Shown here in pieces: positions 1-64,000 of a stretch of 64,000 bases of DNA. Source of the stretch: Bacillota bacterium (GTDB taxonomy: Bacteria > Bacillota_I > Bacilli_A > RF39 > UBA660). The stretch's first letter is position 1. Each line of letters starts with the position of its first letter. The DNA lies in contig SVAM01000008.1 in the NCBI GenBank assembly GCA_015059425.1, positions 1 to 64,000 of the forward strand. Direction: 5' to 3'. The position numbers and the translations under genes are program-made. Below the pieces are notes generated by a model. The model was not told where the DNA came from, made no database searches, and saw only the letters and a program-made list of their open reading frames with translations.

Positions 1-127
1 AATTATCTTTTGTTCCATCATTTACTACTATTATTTCTATTTCTTCTAGCGTTTGATTTACTAAGCTTTTTAAACATCTTTCTATATATTCTTCTACATT
101 ATATACTGGAACTATTACACTTACTTT
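1..127. repeat. Perfect direct repeat copy 1 (at least 127 bp, truncated by window edge)
   Basis: Bases 1-127 identical to 1015-1141 by direct reading. Confidence 0.95.
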
Positions 128-130
128 CAT
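1..130 (-). CDS. GT2 family glycosyltransferase, N-terminal part (runs off the window)
   Basis: Minus-strand ATG at 130 reads MKVSVIVPVYNVEEYIERCLKSLVNQTLEEIEIIVVNDGTKDN; GT2 N-terminal motif; DNA identical to the start of the 191..1159 gene. Confidence 0.85.
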   Translation of the reverse strand, partial: MKVSVIVPVYNVEEYIERCLKSLVNQTLEEIEIIVVNDGTKDN

Positions 131-190
131 ACTACACCTCTCACTACCAAAATTATATCATTCCTTATATTTAATCTCAATATTATATTT

Positions 191-1159
191 TTATGTGAAT
201 TTACTTAATATTTTTAATAATTTGTTTTGTTGATAAAAGGTTAAATAACAAATAATTTTTAATTTAATACTAGACTTTTTAAAATATTCATTTTTTCTCC
301 AGTTTTTAAATTTCGTCTTAAAAATGTATGCTATTTCATTTATATGTTTTTTCCCAATTTTATAGTTGGAAAATCTTAAGCCCGCAGTTCTTAATAGATG
401 AGTAATATATAAATATTCTATTTCATTAAAATATTCATCATATTTACCCTTTTTAATAAATTTATTTTCTATATTTTTAAGAACTTCAAATATATCTAAT
501 AATTTAGTATTAAATTCCGTTTGATTCATTATTGATCCTAATCTTTGATAATAATAGTATAATGGTTCATCTAAAAATGTTATATTTTTAAAATCTGTTA
601 TTAATGACGGATTAAATTCTAAATCTTCATATAATATACTTTTCTTAAATTTATTGTCTATAAATATTTTACTACTATATAATCTACAACATGCCATAGG
701 CGATGATATAATATAATTTTTTATAAAATTACTTGAATAATTTTTATTTGATTTAATTATTTTTTCACTACCATCATCATAATAATTAATTACATCCGAA
801 ACAACTATGTCATAATCTTTTTCTTTTGCTTTATTATATAATTTTTCAAACATTGTTTCATCTACAAAATCATCGCTGTCTACAAAACCTATATATTCTC
901 CTTTGGCTTTTTTTATACCATAATTTCTTGCATCTGATAATCCACCATTTTCTTTGATATATCCTTTAACTTTTTTGGGGTATTTTTTTACATATTTATC
1001 TATTATTTTTTGCGAATTATCTTTTGTTCCATCATTTACTACTATTATTTCTATTTCTTCTAGCGTTTGATTTACTAAGCTTTTTAAACATCTTTCTATA
1101 TATTCTTCTACATTATATACTGGAACTATTACACTTACTTTAATCATTATTATCACCAT
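191..1159 (-). CDS. GT2 family glycosyltransferase
   Basis: VSVIVPVYN...VNDGTKDNS...FVDSDDFV motifs. Confidence 0.9.
   Translation of the reverse strand: MVIIMIKVSVIVPVYNVEEYIERCLKSLVNQTLEEIEIIVVNDGTKDNSQKIIDKYVKKYPKKVKGYIKENGGLSDARNYGIKKAKGEYIGFVDSDDFVDETMFEKLYNKAKEKDYDIVVSDVINYYDDGSEKIIKSNKNYSSNFIKNYIISSPMACCRLYSSKIFIDNKFKKSILYEDLEFNPSLITDFKNITFLDEPLYYYYQRLGSIMNQTEFNTKLLDIFEVLKNIENKFIKKGKYDEYFNEIEYLYITHLLRTAGLRFSNYKIGKKHINEIAYIFKTKFKNWRKNEYFKKSSIKLKIICYLTFYQQNKLLKILSKFT
1015..1141. repeat. Perfect direct repeat copy 2
   Basis: Identical to bases 1-127. Confidence 0.95.
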
Positions 1160-2312
1160 CTATTATTTCAAATAATTTTATCCATTCTTTTGTCACTTTC
1201 TTAGCCGAAAATTGTTTTGCAAATTCTTTTGAATTTTTTGACATTGATTTTAATAATTCCTTTTTTTCGACTAACATCTCAATACAATTTAAAAATTTTT
1301 GTTCTTTATTAAATGGTACTATATATCCAGTTTCTCCATTTATTATTTGTTCACTGCATGATTCCCCATAATCATATGCTATACATGGTATGCCACATTC
1401 ATTTGCTTCTAATATTGATAATGAAAAGCCTTCATAAGCTGATGTAGATAAATAAATTGATGAATTTAATAAAGTTTCTTTAACGTTGTCTGTTCTTCCC
1501 ATTAATTTTATTTTTGAATTATTTTTTATTATTTCTAATGACTTATTGTCTAATTGGCCATCACCATACAGTTCTAAAGTCCATTCAGGGTGTTTTTTTA
1601 AAAATTTATTAACAGCAGCAATCATTAAATCTATTCTTTTTTGACTTGATGATAAACGCGAAATTGTAATTAATTTTTTATTTTCTGTTACATCTGCTAT
1701 TTTATTTGTCGAAAATTTTATTGGATTATAAATATAGTAATTATTATTAAAACCATATTTTTTTGCTGCTTCTAACGAATTTTTACAAAGCCATAAAAAT
1801 CTTATTTTATCATTATATTTTTTCAGCTTTTTTATGTTTGAACGATTAGATAAAGCATTTTCAAAAGAATTATGATGTTCATTAATTGTTTTATTATAAT
1901 ATTTTTTAGGAATAGCATCTAATAATTGATATTGCGTTGTAACGATATAGTCAGGGTCTATTTTTTGTATATATTTTTTAGTGTTAACAAAATCTTTTTT
2001 TAACTTTATATAATCCTTTAAATATACAAAAAAAGTTTTTATTCCTAATATAAAATTCAATCTTTGAAATGAATTTAAAACATCTCTTCTATGTGTTATT
2101 TCCCATCTATCCTTTTTATTTATTGTGTTAACTTTTAGTTTTGGGTCGTGTGTTAAGGGCTTGGCATTTTCTTCGTTTCTTATATTTAAAATCTCAACAT
2201 CAAAATTATTTTTTACTAATTCTTCGCCAATTATCTTATTAACAAACCAAACCCCACCTAAAGAGTTCCCTTTGTTTTGAAGAAATAATACTTTCTTTAT
2301 TTTCTTAGACAT
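1140..2312 (-). CDS. GT4 family glycosyltransferase
   Basis: GGVWFVNKII N-terminus; ISRLSSSQKRIDLMI; SAYEGFSLSILEANECGIPCIAYDYG. Confidence 0.88.
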   Translation of the reverse strand: MSKKIKKVLFLQNKGNSLGGVWFVNKIIGEELVKNNFDVEILNIRNEENAKPLTHDPKLKVNTINKKDRWEITHRRDVLNSFQRLNFILGIKTFFVYLKDYIKLKKDFVNTKKYIQKIDPDYIVTTQYQLLDAIPKKYYNKTINEHHNSFENALSNRSNIKKLKKYNDKIRFLWLCKNSLEAAKKYGFNNNYYIYNPIKFSTNKIADVTENKKLITISRLSSSQKRIDLMIAAVNKFLKKHPEWTLELYGDGQLDNKSLEIIKNNSKIKLMGRTDNVKETLLNSSIYLSTSAYEGFSLSILEANECGIPCIAYDYGESCSEQIINGETGYIVPFNKEQKFLNCIEMLVEKKELLKSMSKNSKEFAKQFSAKKVTKEWIKLFEIIDGDNND

Positions 2313-3451
2313 TTTTTTACCACCTTTTTAAAGTATTCATATCTTAATTTAATAGGATTTTTTATTATTCCATATTTATTTATTATATTTTTAAAATTTA
2401 TAGAATCTAAATCTTTGAAAAACTCATTTCTCTTAGGATTATTACTAACTGATTCTCTTATTGCACTATTATAAGGTATAATTTTTTCTAAATCTACTTC
2501 TTTTAAAATTATTTGTTCTTTTATTTCTTCTAATAATTCATATCCTTTTTCATTATTAATTATTAATAAAGATACTCCTCTATTATCATCCATCTCTTTT
2601 TCAAAATTTTCTATTCCCCAAAAGTCTCCTAATGTAATATCAGAGAAAATTTTACCATCTTTAAATTGGCAATTATAACATGATGGTCTTAAACATATAT
2701 TTGATAAAAATAGTTGCATATACGCATCATCATTGTGCGACATGTTGTATTTTCTAATGGGCATGTCAATTCTCATCGAAAAATCTTTCCAACCATATTT
2801 TTTATCTCTAAATTTTATTTTATTAATTTTTTTACTATTAGCTATGTAGTTTAAATATTTTCTCCATACCTTTTTGCTAGGTACACCGTGACATATGATA
2901 TCTTGAGTATATAGATTATTATAATCTTTCCTTAAATATTTTTTTAATCCACTTATTTGGCATGGTGTCCCAGTAAATAACACCTTTTTATCTTTGTCTA
3001 AATTGTCTTTAACAGTTTGGTATATTTTGTTTATATTACTTTCTAAGTATTTAGAACCACATAATTCTTTTATATTATCAATATTATCTATAATTGTATG
3101 CTCTACTAGGTTTTCATTATTAATTACTGCACCAACCACTAAACCATTTTTCTCAATTATTTTCTTAGCAAGGCAAGCAAAAATGCCTCCTGAGGAACTT
3201 TCCATTCTTTCTTTGATATTTTTATTATAACTTGCATATGCTTTCCTATTGTTATAATTTAGTTTTTTATTATTAGAATTTAACACAGGACACATTTTTT
3301 TACATAAGCCACAATTAATACATTTTTCTTGATTTATTTTAGGGTAATTAAAACCTTCCCCGTCTTCTATAATTTCTATTGCTCCTGTTGGGCAAGCGTT
3401 GAAACAAGCACTACATCCACAGCACAATTCTTTATTAAGTACTTTTTCCAT
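2297..3451 (-). CDS. Coenzyme F420 hydrogenase/dehydrogenase beta-subunit-like ferredoxin protein of polysaccharide clusters
   Basis: Two CxxCxxCxxxCP 4Fe-4S motifs near the N-terminus; FTGTPCQISGLKKYL; DITLGDFWGIE. Confidence 0.85.
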   Translation of the reverse strand: MEKVLNKELCCGCSACFNACPTGAIEIIEDGEGFNYPKINQEKCINCGLCKKMCPVLNSNNKKLNYNNRKAYASYNKNIKERMESSSGGIFACLAKKIIEKNGLVVGAVINNENLVEHTIIDNIDNIKELCGSKYLESNINKIYQTVKDNLDKDKKVLFTGTPCQISGLKKYLRKDYNNLYTQDIICHGVPSKKVWRKYLNYIANSKKINKIKFRDKKYGWKDFSMRIDMPIRKYNMSHNDDAYMQLFLSNICLRPSCYNCQFKDGKIFSDITLGDFWGIENFEKEMDDNRGVSLLIINNEKGYELLEEIKEQIILKEVDLEKIIPYNSAIRESVSNNPKRNEFFKDLDSINFKNIINKYGIIKNPIKLRYEYFKKVVKKCLRK

Positions 3452-3452
3452 T

Positions 3453-4340
3453 TTATTTACCTCTATTTTTAATCTTTAATAAAAATTTACCAAACAATGT
3501 AGTTTTTATCCATAATTTTATTATAATCTTATTGTATTTTTTGTTTACCATGCGACAATAAATTTTCTTCTCTTTTTCAGTAATATCAATTTTATTTAAT
3601 ATTTCTAATAAAAGATTTTTATGGCTTTTTTGTTTATCTAATTCTTTTTCAATACTTCTTTTTTGATGGGAATGGCTTTCTTGTCTTACTACATAATTAT
3701 AAACGTTTTTGTCTATATATTTGCACTTTCTATTATAAGTTATTGGTAATAATATTTGCCAATTTTGACCCGCTCTACTAGTTGATATATCCAATCCTTT
3801 ATTGGCTTCAATAAAATCTTTTAATCTAATCATCATTATCCCAACAAAACAATGAACATTTTTCGTAAAAAGTAAATAGTCTAAAAAAAGATCCATTTTA
3901 TTCTTATCTTCTGGTTTACCTATTTCTATTTCTTTCAATGTTTTATCTTCGCGATAAATTACGTTGCCTCTTACACTTGATAAACTTTCATCTTTGTCTA
4001 ATTCTTTTGCTAATATTTTTAATGCATTTTTCTCTAAATAATCATCAGAATCTGGCCATATAAGATAATCTCCAGATATTATTTTAAGACCGTTATTTAT
4101 AGCAGATGCTTGCCCTCCATTTTCTTGGTAAACATATTTCAATTCTACGTTTCGGTCTTTAAATTTTTTTATGTATTTCTTTACGATTGATGCTGTTTTA
4201 TCTGTTGAACCATCATCTACAAATACTATTTCAAAATTATCATAAGTTTGTTTTAATAATGCGTCAAAATATCTTTCTATATAATCTTCACCATTAAAAC
4301 ATGGAGTTAAAACACTAACTTTTTTTTCCAAATTTTCCAC
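3453..4340 (-). CDS. GT2 family glycosyltransferase
   Basis: VSVLTPCFNGEDYIERYFDALLKQTY...VDDGSTD. Confidence 0.9.
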   Translation of the reverse strand: MENLEKKVSVLTPCFNGEDYIERYFDALLKQTYDNFEIVFVDDGSTDKTASIVKKYIKKFKDRNVELKYVYQENGGQASAINNGLKIISGDYLIWPDSDDYLEKNALKILAKELDKDESLSSVRGNVIYREDKTLKEIEIGKPEDKNKMDLFLDYLLFTKNVHCFVGIMMIRLKDFIEANKGLDISTSRAGQNWQILLPITYNRKCKYIDKNVYNYVVRQESHSHQKRSIEKELDKQKSHKNLLLEILNKIDITEKEKKIYCRMVNKKYNKIIIKLWIKTTLFGKFLLKIKNRGK

Positions 4341-5850
4341 CTACTATCCCTTTTGCAATATTTAACAAATTTCCAAATTCATTTGTTTTTCTGTATATTA
4401 TATAAAATACTAAATTTGGCAATATTATTATTGTTGTAATCATAAATATGAAATTTATAATGTTATTACTAAAAGTAAATAAATTAAATGTAACTTCTAA
4501 AACAACAACTATACTTATTAAACTAATAAAGTATTTTGTAAATATTTTAAAATATTCATTTAATGGTCTTTCAAAAATATGTTTATAAACAATATATGGT
4601 CTTATCCAAAAAACAACTAATACACTTGATGCCAATGTTCCAATAAATACGCCTAATAAGCCTATTTTTTTTACTAATATTATTGATACTACTAAATTTA
4701 CTAAAGATTGTATTAAAGGTACATATTTATCTTGATTATATACTCCACCCGCGGTTTTTACTATTCCAAGTGGGACTCTCATAGAAGTAAAAAAATAATT
4801 TAATACTACTACTAATACAACTGCTTTTGAAATAAGCCAATTACCATCTAACCATATAGTAGTAATAAATGGTGTTAGTAAAAAGTAGAAGCAGATGCAT
4901 GACCATCCAAATAACCAAAATGCTAAGAAATTAAATGTTTTAAATTTTTCATATATTATTTTCTTACTTTCTTTTGCTATTAAATTTCCAAAACTGGCTG
5001 ATGTACTATCAAATATTAACATTAAAAATGAGTTAACAGTGTAAATAATTGTATAATAGTTTGAATATATACCTACTATTGCAGTACTAATGTAATGAGC
5101 AATTATTAAATTATCTGTACTATTTACACAATAATCACCAATTTTATGAAAAAACATCGCTTTAATATTTTTAACAATTAAATTTCTTTCTTTATTATCT
5201 AGTTTTTGAATATTTTTTTCTTTAATGTATTCATACCTTTTATTTATATTATAATTTATATATATATTTTCAATTATACCTACTATAAGTTGTATTAAAA
5301 GATATACTATAAAACTATTTCCAAACGATAAATATATAATATCTAAAATATATATTATGATTTTAAAAGTAGTTAAATATTTTGTTAATACATAATTTTT
5401 TTGATCTGCTATAATTAATGTTCTTTTATATGAGAAGAAATAAGCATAAACTGTATTTATAAGAAAAAGAAAATATATCAGATAAATATTATTAAAAATG
5501 TGCATATTTGTTATAAATAAGCCTAAGAAAGGAATTATACATATTCCCATTACAAAAATTATCAAACCTATTATTTGATATGCTCTTTTATAATAGTTCA
5601 TTAATGATTTTATTTTTTCTTTGTCATTATTAGCTAATGGTTTATATAAACTAAAACCAATGGCAGTTCCAATGCCTAACTCAGCTATAGACAACATTGA
5701 CAACACATTTGTTAATATGCTGTTTAAGCCTAAATATTCTTGTCCTAATTTGGTTATAAAAAAAGTTCTTGCTATAAAATTAAATATTGTTATCAAGACT
5801 GATGAAATTAAGCTAACATTAACATTTTTTATTATATATTTAATTCTCAT
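4315..5850 (-). CDS. Polysaccharide flippase (MOP/Wzx-like)
   Basis: Polytopic, about 12-14 hydrophobic segments; ARTFFITKLGQEYLGLNSIL typical of oligosaccharide flippases; in the EPS cluster. Confidence 0.85.
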   Translation of the reverse strand: MRIKYIIKNVNVSLISSVLITIFNFIARTFFITKLGQEYLGLNSILTNVLSMLSIAELGIGTAIGFSLYKPLANNDKEKIKSLMNYYKRAYQIIGLIIFVMGICIIPFLGLFITNMHIFNNIYLIYFLFLINTVYAYFFSYKRTLIIADQKNYVLTKYLTTFKIIIYILDIIYLSFGNSFIVYLLIQLIVGIIENIYINYNINKRYEYIKEKNIQKLDNKERNLIVKNIKAMFFHKIGDYCVNSTDNLIIAHYISTAIVGIYSNYYTIIYTVNSFLMLIFDSTSASFGNLIAKESKKIIYEKFKTFNFLAFWLFGWSCICFYFLLTPFITTIWLDGNWLISKAVVLVVVLNYFFTSMRVPLGIVKTAGGVYNQDKYVPLIQSLVNLVVSIILVKKIGLLGVFIGTLASSVLVVFWIRPYIVYKHIFERPLNEYFKIFTKYFISLISIVVVLEVTFNLFTFSNNIINFIFMITTIIILPNLVFYIIYRKTNEFGNLLNIAKGIVGGKFGKKS

Positions 5851-5864
5851 ATTTTATCTCTTTT

Positions 5865-6932
5865 CTATTTTAAAGATTTTATTAAAAAGTCTATACTCTT
5901 TTTCTTCTCTTTCTTAATTATATCATAACCTTTTTTATAATTACATTTAAATACTTCTTCATTATTAATTGTTTTAATTGATAAAATTTGTCTTTCATCT
6001 TCTTTTATTAAAGATAATAAATTTTCAATTCTCGAATTCATACTTACAACATTTTCGTCTCTTTGATAAACATAAAAAGATTTGTTGTATATAAACGAAA
6101 ATACACACGCATGAAAAGAGTCAGTAAATACTATACTTGAATTATGTATTAAATATAAAAATTCTGAAGGCCCTATTTTAAAATAATCAGGATAATTTTG
6201 ATTATTTAGATTTATAATTTCTAAGTTATGCTTTTTTGCAAATTCGTTTAATTCATGTGTTTTTTCAACACTTACATTACCTAAAAAATATGTTAATAAA
6301 TATTTTTTAGGCACATTAAATGTTGGTTTTTTTTCTATTTTTTCCCAATCTTTTTTTTCTAATAAAATAGTAGGGTCTAGCACTACACTAGCTTCTCTTC
6401 CAGTGATATTATTTACAATATCCGCCCCAGCTTTTTCTCTAACCGATATATTTTCAATATTATTTAATCCTTTTATATATATTTTTTTATATTTCTCCGG
6501 AATACTACTTACACCAAAACTGGCTGCATATGATATATTTTTTTCTTTATTTGTAAATAATCCGAACATTATGTCTGATATTGTTCCATCTCCATAATTC
6601 CAGACTTGGTCACTTCCTATAACAAAATAATCAAATAAATTAGCTTTGTTTTTATTTAAAGTATAAGTTGCAGAGTATTTTGTATAATTCATATAATTTT
6701 TATTGAAATCTTTAAAGCTATTTTCTCTTTTTGACATATAGTAATATTTTTTTACTTGTCTTAGTTTGTAATAAAAACTTCTTAATTTGTCACAAAGGGG
6801 CATTTGATATTTATTTTTAAGCGATATTACATCACAATCTAAATTTTTTAATACTTGCTGAAGTGCATAATTTTGTAGTTTATTTCCATAATTCCAATTA
6901 CCATACAATGTAATAATACATACTTTTTTCAT
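5865..6932 (-). CDS. Polysaccharide pyruvyl transferase family protein
   Basis: CIITLYGNWNYGNKLQNYALQ; SDQVWN; TDSFHACVFSFIYNKSF. Confidence 0.88.
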   Translation of the reverse strand: MKKVCIITLYGNWNYGNKLQNYALQQVLKNLDCDVISLKNKYQMPLCDKLRSFYYKLRQVKKYYYMSKRENSFKDFNKNYMNYTKYSATYTLNKNKANLFDYFVIGSDQVWNYGDGTISDIMFGLFTNKEKNISYAASFGVSSIPEKYKKIYIKGLNNIENISVREKAGADIVNNITGREASVVLDPTILLEKKDWEKIEKKPTFNVPKKYLLTYFLGNVSVEKTHELNEFAKKHNLEIINLNNQNYPDYFKIGPSEFLYLIHNSSIVFTDSFHACVFSFIYNKSFYVYQRDENVVSMNSRIENLLSLIKEDERQILSIKTINNEEVFKCNYKKGYDIIKKEKKKSIDFLIKSLK

Positions 6933-8092
6933 TTAATCACCTTACTAAAATTCTCATAATATTCTTCAAACCCTTGAATATTAGTTTTTTTATTTATTTT
7001 AATATCTTTACTTAATTCCTCATTCATAGCCTTATATAAATTATTTACTATATCTTTGTTTAAAGGAATTTTTTTATAAATTTTATCACTTAAAATTTCT
7101 GGCATAGCTCCTGAATCAGTATATATAATTCTTTTTTTTAACGCTTTACCTTCTAATGCAACTAATCCAAAGGCTTCTTGACAAATTGTTGGTATTACTA
7201 ATATATCAATTAAATCATAATAATCTATAATTTGTTCATACTCTATTCTACCGGTTATAACAATATTAGAATTTTTTTCTGTTTCTTTATATAGTTTTTT
7301 TGTATGTCCTTTAATATATTTAATATTCATGTAATTATCACAGACCAAAAGTAATTTAACGTTTTTTTTATCTAATAAGTTAAACGCTTTTATAAGTTCT
7401 AGCAAACCTTTTTCTGGATCAATACGTCCTACATATCCTATTATTTTATCATTGTCATTTATATTATATTTGACTTTTAACTCTGCTAATTTTTCTTGAT
7501 TTGCTTTATGATTTAAATATTTATTAGCATCTATCGCATTACTAAACACTTCTATTTTTTCAGTTTTTTCTACTTTGTTTAATCTTTCCTTCAAATAATT
7601 ACTTATTACTAATATTTTATATGCCGTATTATTAATAAATTTATAATCTTCTTCCGTTTTATCTATTAAGTTTAAATCATTGTGTAAGTGAAATATAATT
7701 TTTTTGTCTTTATTGTGTTTATATATAGTTTTATATAATTGCATATTATTTTCTACTAATAAATAATCATATTGTTCTTTTTTTATTCTTTTAGCTATTT
7801 TTTTATATAAGATACTATTAAAATCATAATATTTTTCGATTTTTAATATATTAAATATTTTATTAATAATTTTTTTTATTATTTTAACAAAAAAATTTAA
7901 TTCAATTTGTTTTATATTTGAATTTTTATAGTTGTTTTTTATATTTGGATGCGGAGTGGTGTAAACAGTAAATTTAAATTTATCATTTAGTTCATTTTGA
8001 TTTAGCAAAGCAGTAATCAAGTTTTCTATACCACCTCCTAATACCGCAGGTACAGGCATAAACATTGGTGTTATAATACATATTTTTTTCAT
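6929..8092 (-). CDS. GT4 family glycosyltransferase
   Basis: GGGIENLI; GYVGRIDPEKGLLELI; CQEAFGLVALEGKAL. Confidence 0.9.
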   Translation of the reverse strand: MKKICIITPMFMPVPAVLGGGIENLITALLNQNELNDKFKFTVYTTPHPNIKNNYKNSNIKQIELNFFVKIIKKIINKIFNILKIEKYYDFNSILYKKIAKRIKKEQYDYLLVENNMQLYKTIYKHNKDKKIIFHLHNDLNLIDKTEEDYKFINNTAYKILVISNYLKERLNKVEKTEKIEVFSNAIDANKYLNHKANQEKLAELKVKYNINDNDKIIGYVGRIDPEKGLLELIKAFNLLDKKNVKLLLVCDNYMNIKYIKGHTKKLYKETEKNSNIVITGRIEYEQIIDYYDLIDILVIPTICQEAFGLVALEGKALKKRIIYTDSGAMPEILSDKIYKKIPLNKDIVNNLYKAMNEELSKDIKINKKTNIQGFEEYYENFSKVIK

Positions 8093-8101
8093 AAAAAACT
8101 C

Positions 8102-9061
8102 CTAATCATACATAATATATTTTTTTTTGAATTTATTTTTTATTTTATTTTTTATTTTATAATAATATATAAAATTCTTTATAAAAAATAATTCCTCTCT
8201 TTTTTTATAATTAATATTTTTATTTTTTATAACATTTTCATACTCATTTATAATTCTTTTATTTAATTTGAAATTAGTTTTTTCAAAATGTTTTTTAAAT
8301 AAATAATAGTGGTATAAATATTCATACTCAATAAATTCTTTATTAGATAAATTATTTGTTAACCATTTGGTATAAATAATATCATATGCTTCTAGAAGGG
8401 TGATAAATTTAGAAAGATTAAATTGCTTTGATGCAGCGCTTTTGCGCATTCTATAATTATACAATGGTTTTGTTATTGATATTATGTTTTTACAATAACT
8501 TAAATAATCAATTACAAACAATTGGTCTTCACATATAGATATTTTTTCATTAAATTTCAAATTATTTTTAAATATTATTTCGCTTTTAAAAAGTTTGTTC
8601 CATAAATACCCTAAAAAAGAATCTTCAGGTTTAATGCATGTTTCTAAAGCTTTTTTATTATTCATTTTTTCATTTTGATTCATTCCACATTTAATAATTT
8701 TGTCTACATATATTTGATTCCAATTAAATGTAATTAAATCATTGTTTTTAATATTTTTAATTAATATTTCATAAGCTTCAGGTTCCAAATAGTCATCTGC
8801 ATCAATAAACGAAACATATTCACCATTAACATATTTTAAGGCATAATTTCTCGCTGATGACACTCCACCGTTTGCTTTATGAAATAATCTTATACTTTGA
8901 TGTTTTTTTGACAATTTTTGAAGTATTTTATAACTGTTATCAGTAGAGCCATCATCTACTACAATTATCTCAATATTTTTATAAGTTTGATTTAATAATG
9001 AATTTATACATTCTGTTATATATTTTTCAACATTATAAACAGGGATAATTACACTTATCAT
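8102..9061 (-). CDS. GT2 family glycosyltransferase
   Basis: ISVIIPVYNVEKYI...VVDDGSTDNS...FIDADDYLEP. Confidence 0.92.
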   Translation of the reverse strand: MISVIIPVYNVEKYITECINSLLNQTYKNIEIIVVDDGSTDNSYKILQKLSKKHQSIRLFHKANGGVSSARNYALKYVNGEYVSFIDADDYLEPEAYEILIKNIKNNDLITFNWNQIYVDKIIKCGMNQNEKMNNKKALETCIKPEDSFLGYLWNKLFKSEIIFKNNLKFNEKISICEDQLFVIDYLSYCKNIISITKPLYNYRMRKSAASKQFNLSKFITLLEAYDIIYTKWLTNNLSNKEFIEYEYLYHYYLFKKHFEKTNFKLNKRIINEYENVIKNKNINYKKREELFFIKNFIYYYKIKNKIKNKFKKKYIMYD

Positions 9062-9070
9062 AGATGCCTC

Positions 9071-10102
9071 CTAATTTTTTTTAATATAATGCCACGCATC
9101 TTTACACATATCTTCTAAACTTAATTCTGCTTTCCATTTTAAATTTTCTTTGGCATTGCTTGGATCCGCATAACATTCTGCTATATCTCCAGGGCGTCTT
9201 TCGACAATTTGATAAGGTATTTCGACATTATTTACTTTTATGAATGTATTAACAAGTTCTAATACGCTATAACCATTACCTGTACCTAAATTAAAAACAT
9301 CTAAACAACTTTCATCCCTAAACAGTTTATCTAAGCTTTTTACATGTCCTTTAGCTAAATCAATAACGTGTATATAATCTCTTACTCCAGTTCCGTCTTT
9401 AGTGCTGTAATCATTTCCAAATATATTTAAATGTGATATTTCTTTATTAGCAACTTTTACAATATAAGGCATTAAATTATTAGGTATACCGTTTGGAGAT
9501 TCACCAATTAAACCACTTTTGTGAGCTCCAACAGGATTAAAATATCTTAAGATTGATATACCCCATTCGTTATTTGATGTATATAGATCTTTTAAGATGC
9601 CTTCTATGTATAATTTAGTTGACCCATAAGGATTAGTTGTCATTAATCTGCAATTTTCATCTAAAGGTAATTTTTCAGGTTCACCATAAACTGTCGCGCT
9701 TGAAGAAAAAACTAATTTTTTGCAATCAAATTCTTGCATTACTTCTAGCAAGCTTAAGGTACTATCGATATTATTTCTATAATACATTAATGGGTTAGCT
9801 ACACTTTCTCCAACTGCTTTATATCCCGCAAAATGAATAACTGCATCTATTTCATTATCTTTAAATACTTTTTGTAATTCTGCTTTATTACATATATCTA
9901 TTTCATAAAAATTAAAATCTTTACCAGTTATTTTTTTTATATTCTCTATCGAATTTATGTTTGAATTATAGAAATTATCCGCAACTATAATTTTATATCC
10001 TGACTCTAAAAGTTCTACTGCAGTATGAGAGCCAATATAACCCGCACCACCAGTAATAAATATTGTTTTCATTTTATTTTTCCTTTCTTTTTTTATGCTC
10101 AA
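9071..10102 (-). CDS. galE: UDP-glucose 4-epimerase
   Basis: FITGGAGYIGSHTAVELL; SSSATVYG; NPYGSTKLYIE; GTGVRDYIHVIDLA. Likely start is the internal ATG (MKTIFITGG). Confidence 0.95.
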   Translation of the reverse strand: MSIKKERKNKMKTIFITGGAGYIGSHTAVELLESGYKIIVADNFYNSNINSIENIKKITGKDFNFYEIDICNKAELQKVFKDNEIDAVIHFAGYKAVGESVANPLMYYRNNIDSTLSLLEVMQEFDCKKLVFSSSATVYGEPEKLPLDENCRLMTTNPYGSTKLYIEGILKDLYTSNNEWGISILRYFNPVGAHKSGLIGESPNGIPNNLMPYIVKVANKEISHLNIFGNDYSTKDGTGVRDYIHVIDLAKGHVKSLDKLFRDESCLDVFNLGTGNGYSVLELVNTFIKVNNVEIPYQIVERRPGDIAECYADPSNAKENLKWKAELSLEDMCKDAWHYIKKN

Positions 10103-11135
10103 ATAAAATATTTGTTTTTAAAATAAGGAATAAGAAGAAAATCATTAATACTATATACATAGCAATTGCTTGTTTGTGATCTCCTAATACATATAATATT
10201 GATATCGCGGAAAATAAAGCATTTATAAAGTAAATTATTAACACTGTTTTTGTTGTTGATGATGTCATTCTTAACAATTGGTGATGCAAATGTTCTTTAT
10301 CCGGTTTGCCAATTGATTCTTTTTTTATTAGTCTTCTTATTATAGCAATTAATGTATCAAAAATTGGAATAAACAATAATAGTATTGGAATTATTATTGA
10401 TGTTATGGTCGTTACTTTATAACCCAAAAGGGCTATAACCGCAATCATAAATCCCAAAAACATACTTCCTGTGTCACCCATAAATATTTTTGCTGGTGGA
10501 AAGTTATGAAATAAAAATCCTAAAGTGCTTCCTAACATAATAAGAGATAATATTACATCTAATCCCCCTAGTTTGTTTAAAACAAATCCTAATATGGCTA
10601 TTGTCGCAAAATATATAGAACTTATTCCTGATGCTAATCCGTCTAGCCCATCTATCAAATTAATCGCATTTATAATTGCTACAATAAATATCGTTGACAA
10701 AATCATGTTTATCAATGTTGGAAAGACAAAGGTATAACCCAAAAGAGTAATATTTGTAAAAAACAATTTGCCATAGAAAACTACTATTGCTGCGGCTACT
10801 ATTTGACATAAAAACTTGTGCTTTGCTTTTAATGGATTAATATCATCTACTATACCAGTTAAAATAATTATAAAACCTCCTATCAAAACGCTTAACATTT
10901 GAGTAGATAGAGTTCCATATAACATATATCCTAATAAAAATGATAAAAATATTGCTAAACCACCAATTCTAGGCATCGGTTGTTTGTGTACTTTTCTTTC
11001 GTTTGGCATATCCAATGCATTAATTTGAACTGCTACTTTTTTAATGATATATACCAAAAGCATACTGGCAACAAATGTTACCAATACAATATTTGCGATA
11101 TTAAAACCATTTACTTCTAAATTCATATAAATCAC
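10074..11135 (-). CDS. Undecaprenyl-phosphate GlcNAc-1-phosphate transferase (TagO/WecA/MraY superfamily)
   Basis: RKVHKQPMPRIGGLAIF; NLIDGLDGLASG; GDTGSMFLGF; DKEHLHHQLL. Confidence 0.92.
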   Translation of the reverse strand: MIYMNLEVNGFNIANIVLVTFVASMLLVYIIKKVAVQINALDMPNERKVHKQPMPRIGGLAIFLSFLLGYMLYGTLSTQMLSVLIGGFIIILTGIVDDINPLKAKHKFLCQIVAAAIVVFYGKLFFTNITLLGYTFVFPTLINMILSTIFIVAIINAINLIDGLDGLASGISSIYFATIAILGFVLNKLGGLDVILSLIMLGSTLGFLFHNFPPAKIFMGDTGSMFLGFMIAVIALLGYKVTTITSIIIPILLLFIPIFDTLIAIIRRLIKKESIGKPDKEHLHHQLLRMTSSTTKTVLIIYFINALFSAISILYVLGDHKQAIAMYIVLMIFFLFLILKTNILFEHKKRKEK

Positions 11136-11227
11136 CGTATTATAATTATAACAACTTTTTAGAATAAGTTAAAGGTTTTTCGATAATTTATTACATTTAA
11201 AAAGCACAATTTGTTTTAAATTGTACT

Positions 11228-11860
11228 TTATCTAAAATTGTTTATAAATCTATATGGCAAATTTACGATATTTAATAGTTGTAAAAATATCATATATTCT
11301 TTATATTCATCAAATGGTTTTATAATTTTATTATTTTCAACAAATTTATATAATTTTTCTATATCCTCTAAAGATTTACCAAATATGTTTAGTATTAGTA
11401 TTTCTAATATAAGTGCCATTATGAATAATATAAATCCAAAATGCATAAAAGAAGAATTATTAAGTAGAGTTCCTAATATAACCATTATGTATGATGACAT
11501 AACTATAAAGGAACTTAAGTTATGTCCTTTAGGAGCTTTTTCTTTTTCTTTGTCTGTTTCTAAAGCAGTATTAAAGGCTACAAATGCTGCGTAAAGATCT
11601 GTTCCGTCAAAAACTTCAGGTGATAATTTTATAACATTACGATTTATATTATAATGATCTAAAAATTTGCCTTTCTTTTTTATTATATGTGGTTCTTTAT
11701 TGGATACTTTTTCGCTTATTTTTTTAGCTATTTCAAAACCTGATAATTCAGTTTCATTCTTAATATTTTTTAATTTTTTTGATAATGAAGCAAAATATAA
11801 ATTCGCTAAAAATATTATTACTATTATTATTAAAAATAATATTTCAATTATTAGTCCCAT
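11228..11860 (-). CDS. YugP-like membrane protein lacking the HExxH zinc motif
   Basis: ELSGFEIAKKI...GKFLDHYNINRNVIKLSPEVFDGTDLYAAFVAFNTALE aligns by eye to YugP LTDHYDPR...LRLS..Y..TS..A..VAAHExGHA, with HExGH replaced. Confidence 0.65.
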   Translation of the reverse strand: MGLIIEILFLIIIVIIFLANLYFASLSKKLKNIKNETELSGFEIAKKISEKVSNKEPHIIKKKGKFLDHYNINRNVIKLSPEVFDGTDLYAAFVAFNTALETDKEKEKAPKGHNLSSFIVMSSYIMVILGTLLNNSSFMHFGFILFIMALILEILILNIFGKSLEDIEKLYKFVENNKIIKPFDEYKEYMIFLQLLNIVNLPYRFINNFR

Positions 11861-13245
11861 TAAGCTACCTCGTATGTTGTGCCTTCTCTTGTATCTTTTA
11901 ATATTATGCCTTTTTCTTGCAATTCATTTCTAATTGCATCTGCAGTTGCATAATCTTTATTTTGTTTAGCAGCGTTTCTTTTTTCAATCATTTCTAAGAT
12001 ATACGGTTCATCCATTTCTTTTGTTTCTTTTTTAGTTAAATCTAGTGATAAAACTGTATCCATAAACTTGATAATTTCTTTTTTAGTAGATTCGTTAGTA
12101 TCACTTTTTAATACATCATAAATTAAAGTTATAGCATTAGCAGTATTTATATCATCACTGATACATTCTTTAAATTTATTAATGAATTCTTCTTTTAAAT
12201 TATTATCTATTTCTTGATTATCTTTTAAGTTAGATACTTTATTTCTTAACTTTTTATAAGCATTTTCGGCACCATCTAAAGAATCAAAGCTAAATGTTAG
12301 TTGTTTACGATAATGACTTTGTAATACCATAAATCTATAACTTAACGGATTATATCCTAATTCTTCTAAATATGATACAGTCAATGTTTTACCTTTTGAT
12401 TTACTCATTTTTCCACTTTGATCATTTAAGTGTTCCCCGTGTACCCAATATTTACACCATTTGTGGCCTATATAACTTTCAGACTGCGCTATTTCATTAG
12501 TGTGATGTGGGAATATATTATCTACTCCTCCACAGTGAATATCAATATATTCTCCTAAATGTTTTAAAGAAATACCTGAACATTCAATGTGCCATCCTGG
12601 ATATCCTTTTCCAAATGGACTTTCCCATTTTAATTCTTGGTCTTCAAATTTAGATTTAGTAAACCATAATACAAAGTCTGTTTTATTTCTCTTATTTGTA
12701 TCTTCTTCTACTGAATCTCTTACACCACTTATTAACTCTTCACTTACGTGATTAGTTAGTTTGTAATAATCTTCTAATTTTGATGTATCAAAATATATAT
12801 TTCCATTAGATTCATAAGCATAACCTGTTTCTAATAGTTTAGTTATAATTTTTATATACTCATCTATATTTTCAGTAGCAGGACTTACTATATCTGGTTT
12901 TTTGATATTTAATTTTTCGGCATCATTAAAGAAAGCTTCAGTATAAAATTTAGCTATATCTAACACTGTTTTATTTTCTTTTTTAGCACTAGATACCATT
13001 TTATCATCACCAGTATCAGCGTCACTACTTAAATGTCCTACATCTGTGATATTCATAACACGTGTTACTTTATAATCTAAAGCTCTTAAACTTTTCTCTA
13101 AGATATCTTCCATGATATAAGTTCTTAAATTTCCTATGTGAGCAAAACTATATACTGTAGGTCCACATGTATACATTTTTACTACTCCTTCTTCCCACGG
13201 AGTAAATTTTTCTATTTTTCTTGTTTCTGTATTATAAAGATTCAT
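11860..13245 (-). CDS. cysS: Cysteinyl-tRNA synthetase
   Basis: MYTCGPTVYSFAHIGNLRT; GWHIECSG; HCGGVDNIFPHHTNEIAQ; KMSKSKG. Confidence 0.97.
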   Translation of the reverse strand: MNLYNTETRKIEKFTPWEEGVVKMYTCGPTVYSFAHIGNLRTYIMEDILEKSLRALDYKVTRVMNITDVGHLSSDADTGDDKMVSSAKKENKTVLDIAKFYTEAFFNDAEKLNIKKPDIVSPATENIDEYIKIITKLLETGYAYESNGNIYFDTSKLEDYYKLTNHVSEELISGVRDSVEEDTNKRNKTDFVLWFTKSKFEDQELKWESPFGKGYPGWHIECSGISLKHLGEYIDIHCGGVDNIFPHHTNEIAQSESYIGHKWCKYWVHGEHLNDQSGKMSKSKGKTLTVSYLEELGYNPLSYRFMVLQSHYRKQLTFSFDSLDGAENAYKKLRNKVSNLKDNQEIDNNLKEEFINKFKECISDDINTANAITLIYDVLKSDTNESTKKEIIKFMDTVLSLDLTKKETKEMDEPYILEMIEKRNAAKQNKDYATADAIRNELQEKGIILKDTREGTTYEVA

Positions 13246-13288
13246 CTAAATCACCTTTTCTTTAGTATATTATATTATAAAATTAAGC

Positions 13289-13323
13289 AAAAAAAAAGTA
13301 AATGTTATATTTCATTTACTTTT
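13289..13323 (-). terminator. Intrinsic terminator after the 13327..14121 gene
   Basis: AAAGTAAATG-AAATATAA-CATTTACTTTTTTTTT on the minus strand. Confidence 0.8.
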
Positions 13324-13326
13324 AGG

Positions 13327-14121
13327 TTAGCAAGCTCCTGCTCCGTCTAATGGTGAAGTTTCACTTATTAGTTCTTTATTTACTTTATCATCATTTATTG
13401 TAATTTTGTATTCATTTAGTTTATTACAAAATTCTGTTTGTAAATACCAAATGCCATTATCAATAAAATAAGGTCTATAACCTGTTTCATAATTAAAATT
13501 ATATGATTTCCCTTGACAATTTTCACAGCTATTAATGCTTTGTCCATGAAGTTGTATCCTATCTAAATACAAAAGTTTACCTTCGTCATTTATTATATAT
13601 AAGTTTTTTCCTGCTCCAATTTCAGTCAAGTATTCATCAAAATATAACAAATATTCCTTGTCTTGATTTATAATTTTCAAATTTGCAGAAATATTTTTTA
13701 TTATATCATCTTTTATAGTTTGTAATGCAGATTCATTATAATAACGATTTGGTTCTACTATATATTCACTATATCTTACTATATTATTATTTAGAAAAAT
13801 GTCATAACTAATACTTTTAAATTCTTCATTGCCAAACTTGTTTTCCTGTATATAAAATTTAAAAGTCAATTTTACATTTTTATCATTTACTTTTTTGTTA
13901 TACTCTTCTACATGTATATATTCTTTTTCTTCATTATCTTCTGAATTGTTTGTATTATTATCCAAATCCGTTTCTTCATCATTAGAATCATTATTTTTAT
14001 TTGGTTCCTTATTATTGTTAATATCATTTTTATATTTATTAGACATAAACATATAAGTTGCTCCGCTTGATAATACAATTGCAAGTATTAGTATTGTTAT
14101 AATTAAAATATTTCTCTTCAT
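13327..14121 (-). CDS. Predicted membrane-anchored secreted protein of unknown function
   Basis: Likely start MKRNILIITILILAIVLSSGAT (AGGTG upstream); signal/TM segment followed by Asn/Asp/Glu-rich linker. Confidence 0.7.
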   Translation of the reverse strand: MKRNILIITILILAIVLSSGATYMFMSNKYKNDINNNKEPNKNNDSNDEETDLDNNTNNSEDNEEKEYIHVEEYNKKVNDKNVKLTFKFYIQENKFGNEEFKSISYDIFLNNNIVRYSEYIVEPNRYYNESALQTIKDDIIKNISANLKIINQDKEYLLYFDEYLTEIGAGKNLYIINDEGKLLYLDRIQLHGQSINSCENCQGKSYNFNYETGYRPYFIDNGIWYLQTEFCNKLNEYKITINDDKVNKELISETSPLDGAGAC

Positions 14122-14145
14122 TTTCAACACCTTTTCTATGCTATA

Positions 14146-14175
14146 ATTATAGCCTCCCCCTATGTTGTTTGTCAA
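14146..14175 (-). promoter_or_regulatory. Sigma-A promoter for the 13327..14121 gene
   Basis: TTGACA-N18-TATAAT on the minus strand (-35 at 14170-14175, -10 at 14146-14151). Confidence 0.7.
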
Positions 14176-14321
14176 TGGGAGTTTATAATATATTTGTACA
14201 ACTTTTATAGATGGGTATTATATATAATCCGTATTTCATTTGCTTTTTCGAGAAAAATTAGAAATACGTTCCTAGAAATTGGCAAATAAGCATAAATATT
14301 TTTTATTAGATATAAACTCTT

Positions 14322-15857
14322 TTATAATTCATTATAATCATTTACCTTATTTATGTTATTTTGATATTCATTTATTATTAATGTAGTTGTAGTAAGTAAC
14401 ATGCCGGCAATAGAACTAGCATTTTTTAATGAATTTATTATTACTTCTGTAGTATCTAAAACTTCTGTTTCTTGAATATTTTCATAGGTATCATTTTTTA
14501 CATTATATAAAATTTCATAATTATTTTCTTTTATTTTATTTAATATTTTATCCTTTTCTAATCCGGCATTTTCTAATATTTGTTTTATTGGTTTAGTTAA
14601 AGCTATTTTTAGTATTTTCTCTATACCATTGGCTTTTAAATTTTCACTTAATTTTAATAATATTATTCCACTTCCAGGTACTATACCTTTATTTGCACTA
14701 TTTAGTGCACATAATGCATCATCAAAACGCATTTTCTTTTCTCTACGTTCTGTAGTTGTTACTGCTCCTACTAATATTTCTGCGGTACCATTTTTAAACA
14801 TTGCTAGCCTATTATCAATATTTTTAATTATATTTTTTTTGGTTTCTAATTCTTTTATTCTTTCTTCAACTTTTGCATTTGTTTTAAAACTTATTTTTGT
14901 TTTATCTTTTTCAATTAGTATACTTTCAATTTGCCCTAGAATATTTATGTTAATATCTTCTAAGTTATAAACAATATTAGTATTAGAAATTATTGCTATA
15001 TCACTTAGTATATCTAATTCTTCTTCACCGTATCCTGGTGATTTTAATAATATTATTTTCATGTTGTTTTCATAATATAAATTAACTATCTCATTAATTA
15101 AATATTCATTATAATCTTTAGCTATAATTATTAGGCTTTCATTTGTTTTAAATATATAATTTATAATACTACTTATATCTTCTATATCTTTTATTTCTTT
15201 ATTTGTTATTAATATTTTAGAATTATCTATGTTTATTTTTTCATCTTTAAAAAAATACGGAGATGCAATAAGTGTATCAAAATAATATCCTTTTAAATAA
15301 GTAATAATTGTATCTTCTTTATCATACTCTTTGATCTTTATAGCATTTGCTCCAACTTTTTTGTAGGCTTCTATTAGCAGTTCCCCTATAGTACTATCAT
15401 TTGCAGAAATATTTACAATACTTGCTAATTCTTTTAGCGTTGCAACTTTACTTTCTTTTTTTATTTCTTCAATTATTTTTAATGTTTGTTCATCTAGTTC
15501 TCTTTTTAATATAACTTGATTGTACCCTTCTTGAATTAACTTTCTACCTTCTAAAAATATACTTTCTAATAATACTAAAGTAGTAGTGGTACCATCTCCA
15601 ACGGTTTCATTGGTTTTAATAGATGCTTCTTTGGTTAATTCTAATATTGTGTTGATTACTGGGTCTTCACTTTCTATATTTTCAGCAATAGTCACACCAT
15701 CATTAGTAATAAATGGGCTAAATGTTGAATGGTCAATAATAACATTGCTTCCCTTAGGCCCTAATGTAGTTTTTACTGCTCCACATAATAATTTTATTCC
15801 TTCTATCATTTTTTCTTGTAATTCATCATTACTAACTACTCTTTTCAATATTATCAC
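14322..15857 (-). CDS. Divergent GroEL/Cpn60-type chaperonin
   Basis: AVKTTLGPKGSNVII; NDGVTIAENIE; ETVGDGTTTTLVLLE; AVTTTERREKKMRFDDALCALNSANKGIVPGSG; lacks a Gly/Met-rich tail. Alternative TTG start a few codons in is possible. Confidence 0.88.
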   Translation of the reverse strand: MIILKRVVSNDELQEKMIEGIKLLCGAVKTTLGPKGSNVIIDHSTFSPFITNDGVTIAENIESEDPVINTILELTKEASIKTNETVGDGTTTTLVLLESIFLEGRKLIQEGYNQVILKRELDEQTLKIIEEIKKESKVATLKELASIVNISANDSTIGELLIEAYKKVGANAIKIKEYDKEDTIITYLKGYYFDTLIASPYFFKDEKINIDNSKILITNKEIKDIEDISSIINYIFKTNESLIIIAKDYNEYLINEIVNLYYENNMKIILLKSPGYGEEELDILSDIAIISNTNIVYNLEDININILGQIESILIEKDKTKISFKTNAKVEERIKELETKKNIIKNIDNRLAMFKNGTAEILVGAVTTTERREKKMRFDDALCALNSANKGIVPGSGIILLKLSENLKANGIEKILKIALTKPIKQILENAGLEKDKILNKIKENNYEILYNVKNDTYENIQETEVLDTTEVIINSLKNASSIAGMLLTTTTLIINEYQNNINKVNDYNEL

Positions 15858-16581
15858 TCACTTCTATTATATATTTCCAATATTTCTTAGGCATAAAATT
15901 CATTCTACATTTATCATTTTTTCTTTCTTTTATGCCTATTGTTTCATAAAATGTACACCATAAGTCTTCATAATCGTTATTATCTATTTCTAAATCTATT
16001 AATAACCTTTTAGAATCTATTATGTAATAATTCTTTTTATCATATATACTTATTATTTCTCTTTTATTATCTTTTATAATCCAATAAAAATTACTTAGTC
16101 TATTTTTAAAATGTTTAGATATTATACTTAATATATTATTAGTAGGTTCTATCTCGGCATATAATACTCCATTATTTAACTCTTTGAACCTTACAAATCC
16201 TTTATATTTATGTGCTTCTCTACTTACATAATTAGATATTTTTAAAGATGCAGAAACACAATTTAAATTACGCATATTTAGTAATTTTTCTTTGTATTTA
16301 TAACTATTTAAAAATAAGTAATATATTATCAATTCTTTATTATCATCATTCGATAAATACACATAATACATAACTTTTAATAAATCAGAATTTAATCTTT
16401 TTATTTTGTTAATGACATTAGAATTATCAAAAAGATTTAAGTTTACTATTTCTTCTAAAAGATTTGGATTATAACCATTACTTTTTATATTATATGGTTT
16501 AATATTTTTATTTATTAATTCATCTATTAGTGTTAAAAGATTTATAAAATTATTATTATAGGTATATACTAAATTATCCAT
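15832..16581 (-). CDS. Radical-SAM-linked DNA metabolism protein (TIGR03915-like)
   Basis: Overlaps the downstream end of the radical SAM gene; length and layout of the family; ..SREAHKYKGFVRFKELNNGVLYAEIEP. Confidence 0.8.
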   Translation of the reverse strand: MDNLVYTYNNNFINLLTLIDELINKNIKPYNIKSNGYNPNLLEEIVNLNLFDNSNVINKIKRLNSDLLKVMYYVYLSNDDNKELIIYYLFLNSYKYKEKLLNMRNLNCVSASLKISNYVSREAHKYKGFVRFKELNNGVLYAEIEPTNNILSIISKHFKNRLSNFYWIIKDNKREIISIYDKKNYYIIDSKRLLIDLEIDNNDYEDLWCTFYETIGIKERKNDKCRMNFMPKKYWKYIIEVSDNIEKSS

Positions 16582-17788
16582 TAAATAAGCTTAATTGGTT
16601 ATGTTTAGTTTCTTTTTTATAATAATCTTCTAACACTAAATTCTTTTCAATAAATTCTTTTTTAAATAAACTTTTATCTATAAAATATTCATTATTACAG
16701 GTTATAAAATACTTTGCTCTTTTAAGTACTATTCCCATCTTTTTTAAATCTTTAAAAGTAATCTTAAAATATTTTCTAGAACTCACTATTCTTTTAGCAC
16801 TAGTTACTCCAATGCCTGGTACTTTTAATAAATCTAAATAAGTGGCCGTATTAATTTCTTTTGGGAATTCATTTAAATGTCTTAATGCGTAATCTGCTTT
16901 AGGATCAATTAATAAATTAAAATTAGGATTATTCTCATCTAATATATCACTTACTTTAAAACCATAATATCTAAGTAACCAATCTGCCTGATATAATCTG
17001 TTTTCTCTTTTTAATGGCGGTGTATTTAAAGCCGGCAATAACTTATCTTTATTTACTGGTACATAGGCTGAATAAAAAACTCTTTTTAAGTTATAGTTTT
17101 GATACATATTACTACTTCTATTCATAATATCTAAATCTGTTTCTTTAGTAGCGCCAATAATCATTTGCGTACTTTGACCTGCAGGTACAAATTTCTTACT
17201 TTTATTTTCTTTTACATATGACATTATTCTAGTTACTTTATCAGTTGTTTTATTAGGTGCTAAAAGTTTTAAACCACTATCTGTAGGTAGTTCAATATTT
17301 GCACTTAATCTATCTACTAAACTTCCTAATCTTTTAATTAGTATATCACTAGCTCCAGGAATGGCTTTAGCATGTATATAACCATTAAAATGATATTTAT
17401 TCCGTAGCATACTTATTGTTTTAATCATTAATTCCATTGTGTAATCTGGACTTTTTATTATACCAGAACTTAAAAACAAGCCTTCTATATAATTTCTTTT
17501 ATAAAAGTTTATGGTTATATCACAAATCTCTTCAGGAGTAAATATAGCCCTTTTTATATTATTACTTTTTCTATTTATACAATACTTACAATCAAAAATG
17601 CAACAGTTAGTCATTAATATTTTTAATAATGATATACATCTTCCATCACTTGCAAAAGAATGGCATATTCCAGAGTATGCAGCATTACCTATTCCATTAT
17701 TATTTTTTCTTGTACTTCCGCTTGATGAACAAGATGCATCATACTTTGCACTATCTGATAAAATTATTAATTTTTCTTTCAGATTCAT
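16574..17788 (-). CDS. Putative DNA modification/repair radical SAM protein (TIGR03916-like)
   Basis: LLKILMTNCCIFDCKYCINR radical-SAM CxxxCxxC; helix-hairpin-helix-like VPGIGVTSAKRIVSSR near the C-terminus. Confidence 0.9.
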   Translation of the reverse strand: MNLKEKLIILSDSAKYDASCSSSGSTRKNNNGIGNAAYSGICHSFASDGRCISLLKILMTNCCIFDCKYCINRKSNNIKRAIFTPEEICDITINFYKRNYIEGLFLSSGIIKSPDYTMELMIKTISMLRNKYHFNGYIHAKAIPGASDILIKRLGSLVDRLSANIELPTDSGLKLLAPNKTTDKVTRIMSYVKENKSKKFVPAGQSTQMIIGATKETDLDIMNRSSNMYQNYNLKRVFYSAYVPVNKDKLLPALNTPPLKRENRLYQADWLLRYYGFKVSDILDENNPNFNLLIDPKADYALRHLNEFPKEINTATYLDLLKVPGIGVTSAKRIVSSRKYFKITFKDLKKMGIVLKRAKYFITCNNEYFIDKSLFKKEFIEKNLVLEDYYKKETKHNQLSLFNG

Positions 17789-17806
17789 AAAAAATCACCT
17801 AAAATA

Positions 17807-17835
17807 ATTATAGCAACATACGTTCGTTTTGTAAA
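17807..17835 (-). promoter_or_regulatory. Promoter with LexA/SOS-box-like operator (CGAACGTATGTTGC at 17813-17826)
   Basis: Minus strand TTTACA-N17-TATAAT; spacer contains CGAACGTATGTTGC, matching the Bacillus-type CGAACRNRYGTTYC operator at all but one position. Confidence 0.65.
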
Positions 17836-17906
17836 CAAATATTCGATATAATTTTTTAGTAATTTTTGGCATTAAAAAAGAATAAACTTTTATAATTTAT
17901 TCTTTT

Positions 17907-18392
17907 TTATCTATTATATGTATTATTATCAAATTCTGAATTATTTAATTTTCTTTCTACATCATCAATAGATTTTAAGCGAATATGCAATTCGAGTTTT
18001 TCATGTGCTAATAACATTTTTTTAACATTTAGGAATTTTCTTATAATTCCAGCCCCTAATTCTTGTTCAATATATTTAAGTGCACTATACTCATCTCTAA
18101 ATCCGCCGAAGTTTCCTGCATGAGCATTTTTTCTGTTTGATAAATTAATTACATCAGGACTAGTTACTGAATCAGGCATTTCTTCTCTAGTAAACGCACT
18201 AAAACCCGCTAATCTAAAAAATAATTCTAAATCTTCTAAATTATAATCGGTAACATAATGAAATACTAGAAATGGCAAAACGTTATGAACTCCTACTTTG
18301 CAATCAATGTTTTGAAATACATATTTACCTTTTTCTTTTAAGTCTCCCCAATTATCACCATACAAATTAAATATAAAATAATTATCTTGCAT
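17907..18392 (-). CDS. Hypothetical protein
   Basis: Likely start MQDNYFIFNLYGDNWGDLKEKG, preceded by GGGGGGAGAAAAT; the longer ORF to 18503 lacks a ribosome-binding site. Confidence 0.65.
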   Translation of the reverse strand: MQDNYFIFNLYGDNWGDLKEKGKYVFQNIDCKVGVHNVLPFLVFHYVTDYNLEDLELFFRLAGFSAFTREEMPDSVTSPDVINLSNRKNAHAGNFGGFRDEYSALKYIEQELGAGIIRKFLNVKKMLLAHEKLELHIRLKSIDDVERKLNNSEFDNNTYNR

Positions 18393-18506
18393 ATTTTCTC
18401 CCCCCTTATTCCAATAATCATTGGATTTGCTGAATATTCTATCATATAAGCTTATTTTTGTCAAATTAGTAATATTAGCATAAAAAAAGAGCTTATGCTC
18501 CAATAT

Positions 18507-18734
18507 CTATTTTAAGAATAATACTAATGATATTACAAAGAATAAGATTCCTAGTACTAAAGTAAAACGACTTATAAATAACTCAAAGCCTCTTTCTTTC
18601 ATATTTTGGAATAATGCTTCATTTCCACCAGTTATGATTTTTCCACCATCACTAGCTTTGTTGCCTTGTAATAATACTACTGCTATTATTAAAATTGATA
18701 CTATTAATAAAATTGTTTCTAACATCTTAATCAT
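18507..18734 (-). CDS. secG: Preprotein translocase subunit SecG
   Basis: 75 aa, two TM segments, VVLLQGNKASDGGKIITGG...ALF..MKERGFE. Confidence 0.88.
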   Translation of the reverse strand: MIKMLETILLIVSILIIAVVLLQGNKASDGGKIITGGNEALFQNMKERGFELFISRFTLVLGILFFVISLVLFLK

Positions 18735-18787
18735 TCCTTTGTTTCGCTATGTATTATAACATACTTTCTTTTATTAATGCAATTATT

Positions 18788-19276
18788 TTATCTAGTTAAT
18801 TCTTCATTATTATTTAAATATGGGTTATATTTTATGTAATAATCACTATTTACCCATTCATAACCACATGATGCTGCCATATTTAAACTTTGAATGTTAT
18901 CATTAGCTATTTTCACTTTAATACTTTCTACTTGCAACTTGTTTTTAAAAATAAATTCCGATACTTCTTCTAAAATTTTTTTACCATATCCTTTGCCACG
19001 TTTATTTTTATCTACCGCTATACGTAGATAAACACTCTTTTCATCAACAATATAATTTCCTATATCTACAAAACCAAATAATTCATTGTTTTCTTCTAAA
19101 AAGTATGCTTGACCAAAAAATTCATCTTTTTTAGTATGTAATAATCCGGAACTAAATCCATGAAATCTTTTAATAATACTTTCATCTTTTATCAAACTTT
19201 TTAAAAATTCTAGATGTATAGGATTATTTTTATCAAAAGTTATTAAATCTATAGTATTTAATTTCATTATAATCAC
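18788..19276 (-). CDS. GNAT family N-acetyltransferase
   Basis: VYLRIAVDKNKRGKGYGKKILEEV; NIQSLNMAASCGYE. Confidence 0.88.
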   Translation of the reverse strand: MIIMKLNTIDLITFDKNNPIHLEFLKSLIKDESIIKRFHGFSSGLLHTKKDEFFGQAYFLEENNELFGFVDIGNYIVDEKSVYLRIAVDKNKRGKGYGKKILEEVSEFIFKNKLQVESIKVKIANDNIQSLNMAASCGYEWVNSDYYIKYNPYLNNNEELTR

Positions 19277-19300
19277 CGTATTAATTATACTATAAATTAT

Positions 19301-20686
19301 TTAATTATCAAAAAAATCTTTCCACGGATCTACTCTTTTTAAACTTTTAATTGCATTTTTTATAGTTATTTCATTTGGTTTAATTTTATCTAATTCACTC
19401 CATTTTATTGGGAAAGATATAGGCGCATTTTCTCTTGCTCTTAATGAGTATGGCGCCACACTTGTTGAACCTCTTGTGTTTCTTACCCAGTCTATAAATA
19501 TTTTACCTTTTCTTTTATCTTTTCGCATATTACTTGTATATTTATCTGGCCACTTAGCTTCCATAAGTTTAGCAATATTTTTTGCTATACCCCTAAACTC
19601 TTCCCAACTAACACTTTCTTTTATAGGAACTACTATATGATAACCTTTTCCGCCACTGGTTTTTAAATATGATTTTAAATTAAACCCATCTAATATACTT
19701 TTTAAATCTTTAACTCCTTGTCTTAACTTTTTTAAATCTAATTTTTCATCAGGATCTAAATCAAATACCATTAAATCAGGTTTTTCTAGTTTTTTCACTT
19801 TACTTCCCCATATGTGAAACTCAATACTATTCATTTGAGCTTCTGCTAATAATCCGGTAACGTCTGTTATGTAATAATAATCTTCTTTTTTATTATTGTT
19901 ATTTTGTAGTTTAATCTCTTTAATACCTTTACTTTTTGTTTCTAAATGTTTTTTAAAGAATATATTCCCTTCAATACCTTCTGGACATCTAATGGTACTT
20001 ATAATTCTGTTTTCTAAAAATGGTAACATTCTATCTGCTACTTTTTCATAATATTTCAAAACATCTAATTTGGTAATTTTTGATTTTTTATAAATTAATT
20101 TAGTTGGATTAGTTATTTTAATTTTGGATAATATATTTTTAATATTTTTTTTCTTTTTTGTTCCTTTTTCTATTTCTTCCATGGTTCTGTTGGTTCTTAT
20201 ACTTTTATTAAACTCGTTTATATCTTCATATTCATAATATTCATCTTCTTCTTTTATTAATAACCAGTTGTCTTCTTTAAAATGAACTAAATTCCAACAT
20301 CCTTTTAATCTTTTACCTTTTAAAATAAATTTAAAAGAACCACTATTAAAATTTGGTTTAGTTACACTTTCCCAGTATCCTTCATCCCATAACATAACTG
20401 TACCTCCACCATACTCTCCCTTAGGTATTGTTCCTTCAAAATTACGATAATCTAACGGATGATCTTCAACTTGAACCGCTAGTCTTCTATCTTTTGAATT
20501 GTATGATGGCCCTTTAGGTACTGCGAAACTTTTTAATGCGCCATCATATTCTAATCTTAAATCATAATGGTCTCTTCTTGCTAAATGATGTTGGACTACA
20601 AATCTTAATTTTTTACCAGATTTTGCTTTTTTACCTATTGGTTCGCTCGTTTTATTAAAATCTCTTTTTGTATTATATTTCTTCAT
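19301..20686 (-). CDS. LigD-like protein with 3'-phosphoesterase and polymerase/primase domains, no ATP-dependent ligase domain
   Basis: FVVQHHLARRDHYDLRLEYDGALKSFAVPKGP and GTIPKGEYGGGTV (phosphoesterase); LMVFDLDPDE..., TSGGKGYHIVVPI, VAPYSLRARENAPISFPI (polymerase). Confidence 0.92.
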   Translation of the reverse strand: MKKYNTKRDFNKTSEPIGKKAKSGKKLRFVVQHHLARRDHYDLRLEYDGALKSFAVPKGPSYNSKDRRLAVQVEDHPLDYRNFEGTIPKGEYGGGTVMLWDEGYWESVTKPNFNSGSFKFILKGKRLKGCWNLVHFKEDNWLLIKEEDEYYEYEDINEFNKSIRTNRTMEEIEKGTKKKKNIKNILSKIKITNPTKLIYKKSKITKLDVLKYYEKVADRMLPFLENRIISTIRCPEGIEGNIFFKKHLETKSKGIKEIKLQNNNNKKEDYYYITDVTGLLAEAQMNSIEFHIWGSKVKKLEKPDLMVFDLDPDEKLDLKKLRQGVKDLKSILDGFNLKSYLKTSGGKGYHIVVPIKESVSWEEFRGIAKNIAKLMEAKWPDKYTSNMRKDKRKGKIFIDWVRNTRGSTSVAPYSLRARENAPISFPIKWSELDKIKPNEITIKNAIKSLKRVDPWKDFFDN

Positions 20687-20780
20687 AATTACCTCTATTT
20701 ATAAAATGGCTAGTAGCTGTAATTATATACAGAATAACTTTATGATGATTTTTAGTCAAACGCTCTTTATTTTTTGTTTA

Positions 20781-21257
20781 TTATTTCTTATATTTAATAT
20801 AATCTATATTGTATCTATCTAAGTCTTCTATCTTAACGGTACCATATTTAAGTGCATTTTCTACTGTTTCTTCAAATCCACTTTCATATCTTACAATTAT
20901 ATATTTACTTTTAATACAACTATAAAAATACATATGATTTGCATCTTCATAAAAGCTTTCTAAAGCTTCGGCACACGCAAAATCTTTTTTATTTTTAGTA
21001 GTATCTACTATTTCTTTAACTGCTCCTATATCTGTCCTATCTATAGCACAAAAGAATTTAGTACCCTTTAGTTTTATTTGAGGAATTGAATACTCTCTAC
21101 AATTATATACATCGTAAAATAAACCTTTATATATATTATCATTTGTTTTTATTGCAAATATTGGCTTATTAAAATTAAAAATACATAATAAATCGATAAT
21201 TAAACATAACAACAATATTCCAATACTAGCTAATGTTATTATTATTCCTTTTTTCAT
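20781..21257 (-). CDS. Membrane-anchored protein of unknown function
   Basis: N-terminal hydrophobic segment; intact ORF in co-directional series. Confidence 0.6.
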   Translation of the reverse strand: MKKGIIITLASIGILLLCLIIDLLCIFNFNKPIFAIKTNDNIYKGLFYDVYNCREYSIPQIKLKGTKFFCAIDRTDIGAVKEIVDTTKNKKDFACAEALESFYEDANHMYFYSCIKSKYIIVRYESGFEETVENALKYGTVKIEDLDRYNIDYIKYKK

Positions 21258-21265
21258 AATACTCC

Positions 21266-21529
21266 TTAATACATAGGTCTATTTTTATCATAGGCTTCTC
21301 TTACTGCTTTTGCAAGCTCATTAGCACACGAAGTGTCTTTAAACCCACATTTAATATCTTTTAATTTTGTTTCTATTTCTTCTACAGTCATCCCATTTAC
21401 TAATTTAGATATTGCGAGTAAATTGCCTGGACAGCCTCCAGTAAATTCGATATTGGTTATTATGTTATTTTTTATATCAAATGAAATAACTTTAGAACAT
21501 GTACCTGTAGTAGTATAGATATATTTCAT
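21266..21529 (-). CDS. TIGR03905-family TSCPD domain protein
   Basis: TGTCSKVISFDI...FTGGCPGNLLAISKLVNGM...CGFKDTSCANELAKAV. Confidence 0.9.
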   Translation of the reverse strand: MKYIYTTTGTCSKVISFDIKNNIITNIEFTGGCPGNLLAISKLVNGMTVEEIETKLKDIKCGFKDTSCANELAKAVREAYDKNRPMY

Positions 21530-21599
21530 ATTTATCTTCTCCTAACTCAATTCTAGTTATTTTTAAAATTATTGTCAATATAAAAGATTAATATTTCTA

Positions 21600-22664
21600 T
21601 TAACCTTTTAAACTAAATGATTCATTAATTATTAGAGTACTATATATAAATAATACATCTTGATTTTTAAATTCTATATAATTTTTAATATTATCACTAT
21701 TTATATATCTATTGTCTATCACTGTTATTCTAGAATAATATGGTATTAATAATGGAGATATACTACTTCCAAAAGAATCTCTAAATATTACTAATTCTTT
21801 ATTTGTTGATGCTTCATTATTTATTATTTCAATAAGCGCACTAGCGCCATCTAAATATACTTCATAAGCATCAAATGAATCTAATTTATTTTTATTATAT
21901 ACCTTATTAAGTTCTTTATTTTCTAAATATTTAACCTCTGCATTATCAATGATTTCGTTAGTTAAATATTTTAATTTTTCAGGACTCCTATTAATTGCAG
22001 ATTCGCCATAATAAACACCATAGAATTTATCATATACGTGCTTTTGATACTCTATTTTTTTATACTCAAAATTCATTTTATCGCTTAATCTTTTAATAAC
22101 TTTTTCTAGTTTTTCTTGTTTCCAATGAGTATCTGTTTCATAATAATCTTTTAATTCCATTAAATCTTTGATATCTATATTATTTATATCCAAATTACTA
22201 ATTTCATTATATATATAATCATAATCAATATTTAAAAAATGTTTATCTTTTATATAATAATTTTTGTCAGGAATAATCATCATATATATATTGTTTTCTT
22301 CTTGTAATAAACCTTTAATTTTGTTGGTTTTGTTTATAAAATTTGATATAGATTTATAGTTTGTTGGATAATTAGATTTAAATATGTAGCTATTTTTTAA
22401 ATAAATATCATTATTTTCTAATTTATTTAGCACTTTATAACTAAAGTTAGCTTTAATACTTCTAAATGTATTACGAAGTGGGAAATGATCTAATAAATAT
22501 TCATCTAATTCTTTTATATATTCACCACTTAGTTCAAATTCTGGAAAAGTAGCTAGATATCTTCTTTCGCTATAACTCATTTCTTGGTCTTTAATTATAA
22601 TGTGTGTTATACTAAATAATAATAAGTAACTTATAAATATTATAACTGTTATTTTATCTTTCAT
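21600..22664 (-). CDS. DHHW/AlgJ-like protein
   Basis: N-terminal TM; YYETDTHWKQEKLE; VIFRDSFGSSISPLL; partner of the adjacent MBOAT gene. Confidence 0.85.
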   Translation of the reverse strand: MKDKITVIIFISYLLLFSITHIIIKDQEMSYSERRYLATFPEFELSGEYIKELDEYLLDHFPLRNTFRSIKANFSYKVLNKLENNDIYLKNSYIFKSNYPTNYKSISNFINKTNKIKGLLQEENNIYMMIIPDKNYYIKDKHFLNIDYDYIYNEISNLDINNIDIKDLMELKDYYETDTHWKQEKLEKVIKRLSDKMNFEYKKIEYQKHVYDKFYGVYYGESAINRSPEKLKYLTNEIIDNAEVKYLENKELNKVYNKNKLDSFDAYEVYLDGASALIEIINNEASTNKELVIFRDSFGSSISPLLIPYYSRITVIDNRYINSDNIKNYIEFKNQDVLFIYSTLIINESFSLKG

Positions 22665-22672
22665 ACTCTCTC

Positions 22673-24052
22673 CTAAAATCTAAAATATAAGAATGGATTA
22701 AATGATGCATCTATTAAATATGCTGTACATAATGTTAATAAAATTATGTATGTAACTGGTTCTAATACATTTATTATCACATTTAATTTTGTATTTCTTA
22801 TTTTTTTTATTGTATTTTTTAGTAATGGGGTAGAACTTATAATAGCTATTATAAATATTACTAAATAATCTCTTATATAATAAATTGTTTCTTTGTTTAT
22901 AACTGGAATATTATTCATATAAAACATATTTTTTAAGTTTAAGAATATTTCATTAAGCGTTAAACTATTAAAAATCATAAAACTTATTATTATTAAAATT
23001 GATGTATAAATGTATTTTAATATCTTTGTTTTATCTAGATGTTTTTTTAGTAATAGTTTTTCTATAATTAGGATTACTCCAAAATAAACTCCCCATAATA
23101 TGAAGTTCCAACTTGCTCCATGCCAAAAACCAGTTAAGAACCACACTACAAATATATTTCTAATCCATTTTAACATACTTACTATATTACCTCCTAAAGG
23201 TATATATACATAGTCTTTAAACCAACTTGATAGTGATATATGCCATCTACGCCAAAAGTCTGTGATAGAGTTTGCTATTAATGGATAATTAAAGTTTTCT
23301 AAGAACCTGAAACCGAACATTAACCCTAATCCTATAGCCATATCACTATATCCTGAAAAATCAAAATATATTTGAAGTGTGTAAGCAATTGGTTTTAGCC
23401 AAGCGGATATTAATGTTTCTTCAATAATTAATCCAGTAAATTCTCCTAGAACATTTGCTATTAATACTTTTTTTGATAAGCCTATTACAAATCTTTTTAT
23501 TCCCTCACTAAACTTACTAAAACTTGTAGTGCGCTTAGTAAGTTCATTTTTAATGTCACTATATCTAACTATAGGGCCTGCGATAAGTTGAGGAAATAAT
23601 GTTAAATATGTCATAAACTCTATTATATTTTTGGCTGGTTCATGTTTTTTATTATAAACATCTATTACATAACCTAAAGCTTGAAAAGTATAAAAACTTA
23701 TTCCAATAGGCATTACTATATACATAAATGGTATACTTGTATTAAAAATATTATTTATATTAGCGATAAAAAAATCAGTATATTTAAATAATAATAAACT
23801 TCCTATGTTATATATAATTGCTATTATTAATAATACTTTTTTGTATTTGTTTTTTGATATTAATTTACTTAAATAATAGTTTATAATTGAAGATAAAATT
23901 AATATTATTATGTATTTGGGTTCACCTAAAAAATAAAATAATAAGCTAAATATTAATAGAATTATATTTTTAAATTTACTAGGCACTATAAAGTAAGTTA
24001 TTAATAGTAATGGTAAAAAATAATATATAAATGTTATACTTGAAAATAGCAT
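22673..24052 (-). CDS. MBOAT family O-acyltransferase (AlgI/DltB-like)
   Basis: SFYTFQALGYVIDVY; FFDFSGYSDMAIGLGLMFGF-like; ITDFWRRWHISLSSWFKDYVYIPLGG; LTGFWHGASWNFILWG. Confidence 0.95.
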   Translation of the reverse strand: MLFSSITFIYYFLPLLLITYFIVPSKFKNIILLIFSLLFYFLGEPKYIIILILSSIINYYLSKLISKNKYKKVLLIIAIIYNIGSLLLFKYTDFFIANINNIFNTSIPFMYIVMPIGISFYTFQALGYVIDVYNKKHEPAKNIIEFMTYLTLFPQLIAGPIVRYSDIKNELTKRTTSFSKFSEGIKRFVIGLSKKVLIANVLGEFTGLIIEETLISAWLKPIAYTLQIYFDFSGYSDMAIGLGLMFGFRFLENFNYPLIANSITDFWRRWHISLSSWFKDYVYIPLGGNIVSMLKWIRNIFVVWFLTGFWHGASWNFILWGVYFGVILIIEKLLLKKHLDKTKILKYIYTSILIIISFMIFNSLTLNEIFLNLKNMFYMNNIPVINKETIYYIRDYLVIFIIAIISSTPLLKNTIKKIRNTKLNVIINVLEPVTYIILLTLCTAYLIDASFNPFLYFRF

Positions 24053-24086
24053 AAAAACCTCCTAAAGAAAAAGACTTTAATAAGCC

Positions 24087-24551
24087 TTATAAATTTTTAA
24101 ATGATTCTTCTAATTTTTCTCTAGTAGCACTATTTTCAACTAAAATTAATACTACTAAATCCCCTTTATTTTCAACAATTACATCTTTTTCTTCAACGCC
24201 AACACAAACCCATTTTCTTGGATTAATACTTTCTTTAATTTTTGTTTTTATAGCTTCTATATCAGCATTATCTTTTGTTCTTAATAATACCACAGAATGA
24301 GCAATAGAACCTACTGCTGATTCACTTGCTAAAGCTTCTTTGTATTCAATATCTGCAGTTCCTAAATAATACTCAATATTTTCATTATTTACCTCAGTAT
24401 TTGTTAACATCATTGGTTTTTCTTCATCACTGACACTTGCATATACTTTAGTCATTAATTCCTCTAACGTTCCTTCTACATTTTTTGCTTTTTTTCCACA
24501 TCCTGTTACTAATAATAAACAAATAATTAAAAATAAACTTATCTTTTTCAT
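24087..24551 (-). CDS. DUF4358-like lipoprotein
   Basis: Lipobox LLLVTGCG; VALLRTKDNADIEAIKTKIKESINPRKWVCVGVE-type layout. Confidence 0.75.
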   Translation of the reverse strand: MKKISLFLIICLLLVTGCGKKAKNVEGTLEELMTKVYASVSDEEKPMMLTNTEVNNENIEYYLGTADIEYKEALASESAVGSIAHSVVLLRTKDNADIEAIKTKIKESINPRKWVCVGVEEKDVIVENKGDLVVLILVENSATREKLEESFKNL

Positions 24552-24677
24552 TTTTCTTTACCTTCCTTTATTTTCCTTATATACTTTATCATGGATAATA
24601 TACTATGTCAATTTTATTTTTAATACAGAAAAAAAGTCTAACTTTCTATATGAAAATTAGACTTTTATATCTTATAA

Positions 24678-24754
24678 TGGGGCGAAATATGGGATTCGAA
24701 CCCATGCATAACAGAGCCACAATCTGCCGTGTTAACCCCTTCACCAATTCCGCC
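24678..24754 (-). tRNA. tRNA-His(GTG), CCA encoded, G-1:C73 encoded
   Basis: Minus strand G-GCGGAAT...GCAGA-TTGTGGC-TCTGT...ATGGG-TTCGAAT-CCCAT-ATTTCGC-C-CCA; cloverleaf folds by eye. Confidence 0.95.
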
Positions 24755-24845
24755 ATATTGCTTTAAAGCAATATTAGAATATCAAATATTTTAATAAAAA
24801 TCAAGTTTTTTATACATGAATACACTTTTTTGACTTATATTAATT

Positions 24846-26297
24846 ATGATGGATATGAAAAATTATAGTTTATGGTTAGAAAACAATAAAACTAAAAGTT
24901 GTAAAAAAATTGATAAAGATTTAAACGTCGATGTTTTAATTGTGGGTGGAGGTATAACCGGATTATCTACTTTATATCATTTAAAAGATAGTGGTTTAAA
25001 TACTATTTTAGTTGAAAGAAACGTTTGTGGACAAGGAGTAACTAGTAGAAGTACTGCGAAAATAACTTATTTACAACAAAATATTTATATGAATATTAGA
25101 AATTATGATACAGAAGTTGCAGTTAAATACTTAAAAAGTCAAATAGATGCAGTAAAGTTATTAACTGGTATTATAAAAAAAGAAAATATTAATTGTGATT
25201 TAAAACGTGTTGATTCTTATATTTTTACTAATAAAAACTCTAATATTGAAAAAATTAAAGAAGAAAATACTTTTTTAAATTCCTTAGGAGTAAAAACAGA
25301 AGTATTAACTAATGTACCTTTTAATGAAAAAATAAAACTTTCTTTAAAAGTAAGTGATACTTATGTATTTCATCCTTTAAAATATATTTATCACTTGAAA
25401 AATAAATTTTATGATTCTATATATGAAGATTCTAAAGTAATAGATGTAGATAAAAAGAAAGATTATTATATTTGTAACGTAAATGGCTATAAAGTAAAAG
25501 CAAAATATATTGTTATTGCTACTCATTATCCATACTTTTTGTTGCCATTTATGCTACCTATGAAAAGTCATATTGAAACTTCTTATATAGGCGTAAAAAA
25601 AAACAAAGAATACTTAAATATAAGCGCTATAAATATTGATAAACCTACTATATCTTTAAGATATCATTCTGATGATAAAAATAACTATTTAATATATTTA
25701 TATAATAGTTATAAGTCTGCTAATATTAAGAGTATTAAAAGTAATTTTGATAAATTAAATAAAAAGTATAAATTTAATTATATTTGGAGTAATAAAGATA
25801 TTATATCAAATGATTATATTCCTTTTATAGGTAGTACTGATATTAATTATGATACATTCTTTATAGCATGTGGTTACAATACTTGGGGAATCTCTAATGG
25901 TACTTTAGCAGGAAAAATAATAAGTGATATTATCTTAAAAAATAATAATCCTTATATAGATTTGTTTAATCCTTATAGAAAAGTAAATATTAGTAAATTA
26001 TTTAGATTCCCAGTAGATTTAACTTGTAATATAAAAGCAATAATTAAGAGTACTAAAAATAATGTTAATAATTCTAAAGTTATCTACAAAAAAATAGATA
26101 ATAAAGATGTTGCAATATATATAGATAATAAAGGTAAAGAACATATTGTTCTAAATAAATGTCCTCATATGAAGTGTGGGTTAGTATTTAATGATGTTGA
26201 AAAAACTTGGGATTGTTTATGTCATGGTTCAAGATTTGATATTGATGGCAAATGTATAGAAGGACCAAGTAACCATAATATTGCATTTAAAAAGTGA
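24846..26297 (+). CDS. FAD-dependent oxidoreductase with C-terminal Rieske-type domain
   Basis: VDVLIVGGGITGLSTLYHLKDSG; CPHMKCGLVF...WDCLCHGSRFD. Confidence 0.9.
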   Translation: MMDMKNYSLWLENNKTKSCKKIDKDLNVDVLIVGGGITGLSTLYHLKDSGLNTILVERNVCGQGVTSRSTAKITYLQQNIYMNIRNYDTEVAVKYLKSQIDAVKLLTGIIKKENINCDLKRVDSYIFTNKNSNIEKIKEENTFLNSLGVKTEVLTNVPFNEKIKLSLKVSDTYVFHPLKYIYHLKNKFYDSIYEDSKVIDVDKKKDYYICNVNGYKVKAKYIVIATHYPYFLLPFMLPMKSHIETSYIGVKKNKEYLNISAINIDKPTISLRYHSDDKNNYLIYLYNSYKSANIKSIKSNFDKLNKKYKFNYIWSNKDIISNDYIPFIGSTDINYDTFFIACGYNTWGISNGTLAGKIISDIILKNNNPYIDLFNPYRKVNISKLFRFPVDLTCNIKAIIKSTKNNVNNSKVIYKKIDNKDVAIYIDNKGKEHIVLNKCPHMKCGLVFNDVEKTWDCLCHGSRFDIDGKCIEGPSNHNIAFKK

Positions 26298-26313
26298 GTT
26301 TGTTTGACTCACT
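26293..26313. terminator. Intrinsic terminator between convergent genes
   Basis: AGTGAGT-TTGTTTG-ACTCACT perfect inverted repeat. Confidence 0.6.
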
Positions 26314-26316
26314 ATT

Positions 26317-27372
26317 TTAATACTTTAATTTATATGTTGCTTCATTCATTTTACTTGTTGGTATAAATCCTGGTTTAGCATTAATTACATCCGGTATTCT
26401 ATTAACAATATCTGCACATGTTAATCTTACTGTATCTGGTTTATTTATGGTAACGGTTGTTTCCGGTTCTCCAATTATAGTCCATTCATTCTTATCATAG
26501 TCATTAGGGCCATATACTTTACCAATACATTCAGCTTCTATTACAATTCCTTCTTTGGTTTCTAATGTTGCAATAGCACTCATACCTGTAGCATTTCCAA
26601 CTTTAATATCCATGTTTAATGTTTCACTATGAATATCTTCGTCACTAGTTGTAGGTACACATTTTTGGCTAATTCTTGTTGGTGTTAATCCCATTTTATC
26701 TGCTATCCAACCTGCAGCATTCCACATATAAGATGGGGCAAATTTTCTTTCTTTAATAATTACATCACGTTCTTCAGCAGATATATTATCTAAACTAGCA
26801 ATATTTTTTTCAAATTCTTCTAATGTTAAACCTGCTCCATGAGCTTCTGCTAAGGCAATACCATAATCTTCAACATTGTATGATGAACTTCCTACTATCT
26901 TTTTAATATTATGAGTAGAACCCGCTAAAACAGTTATCATATTACCCCAAAATACATCTTGATAGCCACAGCCTGTTACTGTTACGTTATTAGTCTTTGC
27001 TAGTATATCTAATTCTTTAAATAGTGTAGGATTAGAGTTTTCTGCATAGAAACATTCTTCAGATGTAGTAATTACATTTACACCACACCTAACGCATGTT
27101 CTAATGTTTTCTTCAACATCATTTAAGAAACTCATTGTTGTAATTACTGCAATATCTGGTTTAGTTTCATTAAGTATTTCTTCTAATTTAGAAATGTCAT
27201 TTATAACGATCCCTTTATTTTCACATTCTATAACTGTTCCTATATCTTTACCAATTAATTCTTTAGATATATCTACTGCTCCTAATATAGAACCCCCTAA
27301 ATCATAAATATATTTCATAATATATTTACTCATTTTTCCACAGCCTATTTGTACTACTTTAATTTGTTTCAT
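26317..27372 (-). CDS. 2,4-diaminopentanoate dehydrogenase-like NAD(P)-dependent oxidoreductase
   Basis: [17 protein letters not shown] Rossmann start; dihydrodipicolinate-reductase-like N-terminus; long C-terminal domain similar to the ornithine-fermentation enzyme. Confidence 0.72.
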
Positions 27373-28273
27373 TTAAATCAACTCCTTCTTCTTTTATTAT
27401 GTCCGCAAACTCAATTTTAAATCTTTCTATTTCTTTTAATTTTGCATCTTCATATATGTTTTTAGCATTACATATTGCTTTGTAAAAATGTTTTAAGGTG
27501 ACACTTTTTTTGTTATCATAAAGGGCATATGTAAAAGCATTAGAAACAATTGTTAAACATATATCAGGATAGCGTGATGCTATTTCATATACTCTTTTGT
27601 ATTCGTCTGTCATTTCAACAATAAAACGCATTATTCTTTCTTTAATAAATTCTGTATATTCACATCTAACACCAATCTTTTTTTCTATTTTAGGCATGGT
27701 TCCTAATAATATTTGAACAGTTGTATCTTTATCTGCTTCTAATACTTCAATTTTCTGGAAACGTCTTAAAAATGCTCTATCTCTTAAAATATAATGTTCA
27801 TATTCCTCTGTAGTTGTTGCTCCTATCATTTTTATTGTGCCACGATCTAGCCCTGCTTTTAACATGTTTGCAAAGTCTAAACCGCCATCTTTATCTACTA
27901 ATAAATGCGTTTCATCAATAAATACAATAACGTTATCTTTAGTTGATAATTCTCTTACTAATAAATCCATTCTATTTTCTGTAGCTCCATTAATATTAGT
28001 ACTTCCAATTAAACTTGTTATATTTATTTTAATAATTTGATAACTAAGTAATGCGTCTGGTACATATCCTTTAATAATACGATAAGCTAAGCCTTCAACG
28101 ATAGCAGTTTTACCTATACCAGGTTTACCTACTAATAAAGCACTCTTTTCTGGTGTAAGAAGCGTTAATATCATTTGTTTAATTTCACTATCTCTACCTA
28201 TTGCTGGATCAGTTATATATTCTTTAGCAGTTAAATCTTCGCCGTATCTTTCTAACATACTTATTTCTTCCAT
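27359..28273 (-). CDS. Stand-alone AAA+ ATPase resembling the D1 module of ClpA/ClpB
   Basis: [12 protein letters not shown]...[20 protein letters not shown]...[12 protein letters not shown]...[24 protein letters not shown]; no second AAA domain. Confidence 0.88.
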
Positions 28274-28274
28274 T

Positions 28275-28760
28275 TTATCTTCCTCGTTTCATTTCTATAT
28301 ATTTATCAAAATCTGGTTTTATAAATTTTTTAGTTCTTGTATCATAAGCAAATTCTATACCTTCACATTCTTTATTTAAATAAGACCCTAAATCTTTAAG
28401 CTCGTAATCTATATTAAATGGGAAAGTATGAATATAATTTCTTATAGCGTTTATTTTTCTTAATGTTGTAAATGATCCTGGTACTAATGTAATTTTTATA
28501 TTATTACTTTTCATTTCACTAAACATATTAATTATAATTTGTTCATAATCTGCAGCTATGTGTCCTAAACAACTATTATTGATATCATCTTCAAATAAAA
28601 GTCCTACACAAGGGCCTAGCCCATATGTACCTATTATTGGTGTATCTATTGTAGATAAAACATAACTATTCATGTCTGCACTATTTAATAAATTTAAATC
28701 TATTTCGTCTATTTCTTTTGGTTTATATTTATTTTTGTGAAAATCATAATATGTATACAT
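28275..28760 (-). CDS. CheD-like (putative deamidase-fold) protein
   Basis: [23 protein letters not shown] resembles CheD LGSCV...LAHI Cys/His arrangement. Confidence 0.5.
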
Positions 28761-28826
28761 AACATCACCTATTCTATTAATTATTATATCATATTTTTTA
28801 GCTGTAAAAAAAGAAAAAGCAAAGTT

Positions 28827-29435
28827 TTATTTAACTTTACTTCTTATATGCTTTAATGAAGATTTGTTATTTGTTGGATGAATATATTCTCCATCTTCTC
28901 TTAATACTTTATATGGGTTATTTTTTCTAAATTTTTTACGTTCTTCTTGCGTCATATCTAATACTTCTTCAGCAATGTCTATGTGCAATATGCCATCTAA
29001 ATGGTCTATTTCATGAGATAATACAGTCGCACTAAAACCTATAAAAGTTTCTATGTGTTGTATCTTATTAATATCATAATATTCAACTTCTATTTTGTAT
29101 GGTCTTTTTACTAACCCTGTTAAGTCTAAACAACTTGCACAAGCTTCCCAATAAGTAGTTAGTCCTTCACTTTTTATTATTTTTGGGTTAATTAGTATTC
29201 TAGCTTCATTATAATCTTCATCTAATCTGTCAATGTCAGTCTTCTTTAAATAAATTAGCCTTAAGGGCATTCCTAATTGATTTGCTGCTATTGCTAAATT
29301 ATTATCATTATTTGTACAATAATATTCTAATGTTTCTATCGCCGTTTTTAAATCATCATTTTTAAAATCAATTGGTTTAGATATTTTTCTTAAATATTCT
29401 TCATCATTTTCAATCGTTTTTTTAATTGTTTCCAT
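28827..29435 (-). CDS. def: Peptide deformylase
   Basis: NNLAIAANQLG; EACASCLD; LSHEIDHLDGIL. Confidence 0.88.
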   Translation of the reverse strand: METIKKTIENDEEYLRKISKPIDFKNDDLKTAIETLEYYCTNNDNNLAIAANQLGMPLRLIYLKKTDIDRLDEDYNEARILINPKIIKSEGLTTYWEACASCLDLTGLVKRPYKIEVEYYDINKIQHIETFIGFSATVLSHEIDHLDGILHIDIAEEVLDMTQEERKKFRKNNPYKVLREDGEYIHPTNNKSSLKHIRSKVK

Positions 29436-29436
29436 A

Positions 29437-31044
29437 TTAACCTCTATTTGCTAATATTATATCAATTAATTCACAACTATCAAATACTTCATCAATATCA
29501 TCCATATCTATATCATGTCCATTAAAATTGAATATAAAATCATAATCTTTTCCAATAACCAAGTTATTATAAGTATTTTTTATTCTAACTGTTTCTATTT
29601 CTTCGCTTCCATCTTCTTTTATTGTTATAAAAATATATGAATCATTTTCTTTATAACTCTTATTTAAAATATTATAAGTTTTAGTAAATGTATTTTGTAT
29701 ATCACTTTTATCTTTGTTTTTTAATAAAATATTATAATTATTTTCTGATATGTGTAATATTTTTTCTACATTGAATTCATATGTGTATATCCTTTTTTCT
29801 TTAAGATTATCAATAATGTTTTTAAATATTTCTTTTGTCCATTTTATGCCTTTTATATCTGTTCCTAAATAATAACAGTTTTTTCCGCAATTCTTTATAT
29901 TCGAATCTATATTCATATTATTATTTATATTAGGATATTTGTATACAACCTTTATTTCGTCTTTTAGATTTTTATCTATTACTACATTATCATAATTATA
30001 AATTATTATATCCTCAGTCATACTTATATTTTCTATTATTGTTTTATAATCATTATAATAATTTTCATAAATAATTTCCGTATTTGCTATTTCTACTGCA
30101 CTCATTGATAGGCCAATTCCTGTTAAAATAACAATACTTATTATTTCTAAAAATATACGATGTATTTTTTGTTTTTTACTTGCCACAAAATTTAAACCTA
30201 TTTCTAATATTAAAGCTCCACTTTGAACAAAAGCAATTAATAGTAGAAGAATTCCAAAATATTTAACTCCTTTAATTATTAAATATACCATTAAACCCAA
30301 AGCGAAGGACATTCCAATTAAATAAACTATAACACCAATAATTATTATAGATATTATAAACTTTAAAAATACTAAACATACGTTAATAATTACATCTAAT
30401 ATATTAGTACCTTTGTTTTTTCTGTTTATAACTTCTTTTTCTTTTATTTCACTTATATTATTTTTAGATGATTTCACTTTTTTTTCTTTTTTTGTTTCAG
30501 TTATTTTCTCTGAAATGTTTTCAAAATACTTTTTTTCAAATATTTTTATAAACAATATTATAGATAAAATAAAATAAGTTGTCTCTATTATAAATGACCA
30601 AATACTATAAAATAACTTAGCTATAGATAGTGGCATTCCACTGAAAATGTTCCAGCCTAAATCTTTTACTAATGAAAATGGTATTTTAAATAATGTTATA
30701 ATAAATATAATTAGACATATTTCAATAATAAATTTAATTATTTCTTTACCACTTTTATTATTTAATTCATTTACTATTTTATCAATATATTCCATTATTT
30801 TGTTAACTATTTTGTTGAAAGTATTTGTAGTATCAGTTGGGCTTTTAATTTTGTAAACGGCTAATAAATCTTTTGTTATCTCGTTTATATCACCTAATTC
30901 TGATACTGCTTCTTCTTCTGTTAATCCAATACTTAATTTCTCGTCTATAAAACCTTCATATTCGCTTAATATATCTTCTATTTCACTATCTTCTAGTATA
31001 TTTAGTTTTTTTCTTAATAAATTTAAAAAATCTTTTTTATTCAT
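29437..31044 (-). CDS. DUF1700-type membrane protein
   Basis: N-terminus MNKKDFLNLLRKKLNILEDSEIEDILSEYEGFIDEKLSIGLTEEEAVSELGD; several TM; overlaps the PadR gene. Confidence 0.85.
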   Translation of the reverse strand: MNKKDFLNLLRKKLNILEDSEIEDILSEYEGFIDEKLSIGLTEEEAVSELGDINEITKDLLAVYKIKSPTDTTNTFNKIVNKIMEYIDKIVNELNNKSGKEIIKFIIEICLIIFIITLFKIPFSLVKDLGWNIFSGMPLSIAKLFYSIWSFIIETTYFILSIILFIKIFEKKYFENISEKITETKKEKKVKSSKNNISEIKEKEVINRKNKGTNILDVIINVCLVFLKFIISIIIIGVIVYLIGMSFALGLMVYLIIKGVKYFGILLLLIAFVQSGALILEIGLNFVASKKQKIHRIFLEIISIVILTGIGLSMSAVEIANTEIIYENYYNDYKTIIENISMTEDIIIYNYDNVVIDKNLKDEIKVVYKYPNINNNMNIDSNIKNCGKNCYYLGTDIKGIKWTKEIFKNIIDNLKEKRIYTYEFNVEKILHISENNYNILLKNKDKSDIQNTFTKTYNILNKSYKENDSYIFITIKEDGSEEIETVRIKNTYNNLVIGKDYDFIFNFNGHDIDMDDIDEVFDSCELIDIILANRG

Positions 31045-31369
31045 TCTGATTACATCCTTTCAAATAATCATTAACTCCTTTAGAAAACTTATTCCATTCT
31101 TCTAATTGTTTATCTTTTGCTAATTTTCCTGCTACTGTAAGATGATAATATTTTCTAATAGGTCCTTCGGTTGATTCTTTTGTATAGGTTTCAAAATACA
31201 TTTCATTTGTTAATCTTTTTAATATTGGATAAATAGTTCCTTCATTAACATCAACAATTTTACTAACAGCTTCAACTAATTCATATCCATACATGTCTTT
31301 TTTTTCGACCATTACTAATATCAATAATTCTAATACACCTTTTTTATATTGCGTATTTATGACAATCAC
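31037..31369 (-). CDS. PadR family transcriptional regulator
   Basis: KGVLELLILVMVEKKDMYGYELVEAVSK...VNEGTIYPILKRL. Confidence 0.93.
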   Translation of the reverse strand: MIVINTQYKKGVLELLILVMVEKKDMYGYELVEAVSKIVDVNEGTIYPILKRLTNEMYFETYTKESTEGPIRKYYHLTVAGKLAKDKQLEEWNKFSKGVNDYLKGCNQNE

Positions 31370-31480
31370 CGCTTTCTAATTATAGTATATTCTGACTACT
31401 ATGTTTTGTCAAGTACTAAATAATACATAATTATTTATCTTTAGTTTATTTTATGATAAAATGGATATGATACTAAAGGG

Positions 31481-31810
31481 TTGAAAAATATGAAATATAA
31501 ACATTTATTAATTATTTTAGTAGTATTTGTAGTTCTTTTTGTGTATAATCTACTTTTATATTCTTTTTTAAATAAGATTATTGAAAATAATACAAAAGAT
31601 TTAATTATCCCTTATTTAAATGGAATTTGTAATTGTGAAGCTCATTATAAATATATAATGGCTACAAATAACGATGATGGTTCTATTAATGTTTTTGTTA
31701 AAACTATTGATAGCAATTTAGAGAATTATTATCGTTTCGTATTTACTCCAAATTATAATAATTATAAATTAATTGATATTAATAACGATATGCCTTTATA
31801 TATAAAATGA
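31481..31810 (+). CDS. Small membrane-anchored protein of unknown function
   Basis: N-terminal TM; intact ORF between divergent/convergent genes. Confidence 0.6.
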   Translation: MKNMKYKHLLIILVVFVVLFVYNLLLYSFLNKIIENNTKDLIIPYLNGICNCEAHYKYIMATNNDDGSINVFVKTIDSNLENYYRFVFTPNYNNYKLIDINNDMPLYIK

Positions 31811-31836
31811 AAAGTCGCTTAACCTGCGACTTTTTC
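31809..31836. terminator. Bidirectional intrinsic terminator
   Basis: AAAGTCGC-TTAACCT-GCGACTTTTT. Confidence 0.85.
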
Positions 31837-32400
31837 ATTTTTAGTTTTTGATAATTCTTTATATATTTTAACTATTCTTACTAATATTTCTTTATTATCG
31901 ATTGTAAGATCATTACTTGCTATTAAAGTGGCTAAACCATTTGCATATAACCATACATTCATAAATAAAGTTTTTGCTTCATCAAAACTTAAACTATGTT
32001 TGTTAACTAAGTTAATAATTGTTGATTGATTCCACTTTTCGTTTAATACATCATTAACATCTTTCCAATTTAAATTGTTTGATAAAAACATGGAACGAAA
32101 ATAATTTTTGTGCATTTGTGCAAATTCTATGTATGCAACACATACTGTTATTAAAGCATTTTTACTATCTACTCTTTTCATAATAAATTCATCATATTCT
32201 TTTTTTATGATTTCATTAATATCTTTTTTTAAGTCATCTAAACTAGCATAAATACGATATATTGGTTTTGTAGATATTCCTGCTTCTTTAGCTAAGTCTC
32301 TGGCATTAATACTATCTATTCCATATTTTTCAACCATATTTACTGCAACACTCAATAATTCTTCTTTGTTAATTATACTTTTCCCTGCCATTTTTATCAC
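31819..32400 (-). CDS. TetR/AcrR family transcriptional regulator
   Basis: LLSVAVNMVEKYGIDSINARDLAKEAGISTKPIYRIYASLDDLK. Confidence 0.9.
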   Translation of the reverse strand: MIKMAGKSIINKEELLSVAVNMVEKYGIDSINARDLAKEAGISTKPIYRIYASLDDLKKDINEIIKKEYDEFIMKRVDSKNALITVCVAYIEFAQMHKNYFRSMFLSNNLNWKDVNDVLNEKWNQSTIINLVNKHSLSFDEAKTLFMNVWLYANGLATLIASNDLTIDNKEILVRIVKIYKELSKTKNEKVAG

Positions 32401-32486
32401 TTCCTTTTCTATTGGTAACTTATGTTATCATTATAACATATTGCGAATAATTGTCAATTTATTTGCTTTTTTTCGACAAAATATGT

Positions 32487-32516
32487 CAAAAAAACAAACA
32501 CTTATTGTGTTTGTTA
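32487..32516 (-). terminator. Intrinsic terminator after the Noc/ParB gene
   Basis: ACAAACAC-AATAA-GTGTTTGTTTTTTT on the minus strand. Confidence 0.8.
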
Positions 32517-33668
32517 GTCCTTTTTTACTTTTATTATAAATTGATAAGAATCTACTAAATCACTTTCTTCTAAAGACATTAAAAAACCTTTTTTTTCTAA
32601 TTCTTCTTTGACATCCCTAATTTTAGTTATCGCTGTTTTTAAATCTAAACCTAACTTTTCTTCTATTTTTTCTTCATAATCAGGGTCTAATGTTTCGATT
32701 AAATCAACAGGATCAAAGTAATTATTGTCTTGTACTTCTAAATTATTATTTATATACATATTAGTTTCCTCTTCTTTTGTTTCATTAATATTAGGTAATT
32801 CCATATTTAATTTAGGTAATACAACTTCTGTTTCAATCATATTCATATTTACTTTTTCATTTTCTAAAAAATTGAAAAAGTTACCCTTAGAATCATTTTG
32901 GGCATTATCAATTCGTACTATATCTGGATTAAATAAATTTTCTCTTTCAATTTCACGTAGTTTTTGCGCAATAGAACTTTCTTCGGTTATTTCAGGTATC
33001 TCTGATGCTTCTTTCTTTATACTTTCAATATCTATAGTTTTAGCAAGAGGAACTTCAGATGCACCATCCATGTATTTCTTTATTAAATCGTCTAACTGTC
33101 TTACTGTTAATCTTTCTTTTATAACTCTATTTAGCCAGTTTATTTGTTCTTCTTTTGTAGGTAAGACTAATAAAGAACGTGCATGCCTTTCACTAATTTT
33201 ATTATTTAATAAAGCGTCTTGTACTTCTTCTGCTAAATTAAGTAGTCGAAGTTTATTTGCAATAGCACTTTGTGATAAACCCATCTTTCTTGCTAATTCA
33301 CTTTGAGTTAAATATCCTTTATCCAATAAATTTTTGTAACTTCTTGCTTCCTCTATTACAGATAAATCCCTACGTTGAACGTTTTCTACAATAGCTACTT
33401 CAGCACTTTTATTATCATCAATATTAGATATTATAGCCGGAACTGTTGTTAAACCCGCTATGGTTGCTGCTTTATATCTTCTTTCTCCTGCTATAATTTC
33501 ATATTTATCTCCAACTCTTCTTAACACTAATGGTTGAATTATACCATGTTGTTTTATTGAATCTGCCAATTCTTCTAATCCTTTATCATCAAAGGTTAGT
33601 CTTGGTTGAAAACGATTTGGTATAATATCTTCAATAGGAATTTGCAAAATACTTTGCTCCATATTCAT
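32514..33668 (-). CDS. noc: ParB/Noc family chromosome partition/nucleoid occlusion protein
   Basis: IPIEDIIPNRFQPRLTFDDKGLEELADSIKQHGIIQPLVLR; YEIIAGERRYKAA; AEVAIVENVQRRDLS; SQSAIANKLRLL; next to the rsmG/mnmG/mnmE set. Confidence 0.88.
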   Translation of the reverse strand: MNMEQSILQIPIEDIIPNRFQPRLTFDDKGLEELADSIKQHGIIQPLVLRRVGDKYEIIAGERRYKAATIAGLTTVPAIISNIDDNKSAEVAIVENVQRRDLSVIEEARSYKNLLDKGYLTQSELARKMGLSQSAIANKLRLLNLAEEVQDALLNNKISERHARSLLVLPTKEEQINWLNRVIKERLTVRQLDDLIKKYMDGASEVPLAKTIDIESIKKEASEIPEITEESSIAQKLREIERENLFNPDIVRIDNAQNDSKGNFFNFLENEKVNMNMIETEVVLPKLNMELPNINETKEEETNMYINNNLEVQDNNYFDPVDLIETLDPDYEEKIEEKLGLDLKTAITKIRDVKEELEKKGFLMSLEESDLVDSYQFIIKVKKD

Positions 33669-33734
33669 ACTATCAGCCCCTACTTTTACTTATATTTAAT
33701 TTTAGCATTTTTTGTTTGTTTTTTCAATCTTATT

Positions 33735-33768
33735 ATTAAAAAAAGCTACAACATTTTTGTTGTAACTT
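33735..33768 (-). terminator. Intrinsic terminator separating the 33770..38761 unit from noc
   Basis: AAAGTTACAACA-AAAA-TGTTGTAGCTTTTTTT on the minus strand. Confidence 0.82.
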
Positions 33769-33769
33769 T

Positions 33770-35071
33770 TTAATTATTATCTTGAGCGTAGAACTCTATT
33801 TCTTCTGGCTTAACTTCGATATTGCCACGGAATTTTCTTCCTTGATCATAGTTTTGTTCTGCTCCAATACCATGTAATTTTAATGTTACAGTATAAGATT
33901 GTTTTGTATTTGGTGCAATTGCTATATGTTCTGCAAAAGTTTTTGTTTCAAATGGTGCAGTTATCCAATCTTTAGTATAACCGTTATTATCACTTTCAAC
34001 TTTATATTGGAAATTGTTACTTTCAAAGGTATTTTCTTGTATTATCCAATTTAAATCATAATACAAAGTTTGGTTTGATGTATTTTCGATTGTAAACTTA
34101 ATTGGCGGAATTACTGTATTAATGTTTTCTCCAGCAGGTTGATCATCCGGATAAATGTTATCAGCGTATACTGCTTCTTCAGATTCAAAATTTATAATCA
34201 TTATGGCTGCTTCAAATTCTATACCACCATTGCCGCTTGATACTCCACCACCATTAGTATTTGGTGTAAATCCAATACATTTTTTATCACATTTGTCATC
34301 GCCATCTTCATCACAGTTTAAGTCGCAAACACCATCACCGTTAGTATCGATATTCATATCTTTTAAACCATCATCATTTGTATCCTTGTCTAAATCTATA
34401 GTTCCATCGCCATCAAAATCAATGTTTAAATCTGGCCATCCATCATCGTTTGTATCACAATTAATATCACATTTTTTATCGTCATCTATGTCACGATTGA
34501 TTCTATTAAATAATCTATTGTTTTTATTAATTTGATTAAAGATATTTCTTCTATTGCCACGATAATCTATATTATAATCTGGTTTACTATCTTTATTATC
34601 ATCACAGTTAATATCACATTTTCTATCCCCATCAAGATCTAGGTTTAAATCTGCTATACCATCACTATCCAGGTCAATATTTAGATTTTGCATATCTCGG
34701 TATAATATTCCAGCATATGTTGCGGCTCCACCCATAAAAATAAAGCTTAATATAAATAGTACATATAACAAAGTAGTTGAGTTTGATTTTTTAAAACTAA
34801 AATTTAAATTATTTCCCTTTTTTTCGACTTTCAACCCATTTGATAAGTAAATATCTGTATCTTTTGTATCAAAGCAAATATTCATTACTTTTTCAATGTT
34901 TCTTTTATCCTTTTTTACTTCTTCGCCAAACATTTCATTGAAAGCAGTGCTTATTTTTTCTTCTTGTTCTTTTGCATTTAAAAGCATAAATTCTTTTAAA
35001 TCCATTGAAGTTTTCATTTGTTTATTTACATTTTTTTCATCAATATTGCTTTTTTTAAACATATTTACCAT
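33770..35071 (-). CDS. Single-pass membrane protein with Asp/Cys-rich thrombospondin-type-3/EF-hand-like repeats and a C-terminal beta-rich domain
   Basis: About 100 aa N-terminal region, one TM (TTLLYVLFILSFIFMGGAATYAGILY), then DLDSDGIADLNLDLDGDRKCDINCD...DTNGDGVCDLNCDEDGDDKCDKKC. Confidence 0.75.
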   Translation of the reverse strand: MVNMFKKSNIDEKNVNKQMKTSMDLKEFMLLNAKEQEEKISTAFNEMFGEEVKKDKRNIEKVMNICFDTKDTDIYLSNGLKVEKKGNNLNFSFKKSNSTTLLYVLFILSFIFMGGAATYAGILYRDMQNLNIDLDSDGIADLNLDLDGDRKCDINCDDNKDSKPDYNIDYRGNRRNIFNQINKNNRLFNRINRDIDDDKKCDINCDTNDDGWPDLNIDFDGDGTIDLDKDTNDDGLKDMNIDTNGDGVCDLNCDEDGDDKCDKKCIGFTPNTNGGGVSSGNGGIEFEAAIMIINFESEEAVYADNIYPDDQPAGENINTVIPPIKFTIENTSNQTLYYDLNWIIQENTFESNNFQYKVESDNNGYTKDWITAPFETKTFAEHIAIAPNTKQSYTVTLKLHGIGAEQNYDQGRKFRGNIEVKPEEIEFYAQDNN

Positions 35072-35078
35072 CCTTCTC

Positions 35079-36176
35079 TTATTTTAGTAAAGCTTCTGCT
35101 TTTTTCTTTCTTCTTTCATTTTCTTTTACAAAAGTTTTTATTGTTTGACGTATTTTATTATTAATTTTTATTTTTCTATTATATGCATCTTTAAATTCTT
35201 TAGATATTAATCTCATTAATGCATTTTCTGTAATATCATTACCAAATACGAAATCATTAATTATTTTACTAATATATGTATCTGAAACAATATTTTCTTG
35301 TTCTTTTTTTAATTTAAGTGCATCGTTTTCAACATACAAAGCTAAATCATATAATTTTTTAATTCCCTCGTCTTTTAATTCTTCATTAATTTTTTCAACC
35401 TTTGTTACTGGTTTGATATTATTTGCTTCTAAGAATTCCCATAATTCAACAGCTTTTATAAAATTTTGATCTTTTAAAATTACATTAGTTTTTCTTATTG
35501 GACTTCTTACTGGAGAACTGTCATGTAATGATTTTATAAAAGTTGAGTTTTTAAAATTTCCTATAACATCTCTTATGTATTCTATTCTTTCTTCTAATGA
35601 ATACCCATTATTATATTTATCCATTTCTTCTGTAAATGAAGATTCTAATGATAGACTCACTTTTACTGTTTCATTTTTGGAATAATGAGAACCATTAAAA
35701 TGTACTTCATTATTAACTTTTGCATAAGACTTTTGGTCTGATTCACTTAACTTATTTTCAACAAATTGATATAAATTATCTACTAATGATTTTATAAATC
35801 TATTTTCATATAGATCCGTTGTTTCTTCACGATATACATTTAGTATTTTTAATGGAATAATACTCCCGTCTTCTTTAACTTCTTGAATTAAATTAGTATT
35901 TTGAGCTAAGTGTTTAATACTTTCTTCCGTTACTATTTTGGCTTTTTCAATTGGAATAATATTTTCTTCTTGAATAATAAATTTTCTTGGATTTCTAATA
36001 ATATTATCTAAGTAAGGTATAGCTTCCTCTATGAAATCTATCCATTTAGTATCAGATATTTTTTGTTCTATTTCTCTTTTTACTAATATATCTGAATTTG
36101 TTTGATTAAAGAATGAATTAATTTTTTGTTTATCTAAACTTGAAATATATTCTACTATATCATTCATTTTAATCAC
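35079..36176 (-). CDS. DUF2357-like (McrC-related) protein without a visible nuclease domain
   Basis: NVYREETTDLYENRFIKSLVDNL motif; adjacent to an McrB-like AAA+; C-terminus is helical and Lys-rich with no PD-(D/E)xK pattern seen. Confidence 0.6.
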   Translation of the reverse strand: MIKMNDIVEYISSLDKQKINSFFNQTNSDILVKREIEQKISDTKWIDFIEEAIPYLDNIIRNPRKFIIQEENIIPIEKAKIVTEESIKHLAQNTNLIQEVKEDGSIIPLKILNVYREETTDLYENRFIKSLVDNLYQFVENKLSESDQKSYAKVNNEVHFNGSHYSKNETVKVSLSLESSFTEEMDKYNNGYSLEERIEYIRDVIGNFKNSTFIKSLHDSSPVRSPIRKTNVILKDQNFIKAVELWEFLEANNIKPVTKVEKINEELKDEGIKKLYDLALYVENDALKLKKEQENIVSDTYISKIINDFVFGNDITENALMRLISKEFKDAYNRKIKINNKIRQTIKTFVKENERRKKKAEALLK

Positions 36177-37682
36177 CTATATTGTCTTTTTAAGTCTTAA
36201 TAAATATGCTTTACATTCTGGCATATTACCTTTACCAAATAAATCTTCTAAATATTTAATAAAACCATCAATTTCATCTTTTATGTATGCTAAATTTAAT
36301 TGTTCAAATTTTCTTAAAATTTTATGACTTATTAAATAATCAATTCCTGCAATTTCATCTCCACCGCAAGCAACATATGCTGGAACAAATTCTTTTAATT
36401 GTTTTACGATTCTGTTACCAAATGCTAAACGGAAATGATTTATTACATAATTATCCATTTCTTTAATTTTATTTAAATTTTCTTCACTTACAGCATGTTC
36501 TTTCTCTGCTTTTTCATATAAAGATTCTAAATAAGTATAACTTGTTTTTAATGCTTCAGTTTCAGGAGCTTCAAAAGCTTCACATTTATTATCAATAGCT
36601 ATAGGCATTGCTCTATCATATACTTTATCTGTAATCATGAATGTTGAGTCATCGTTATTAATTGTTCCTATATACCACATGTTTTCTGGTATTTTTAACT
36701 TACCTTCATTAAGTTTTATAGGGTCATTTTCCCATTTATTTGGAACTAACTCAATAACCCAGTCTTTTTTATTAGGTAGCTCTAATACTGATAACATTTC
36801 TGCAAAATAGTATTCAACACGTGAAATATTCATTTCATCTAATAATGTTATATATACTTCATCTGTATATTGTGCTTCGTACATACTTGCAAGAATTTCA
36901 GTTTCATTAAATCTTTTTGTAAATTCATTGAAATATCCAAATATTTCCGTTGAATCTCTCCATGATGGTTGAACACTTGCTACAGTAGTTTCGTTTTGAA
37001 CAAATGACCCAAAAGCATATGCAAGTGATGTTTTACCTGTACCACTTATACCTTCTAATATTATTAATTTATTAGAGGCTAAAGCAGCTATAAATAATCT
37101 TATTAGATTTATATCATAATATAATCCTAATTTTGATGCTGAATAATTTCTAAATTGTTCACAAAATTCATTTAATGAAAAATTGTTTTCAATAGGCGCT
37201 GGTAAATTTTCAGCAAACCTCTCATCAACGTTAGTTAATTTAAAGAATCTACTTTCACCATTTTTTAATTCATTTACCATATTGCCATCTTCATCATACT
37301 CAATTTCACCAAATTCATTAGTTAATTCTGAAAACTTTGCATTTTGTTGTCTAAGCTTAGCAATATCTCCATTAAGATTTTCAATTTCTTCAATTAATCT
37401 ATCTTCTTTTTTAACATTTCTTCTATATCTAGCATAAGTTCTTATTCCTTTTACTATTAAAAATATAATAAATGCATAAATAGCAATTAAAAATATTATT
37501 GCAAATATACAGATTACTAATCCCATGCCTGTTAAATCTGATTTGTAATTTTGAATTACATCAATATAGTTTAAAACATTAAACATTTGCCCAATGCCAC
37601 TTACTATAGCTTTTAAAATATTTATTAACCCCTCAAAAAACGGTTCAAGAAATTCTGTAAAAAAATTCCCATATGTACTCAT
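36177..37682 (-). CDS. Membrane-anchored McrB/MoxR-like AAA+ ATPase
   Basis: N-terminal hydrophobic segments, coiled coil, then EGISGTGKTSLA (Walker A), YITLLDEMNISRVEYYFAEML (Walker B), IGTINNDDSTFMITDKVYDRA (sensor region). Confidence 0.85.
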   Translation of the reverse strand: MSTYGNFFTEFLEPFFEGLINILKAIVSGIGQMFNVLNYIDVIQNYKSDLTGMGLVICIFAIIFLIAIYAFIIFLIVKGIRTYARYRRNVKKEDRLIEEIENLNGDIAKLRQQNAKFSELTNEFGEIEYDEDGNMVNELKNGESRFFKLTNVDERFAENLPAPIENNFSLNEFCEQFRNYSASKLGLYYDINLIRLFIAALASNKLIILEGISGTGKTSLAYAFGSFVQNETTVASVQPSWRDSTEIFGYFNEFTKRFNETEILASMYEAQYTDEVYITLLDEMNISRVEYYFAEMLSVLELPNKKDWVIELVPNKWENDPIKLNEGKLKIPENMWYIGTINNDDSTFMITDKVYDRAMPIAIDNKCEAFEAPETEALKTSYTYLESLYEKAEKEHAVSEENLNKIKEMDNYVINHFRLAFGNRIVKQLKEFVPAYVACGGDEIAGIDYLISHKILRKFEQLNLAYIKDEIDGFIKYLEDLFGKGNMPECKAYLLRLKKTI

Positions 37683-38761
37683 TATAATTCCTCCTCTTTA
37701 TTTTTTAAAATAAATTTTATATTCATATTTTTCCATTGTTCAAAATTTTCTTCATTATTTTTTTTGAATTTGTTATTTATTATGACTGTCATCTCAGCTT
37801 TTAATGCTTCAACATTAATATTTTCTATTTCTGAACAATCATATACAACCGACAATCCTATATCTTCAATTTTTTTAATTAATTCCTCATTTTCATTTAT
37901 TACTTTGAAATCAACCAAAACATTAATATGTTCTTTTAGATATTTATTGTTAACATTTTTTAATGCTGAAGATTTCTTAAGATAAGAAATTGGAATTAAA
38001 TAATTATATACAGCATTATTACCTACTAACTCTTTTAATATTTGGACATTTAATAAATCAATTGATATACTTGCATATTCATCTTCAAATTCATTATTGA
38101 CTTTTTTAACAAGTCTTGAATTATATTCATATAAACTAGGAATACTATAGTGATATTTAATTAAATAATATAAAGGTCGATTTGTATATGTAATATATTG
38201 ATTGTATGAATTTGTAACCATAAATTCATTAAAGAATTTTGTTTCTGTTATATTACTTTTTTTAACTAACATAAATAATTGTTGAATAGTTTTATTATCA
38301 TTTCTAATTTTTGTATTATTGATATTTTCTAAATCTTTTAATAAATTTTTAAATTTATATTTGGTTACTTTATAATCTCCTGTAATTGCATTTGATGATT
38401 TGTCAATGTATGATGCTACACAAATAAGTATAGTTAATAAAAATACTTCTCTTGGATAATTTTGAATTATTTCTAAACTATTGTCTTTTTCACAACTAGT
38501 TGAAATACACAATAATATTGTTTTATTTAATTTCTTTAAATATTCGATAGGATTATCATAATAATTAGTATTTAAATAATAATTATCTACATAATTATCT
38601 ATTACTTTTTTAGCTAAATCTGAAAACGTTTTTTGATTTGTCCATAAAGCGTTATTTTCTACTTCAATTATTTTTTCTAAATGTTGGACATAATTAAAAA
38701 TATCTTTTTTCTTTTTTGCTAAGTATTTTTCAAATATACTGCCACTCACAATCTTTGTCAC
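37682..38761 (-). CDS. Conserved-looking protein of unknown function, first gene of the AAA+ unit
   Basis: Intact ORF; GTG start at 38761 or 38749 (AGGTGA upstream of the second); abuts the AAA+ gene. Confidence 0.65.
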   Translation of the reverse strand: MTKIVSGSIFEKYLAKKKKDIFNYVQHLEKIIEVENNALWTNQKTFSDLAKKVIDNYVDNYYLNTNYYDNPIEYLKKLNKTILLCISTSCEKDNSLEIIQNYPREVFLLTILICVASYIDKSSNAITGDYKVTKYKFKNLLKDLENINNTKIRNDNKTIQQLFMLVKKSNITETKFFNEFMVTNSYNQYITYTNRPLYYLIKYHYSIPSLYEYNSRLVKKVNNEFEDEYASISIDLLNVQILKELVGNNAVYNYLIPISYLKKSSALKNVNNKYLKEHINVLVDFKVINENEELIKKIEDIGLSVVYDCSEIENINVEALKAEMTVIINNKFKKNNEENFEQWKNMNIKFILKNKEEEL

Positions 38762-38779
38762 CTAACCTATTCTCTATAC

Positions 38780-38808
38780 ATTATAGCAAAAAAAATATAG
38801 TATTGCAA
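38780..38808 (-). promoter_or_regulatory. Sigma-A-type promoter of the four-gene unit
   Basis: TTGCAA-N17-TATAAT on the minus strand, overlapping the rsmG terminator. Confidence 0.7.
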
Positions 38809-38820
38809 TTACTATATTTT
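38786..38820 (-). terminator. Intrinsic terminator after rsmG
   Basis: ATATAGTA-ATTGCAA-TACTATAT followed by a T-run on the minus strand. Confidence 0.8.
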
Positions 38821-38825
38821 AATTT

Positions 38826-39533
38826 TTATTTTAACGTTTTTTTTAGAATTTGGTCATATCTTCTTGGGTAATTTGTCGGTGTTTTTTCTTTTTTTTCTAC
38901 AGCTATTATATTTCTAGTACTTTTTTCAATTGGTAATATAAATTCTTCTATTTTTATAATTTCTGAACTTAATTTTTTTATCGTAGTTTTTGCTTCATTT
39001 ATTTCTTCTAAAGCATTACCTTTCATAGCAATAAAATAACCATTCACTTTTACATAAGGGATAGACAATTCACTTAATACACGTAAGTTAGACACCGCTC
39101 TTGATGTAACTATATCAAAGTATTCACGATAAGTATCACTTAATTCTTCAGCTCTTCCATGAATACATTTAATATTCTCTAATTTTAATATTTTAATAAC
39201 TTCATTTAAGAATGTTATTTTTTTATTATTTGAGTCTAATAAAATTATGTTTAATTTCGGAAAAAATATTTTTAATACTAGCCCTGGGAAACCTGCGCCT
39301 GTACCAATATCTAAAATATTTAATTCTTTATCTAAGTCAATTACTTTTGTAATAGTTAGTGAATCATAAAAGTGTTTTAAATATATTTCTTCATCTGTTT
39401 TTATAGCCGTTAAATTAAATTTTCCATTATATTCAATTAACATATCCTTAAATATTTTTAAATCATACAATTCATGCTCAGTAACTTCTATATTTATTTT
39501 TTTTAATTCTTCAATAAATAAATCTATATTCAT
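38826..39533 (-). CDS. rsmG: 16S rRNA (guanine(527)-N(7))-methyltransferase
   Basis: NLTAIKTDEEIYLKHFYDSL; ILDIGTGAGFPGL; RAEELSDTYREYFDIVTSRAVSNL. Confidence 0.96.
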   Translation of the reverse strand: MNIDLFIEELKKINIEVTEHELYDLKIFKDMLIEYNGKFNLTAIKTDEEIYLKHFYDSLTITKVIDLDKELNILDIGTGAGFPGLVLKIFFPKLNIILLDSNNKKITFLNEVIKILKLENIKCIHGRAEELSDTYREYFDIVTSRAVSNLRVLSELSIPYVKVNGYFIAMKGNALEEINEAKTTIKKLSSEIIKIEEFILPIEKSTRNIIAVEKKEKTPTNYPRRYDQILKKTLK

Positions 39534-39542
39534 TCTAACCTC

Positions 39543-41399
39543 TTACTTATTATATTTCTTTTTAAGGTATACTGATAAGACACTTAAATCAGATGGATTA
39601 ACGCCACTAATTCTAGCTGCTTGTCCTAAAGATTTTGGTCTAACATTTTCAAGTTTTTGTCTAGCTTCGCTTGCTAAATTTAAAATATCATTATAGTCTA
39701 TATCTTCAGGAATAGTTTTTTCTTCTAACTTTAACATTTTTTCAGCTTCTTTATAAGCTTTTGCTATATATCCTTCGTATTTAACTTCTATTTCAACCTC
39801 TTCTAGTATATCTCTTTCGTAACTTAAATTTATCAATTCTTTAATGAAGTTAATAGATATTTCTGGTCGTTTTAATAGTAAATATAAAGAAACGCTATAA
39901 CTTGGAATTTCAATGTTATAATTTTTAAATATTTCTTTTGTTTCATTATTTAATTGTAAATTATTATTCCTTAATATATTTTTTACTTCATTTATGCTGT
40001 TTTCTTTTTCTTTTAATTTTTGATATCTTTCTTTGTCAATCGTACCATTTAAATATCCTAATTCTCTTAATCTTAAATCAGCATTATCATGACGTAAAAT
40101 GAGTCTAAATTCGGCACGAGATGTAAGCATTCTATAAGGCTCTGCAGTTCCTTTTGTTACTAAATCATCTATTAAAACTCCTATATATGCTTCATTTCTT
40201 TTTAATATTAATGGTTCTATTCCATTTAATTTATGATGAGCATTTATACCAGAAATTAAACCTTGCGCTGCTGCCTCCTCATAACCACTAGTTCCATTTA
40301 TTTGGCCTGCAGTAAATAAATTTTCAATTACTTTATTTTCTAATGATAACTTCATTTGTAGTGGATCAATTGCATCATATTCTATCGCATATGCATATTT
40401 TGTTATAACTGCATTTTCAAGGCCTGGTAAAGAATGAACCATAAGTTCTTGAACATCTCTTGGCATAGATGTTGAAAAACCTTGAATATACCATTCATCA
40501 TAATGCATACTTTCTGGTTCCATGAATAATTGATGACGTTCTTTGTCTTTAAATCTTACAATTTTATCTTCAATAGATGGACAGTATCTTGGGCCTACTC
40601 CTGTTACATGACCTCCATACATTGCAGATTTATCTAGATTTGCATTTATAATTTCGTGTGTTTCTGGCGTTGTATAAATTAGATAACACTTTTGTTGTTT
40701 ATCTATTTTATATTGCGGTTCCAAATCATGAGAAAAAGTATAATAATTGTTATCACCGACTTCTTCTTTCATTTTACTAAAATCTATACTAGATTCTTTT
40801 ATTCTAGGTGGAGTACCTGTTTTTAGTCTTTGAATATTTAATCCTAACTTTTTTAAATTATCACTTAAATAATTACTTCTTGCTTCACCATGAGGCCCAC
40901 CTGGAGTATTTTCAGAACCAATTAAAATACTTCCTTTTAAGTATGTTCCTGTAGTAAGTATTACTGCCTTAGCATTTATTATTGTTCCATCTGATAAAAT
41001 AACGCCGGTTACTTTATTATTTTCAATTGTTAGATTTTCAACCATTCCCTCTATAATGCTTAAGTTAGGTGTATTATTTAAAGTTTCTAACATAATGCGT
41101 GGATAAGTTACTTTGTCAGCTTGAGCTCTTAAACTTCTAACCGCAGGCCCCTTGCCATTATTAAGCATTTTTATTTGGAAATGAGACTGATCTGCGACAC
41201 GTCCCATTATTCCGCCTAAGGCATCTATTTCTCTTACTATTATACCTTTAGCTGTTCCCCCAATAGATGGATTACATGGCATGTCTGCTATATTTTTAAT
41301 ATTACTTGTTATTAATGCAGTTTTTAAACCAAGCACTGCTCCAATATGGGCAGCTTCACATCCTGCGTGTCCACCACCAACTACTATTAAATCGTACAT
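39543..41399 (-). CDS. mnmG: tRNA uridine-5-carboxymethylaminomethyl modification enzyme MnmG (GidA)
   Basis: DLIVVGGGHAGCEAAHIGA; MPCNPSIGGTAKG; TGTYLKG; GQINGTSGYEEAAAQGL. Confidence 0.98.
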   Translation of the reverse strand: MYDLIVVGGGHAGCEAAHIGAVLGLKTALITSNIKNIADMPCNPSIGGTAKGIIVREIDALGGIMGRVADQSHFQIKMLNNGKGPAVRSLRAQADKVTYPRIMLETLNNTPNLSIIEGMVENLTIENNKVTGVILSDGTIINAKAVILTTGTYLKGSILIGSENTPGGPHGEARSNYLSDNLKKLGLNIQRLKTGTPPRIKESSIDFSKMKEEVGDNNYYTFSHDLEPQYKIDKQQKCYLIYTTPETHEIINANLDKSAMYGGHVTGVGPRYCPSIEDKIVRFKDKERHQLFMEPESMHYDEWYIQGFSTSMPRDVQELMVHSLPGLENAVITKYAYAIEYDAIDPLQMKLSLENKVIENLFTAGQINGTSGYEEAAAQGLISGINAHHKLNGIEPLILKRNEAYIGVLIDDLVTKGTAEPYRMLTSRAEFRLILRHDNADLRLRELGYLNGTIDKERYQKLKEKENSINEVKNILRNNNLQLNNETKEIFKNYNIEIPSYSVSLYLLLKRPEISINFIKELINLSYERDILEEVEIEVKYEGYIAKAYKEAEKMLKLEEKTIPEDIDYNDILNLASEARQKLENVRPKSLGQAARISGVNPSDLSVLSVYLKKKYNK

Positions 41400-41406
41400 A
41401 ATCCAC

Positions 41407-42762
41407 CTACTTTCCTAAACAGAATTTACTAAATAATGTATCTAATAATTCATCTTGATATGATTCTCCAGTAACTTCACCTAATGCATCCCATGCCGCT
41501 TTTATATCGATAGCTATCATATCAACAGGGATTTCAGCACTTACATTATTCAAAGCATTATTAATATGTTCTAAAGCTTCTTTTATTAAGTTAATTACTC
41601 TTATACTAGCTACTATTTCTAAATTACTTTTTTCAATTGTTTCTAAATCAAATAATTCTATTATTTTATTTTTTAATTCATCTAAACCATTGTCTTCAAT
41701 TGTATTACCTTTTACAAATTCTTTGTAATTAATTTCTAAAACATTATTTAAATCACTTTTATTAATAAATGTTATATGAGTTTTATCTTTTAGTTTATTC
41801 ATTATTTCTTTATCTTCATTAGTTAATTTTTCATTATTATTTAAAACATGAATAACTAAGTCAGCATCTTCTATCATTTGAAGAGATTTATCTACACCTA
41901 TTTGTTCTACTATATCAGAAGTTTCTCTTATACCTGCAGTATCTATAAACTTAAGTCTAATTCCTTTTAACTCAACTTCTCCTTCAACTATATCTCTTGT
42001 AGTACCGGCAATATCTGTTACAATAGCTTTCTTTTCTTGAAGCATATGATTTAATAAACTACTTTTTCCTACATTTGGTCTGCCAACAATTGCTACTTTT
42101 ATTCCATTTTCAACAATTTTACCAATTTTGGCTTCATCTAATAAACTTTCTAATTCACTTTTTATTTCATTTAATTTAGGAGGTAAATTATCAAGAGTTA
42201 TTAAAAGCGCATCTTCATATTCCGGATAATCTATATTAACTTCAATATTTGCCATTAATTCAACAATTATATCTCTTGCTTTTTTTATCTTTCTTGATAC
42301 TTTTCCGCTTACACCATTTAAAGCTAGTTTTCTTTCTAATTCAGTTGCACTATTAATTAAGCTTTCTACTGATTCTGCTTGAGATAAGTCTATTCTCCCA
42401 TTTAAGAACGCTCTTTTTGTAAATTCTCCTGGTTCGGCATGTCTTATACCACTTTCAAGTAATACTTCTAAAACTTTTTTAGTAGTAGCAATTCCACCAT
42501 GAGAATTAATCTCTACTATATCTTCTTTTGTATATGTTTTAGGTGCTTTAAATACTGATACTAATACTTCATCAATTATTTCATTATCTTTAATAATATG
42601 ACCATAATGAATAGTATGACTATTTACTTTTGTTAAATCTTTGCCATCAAAAAGAATTGCAACTTTTTTAATTGCATCTTCACCACTAACTCTTATTATT
42701 GATATTGCTCCAACTCCTAAAGATGTTGATATTGCACATATTGTATCATACATATAAGCCAC
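41407..42762 (-). CDS. mnmE: tRNA modification GTPase MnmE (TrmE)
   Basis: GVGAISIIRVSG; GRPNVGKSSLLN; DIAGTTRD; DTAGIRET; C-terminal FCLGK. Confidence 0.98.
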   Translation of the reverse strand: MAYMYDTICAISTSLGVGAISIIRVSGEDAIKKVAILFDGKDLTKVNSHTIHYGHIIKDNEIIDEVLVSVFKAPKTYTKEDIVEINSHGGIATTKKVLEVLLESGIRHAEPGEFTKRAFLNGRIDLSQAESVESLINSATELERKLALNGVSGKVSRKIKKARDIIVELMANIEVNIDYPEYEDALLITLDNLPPKLNEIKSELESLLDEAKIGKIVENGIKVAIVGRPNVGKSSLLNHMLQEKKAIVTDIAGTTRDIVEGEVELKGIRLKFIDTAGIRETSDIVEQIGVDKSLQMIEDADLVIHVLNNNEKLTNEDKEIMNKLKDKTHITFINKSDLNNVLEINYKEFVKGNTIEDNGLDELKNKIIELFDLETIEKSNLEIVASIRVINLIKEALEHINNALNNVSAEIPVDMIAIDIKAAWDALGEVTGESYQDELLDTLFSKFCLGK

Positions 42763-42824
42763 TCCTTTTAAAGCGAATTTATTATAGCACTAAATGTTAA
42801 TTTTAGCAATTTTTATTTAGGTAT

Positions 42825-42855
42825 ATAAAAAAGCTTATACACATGTATAAACTTT
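42825..42855 (-). terminator. Intrinsic terminator after the 42854..43171 gene
   Basis: GTTTATACATGTGTATAAGC + TTTTTT on the minus strand. Confidence 0.6.
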
Positions 42856-43171
42856 ATTTAAGTATTTTAATTATTATATGATTATAAAATATATTTATTA
42901 AGAATATCATTAATATAAATCCTAAAGGTAATGTAATTATTAAATGAAATTTAGAATAGAAAATTAAAGTAGAAGTTAATCCTATAATTAAACCATTTGT
43001 TAAAGAAATTATTATACAGTTTCTTTTAAAATTTTTCTTTGTTAGTTTAATTTTATTTCTTTTCTTTATATATTCTAATTCTGTTATTTTTTTAGATTTT
43101 TTCATGACAAATTTATATTCTAATATTGCTATAATTTGCATGATTATAATTGTACTTATTAAATATTTCAT
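42854..43171 (-). CDS. Small membrane protein of unknown function
   Basis: 105 aa, three hydrophobic segments; co-directional with the VirB6-like gene. Confidence 0.55.
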   Translation of the reverse strand: MKYLISTIIIMQIIAILEYKFVMKKSKKITELEYIKKRNKIKLTKKNFKRNCIIISLTNGLIIGLTSTLIFYSKFHLIITLPLGFILMIFLINIFYNHIIIKILK

Positions 43172-43180
43172 AATTAACTC

Positions 43181-45682
43181 CTAACTACTTTCGCCGCTGC
43201 TTTTACGTTTTTCTTCCGCAATTCTAGCAAGATGACTATTATACTCTTGTAATTTAAGATCTAATTGATCTCCTATGTTATCTAAAGGAGTGTCTGTCTC
43301 ATTGCCTGTTTTTAAACTCATATCTCCATTTAAGTAAGCCATCGTAATACCAGATGCACGTACATAATCTTGAGCAACATTTCTTTTTAATTCGTTTCGG
43401 TATTCTTCAGCTGCACTTCTAACATCCCCTAATTTTGCACGCAACGACGTTGGTAATGCATTATAGTTTTCTTCAATTTTTAGTGCTTCATTTTGAACTG
43501 CCTTTCCAAAACCATCTAAGTAAGAATCGTATGCAGTTTTTGCAGCAGCATAAGCATCTGTTCCCTTTGTTGCTTCAACATTTAAAGCTAAATTTCTTAA
43601 TTCACTTGCTAAATATTCCCCAACACTAAAACTTGAACTAGATTTACCTATTTCTTTAATTATTAATTCTTCTGCTTCTTTACGTAACTTAGATTTCTTA
43701 GATTTGATAACTTCAACAGTTTCTTTTGCTTTTTTAATAGCATCTGTGTTAGAAATTCCAACTAAATCTCCTGCTTTTATGAAAGCATCTTTTACGTGAC
43801 TCATCATAACTCCTGGGTGATCTTTTGCAAACTGATTTATTAATTCTTTACTATAATTTTCATAACCTTCACTATCGTTTTTATATTCTATTTTTGCTTC
43901 TTTAAGTTTTGTTTGTAATTCTTTTAGATCTTCTAAATTTACATCTTTATGTTGCGCTTTATAAGCTGCGCGTTTTTCTCGATTTATTACACTTGCAGAT
44001 GAAGCAGATAACGCTGCAGATTTTGTATCGCCAATTTTTTTTGCACCTATTCCTGCTTTGCCTCCTCTAAAGAACCCTGATGTTGTACCTGCCACCACAG
44101 ATCCAATTCCAGAAATAGCGCCACCACCAAAATGTTTTAATTTTGTCGAAAGGCTCTCTCCTTTTTCATTATCTTCTTTCCATTTGTTTCTTATTTTTTT
44201 GCCAGCATTCGTTAAGTTATTTGCGCCTGCTAATAAGCCTCCTCCTATTGCTGCGCCTGCTGTTAATGCTCCGCCATCTCTTAATTTTTCTACAATGCCT
44301 AATTTCATTCCCTCGGATTTTATGCCAGTTACTTCACCTAACAGTTTAGGTAATTGTTTAGCAAACATTACTAATCCCATGGCTATGATTGCAGTGGCTA
44401 TTCCACCTAATTCTGCATTAATGGTATCATTAATTTGACTAAAGATAAAAGTTAAGCTACACATACAAAATATTCTTACAAATATTTCACCATAAGTTGT
44501 TAATGTGGCTTTAACCCAATTGTTTAATACGCCTTTATTGTTTGGAGCAATACTTAACAATAAGCATACCGGCGCCATCATTTCATAAAAAGCTAGTTTT
44601 GCTGCACGCAGTCCTAAATCTAAGCAAAAACTTACTAACATATATAAAAGCATTGCTCCACATACCGTTGAAATAATAAAAGTGTATTCCATTTCACCAT
44701 TATCTATTTTATTTTCAAAGGGCACTATTCTGTTAAAATCGCCTAAATTTACAATTTCATACTCTGCATCTGACCATTTATATTTATCATATGTAATTGC
44801 TTCTAAAACTGAGTTTGTTCCTAATCCTGCGCCAAAACCAGCAATACATCCAACTCCTAATGCTGCAGCTGATGCTTTAACTATGGGTGCTACTAAAGCT
44901 AACCCAGTACCTCCAGTTGCTACTACACTTGTAATTGTTATTGCAGTTAACCCTACCGCTCCAAAAGCACATGCTATTCCTCCAATTGTTAAACCTGTAT
45001 CTACGTTAAAATAATCACTGGCATTCGTATCTACATCTTGTCCTAATTTTCCATTTGCAGGATGCAAAAATGCATTTAAAACTGTATAAGCTAGTTCGTT
45101 TCCATAAAGTTCGAAATGATTTCCATCTTCAAATTTTACTTTTGCTTTTTCACAACTTAGTAATGCTTCTTCATAAGTTTGTGCTTCACATCCTTCTTCA
45201 AAGGCATAATTACCGTTTTCATCTTGAAAATAAACTTCATTGTTAGAAACTTCGCTAGTATTATCTTTAAAAAAGAATTTTTGGATGGATCCATAACTTA
45301 AAACAGAATCTTGAAAAGAATATAGAAAATCAAAAATAGTAGGTACTAATGCTATTAATACTAAAGATATAATTAATCTTTTTACGATTGATGCCCCACT
45401 GTTATCGCCTTTGCTTATATTATCCGGATTAATTAAAGCTTGTAATAGTGAGTAAGCTAATATAAATAAAGCTATAACTCCTACAATTGCATAAACTTTA
45501 TTTGATATACTTTGATATAGTTCATTTGTAAATATTTGTGCTTTAGCTAATTTCATAAATAAGCCATATACCGTTGATATTAAACTATAAATTTTAGCAT
45601 CTATTATTAAAAATAAAGGTATAAATATAGATTCTGCAATACTACTTAATATACCCTTACATAAATATATTAATTTAAACAT
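43181..45682 (-). CDS. VirB6/TrbL-like polytopic membrane protein
   Basis: Hydrophobic N-terminal half with KLIYLCKGILSSI...VYAIVGVIALFILAYSLLQALINPD, LAFYEMMAPVCLLLSIAP, Gly/Ala-rich segment, long charged C-terminus; start at MFKLIY preceded by AAGGAGTAG. Confidence 0.65.
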   Translation of the reverse strand: MFKLIYLCKGILSSIAESIFIPLFLIIDAKIYSLISTVYGLFMKLAKAQIFTNELYQSISNKVYAIVGVIALFILAYSLLQALINPDNISKGDNSGASIVKRLIISLVLIALVPTIFDFLYSFQDSVLSYGSIQKFFFKDNTSEVSNNEVYFQDENGNYAFEEGCEAQTYEEALLSCEKAKVKFEDGNHFELYGNELAYTVLNAFLHPANGKLGQDVDTNASDYFNVDTGLTIGGIACAFGAVGLTAITITSVVATGGTGLALVAPIVKASAAALGVGCIAGFGAGLGTNSVLEAITYDKYKWSDAEYEIVNLGDFNRIVPFENKIDNGEMEYTFIISTVCGAMLLYMLVSFCLDLGLRAAKLAFYEMMAPVCLLLSIAPNNKGVLNNWVKATLTTYGEIFVRIFCMCSLTFIFSQINDTINAELGGIATAIIAMGLVMFAKQLPKLLGEVTGIKSEGMKLGIVEKLRDGGALTAGAAIGGGLLAGANNLTNAGKKIRNKWKEDNEKGESLSTKLKHFGGGAISGIGSVVAGTTSGFFRGGKAGIGAKKIGDTKSAALSASSASVINREKRAAYKAQHKDVNLEDLKELQTKLKEAKIEYKNDSEGYENYSKELINQFAKDHPGVMMSHVKDAFIKAGDLVGISNTDAIKKAKETVEVIKSKKSKLRKEAEELIIKEIGKSSSSFSVGEYLASELRNLALNVEATKGTDAYAAAKTAYDSYLDGFGKAVQNEALKIEENYNALPTSLRAKLGDVRSAAEEYRNELKRNVAQDYVRASGITMAYLNGDMSLKTGNETDTPLDNIGDQLDLKLQEYNSHLARIAEEKRKSSGESS

Positions 45683-45771
45683 AGCGACACTACTCCTTAC
45701 CACAAGTATATTATAATATTCTTTGTAGTAAAGTTCAAGATTTTTTCTAGTAAGGTTTTAAATTCTTTTTA

Positions 45772-46170
45772 GTGGGTATAATATTTTTAGGTGAACTTGG
45801 TATGAGAATAAATGATAAAGAGGAATATAATAAAATTAAAGATACTATAAATATGGAAAATTTAAAAAAAATTAGATTAGAAAAAGGTTTTGGAATAATC
45901 AAAACTGCTTCCTTATCTAATCTAACTGAATCTACTATATCTGCTTATGAATGTAATTTAAAAACTCCTTCTTTGCCTAGTTTAATAAGTTTAGCAAATT
46001 TATTTAATTGTTCACTAGACTTTTTAGTTGGTAGAACTAATAACCCTAATATAACTAGTGCTAGTCAAGATAATAATGATTTTATTTTAAATAATTTTAA
46101 TAGCTTAAATAAAGATAACAAATTAAAAGCTGAGGCTTACATTAAGGGTTTAATAGATGGACAAAAATAA
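45772..46170 (+). CDS. XRE-family HTH regulator
   Basis: MENLKKIRLEKGF...SNLTESTISAYECNLKTPSLPSLISLANLFNCSLDFLVGR. Confidence 0.82.
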   Translation: MGIIFLGELGMRINDKEEYNKIKDTINMENLKKIRLEKGFGIIKTASLSNLTESTISAYECNLKTPSLPSLISLANLFNCSLDFLVGRTNNPNITSASQDNNDFILNNFNSLNKDNKLKAEAYIKGLIDGQK

Positions 46171-46176
46171 TACTTA

Positions 46177-46202
46177 TACGATGGTGTATAAGTTTTATTT
46201 TG
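46177..46202. terminator. Bidirectional intrinsic terminator
   Basis: ACTTATAC-GATG-GTGTATAAGT flanked by A/T runs. Confidence 0.75.
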
Positions 46203-46425
46203 TCTTTAATTTAAATAGTGCTACTATAGCAATTATTCCCCATGCTACTTGAAGCGCAAATGAAAACCATGCATCTTTAGGTAATAATCCTATAGCCATA
46301 CATATTGCTGCTACTAAGTTTAATGTTTGATAAGTTTTTCCTGTATCTATCTTATTCAATGATAAAAGTGTGTAAGCTAGAAGCACCAAAATCATACCAA
46401 TCCAACCTAATATATCATATATCAT
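46195..46425 (-). CDS. Small membrane protein, CBU_0592-like
   Basis: 76 aa, LGWIGMILVLLAYTLLSLNKI...YQTLNLVAAICMAI. Confidence 0.7.
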   Translation of the reverse strand: MIYDILGWIGMILVLLAYTLLSLNKIDTGKTYQTLNLVAAICMAIGLLPKDAWFSFALQVAWGIIAIVALFKLKTK

Positions 46426-46455
46426 TTATTTTCTCCTATCTATATTTTTATTATA

Positions 46456-48354
46456 TCATATATTTATAGTATGTTTACAATTAAAAGTAAACTTATTTTT
46501 TATGCGAGTTTTCTTTAGATTATTTTTTAAAATAAGTTGTTGTATTTTTATAAGTTCACCATCGTATTCTTCTTTTGCTCTTTCATCATATTCTAATATA
46601 AAACTATCTATTGTTCCATCGTCAAATAATGTAATATACCAATCTTTGTTACAAGTAGTATATATCTCTTTACGGTTTGTCAATGTTAGATAAAAATGAA
46701 AACTTTTTTCTTTTTGACTTCTATAATATCTTAATGTCATTAATCTTTTTTCTATTTCCATATAATTATCATAGCTATTCTTTTTTCTTCTTAATATTGG
46801 TTCTCTTTTATCATAATATATTACTTCAGGTATATATAATCTTATATCTTCCAGGCTTTTACCTTCACTTATATCTAGTAAGCATTGATAATTATATATA
46901 CCATTATAATAATTATTAGAATTTTCTAAGATAGGATGGATTAAAAATGGTAAGGTTTGATTATTATATAGAGATACATGGGAATTAGTATTTCCTATAA
47001 TGGTTGCTACTATTTCATCTCCTCTAGAGTTCATATATTCCATTAATTCCTTTAAAACTTCTTTACATGTATCATATAATTCTTTCCCTTTAATATTAGA
47101 TGGAGCTCTTTTGCTTACCTCTATTCCTTGACCAATTAAAACATTACCGTTTCTCATAATTAACATCATTGCAAAATCTTTATGTTCTAGTGTTGAAATA
47201 CTCAATAATCTCATATGACTACTTTTTATAAAGTTACTAAATAAAACAGAAGCTTCTCCATTTATTCTAAAACAATTGCCTGCACGATATCCTAAAACTA
47301 AATTTCTTGGATCACTTAAACTTATTACTTCGCATATGTATGCTTCTTTTTTAAATTCTATCATTGGAATAGATGACTTATATTTTTTCTGTAAAAAATC
47401 ATTATATATTTTAAAGTTTTTCTTTTCAATTTCTATTTCTGAAGTATTTAAAGAATCATATTTACAATAGTATGAAGATATCATGTCTTCTAATATATCT
47501 CCTGTTATTTCTGGTGCTCTTACATCCCTTGCTATATATCTTTCTTCTAATAAAGATTTTACTTCGTTTTTAGACATTTTAGTACTTAATTTGTTTATAA
47601 AAAAGTAAATATTATTGTAAAAGTAATCAAAATTTAAAAATAATTCTTTAAACTCTCCATTTAACATTTGCTTTGTTATATTACTAGAATCTTTTTTATT
47701 TTCAAACAAAAAATTATTAAATGCTTGTTGCTCGATTGTACCCAATCTTTTTTTCGTATTTAATTTTGAAAATAAATAATGTACTTTTTCATAGTCTATT
47801 TCACCATATTTATTTGATAATAATTCTAAACTATTATCAAGGCCTATAGATATATACATTTTATATGCTAGTAAGATGTACTCTGATTCTTTAAAATGAG
47901 GATTTCTTTTTAATAGCCAAATTGCTTCATCTTTTATTTCTAAACTTAAACTGTCTTCCTTATTTGGAATTTTTAGTTTTTTTAACATTGTAACTATGTT
48001 GTTTATATACCTTTTAGGAATTGTATAATATTCTTGTGGTGTTATTTCTTCTTCTAAGTCTTCAATTAATTCTTGATTAAACTTTAAATAACTTATTAAA
48101 GTAAAAATATTTCTTTTAAGCAAAATGTTAAATAAAGATAGATAATCATCACTTTTTATTCTAGCTAAAAATAATTCATAAAATTCCTTTGGCATGCTTT
48201 CCTTTATATCATAAAATGTATTTATAAACACTTTTACATATTCAGGATTATTTTCTTTTCTTATATTTATAAAAATATTAAATAATTTAATTGTATTTCT
48301 TAATCTTTTATCATTACAGTCGATTTGCATAATTTTATTAATTAATTCTGGCAT
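46456..48354 (-). CDS. Large cytosolic protein of unknown function
   Basis: Intact 632-aa ORF; distinctive LGYRAGNCFRINGEASVLFSNFIKSSHMRLLSIST...MMLIMRNGNVLIGQGIE core. Confidence 0.6.
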   Translation of the reverse strand: MPELINKIMQIDCNDKRLRNTIKLFNIFINIRKENNPEYVKVFINTFYDIKESMPKEFYELFLARIKSDDYLSLFNILLKRNIFTLISYLKFNQELIEDLEEEITPQEYYTIPKRYINNIVTMLKKLKIPNKEDSLSLEIKDEAIWLLKRNPHFKESEYILLAYKMYISIGLDNSLELLSNKYGEIDYEKVHYLFSKLNTKKRLGTIEQQAFNNFLFENKKDSSNITKQMLNGEFKELFLNFDYFYNNIYFFINKLSTKMSKNEVKSLLEERYIARDVRAPEITGDILEDMISSYYCKYDSLNTSEIEIEKKNFKIYNDFLQKKYKSSIPMIEFKKEAYICEVISLSDPRNLVLGYRAGNCFRINGEASVLFSNFIKSSHMRLLSISTLEHKDFAMMLIMRNGNVLIGQGIEVSKRAPSNIKGKELYDTCKEVLKELMEYMNSRGDEIVATIIGNTNSHVSLYNNQTLPFLIHPILENSNNYYNGIYNYQCLLDISEGKSLEDIRLYIPEVIYYDKREPILRRKKNSYDNYMEIEKRLMTLRYYRSQKEKSFHFYLTLTNRKEIYTTCNKDWYITLFDDGTIDSFILEYDERAKEEYDGELIKIQQLILKNNLKKTRIKNKFTFNCKHTINI

Positions 48355-48442
48355 GGTTACAGCACCCCCTTTTTAGTTAAAATCAGTAATTAAAATTTAG
48401 TAATTATTATAGCATACATTTATAAATTTTAAAAAAATTAAA

Positions 48443-48468
48443 TTAAAAACCCATTAAATGGGTTTAAA
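48443..48468. terminator. Intrinsic terminator
   Basis: AAACCCATTTAATGGGTTTTTAA inverted repeat. Confidence 0.7.
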
Positions 48469-48512
48469 AGTATTTAGTTTATTTTTAATAAGTTTTTTCT
48501 TATTTATATTGT

Positions 48513-48983
48513 TTAATCTTTATCTTTACATACGTCTATCCACTTTTTATTTTTTATTATTCTTTCTAAATCTTCTGGTGTAAGTTTAATTGCACTATTA
48601 GAACTTCCACAAGCTGGGTAAAAAATATCTAATTTTTTTAAAGATATATCTAGATATATCTCTACTCCTTCTTTAATACCGAAGGGGCAAACACCACCAA
48701 CTTGATGCCCTATATATTCTTCTACTAAATCAAATGGAATCATTTTAGCTTTAGTATTAAATACTTTTTTATATTTACTATTATCTATTTTTGAGTCTCC
48801 AGATGCAACAATTAAAATTGGTTTATCATCTACTAAAAAAGATAAAGTTTTTGCTATTTGTTCTTCCTTACAATTTAATGCAATTGCTGCTTCCTTTACA
48901 GTGGCAGATGATACATCAAATTCCATTATGTTTTTATCTAAGTTATATTTTTTTAAATATTCTTTTGCTTCTACAATTGACAT
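48513..48983 (-). CDS. YbaK/EbsC family (aminoacyl-tRNA deacylase-like) protein
   Basis: TVKEAAIALNCKEEQIAKTLSFLVDDKPILIVASGD; GHQVGGVCPFGIKEGVEIYLD. Confidence 0.92.
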   Translation of the reverse strand: MSIVEAKEYLKKYNLDKNIMEFDVSSATVKEAAIALNCKEEQIAKTLSFLVDDKPILIVASGDSKIDNSKYKKVFNTKAKMIPFDLVEEYIGHQVGGVCPFGIKEGVEIYLDISLKKLDIFYPACGSSNSAIKLTPEDLERIIKNKKWIDVCKDKD

Positions 48984-48996
48984 AAATACTCCTTGT

Positions 48997-49668
48997 TTAC
49001 CATATAAATGGTATTAGTTTATATTTAACTTTTTCTTGGTATTCTTTATATCCTTTTAAGTCTTTTAATAATACTTGCTCTTCGTTATTTAAACGTTTAA
49101 TTATTATAAATGGATATGCTAGCATAATTATAAATGATATTAATGATCCTAGAATCAATGGCATTGATAAAAATAAAAATATAGTTGCTGTATACATAGG
49201 ATGTCTTACTATTTTATATATACCAGTATCTATTACTTTTTGATTATTATCTACTTCAATGGTACGAGATAAAAAAGCGTTTTCTTTTAGAACTTCTGCG
49301 TATATGATATATGAAATTATGAATATAATTGATGATATAATTATTATCCAATTTGGCATTATAAACCATTTAAATCTAAAATTAAGTCCGGCGATTATAA
49401 AGCTTAATAAAAACATTAAGCCGCTTAATTTTATTACTAATTTTTGTTCATTTTCTTTTTCTTTTATATTTAATCTTTTTCTTAGTAAGTCTGGACTTTT
49501 AAGCATCATTACTATTCCTGCGATAAACATAGGAATAAATAATAATCCCATAAATAACCAACCATTCCAATAGTTTAAAGTATTAGCCGGTAAAAATATT
49601 AATAGACCTATTAATATAACCCCTAATAAATATTTAGATATTGCTTCAACAAATAATTTTGTACTCAT
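48997..49668 (-). CDS. Isoprenylcysteine carboxyl methyltransferase-type membrane protein
   Basis: GIYKIVRHPMYTATIFLFLSMPLILGSLIS; NEEQVLLKDLKGYKEYQEKVKYKLIPFIW. Confidence 0.9.
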   Translation of the reverse strand: MSTKLFVEAISKYLLGVILIGLLIFLPANTLNYWNGWLFMGLLFIPMFIAGIVMMLKSPDLLRKRLNIKEKENEQKLVIKLSGLMFLLSFIIAGLNFRFKWFIMPNWIIIISSIIFIISYIIYAEVLKENAFLSRTIEVDNNQKVIDTGIYKIVRHPMYTATIFLFLSMPLILGSLISFIIMLAYPFIIIKRLNNEEQVLLKDLKGYKEYQEKVKYKLIPFIW

Positions 49669-49679
49669 AGTAAAACTCC

Positions 49680-49952
49680 TTAATCTATTTGGTATTTCAT
49701 AAACCAGTTACCATACTTTACACCTCGATTATTTTTATATGGTTCATTTGGGCTTACGCTTGGATATCTTATGACTTTATATCCTAAACCCCAATATGTA
49801 ACTTTGTTTCCATTATCACTAACTATTTTGATTGTATATTTTGGTTCTACACTATTTCTTGCTCTTGCACTATCAATATAACTTGTTAATAATCCTGCAA
49901 ATACTAGTATTGCTATTGTAATACTTACAATTATTAATGTTTTCTTTGTCAT
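49680..49952 (-). CDS. Small membrane-anchored protein of unknown function
   Basis: TM followed by DSARARNSVEPKYTIKIVSDNGNKVTYWGLGYKVIRYPSVSPNEP. Confidence 0.75.
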   Translation of the reverse strand: MTKKTLIIVSITIAILVFAGLLTSYIDSARARNSVEPKYTIKIVSDNGNKVTYWGLGYKVIRYPSVSPNEPYKNNRGVKYGNWFMKYQID

Positions 49953-49976
49953 AAAATCCTCCTAATAAACAAATCT

Positions 49977-50132
49977 TTATTTACTTAAATTAAAAATTGA
50001 ATAAACCATTAAGGCAACGCCAAGTCCAAATAAAATACAACCATATACTTCATTTAAACGATTTGCAAATAAACCTACCATTCCACTTCCTAAAGCACAA
50101 AAAATTGCAAATAATAATTTTTTCTTTTTCAT
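49977..50132 (-). CDS. 51-aa membrane protein, absent from the supplied ORF track
   Basis: MKKKKLLFAIFCALGSGMVGLFANRLNEVYGCILFGLGVALMVYSIFNLSK*; GTGAG upstream of ATG. Confidence 0.6.
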   Translation of the reverse strand: MKKKKLLFAIFCALGSGMVGLFANRLNEVYGCILFGLGVALMVYSIFNLSK

Positions 50133-50317
50133 AAAATCAACTCACTTTTAAATTAATATTTATCTTTCCTTATTAAATTTTAAGTCTTCCTTGTTGTGTA
50201 ATTTTAATTCCGTATGCTTCTTAAAATATATTTATATTACAATTATACCATGGATAAACACTAATTGTCTAAAGTTCTATTAACTTTTAATATTTTTATT
50301 AAATAAAAAAGCCTAAT

Positions 50318-51001
50318 TTAGGCTTTTGATTCGTTAGTTAATATTCTTTTTATAGCTTCTTCTCTTTCCATATTAATTTGTTTTTCATCATATTCAATAA
50401 GAGATAAATAATCATTAATATCTTTAGTAAATTGTTCATCTCCCAATATTTTACTTAACTCTTTTATTTGAAAAATTAATACCCCTAATTCTAATCTTCT
50501 TTTTCCATTAGGTTTAAATTCATCTAAATCATGTGAAATATGAGAATCAACAAATTCTTTATGTTCTTGCAAGTATGTTTGCTTATCTATTTTTTTGACA
50601 TTGCTACATTCATATAAAGAATAATATGTAGCTTTATCAAATTTTAACATTAAAGATGGATCATATACAAAATCTCCAATTTCTATCCAACCATGTCCTT
50701 CGTTGCCTTTACAATAATTATATTCTAAATCTTTGTTTTTACCTCTTACAAGTATAGCATTATCTAAGGCTAAAAACATGTAAAGACTTCTGTCATAGCA
50801 AGTTCCTTCTGCAAATAAATAGTTAGAATATTTAATATAAAGAGATACTGGTAGACAAGCAATAATTGTACTATTCATTTTTTCAAATATTTCATCATCA
50901 AATCTTGTTATTTTGCCTTCTTTTAATGCTTTGTTAAATAATATTTTGTATTTAGCAAAATAATATTTCTTTTTTAAATCATAAATTTTTAAAGGTTTCA
51001 T
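50318..51001 (-). CDS. Protein with transglutaminase-like Cys/His/Asp arrangement
   Basis: GTCYDRSLYMFLAL...GHGWIEIGDFVYDPSLM. Confidence 0.5.
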   Translation of the reverse strand: MKPLKIYDLKKKYYFAKYKILFNKALKEGKITRFDDEIFEKMNSTIIACLPVSLYIKYSNYLFAEGTCYDRSLYMFLALDNAILVRGKNKDLEYNYCKGNEGHGWIEIGDFVYDPSLMLKFDKATYYSLYECSNVKKIDKQTYLQEHKEFVDSHISHDLDEFKPNGKRRLELGVLIFQIKELSKILGDEQFTKDINDYLSLIEYDEKQINMEREEAIKRILTNESKA

Positions 51002-51023
51002 ATATTGCCTCCTACTATATCAC

Positions 51024-51164
51024 TTATTCTTTTTGCATTCTGTTTAATAAATCATAATTATTTTTCAAAGATGGATGAATCAATAATTTATAATTATCAG
51101 TAGTAAACATAAATTTTTCTATATGCTCTGTAAACAAATATCTCAATTTATCTAATGTTATCAT
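51024..51164 (-). CDS. Short ORF of unknown function (46 aa from the internal ATG)
   Basis: AAAGGGGAATATT upstream of ATG: MITLDKLRYLFTEHIEKFMF. Confidence 0.35.
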   Translation of the reverse strand: MITLDKLRYLFTEHIEKFMFTTDNYKLLIHPSLKNNYDLLNRMQKE

Positions 51165-51281
51165 AATATTCCCCTTTGTTAGTGCTATATAATAGCATAA
51201 AACAAGCAAAATATCAAATAAAATAGATTACTAAGCAATAAAAATCTACCAGCTTAGCTGGTAGATATAGTAATTGTCTTC

Positions 51282-51962
51282 CTATTTTTTTGTTTTTCTG
51301 AGTGTTAGAACATGCCAATTTTTCTGTTCTTTACCACCTTCGTTATGATATTCATTTATTTCAAACAAATCTTTTCTTAAATATTCAATGTCTTCCTTAC
51401 TAAAATAAGCAAAGAATCTTTTTTCCTTTGTTTTTTTATCTTCTAATATCTTATAGTCATATTTCGTTCCATTAGGTAACAAGTTGGCATTTGGATGGAC
51501 ATCAGCATTCTGAAAATTAATTATTAATAATCCATTGTCTGTTAATGCGTTATATGCAACATCAAATAGTCTTTGCATATCATCCATATCTAAATGAGGA
51601 TTTCTCCATGATACAATTAAATCAGCTTTAAAATCAAAAATATTGTTATAATCATCTAATAAAAAATTATATTTTTTTACTTGATTTATTCCAATTCTTT
51701 TTTGCTCTTTTAGAAAGTCATCAACTGTATCAGTTGCTGTAATATCATACCCCGCAGATTGAAGCATTATAGCAAGTTGCCCGCAACCACTTCCAAATTC
51801 AATAATTCTTTTCTTCTTATCTTTTGCTAACTGTTCTTCAACGTAATTAAACAATCTCTCCCACTTTTCTGTTTCTGGATTAATTTCATTTTGTTGTTGT
51901 ATATATTCAAGTGCACCTCCAGAATTATACATTTCTATAGTTTTTATATTGTGTTCACTCAT
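51282..51962 (-). CDS. Class I SAM-dependent methyltransferase
   Basis: RIIEFGSGCGQLAIMLQSAGYDITATDTVDDFL; NGLLIINFQNAD. Confidence 0.9.
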   Translation of the reverse strand: MSEHNIKTIEMYNSGGALEYIQQQNEINPETEKWERLFNYVEEQLAKDKKKRIIEFGSGCGQLAIMLQSAGYDITATDTVDDFLKEQKRIGINQVKKYNFLLDDYNNIFDFKADLIVSWRNPHLDMDDMQRLFDVAYNALTDNGLLIINFQNADVHPNANLLPNGTKYDYKILEDKKTKEKRFFAYFSKEDIEYLRKDLFEINEYHNEGGKEQKNWHVLTLRKTKK

Positions 51963-51998
51963 AATATTCCTCCATAAATTATTATACCATAAAAATTA

Positions 51999-52697
51999 TT
52001 ATTTTGCTTTCAGCGTAAGTATCTTTTTTATATCTTCTTTTGTTGCAGTTTGGTGACATAATTTCATTAATGTATTATATAAAGCATATATTGCTTCATA
52101 ATTTTCACAAGAATAATTATCACCTAAATTTATATCTATAAAATCTGTAGAATGTTGTTTGCCATGATATATATCTTTCGAAAAAGTAATTTTTACAATA
52201 TGTTTATTAGCTATTACAGAAATATTGTTTCTTCCTTGCTCAATTTTATCAATTGTATGAATTTCTTTAGAAGCATTATTACTAAATTTAGAAAAAGCTT
52301 CAAATAAACCATTATTAAAATCTTCATTACTTCTAAAGATAAATTCTATTTTATTAAACTCTTCTTCTGGTTTATCTTTTCCGTTCACACTGAAAGCTCT
52401 AATACCATAATTCGGAAAACCTATATCGTTTGTAATATATATTTTTAAAAATTTATCAATATTTCCATTTATAGTATGAATGATAAAATATCCTTTCCCA
52501 AAATAACTTTCATCATATAAAACATAATTTTTTTCGTTCGATAATCCATCTATAAATTGATGTTCATCACATATATCATTTGGATTAACTTCATGCTCAT
52601 ATTCACTCTCACGGCAATATAATGTTTCTACTCCGGTTTCACAATCTAATCCATAACTTCCATAATCACAATTATTACAATTTCTCATATTAAGCAC
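51999..52697 (-). CDS. Hypothetical protein with N-terminal Cys cluster
   Basis: MRNCNNCDYGSYGLDCETGVETLYCRES; intact ORF. Confidence 0.55.
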   Translation of the reverse strand: MLNMRNCNNCDYGSYGLDCETGVETLYCRESEYEHEVNPNDICDEHQFIDGLSNEKNYVLYDESYFGKGYFIIHTINGNIDKFLKIYITNDIGFPNYGIRAFSVNGKDKPEEEFNKIEFIFRSNEDFNNGLFEAFSKFSNNASKEIHTIDKIEQGRNNISVIANKHIVKITFSKDIYHGKQHSTDFIDINLGDNYSCENYEAIYALYNTLMKLCHQTATKEDIKKILTLKAK

Positions 52698-52800
52698 TCC
52701 CTGAAATTTAATTAAAATTTATTATACTACAAGTTTTAATTTTATTCTATATATGAAATACCAATTTTATGTATAAGTTTCTAAAACATTGTTTTAAATA

Positions 52801-52855
52801 AGCAAAAAAGCCCATCATTGTGAGCTTTCCAAAACATTGAATAATTATCGTTTTG
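52801..52855. repeat. Diverged copy of the rpsI 3' end plus terminator (putative att-type repeat)
   Basis: 21-bp perfect core gagctttccaaaacattgaat at 52822-52842, with related flanks. Confidence 0.75.
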
Positions 52856-52965
52856 TAAATTAGTGTCTCTTTATTTACGTGATTTTACACAGTGTCCACA
52901 GCTGACTCTAGGGTATCTTAGTAATTTTTTACTTATGAATATTTTAGATTTAACTAATTCTTTAA

Positions 52966-53706
52966 TTATATAATGATTGTATCAGAGTACTTTGATAAGT
53001 ATAAGTAGATAGCTACACAAATATAATCCGCTGATAATCCATAAAAATTATCACATTTCTCTAAAATTATATTATAAGCATCAACACTATTTTCTAGTAA
53101 TTTTCCAGGCTTATACTCTTCTTCTAGTATATTGAATACCTCTTTTATTCTTGTAAATTGGCTTATATATTCTTTATGTACATTATTTTCTTTTTCATTC
53201 TTAGAAATTTTATAATAGTCATATAAATTTTTAACATCGTAAAATTCGGTATTTGGTAATAACTTTGATACTCCTCTTGCCATTTTTCTGAATTTCCAAT
53301 GATATGTGACATCTTGATTAGTTGTATTTTTCAAAATATTTTCAACTTGATCCAGTACTGTTATATCATTATTTTGATATACAATTTGTGCAGTAACTAT
53401 AGGAATTAATAATTCTATAATCCCAAAATTTATTTTTCCGCCATTCCTGTTTTTAAAACTATTTAATTGTGCCTCATAAGCTAAATCATATATCAGTTCC
53501 GGTTGCTTTAAATTATTTTTAATTATTCTCTCTGATAATTTATAAAAACTTTCCCCTATATTAATTCCTGAAATCAAAAAATATTCTAACTTCGATTTAT
53601 CTTGCCAATCTTGGTATCTGGTTGTACATCCTTTTTTATTGGGAATAGGTTCTAAAACACTAGCTAATATTACATTTCTCAAAATAGTTAAAGAATCAAA
53701 CATCAT
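52966..53706 (-). CDS. Possible triphosphoribosyl-dephospho-CoA synthase (CitG/MdcB-like) family protein
   Basis: ILASVLEPIPNKKGCTTRYQDWQDKSKLEYFLISG...NGGKINFGIIELLIPIVTAQ. Confidence 0.4.
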   Translation of the reverse strand: MMFDSLTILRNVILASVLEPIPNKKGCTTRYQDWQDKSKLEYFLISGINIGESFYKLSERIIKNNLKQPELIYDLAYEAQLNSFKNRNGGKINFGIIELLIPIVTAQIVYQNNDITVLDQVENILKNTTNQDVTYHWKFRKMARGVSKLLPNTEFYDVKNLYDYYKISKNEKENNVHKEYISQFTRIKEVFNILEEEYKPGKLLENSVDAYNIILEKCDNFYGLSADYICVAIYLYLSKYSDTIII

Positions 53707-53815
53707 AATAATTTCTCCTACAAAAATATTATATCACAAATCATCTTTTTATCCTAATGATAGAACTATTGCTAGCACCACAAGCTTCTAAATTTTATAA
53801 GGGTTTATCGAGCAT

Positions 53816-53848
53816 TGTTAGCCTACCTGTAGCCTATTTGTAGCCTAC
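53816..53848. repeat. Three tandem 11-bp repeats
   Basis: tgttagcctac / ctgtagcctat / ttgtagcctac. Confidence 0.85.
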
Positions 53849-53883
53849 GGCTTAAAGATCGGCTAATTCTTCTATTTTACTGC

Positions 53884-53943
53884 AGCAAAAAAAGCCCACA
53901 TATGCGAGCTTTCCAAAACATTGAATTATCTCTTTGAGAATTG
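53884..53943. repeat. Native rpsI 3' end and terminator (second copy of the att-type repeat)
   Basis: Core gagctttccaaaacattgaat at 53906-53926, running into the rpsI stop codon. Confidence 0.75.
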
Positions 53944-54342
53944 TGGGGCACGACGTGCTTTTTTAAGACCGTATTTTTTACGTTCTTTAACTCTTGCATC
54001 ACGAGTTAAGAATCCGCTAGCTTTTAAAATTTTACGATAAGAATCGTCTCTTGTTTGATCAGTATTAGCATCAAATTCTAATAAAGCTCTTGCAATACCT
54101 AAACGAATAGCTCCTGCTTGTCCAGAATATCCGCCACCTTTAACTGTAACTTCAATATCAAAACGATTTACATTATCAGTAGAAACTAATGGTTGTTTTA
54201 AATCCATAACTAGAATTTGATTTGGAAAATAAGTATTTACGTCTACACCATTTACTGTAATATTTCCAGTTCCACCAGTAATTCTTACTTGTGCAGAACT
54301 TCTTTTACGACGACCTGTTGCAGTCCAAACTTGTTTAGCCAT
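53926..54342 (-). CDS. rpsI: 30S ribosomal protein S9
   Basis: [14 protein letters not shown]...[19 protein letters not shown]...RRAPQFSKR. Confidence 0.98.
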
Positions 54343-54353
54343 TTATTTACCTC

Positions 54354-54785
54354 CTAATCAATATTTAAAGCTGTTGGCTTTTGAGCAACATGCTTATGTT
54401 CATTTCCAGCATAAACAAATAATTTTTTACCCATAGCTCTTCCTAATGGTCCATGAGGAAGCATACCTTTTACAGCTCTTTCAATCATTTCTTCTGGATA
54501 TTTTTCTACCATTGTTTTAGCGTTTCTTTCTCTTAATCCTCCTGGAAAACCAGAGTGATTGTAATACATCTTATCTTCTAGTTTATTTCCAGTTAAATTT
54601 ACTTTTGATGCATTGATTATGATTACATAATCACCACAATCTACATGAGGAGTATAAGTAACTTTATGTTTTCCTCTTAAAATTGTTGCAGCTTTAGTAG
54701 CTATACGACCTAAATTTTTACCTTCAGCATCGATAACATACCATTTACGTTCAATGTTTTCTTTTGTTTGCATGAATGTCTTCAT
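54354..54785 (-). CDS. rplM: 50S ribosomal protein L13
   Basis: [27 protein letters not shown]...[11 protein letters not shown]...[10 protein letters not shown]. Confidence 0.98.
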
Positions 54786-54865
54786 ATATATAACCCTTTC
54801 ATTTAGTTTTCCCTACTTCTGCTTTCCCAGGGCATGATAGTTCCAACAAATAAAATGTACCATTT
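54786..54865 (-). promoter_or_regulatory. Possible L13 leader-type cis element
   Basis: Position immediately upstream of rplM with GC-richer TGCCCTGGGAAAGCAGAAGTAGGG; not folded rigorously. Confidence 0.25.
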
Positions 54866-54899
54866 AAAATTATATGTAAATTATACTGTTTTGTCAAAT

Positions 54900-54933
54900 A
54901 AAAAATGCAAATTATATGGTTTTTTGCATTTTT
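54900..54933 (-). terminator. Intrinsic terminator after the 54934..56106 gene
   Basis: AAAATGCAAA...TTTGCATTTTTT on the minus strand. Confidence 0.7.
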
Positions 54934-56106
54934 TTAACGTCTTGGCGGTAAATCATCTGGATTAAAATACTTTTCTCTAGTATCTATTGGAAAAATTTTA
55001 TTATATTTATTAGTTGGTATTTTCTTTATATTATTTTCTTTTTTTATATTATATATATCATTTATAAATAAATTAGAAAAATGAGGGTCTCTTTTTAAAC
55101 TAGAATTTTGTTTTATTACTCTCTTTTCTGTTTCTTGTTGTGTTTTTTCTTCTTGTTCTTCTTTTCTTTTTTTTGCATTTAATAATAATGGTAAATTTAA
55201 ACTGGAAATTTCATATGTAATATGCTTTTCTCTTTCTTTTATCATTCTATCAATAATTTCATCAATATCTAATTCACTGTTTGCATCTAAAGTGCATATG
55301 GTAAAATCTCTAAAATTGTCTTTACCTACTATGTCTATAAATTTTTGTGGATCTATTAAAAATAATGGTATTAAAACTTGGAACGCACTTATAAATTTTG
55401 GTGATACCATTTTATATTTACCTTCAATTATTTCATTCATTTCTGATGGTTCTTCAAAAAGATAAATATTTTTTTGACGTAATAGAGAAACTATCTGTAT
55501 ACTTATAGTATTTATTATTCTTAAATATATTTTTTCATTAGCCTTTTCTATTTCACAATCAACTTTAAAAGTTTTATCAGGTTGATAAAATTGATTCCCT
55601 TTGTACTCATTTACATAGTGTATTAGTAAATCAAATATATATGAAATATCTAGATAAAACCCATCTCGAAATCTTTCGAATATATCTATTTTAACCCAAC
55701 TACATGTTCGTTGAGATTTATGGTCATAGGTTTGTAAAAACTTTCTATTCGGACCTTTTAACCATTCATTATAATAATTATCTTCTCTTGCGGCAGGATA
55801 TCCTTTATTTATTAAAAGTTTAGGGTTTTCTCCACTTATCATGCTTTCTGAATTTTGTTGCAAAATTTTTACTAGCAATTCTTCAATTACTTGTCTTTGA
55901 TTATTTTCTAAAGGTTGAGTAAGATGATACTCTAATCCTTCTTTACCTGCAGTTAAAACTATGAAATAAGTACTGATTTTTTTAGGCCATAATTCTTTAA
56001 AAGTTGGACCCAAAATAGTTTCTATAGCTTTCATTAATTCATTCTCATATTTTTCTATTCTATCGGTAAAATATTTTTCTATACGCTGTTCAGTTGTCAT
56101 AGTCAC
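54934..56106 (-). CDS. Hypothetical protein inserted between truA and rplM
   Basis: Intact 390-aa ORF with own terminator. Confidence 0.6.
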   Translation of the reverse strand: MTMTTEQRIEKYFTDRIEKYENELMKAIETILGPTFKELWPKKISTYFIVLTAGKEGLEYHLTQPLENNQRQVIEELLVKILQQNSESMISGENPKLLINKGYPAAREDNYYNEWLKGPNRKFLQTYDHKSQRTCSWVKIDIFERFRDGFYLDISYIFDLLIHYVNEYKGNQFYQPDKTFKVDCEIEKANEKIYLRIINTISIQIVSLLRQKNIYLFEEPSEMNEIIEGKYKMVSPKFISAFQVLIPLFLIDPQKFIDIVGKDNFRDFTICTLDANSELDIDEIIDRMIKEREKHITYEISSLNLPLLLNAKKRKEEQEEKTQQETEKRVIKQNSSLKRDPHFSNLFINDIYNIKKENNIKKIPTNKYNKIFPIDTREKYFNPDDLPPRR

Positions 56107-56223
56107 CTCTTATTTTAAATATAGCATTAAATTTTTTTATAATCAATTATATATATTATATGTTAACATTTACTTGTAAACTTTTTAATAAAATTTAAAT
56201 TTTTAAAATATATTTATAGTTAC

Positions 56224-56946
56224 TTAATAATATATTTTATTTAAGTATAACCCTTGGGGTAAAGCTGTAGAAAATTGTTTACCTACTTCAGGATTATCTA
56301 AGGCATTTTTAATATCTTCTAATGTTATTTTTTTTGATTCTATATCTAACATTGTTCCTATTAGATTTCTTACCATATATCTATAAAAGCTTTTACCTGT
56401 AAATTTAATTACTAAAATATTATTTCTAACTTTAAAATCTATATCATATATTATGCAATCGTAATTATCTCTTGTTCCTGAGACAAAGTTTTTAAAATTA
56501 TGAGCACCAATAAATAACTTAGCGCATTTTTTCATTTCTTTTATATTAAGTTTTCTATTTACTTGTAATATATAATCGTAATCTTTAGGATTAAATTCTC
56601 CCATATTTATTTTATATATATACTCTTTTTTTAATGTATTAAATCTTGCATGAAAATCATCATTAACTGTTTCTACTTTAGTTATGTAAATATATGGCTT
56701 TACTAAGCTATTTAAAGCCATTTGCAAATGATTTTCATCAATATTTATATTTAAAACAAAAGATGCTTTTTGGTCATTTGCATGTACTCCTCTATCAGTT
56801 CTACCTGCTCCTTTTATTTCTACTGGTTCTTTATTAATAATTGTTAATGCTTCCTCAATTTTCTTTTGTACTGTATTATTATCTTTTAATCTTTGAAATC
56901 CATAAAATTTAGAACCATCATACTTAATACTAATTAAATACTTCAT
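56224..56946 (-). CDS. truA: tRNA pseudouridine synthase A
   Basis: ISIKYDGSKFYGFQR; GAGRTDRGVHANDQKASF; FTGKSFYRYMVRNLIGTML. Confidence 0.97.
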   Translation of the reverse strand: MKYLISIKYDGSKFYGFQRLKDNNTVQKKIEEALTIINKEPVEIKGAGRTDRGVHANDQKASFVLNINIDENHLQMALNSLVKPYIYITKVETVNDDFHARFNTLKKEYIYKINMGEFNPKDYDYILQVNRKLNIKEMKKCAKLFIGAHNFKNFVSGTRDNYDCIIYDIDFKVRNNILVIKFTGKSFYRYMVRNLIGTMLDIESKKITLEDIKNALDNPEVGKQFSTALPQGLYLNKIYY

Positions 56947-57561
56947 TTAATCACCTTTAATTCTGTATATTGCTTTTAATAAATCTAATACATTTTTATA
57001 ATCTTCTATTTTTATATTTTTTTCTTTCATTAAATCTATAAATTTAACTATTTCTGGTTTATCTACTTCATTTATTATTTTTAAGTATTCATTCTTATTT
57101 GCGTTAATAACATGAGACTCATTCACACATATTAATTCTTCAGATATATCCCAAATAAAAGTTAAATCATTAGTGAATATAATAATCGTTTTATTATATT
57201 CATTAGCAAGTTTTTTAAATAGTCTTTTAAAAATCTCTTTTTCCTTATAATTTAATCCTTTTTCAAAATAATCTAATACTATATAATCTTTATTTTCAAT
57301 TAATACTTTCGCTAAAGATATAATTCTTGTTTCAGTTTCGGTTAATTCAAAAAGTTTTTTATCTAAATATTCATCACTCAACATAACCATTTTTAAAGCT
57401 TGTTTATCTTTTTTACTATTTAAATAATTTTTTACGGTTTCTTTAAAATTACATTCTCTTACAATACTATAATTAGCATTATTAGTAGATATATTTATAT
57501 TTCCTAGTAAACCATATATTTTATTTTTTTCTTTATCCTCAAATATCTTTGCTATTTCCAT
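56947..57561 (-). CDS. Degenerate ABC ATPase (EcfA2-position), Walker A absent
   Basis: LFELTETETRIISLAKVLIENKDYIVLDYFEKGLNYKEKEIFKRLFKKLANEYNKTIIIFTNDLTFIWDISEELICVNESHV aligns by eye to LSGGQ/Walker B/H-loop order; abuts truA. Confidence 0.6.
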   Translation of the reverse strand: MEIAKIFEDKEKNKIYGLLGNINISTNNANYSIVRECNFKETVKNYLNSKKDKQALKMVMLSDEYLDKKLFELTETETRIISLAKVLIENKDYIVLDYFEKGLNYKEKEIFKRLFKKLANEYNKTIIIFTNDLTFIWDISEELICVNESHVINANKNEYLKIINEVDKPEIVKFIDLMKEKNIKIEDYKNVLDLLKAIYRIKGD

Positions 57562-58154
57562 AAATCATTCACCAAGCTTTCATTATCATAGTATAATTTA
57601 TCTACTATATTGTAGTATTTTAAACCGTTTGATAATTCAATAATAAATGGCATATTAAAACCTAGTTTTTTTATTATTTTTTCTTCTTTTAATACGTCTT
57701 TTGTATTACCTTCCATTATTACTTCATTATTATGTATTACTATTAAATAATCTAGTAATAAAGTCTCTTTAATTTCAGTAGTATAGTTTATTATAGTTTT
57801 ATTTTTATTTTTCAAATCATTAATTAATTTGTTTTTAAACTCACTATCTACATAAGTTAAAATGTTAAAGAACACTATTACATTTTTATTGGTTTTTAAG
57901 CTGTTAAGTAAGAATAATTTTATTTCATCTATTTTAGTTAAATCTTTTTTATTTTTTAATTCCTTTAAATTATATTCTTCTAATACACTATTGTCTATAT
58001 CAAAAATATTACTAATGCTATATCTTGTAAAAACTTCACAGTTATTATTTATGTAATTTACTGCATCTTCTCGATATTTATATTTAGAATTAATTAGTAT
58101 AGTAGTATTAATATCGTATATATCAATATTATTAATGTTAAATAATTTATTCAT
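57552..58154 (-). CDS. Degenerate ABC ATPase (EcfA1-position), Walker A absent
   Basis: LLLDYLIVIHNNEVIMEGNTKDVLKEEKIIKKLGFNMPFIIELSNGLKYY resembles the EcfA C-terminal layout; no GxxGxGKS. Confidence 0.6.
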   Translation of the reverse strand: MNKLFNINNIDIYDINTTILINSKYKYREDAVNYINNNCEVFTRYSISNIFDIDNSVLEEYNLKELKNKKDLTKIDEIKLFLLNSLKTNKNVIVFFNILTYVDSEFKNKLINDLKNKNKTIINYTTEIKETLLLDYLIVIHNNEVIMEGNTKDVLKEEKIIKKLGFNMPFIIELSNGLKYYNIVDKLYYDNESLVNDLWK

Positions 58155-58274
58155 AAAATCACCACATCAATATAATATCAAAATATTATCTTTTTTTAAA
58201 GTTTTATGTTTCTGCGAAATTTGTCGAACGGTTTTTCTTGATATTTATTATTTTTATTTTTAAAATATTAACTT

Positions 58275-58517
58275 GAGCGTTAGAGCTGATGTCTACCAAA
58301 TAACAAATTTCTATTGGTTACCTCCTTTGCTAGTTCAGGGGGTGGTGACTCAAAAGAGAGGAGTTTTATGGTTAATTATAGATGTATTCTAGAATTTATA
58401 AAAAGTCTATTTTGTAGACATAATAAAAAGACATCAACTAATATTTATATCCATGTGGATAAAATAGAAGTTAATGTCGCTTCAAAAAAGAAGTAGGCAT
58501 TAGAGACTCTAACGCTC
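58275..58517 (+). ncRNA. Structured transcript locus enclosing a small ORF (type I toxin-like architecture)
   Basis: Long-range pairing GAGCGTTAGAG (58275-58285) with CTCTAACGCTC (58507-58517), extended by CTGATGTC/GGCATTAG; internal hairpin GTTACCTCCT...AGGGGGTGGTGAC. Confidence 0.5.
58368..58496 (+). CDS. 42-aa peptide inside the structured locus
   Basis: AGAGAGGAG-TTTT-ATG; MVNYRCILEFIKSLFCRHNKKTSTNIYIHVDKIEVNVASKKK. Confidence 0.55.
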   Translation: MVNYRCILEFIKSLFCRHNKKTSTNIYIHVDKIEVNVASKKK

Positions 58518-58565
58518 TACTAAATTTAGTTTATCATAAATTATAAATAAAAACAATAATTATAA

Positions 58566-58598
58566 AAGTGTTAGTAAGTTTAACTTTACTAACACTTT
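58566..58598 (-). terminator. Intrinsic terminator after rpmE
   Basis: AAAGTGTTAGTAA...TTACTAACACTTTT. Confidence 0.75.
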
Positions 58599-58606
58599 GT
58601 TTTTAA

Positions 58607-58819
58607 TTATTTTTCTTCTGTATTTAATCCATATTTACGATTAAATTTTTCAATATTACCAGTTTTCTTAACTTTTCCTTGTGCTCCTGTATAGAATGGA
58701 TGACATTCACTACAAACTTCAACTTGGATATTTTCTTTAACTGAATGAGTTTTGAATGTAGCTCCACATGCACATGTAACTGTAGCTTCTTTAACTTCTG
58801 GATGAATATTTTTTTTCAT
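58607..58819 (-). CDS. rpmE: 50S ribosomal protein L31 (Cys-containing type)
   Basis: [26 protein letters not shown]...[30 protein letters not shown]. Confidence 0.96.
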
Positions 58820-58910
58820 AATTTCCCTCCTGCCATATCAAATTTTTTGACATAGTTAATTTGTTTGTCTTAAGTATTATATCATAATTTTTACAGTTTA
58901 CAAGCAAAAA

Positions 58911-59588
58911 TTATATAGCTTTACTTATTTTGTTATATATTTCTTTATGGCCTAGATAATTTATGTAGTAGCTTTCATTAGTAAAATAATATTCGTTTTT
59001 GTTCAAAATTGAACTTATATCAATAAAAGTAAAATTATTTGATATACAAGTTTCTCTTATTATAGCATTTATTTTATTTATATTTAAGAGCTCTTGTTTT
59101 TTTATTGTATATAAACCTAAGACTATAACTTTTTTGTTATTAAGCATTTTTATCATACTTAATAGTTCTTCAATATCTTCTTTATATTCTTTTATTATAC
59201 TGGAAGTTATTTTATCTTCACTTAATTCATCCATGCCTATATTAATTGTTAAAATGCTTGCTTCATTAATAGCTCTTTGTATCTCAATTTTTTCATTGCT
59301 TATATTTATAGTTTTATTATCTTTTATTTCATAAATTAGTTCTTTAACTGTTTTTCCAGTACTTGCAAATTCATAATATTTATTTAATTTATGATTATTT
59401 TTATATTCCTCTTTTAAATAGTCATTATAACTATAACCTTTTATATTATACGGGGTCATTCCTAAAGCTAAACCGTCTCCTAAAGCTACAATATTTATTT
59501 CGTCACTTTTAGTATGGAAATATATTATTGCTGAAAATATAGTTCCTAATATTGTGATTAATATTAATTTATTTTTCAAATATTTCAC
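58911..59588 (-). CDS. SGNH/GDSL hydrolase family protein
   Basis: IVALGDGLALGMTP; LTINIGMDEL; NYLGHKEIYNKI; N-terminal TM. Confidence 0.82.
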   Translation of the reverse strand: MKYLKNKLILITILGTIFSAIIYFHTKSDEINIVALGDGLALGMTPYNIKGYSYNDYLKEEYKNNHKLNKYYEFASTGKTVKELIYEIKDNKTINISNEKIEIQRAINEASILTINIGMDELSEDKITSSIIKEYKEDIEELLSMIKMLNNKKVIVLGLYTIKKQELLNINKINAIIRETCISNNFTFIDISSILNKNEYYFTNESYYINYLGHKEIYNKISKAI

Positions 59589-59612
59589 CTCAAAAAAAAT
59601 ATAGTCATTTAA

Positions 59613-60866
59613 CTATATTTCTTTAAGTTCTATTTTAGCACCTACATTAGTTAGCTTATAAATTATATTTTCATATCCTCTTAATATATGTTCAACATCA
59701 GTGATTATTGTTGTTCCTTCTGCTGTAAGTCCTGCTAAAACTAATGCTGCTCCACCACGAAGATCTGTTGCGATAACTTCTTCGCCTTTTAACTTTGTTG
59801 GGCCATTTATGATTGCATTCATACCATTTACTTTGATATTTGCTCCCATTTTATTTAATGAAGGTACATGGCCCATTCTGTTTTCCCAAATTGTTTCTTC
59901 AAATAATGAAATACCATTACATTGAGTTAATAAAACACTCATAGGTTGACCAATATCTGTTGGAAACCCTGGATATACTAAAGTTTTAATGTTGATAGGT
60001 TTTAAGTTATCAACTTTACTTATTTCTATACTATCAGTATTTATTGTTATATGAGAACCCATTTCTTTTAATTTATCGGTTAATGATTCTATGTGTTCTG
60101 GAATAACATTTTTAATAGTTAATTTTTCTCCGCATAATGCCCCTAAAATAATGTATGTTCCGGCTTCTATTCTATCTGGAATAACACTTATTGTAGCATC
60201 ATGTAATTCTTCTACACCAATTATTGTTATTTCATCTGTTCCTGCTCCAGAAATATTAGCTCCCATATTTATTAATAAATCAGCAATATTTATAATTTCT
60301 GTTTCTTTAGCAGCATTGTGAATAACAGTTTTTCCTTCTGCTAGTACACTTGCTAACATCAAATTAATTGTTGCTCCTACACTTTGAAATCTTAAATAAA
60401 TATCTGTTCCAATAAGTCTATCTGCTTTTAATATGTACTTATTACCTTCAGTAATAACTTCTGCTCCTAATGCTTTAAATCCATCTATATGAATGTCTAT
60501 TGGCCTAGAACCAATATTACATCCACCTGGTATATAAATTTCGACATATTTTTCACGCCCTAATAAAGCTCCCATAAAATAATAGGAAGCTCGTAAACGA
60601 CTTGAATAAGATTCTTCAATTAATGTATTTTTTAAATTAGTTGTATCAATAGTTAATTTATCATCCTGTAAATTAACATTACAATTTAATACGTTTAATA
60701 TATCTATTAATGCATCTCTATCTGATATGTTTGGAACATTATTTATTGTTGTTTTACCGCTTGCTAATATAGCTGCTGGTATTAAGGCTACTGCGCTATT
60801 TTTAGCTCCACCTATTTCAATAATTCCAGAAAGTTTGTTATTTCCTTCAATTATCATTTGTTTCAT
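59613..60866 (-). CDS. murA: UDP-N-acetylglucosamine 1-carboxyvinyltransferase
   Basis: IEGNNKLSGIIEIGGAKNSAVALIPA; PGGCNIGSRPIDIHIDGF; LRGGAALVLAGL. Confidence 0.96.
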   Translation of the reverse strand: MKQMIIEGNNKLSGIIEIGGAKNSAVALIPAAILASGKTTINNVPNISDRDALIDILNVLNCNVNLQDDKLTIDTTNLKNTLIEESYSSRLRASYYFMGALLGREKYVEIYIPGGCNIGSRPIDIHIDGFKALGAEVITEGNKYILKADRLIGTDIYLRFQSVGATINLMLASVLAEGKTVIHNAAKETEIINIADLLINMGANISGAGTDEITIIGVEELHDATISVIPDRIEAGTYIILGALCGEKLTIKNVIPEHIESLTDKLKEMGSHITINTDSIEISKVDNLKPINIKTLVYPGFPTDIGQPMSVLLTQCNGISLFEETIWENRMGHVPSLNKMGANIKVNGMNAIINGPTKLKGEEVIATDLRGGAALVLAGLTAEGTTIITDVEHILRGYENIIYKLTNVGAKIELKEI

Positions 60867-61082
60867 TTTAACACACCCTTACTCCTAAGAAAAATTAAGG
60901 TATAAGTTAGGCACTTATACTATCTTTTATGTTTTTTATTTTATTTTGGTGCATATTAAATTCGTTTAATAAAATACCAATTATAATATATCTTATAAAT
61001 TAAGGTTTTGTCAATCTTTTTAAGTTACTCTTTTTTTTGAATAAATTTCTTATTTTAGTTCTTAATTATTACAGGTGATATA

Positions 61083-61586
61083 ATGAAAAAAATTATTATT
61101 CTATTATTCTTTATAAGTTTAATAGTTATTGCTACTAAAAAAGAAGAAGATATTATTATTCCTAATAATGCCATAAGATTTAGAGTAATAGCTAATAGTA
61201 ATACTTTAGAAGATCAATCACAAAAGTTGATTATTAAAGATAAAATTGAAACAGAGGTTTATAAATTAATTAATGGCGCTGATAATACTGGAGAGGTTAG
61301 AGATTTAATTGAAAATAATATAGATATAATTAATGAAATAGTAGAAAGCTATAATGTACCTTATTCAGTTAACTATGGGTATAACTATTTTCCTACTAAA
61401 AATTATAAAGGAGTTATGTATAAAGCAGGTAACTATGAATCTTTAGTTATTACTTTAGGAGAAGGTTTAGGAAATAATTTCTGGTGTGTATTATTTCCGC
61501 CCCTTTGTTTACTAGATAATAATAAAGACGATGTAAGTGAAGTTAAATACAAATTATATGTAAAAGAATTACTAGATAAGTTCTAA
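61083..61586 (+). CDS. spoIIR: Stage II sporulation protein R
   Basis: IPNNAIRFRVIANSNTLEDQSQKLIIKDKI...GNYESLVITLGEGLGNNFWCVLFPPLCLL. Confidence 0.93.
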   Translation: MKKIIILLFFISLIVIATKKEEDIIIPNNAIRFRVIANSNTLEDQSQKLIIKDKIETEVYKLINGADNTGEVRDLIENNIDIINEIVESYNVPYSVNYGYNYFPTKNYKGVMYKAGNYESLVITLGEGLGNNFWCVLFPPLCLLDNNKDDVSEVKYKLYVKELLDKF

Positions 61587-61628
61587 TAATAAACCTTACT
61601 AAATAAACTTTTTTAGGAGGTTTTTTAT

Positions 61629-62162
61629 TTGAATCATATCATAAGTATTATTTTAATAGGTATAGCTTTATCTATGGATACATTTTCACTATCTTTAGGT
61701 ATTGGAACATTTAATGTTTCAAATAAAAAAGCTTTAACTTTATCTTTAATTGTTGGAATGATGCACTTTATTATGCCTTTTATAGGCACTATACTCGGTG
61801 ATAAATTAATTCAAATATTTGAACTTAAAACTGATATTTTACTGGGTATTATTTTAATATTTATTGCTATTAATATGTTTATAGATTTAATTAAACATCA
61901 GGAAGAAACATTTAATCTTTCATTACTTGGTATGATTTTATTTGCTTTTGGGGTTAGTTTAGATAGTTTTTCCGTAGGGCTCGGTATGAAAGCTATAACT
62001 AGTAATATTTATCTTGCTATGAGTATATTTGCAATATGTAGTTCATTATTTACATATATAGGAGTATTTGTGGGAAGATGCGCTAATAAGTTATTAGGAA
62101 CGTATGCTAATATTATTGGTGTTATTATACTTTTTATATTAGGATTGTTTCATTTAATATAA
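61629..62162 (+). CDS. MntP/YtaF-type membrane protein (DUF204)
   Basis: GIALSMDTFSLSLGIGTF...FGVSLDSFSVGLGM duplicated motif. Confidence 0.87.
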   Translation: MNHIISIILIGIALSMDTFSLSLGIGTFNVSNKKALTLSLIVGMMHFIMPFIGTILGDKLIQIFELKTDILLGIILIFIAINMFIDLIKHQEETFNLSLLGMILFAFGVSLDSFSVGLGMKAITSNIYLAMSIFAICSSLFTYIGVFVGRCANKLLGTYANIIGVIILFILGLFHLI

Positions 62163-62192
62163 AAAATATTCCCGTAACGGAAATATTTTATT
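62163..62192. terminator. Intrinsic terminator between convergent genes
   Basis: AAATATTCCCG-TAA-CGGAAATATTT. Confidence 0.75.
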
Positions 62193-63756
62193 TTGTTTCA
62201 ATACGTGTGAATAATATTTTTGGCTCATTTAATTTATTGTTTAATTCTAATGCTCCAAAGTTTGTAATTGATTCATATGAAGTTTCTTTAGTATTTAATT
62301 GATCAAAAATATTATTTGCTGTTGTAGGTATAAACGGAGTTAATAAGACAGTACATATACGAATAGATTCTAGTAAGTTATAAAGTACTGTTGCTAGACG
62401 ATCTTTTTTAGTTTCATCTTTGGCTAGAGTCCATGGTGTTGTATCATCAATATATTTATTGCAACTTCTTAATACTTCCATTATTTCATCTATAGCTTCA
62501 TTAACTTTTAATTCATTCATTTTAGCTTCTACAACATCTTTTAATTTTGTAACACTATTTATTAATTCTGTATCTAAATCTTCATTAACTTCTGGATTTA
62601 ATACAATACCATCAAAATATTTATGACTCATGTTTATAGTTCTATTAACTAAGTTACCTAAAGTATTTGCTAAATCTGTATTAGTTCTAGAGATTAATGC
62701 TTCTTCTGAGAAATTACCATCGTTTCCAAATGGCACTTCTCTTAATGCATAATATCTAACTGCATCAACGCCATAAGCATTTATGTATTCTCTAGGGTCT
62801 TTATAATTTCCTAAACTTTTTGATATTTTACCACCATCAAGTTTTAACCAGCCATGACCAAATACTTGTTTTGGAAGTGGTAAATTTAGGGCCATTAACA
62901 TACATGGCCAAATAATTACATGGAATCTTACTATTTCTTTACCTACTAAATGGACATCTGCAGGCCAATATTTTTTGTACAATTCACTTTCTTCATTTGG
63001 ATATCCTAAACTAGTTATATAGTTTGTTAAGGCATCAATCCAAACATATACTACATGGTCCGGATCAAAATCTACTGGTATTCCCCATTTAAAACTTGTT
63101 CTTGATACACATAAATCTTCTAATCCTGGTTTAATAAAATTATTTAACATTTCATTCTTGCGTGATAAAGGTAATATAAAGTCAGGATTCTCTTCATAGA
63201 ATTTTTCTAATCTTTCTTGATATTTTGATAATTTAAAGAAATATGCTTCTTCACTAACTTCTTTAATTTCTCTACCACAGTCTGGACATTTACCATCTAC
63301 TAGTTGTGATTCTGTCCAAAATGATTCACAAGGTATACAATATAATCCTTTATATTCACCTTTGTAAATGTCTCCTTGATCATATAATTTTTTAAATATT
63401 TTTTGGACTGCTAGTTCATGGCCTTCATCTGTAGTTCTTATAAAATAATCATATGAAATACCTAAATGCTCCCATAAATCTTTAGCGTTTGCAATAATTT
63501 TATCAACGTATTCTTTTGGTGTTACTCCTACTTCGTTAGCTTTCTTTTCAATTTTTTCACCATGTTCGTCAGTACCAGTTTGAAAAAATACATCGTATCC
63601 AGTTAATCTTTTATATCTTGCGATAGCATCTGCGATAATTGTTGTGTAGCAATGGCCAATGTGAAACTCAGCACTTGGGTAATAAATCGGGGTTGTAATA
63701 TAATATTTTTCTTTTTCCATTTTATTCACTCTCTTTCTTAAATAAAAAAAGTCCAT
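62188..63756 (-). CDS. metG: Methionyl-tRNA synthetase
   Basis: YITTPIYYPSAEFHIGHCYTTI; CPDCGREI; KISKSLGN. Likely start MEKEKYYITTP. Confidence 0.97.
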   Translation of the reverse strand: MDFFYLRKRVNKMEKEKYYITTPIYYPSAEFHIGHCYTTIIADAIARYKRLTGYDVFFQTGTDEHGEKIEKKANEVGVTPKEYVDKIIANAKDLWEHLGISYDYFIRTTDEGHELAVQKIFKKLYDQGDIYKGEYKGLYCIPCESFWTESQLVDGKCPDCGREIKEVSEEAYFFKLSKYQERLEKFYEENPDFILPLSRKNEMLNNFIKPGLEDLCVSRTSFKWGIPVDFDPDHVVYVWIDALTNYITSLGYPNEESELYKKYWPADVHLVGKEIVRFHVIIWPCMLMALNLPLPKQVFGHGWLKLDGGKISKSLGNYKDPREYINAYGVDAVRYYALREVPFGNDGNFSEEALISRTNTDLANTLGNLVNRTINMSHKYFDGIVLNPEVNEDLDTELINSVTKLKDVVEAKMNELKVNEAIDEIMEVLRSCNKYIDDTTPWTLAKDETKKDRLATVLYNLLESIRICTVLLTPFIPTTANNIFDQLNTKETSYESITNFGALELNNKLNEPKILFTRIETK

Positions 63757-63956
63757 AAACTAAGGACGAGTTTTACCCGCGGTACCACCTTAATTTATGA
63801 ACTTAATCATACTCTTTATTCTTAACGCGAATTACACGATTAAACTCCAGAGTCATCTTCCATAACTAGTATTATTCGTTTACATCAACCACGAACTTTC
63901 TTCAAATACTTGATTATGTACTCATTCCTTCAACATTTAAGTTGTCAATATTATAT
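63748..63956 (-). promoter_or_regulatory. T-box leader upstream of metG, with terminator
   Basis: Minus strand AAGGTGGTACCGCGGGTAAAACTCGTCC; terminator GTCC-TTAGTTTAT-GGACTTTTTTT; specifier-side ATGACTC pairing with GAGT. Confidence 0.92.
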
Positions 63957-64000
63957 TATACAATTTTATTATATGTCAAGTTTTCTTGAAAAAATACTAG

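Follow-up and report, generated by a model that had tools for sequence, protein, structure and literature searches.

To our knowledge, motors of the McrBC type are known as restriction engines only. The name CoCoPALM has been given to a McrB/McrC branch with transmembrane (TM) segments, coiled coils and signal peptidases (Bell et al., eLife 2024, PMC11090510). As described there, its GTPase is fused to an FtsB-like TM segment and coiled coil, and its DUF2357 partner usually carries a coiled coil. The branch is named briefly and left unexplained, and the CoCoPALM passage of that paper makes no mention of GGDEF-EAL proteins or of TasA and giant-protein links. Beyond this CoCoNuT paper, the library searched yielded no literature on CoCoPALM or on PDC-M26, a candidate defence system (PADLOC).

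We analyzed a 64,000-nucleotide stretch of DNA (the window) from a small-genome bacterium of the Bacilli class, in which rsmG and noc are separated by four adjoining genes (g1–g4). All four are on the minus strand in the open reading frame list (Table 1). We put at about 55% the probability that they encode a self-contained machine of the McrB/McrC type, anchored in the membrane and free of nucleases, whose dedicated client is a cell-surface protein. Because relatives adjoin genes for cell-surface fibres, the cassette most likely helps to build or control surface structures, and DNA-cutting defence is probably not its role.

By sequence, the AAA+/DUF2357/SipW loci of this family match CoCoPALM, so the kind of system is not new and already has a name. 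Shared with CoCoPALM are an NxD-type McrB GTPase (g2) with an N-terminal TM and a putative coiled coil, a DUF2357 partner without nuclease (g3), and signal peptidases in sister loci. The window locus differs in having no signal peptidase gene, in carrying g1 (EAL-like) and g4 (TM, calcium-type repeats, beta-sandwich), and in a g3 that falls well below the length of the DUF2357 proteins in many sisters. The E. coli Type IV restriction system McrBC also pairs an AAA+ domain with a DUF2357 stalk, but the window cassette lacks a DNA-binding domain or PD-(D/E)xK nuclease and has a membrane tether and a surface partner. CoCoNuTs share the NxD GTPase and a McrC homologue without nuclease; those lacking the McrC nuclease, however, always encode HEPN or other nucleases, none of which is present in the window cassette.

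Results and Discussion

The 1-nt overlap of g1 and g2, the abutment of g2 and g3 and the 7-nt gap between g3 and g4 suggest that the four genes likely form one operon. All four intervening genes of the preliminary description exist as open reading frames, and the direct rsmG–noc adjacency that it gave for many Firmicutes was found in class members from other families (L088, L090 and L091). Within the window's own genus the content of the rsmG–noc interval varies, with other genes there in relatives, and the insertion site itself is therefore not special.

Table 1. Positions of the cassette genes, their features and the flanking genes in the window.
Feature	Position	Strand	Basis or remark
noc/ParB-like	32514-33668		flank of g1–g4 cassette
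g4, 433 aa, surface protein	33770..35071	-	ORF, alignment
g4 C-terminal beta-sandwich, aa ~291-422	33806..34201	-	AF2 pLDDT 82; weak Foldseek matches
g4 thrombospondin-3-like calcium-type repeats DxDxDGxxDxN, aa ~129-265	34277..34687	-	sequence, alignment
g4 predicted TM, about aa 100-118	34718..34774	-	alignment; ends in conserved [AS][TS]Y motif
g3, 365 aa, DUF2357 (McrC N-terminal stalk type)	35079..36176	-	Pfam PF09823 2.6e-10, aa 56-154
g2, 501 aa, membrane-anchored McrB-type AAA+ NTPase (NxD motif type)	36177..37682	-	ORF, alignment, PDB profile match
g2 sensor/signature GTINNDD, aa 339-345	36648..36668	-	NxD then D/E across family
g2 Walker B LLDEMN, aa 280-285	36828..36845	-	alignment
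g2 Walker A GISGTGKT, aa 211-218	37029..37052	-	invariant in alignment
g2 predicted TM helix, aa 59-77	37452..37508	-	mean hydropathy 3.32; conserved in alignment
g1, 359 aa, cytosolic	37682..38761	-	ORF; orthologues in same slot; AF2; Foldseek
g1 degenerate EAL-like (partial TIM-barrel) region, aa ~180-359	37685..38224	-	DSSP order, EAL matches, profile score
rsmG	38826-39533		flank of g1–g4 cassette

Co-occurrence of all four genes, proposed earlier as a check, was borne out. The same order with collinear protein similarity recurs, at varied chromosomal locations, in no fewer than eight further genomes, which argues that the set is not a chance arrangement. Complete sets were found in L014, L016, L017, L018 (AAA+ 77–78% identity), L019, L020, L021 and L022; L015 has g1–g3, after which the sequence ends. 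Outside the window, the cassette sits between an ftsI cluster and lepB (L017, L019), beside a glyS-like gene (L014), or, in L021, with a tad-like pilus cluster on one side and ftsW/mraY-like genes on the other. In L023, g4, g1, g2, g3 and another g4-like protein stay together with SipW and camelysin-like genes. The flanks in relatives are housekeeping genes, with no defence genes noticed and no defence island; the nuclease and defence-island context that would have made this an ordinary McrBC did not appear. The LepB-type peptidase beside g4 in L017 and L019 was rejected as a system component: it is of the bacterial type (TIGR02227), and in the window's own genome a LepB-like gene adjoins the same neighbour without the cassette.

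The McrB-like motifs reported for g2 were all located, and GISGTGKT, LDEMN and GTINNDD are invariant in its alignment. Among PDB profiles g2 matched E. coli McrB only (6hz4, E 4.4e-6). The motifs NNDD, NKDD and NRDD in the family, and NHDE and NQDE in plasmid and phage relatives, place it in the NxD branch; the D at position 3 is invariant throughout. No DNA-specificity domain was matched at the N-terminus, where a membrane segment is found instead. A predicted TM helix there agrees with the membrane tether proposed earlier, although the plural "segments" was slightly generous: aa 59-77 is strongly hydrophobic, and a second stretch (aa 19-37) is weaker. The residues following the TM (aa ~90-120) appear coiled-coil-like, as judged by eye. 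With regard to the FtsB-like portion of CoCoPALM, g2 gave only a sub-threshold match to FtsL.

The DUF2357-like partner was confirmed by the Pfam match of g3. This protein is short (365 aa, versus up to 861 aa in sister-locus DUF2357 proteins). Its alignment shows no D...(D/E)xK among invariant columns, and it matched no PDB profile. No nuclease family was matched by any of g1–g4, and g4 gave no nuclease match or fold. The statement that no nuclease domain is visible thus held by family, motif and fold, and the suggested search for hidden nuclease folds in the 359-aa and DUF2357-like proteins returned none (Foldseek for g1; motif and PDB profiles for g3).

g1 comprises a helical N-terminal half and an EAL-like alpha/beta C-terminal half in a confident AF2 model (pLDDT 87.4). 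It was described earlier as unknown, which stands insofar as its sequence matches no family, including any in Pfam, and only by chance any PDB sequence; its fold, on the other hand, is probably a decayed EAL. This assignment relies on several weak lines converging, as Foldseek gave EAL domains (FimX, BifA, LapD) as top PDB matches at E ≥ 0.25 and TM-score 0.26–0.49, and profile–profile comparison with GGDEF-EAL gave a probability of ~1%. The g1 profile scored 21–23 against GGDEF-EAL profiles (at most 17.5 for shuffles), exceeding every one of 80 column-shuffled and 6 reversed decoys, which is not significant alone. The EAL signature and catalytic residues are missing, and only Y57 is invariant in the g1 family alignment. 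We rejected a hidden nuclease in g1, since the fold search returned EAL domains and its leading matches included no nuclease fold. The slot protein in the family's SipW loci is a homologue of g1 (E 1.3e-10), and g1 evolves fast, holding 35–41% identity where g2 holds 77%.

The Cys/Asp-rich surface protein noted earlier is g4, in which a ~95-aa cytosolic domain, conserved and found in this protein only, is followed by one TM, Asp/Asn/Cys-rich repeats and a C-terminal beta-sandwich. Repeat number varies, with a 1027-aa version in L014. The TM exit (ATYAG, ATYSG, GTYAY) resembles that of the sister loci's SipW-type substrates (TYAWF, TFAWF) and of camelysin-type signal ends. The beta-sandwich gave weak Foldseek matches (E 1.5e-3 to 1e-2) to folds of the CBM and PA14 beta-sandwich types. 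A TasA homologue was rejected for g4, given these generic folds and no family match.

The AAA+ family of g2 occurs in 122 of 346 class genomes, with DUF2357 directly after it in 27/27 loci of one set and 16/18 of another. SipW-type peptidases, confirmed by TIGR02228 above cut-off, lie within 8 kb of such an AAA+ gene in 58 of 104 cases (43 genomes); ~1.6% would be expected from the share of sequence within that distance. Seen from the AAA+ side, 38 of 68 loci have an associated signal peptidase. For the window locus, the nearest SipW is on another contig (C17) of its own genome. The neighbours include TasA/camelysin-like or giant surface proteins and GGDEF/EAL proteins, and recognisable GGDEF-EAL proteins occupy g1's operon slot in sister loci. 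At giant-protein loci, the slot upstream of g2 holds a TM GGDEF-EAL protein of graded decay, detectable in 7/9. The sister loci recall the SipW-TasA/camelysin fibre operons in their SipW-type peptidases and in signal peptides that exit with A[WYF]F, but the classical operons have no McrB/McrC motor. In an AAA+ tree that took in the family's SipW loci, SipW-linked loci are found on either side of the outgroup root, and the clade of the window is nested with strong support (100/99); the surface link is therefore probably ancestral. On this sequence evidence, the window cassette appears to be a streamlined variant of the larger class loci, without its own peptidase.

These data bear on three other accounts. 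Homology of g2 and g3 to McrB and the McrC stalk would suit ordinary McrBC restriction in which the nuclease has diverged, a reading that we rejected as highly improbable since nuclease and DNA-binding domains are both missing: g3 lacks the PD-(D/E)xK motif, g1 a nuclease fold, and a TM replaces the DNA-binding N-terminal domain in g2. Conservation of the surface protein g4 in the set also speaks against it. Alternatively, g4 or the membrane complex might sense phage at the envelope, the motor triggering an abortive response without a classical nuclease and g1 acting as a fast-evolving effector or sensor. The pace of g1 evolution and a patchy distribution over several insertion sites are consistent with this, as is a match of g2 to the model PDC-M26A (5.8e-40). 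PDC-M26 has a related McrB-type NTPase domain, and the plasmid relatives nearest to g2 likewise adjoin DUF2357, in PP2C-kinase-AAA-McrB-like-DUF2357 operons. The match is, however, confined to the NTPase domain (best stretch, profile 312–437 of 724); none of the presumed PDC-M26 partner genes was matched in the cassette, the likely ones (PP2C, kinase) being absent; and the plasmid operons, with large AAA partners too, have no surface gene. Phage and plasmid matches are of partial length only, no nuclease or other recognisable effector is present, relatives' flanks are free of noticed defence genes, and the usual partners are SipW, TasA-like and giant surface proteins. We consider a defence role quite doubtful.

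An inside-out switch is unlikely. Here EAL-like g1 would sense a nucleotide or other ligand and change the state of a membrane ring, so that an existing surface adhesin is released or retained by LapD/LapA-like logic, with no part in assembly. The fold of g1, the GGDEF-EAL proteins adjoining g2 in sister loci and the conserved cytosolic domain kept in g4 agree with it; LapD and FimX, degenerate GGDEF-EAL regulators of surface structures, share the EAL-like fold and surface-protein linkage. Unlike them, g1 has neither a GGDEF nor the signature residues, and its signalling residues are not conserved. In the window's own genome no EAL gene was found at E<=1e-20, and the single GGDEF is probably GdpP, which makes c-di-GMP an unlikely ligand here; nor was a LapG-like protease seen. 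Of the trans-envelope sensing, remodelling or defence machine proposed earlier in place of restriction, the trans-envelope part fits much better than restriction, given the conserved set, the missing nuclease, the membrane tether, the housekeeping flanks and the peptidases and surface proteins of sister loci; defence retains one weak pointer, PDC-M26A.

Sequence gives good support to the components and lineage of the machine; how it works is inferred. For a machine dedicated to a surface protein, we envisage that g2 would form a hexameric AAA+ ring, as McrB does, tethered to the membrane through its N-terminal helix. By analogy with McrC, the DUF2357 stalk of g3 would insert into this ring and stimulate NTP hydrolysis, and g1 may couple or gate the motor as a decayed EAL-fold adaptor. 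The ring could act on g4, at its cytosolic N-terminal domain or its TM, and so drive or control how this protein is inserted, clustered, displayed or released; outside, a calcium-type repeat stalk and beta-sandwich tip would serve as an adhesin or as part of a fibre. The cassette would derive from the larger class loci, in which the same AAA+/DUF2357 pair occurs with SipW, TasA/camelysin-like or giant surface proteins and GGDEF-EAL. More tentatively, and at somewhat below even odds, the McrB/McrC-type NTPase may have been repurposed as an extracellular-structure engine. Gated by the adaptor, a ring in the membrane with its DUF2357 stalk would power the export, assembly or release of surface fibres of the SipW type and, in the window cassette, of a single calcium-repeat adhesin.

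Conclusions

If this is correct, the McrB motor family would also work across the envelope, and the CoCoPALM branch would gain a concrete, testable role. As a compact form of a CoCoPALM-like branch, the four-gene cassette would be the easiest to express and dissect.

Cassette layout and conservation

The preliminary description placed a four-gene insertion between rsmG and noc, and all four ORFs (g1–g4) were found there, spaced by -1, 0 and 7 nt (g1/g2, g2/g3 and g3/g4, respectively). The McrB-like character of g2 was borne out by its McrB motifs, and a g2 profile searched against the PDB returned E. coli McrB as its sole match (E 4.4e-6). Of the TM segments proposed for g2, one is clear (aa 59–77), but the upstream hydrophobic stretch is weaker. 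In family searches g3 matched DUF2357 at 2.6e-10, as anticipated, and g1 and g4 matched no family above cut-off. Elsewhere in the window, the start of a 461-aa ORF (19301–20686) resembles a LigD-type 3'-phosphoesterase domain, which would be an unusual feature in a genome of 1.1 Mb.

ORFs of the cassette in the window
Gene	Position	Strand
g1	37682–38761	minus
g2	36177–37682	minus
g3	35079–36176	minus
g4	33770–35071	minus

Relatives were sought by genome scan and whole-genome searches, with L017 and L149 counted once as their AAA+ sequences are identical. The check for conserved co-occurrence recovered all four genes in the same order at L014 and L016–L022; in L014 and L016–L018 the AAA+ is 77–78% identical to g2. 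L015 carries g1–g3 before its contig ends, and L023 has the order g4-g1-g2-g3-g4'. Judged by identity in close relatives, conservation across the four genes is uneven (g2 ~77%, g3 58–64%, g4 54–57%, g1 just 35–41%). No g2 was found in the 24 other genus genomes examined. The cassette lies between rsmG and noc in the window, L017/L019 have it between an ftsI cluster and lepB, L014 has it next to a glyS-like gene, and L021 has it between a tad-like cluster and ftsW/mraY-like genes; these names were assigned by inspection. These differing flanks indicate that the cassette is an accessory unit that has moved. In congeners the rsmG–noc interval is occupied by other genes; it is a variable slot in the genus (window 33668–38826; L075–L087), and its contents include genes for an exported protein of ~250 aa and for a protein of ~470 aa, among others. 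The cassette in L021 (1867–5488) adjoins a tad/CpaF-like pilus cluster, again named by inspection.

The wider AAA+ family

Matches to the g2 profile occurred in 122/346 genomes of the class, many with a full N-terminus. A DUF2357 protein was the next gene after the AAA+ in 27/27 loci (20 newly fetched, 7 obtained before) and again in 16/18 of a further set. Most neighbours fell into three groups: signal peptidases above the TIGR02228 cut-off or matching the SipW model; giant surface proteins (2000–2650 aa) or proteins whose signal ends are camelysin-like (TYAWF, TFAWF); and GGDEF-EAL proteins. The background was measured for the peptidases in 43 genomes with 68 AAA+ genes: 58 of 104 above-cut-off SipW-type peptidases lay ≤8 kb from an AAA+, in zones making up ~1.6% of sequence. 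These genomes were picked for carrying the AAA+, close relatives contribute non-independent loci and genome size is approximate, so the P value should not be read at face value; the enrichment is nevertheless large. A third arrangement (L138, L139, L148) runs AAA+, DUF2357, second AAA+, so that the motor is tandemly duplicated on either side of its stalk protein; exported proteins of 845–1676 aa follow.

An AAA+ tree rooted on plasmid and phage relatives places SipW-linked loci in each of its two main halves. With 10 rows and support of 100/99, the window clade is nested inside one of them; placement beside any particular sister is weakly supported (87/42). The simplest reading would be that the SipW link is old and that the locally encoded peptidase was lost in the window clade. 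On contig C17 of the window's genome, a SipW-type peptidase adjoins a pair of camelysin-like proteins, both 247 aa long and identical at their N-termini (L130:9191–12248), possibly a fibre locus that might serve g4 in trans.

Nuclease search and the origin of g1

The reported lack of a visible nuclease domain held in family searches, where none of g1–g4 matched a nuclease family. Alignment of g3 revealed no D...(D/E)xK set among its conserved columns, which end at ~residue 250. The g1 structure model (pLDDT 87.4, pTM 0.86) was likewise checked for a hidden nuclease; its best PDB fold matches were EAL domains (FimX, BifA, LapD and others) at E of at least 0.25, a resemblance that is suggestive only.

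Nine giant-protein loci encode a TM protein immediately upstream of the g2 homologue; its match to GGDEF-EAL varies between 2e-40 and undetectable. This is also the slot of g1, and g1 is homologous (E 1.3e-10) to the proteins encoded there in the family's SipW loci. The g1 family aligned collinearly with GGDEF-EAL profiles (scores 21–23, hhalign probability ~1%), and all decoys scored lower (80 shuffled, maximum 17.5; 6 reversed, maximum 13.2). Because secondary-structure order, fold search, slot and collinear alignment agree, g1 is probably of EAL ancestry. By alignment g1 keeps no conserved catalytic residues. A search of the window's genome at E≤1e-20 found no EAL gene, and the single GGDEF there lies in a frame of 676 aa, taken from its size to be GdpP; c-di-GMP signalling in this organism therefore seems unlikely.

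The surface protein g4

The ~95-aa cytosolic domain of g4 was found in no other protein when the 2154 ORFs in the retrieved loci were compared. The TM of g4 ends in [AS][TS]Y, an exit similar to that of SipW-type substrates in sister loci, with which profile comparison gave E of only 0.002–0.01, short of establishing homology. The protein also has thrombospondin-3-like repeats, which are rich in Asp and contain paired Cys, and a modelled beta-sandwich (pLDDT 82) with weak likeness to carbohydrate-binding and PA14 domains. Stalk length seems to vary freely; the 1027-aa g4 at L014:11120–14203 has a much expanded calcium-type repeat array. In some family genomes (G071, G074, G088, G113, G116) the C-terminal beta-sandwich appears again in numerous distinct proteins, as if it were a shared surface module.

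Comparison with CoCoPALM and proposed function

The best-fitting published description is CoCoPALM, given in section 7 of PMC11090510 as an NxD McrB-like GTPase that carries a TM segment and a coiled coil and is accompanied by signal peptidases and McrC homologues. Details are left there to a later paper, which our literature search did not find. The g2 family shares the NxD feature. The signal peptidase is present in sister loci but absent from the window locus, which we therefore file as a derived relative and not a strict member. CoCoPALM is itself a known but barely described kind.

A defence machine is the main rival to a role in surface-protein work. The NTPase domain of g2 matches the PADLOC candidate-defence model PDC-M26A, and the plasmid relatives closest to it belong to PP2C-kinase operons; however, the other members of that set are missing, and in relatives the surrounding genes concern surface proteins. 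The membrane anchor of g2 and its partners suggest that the machine's target is a surface protein at the membrane, not DNA. By analogy with McrB and McrC, as established and as far as PMC11090510 covers them, g2 would form a hexameric ring that the DUF2357 stalk stimulates, and its action on g4 may be assembly, display, clustering or release.
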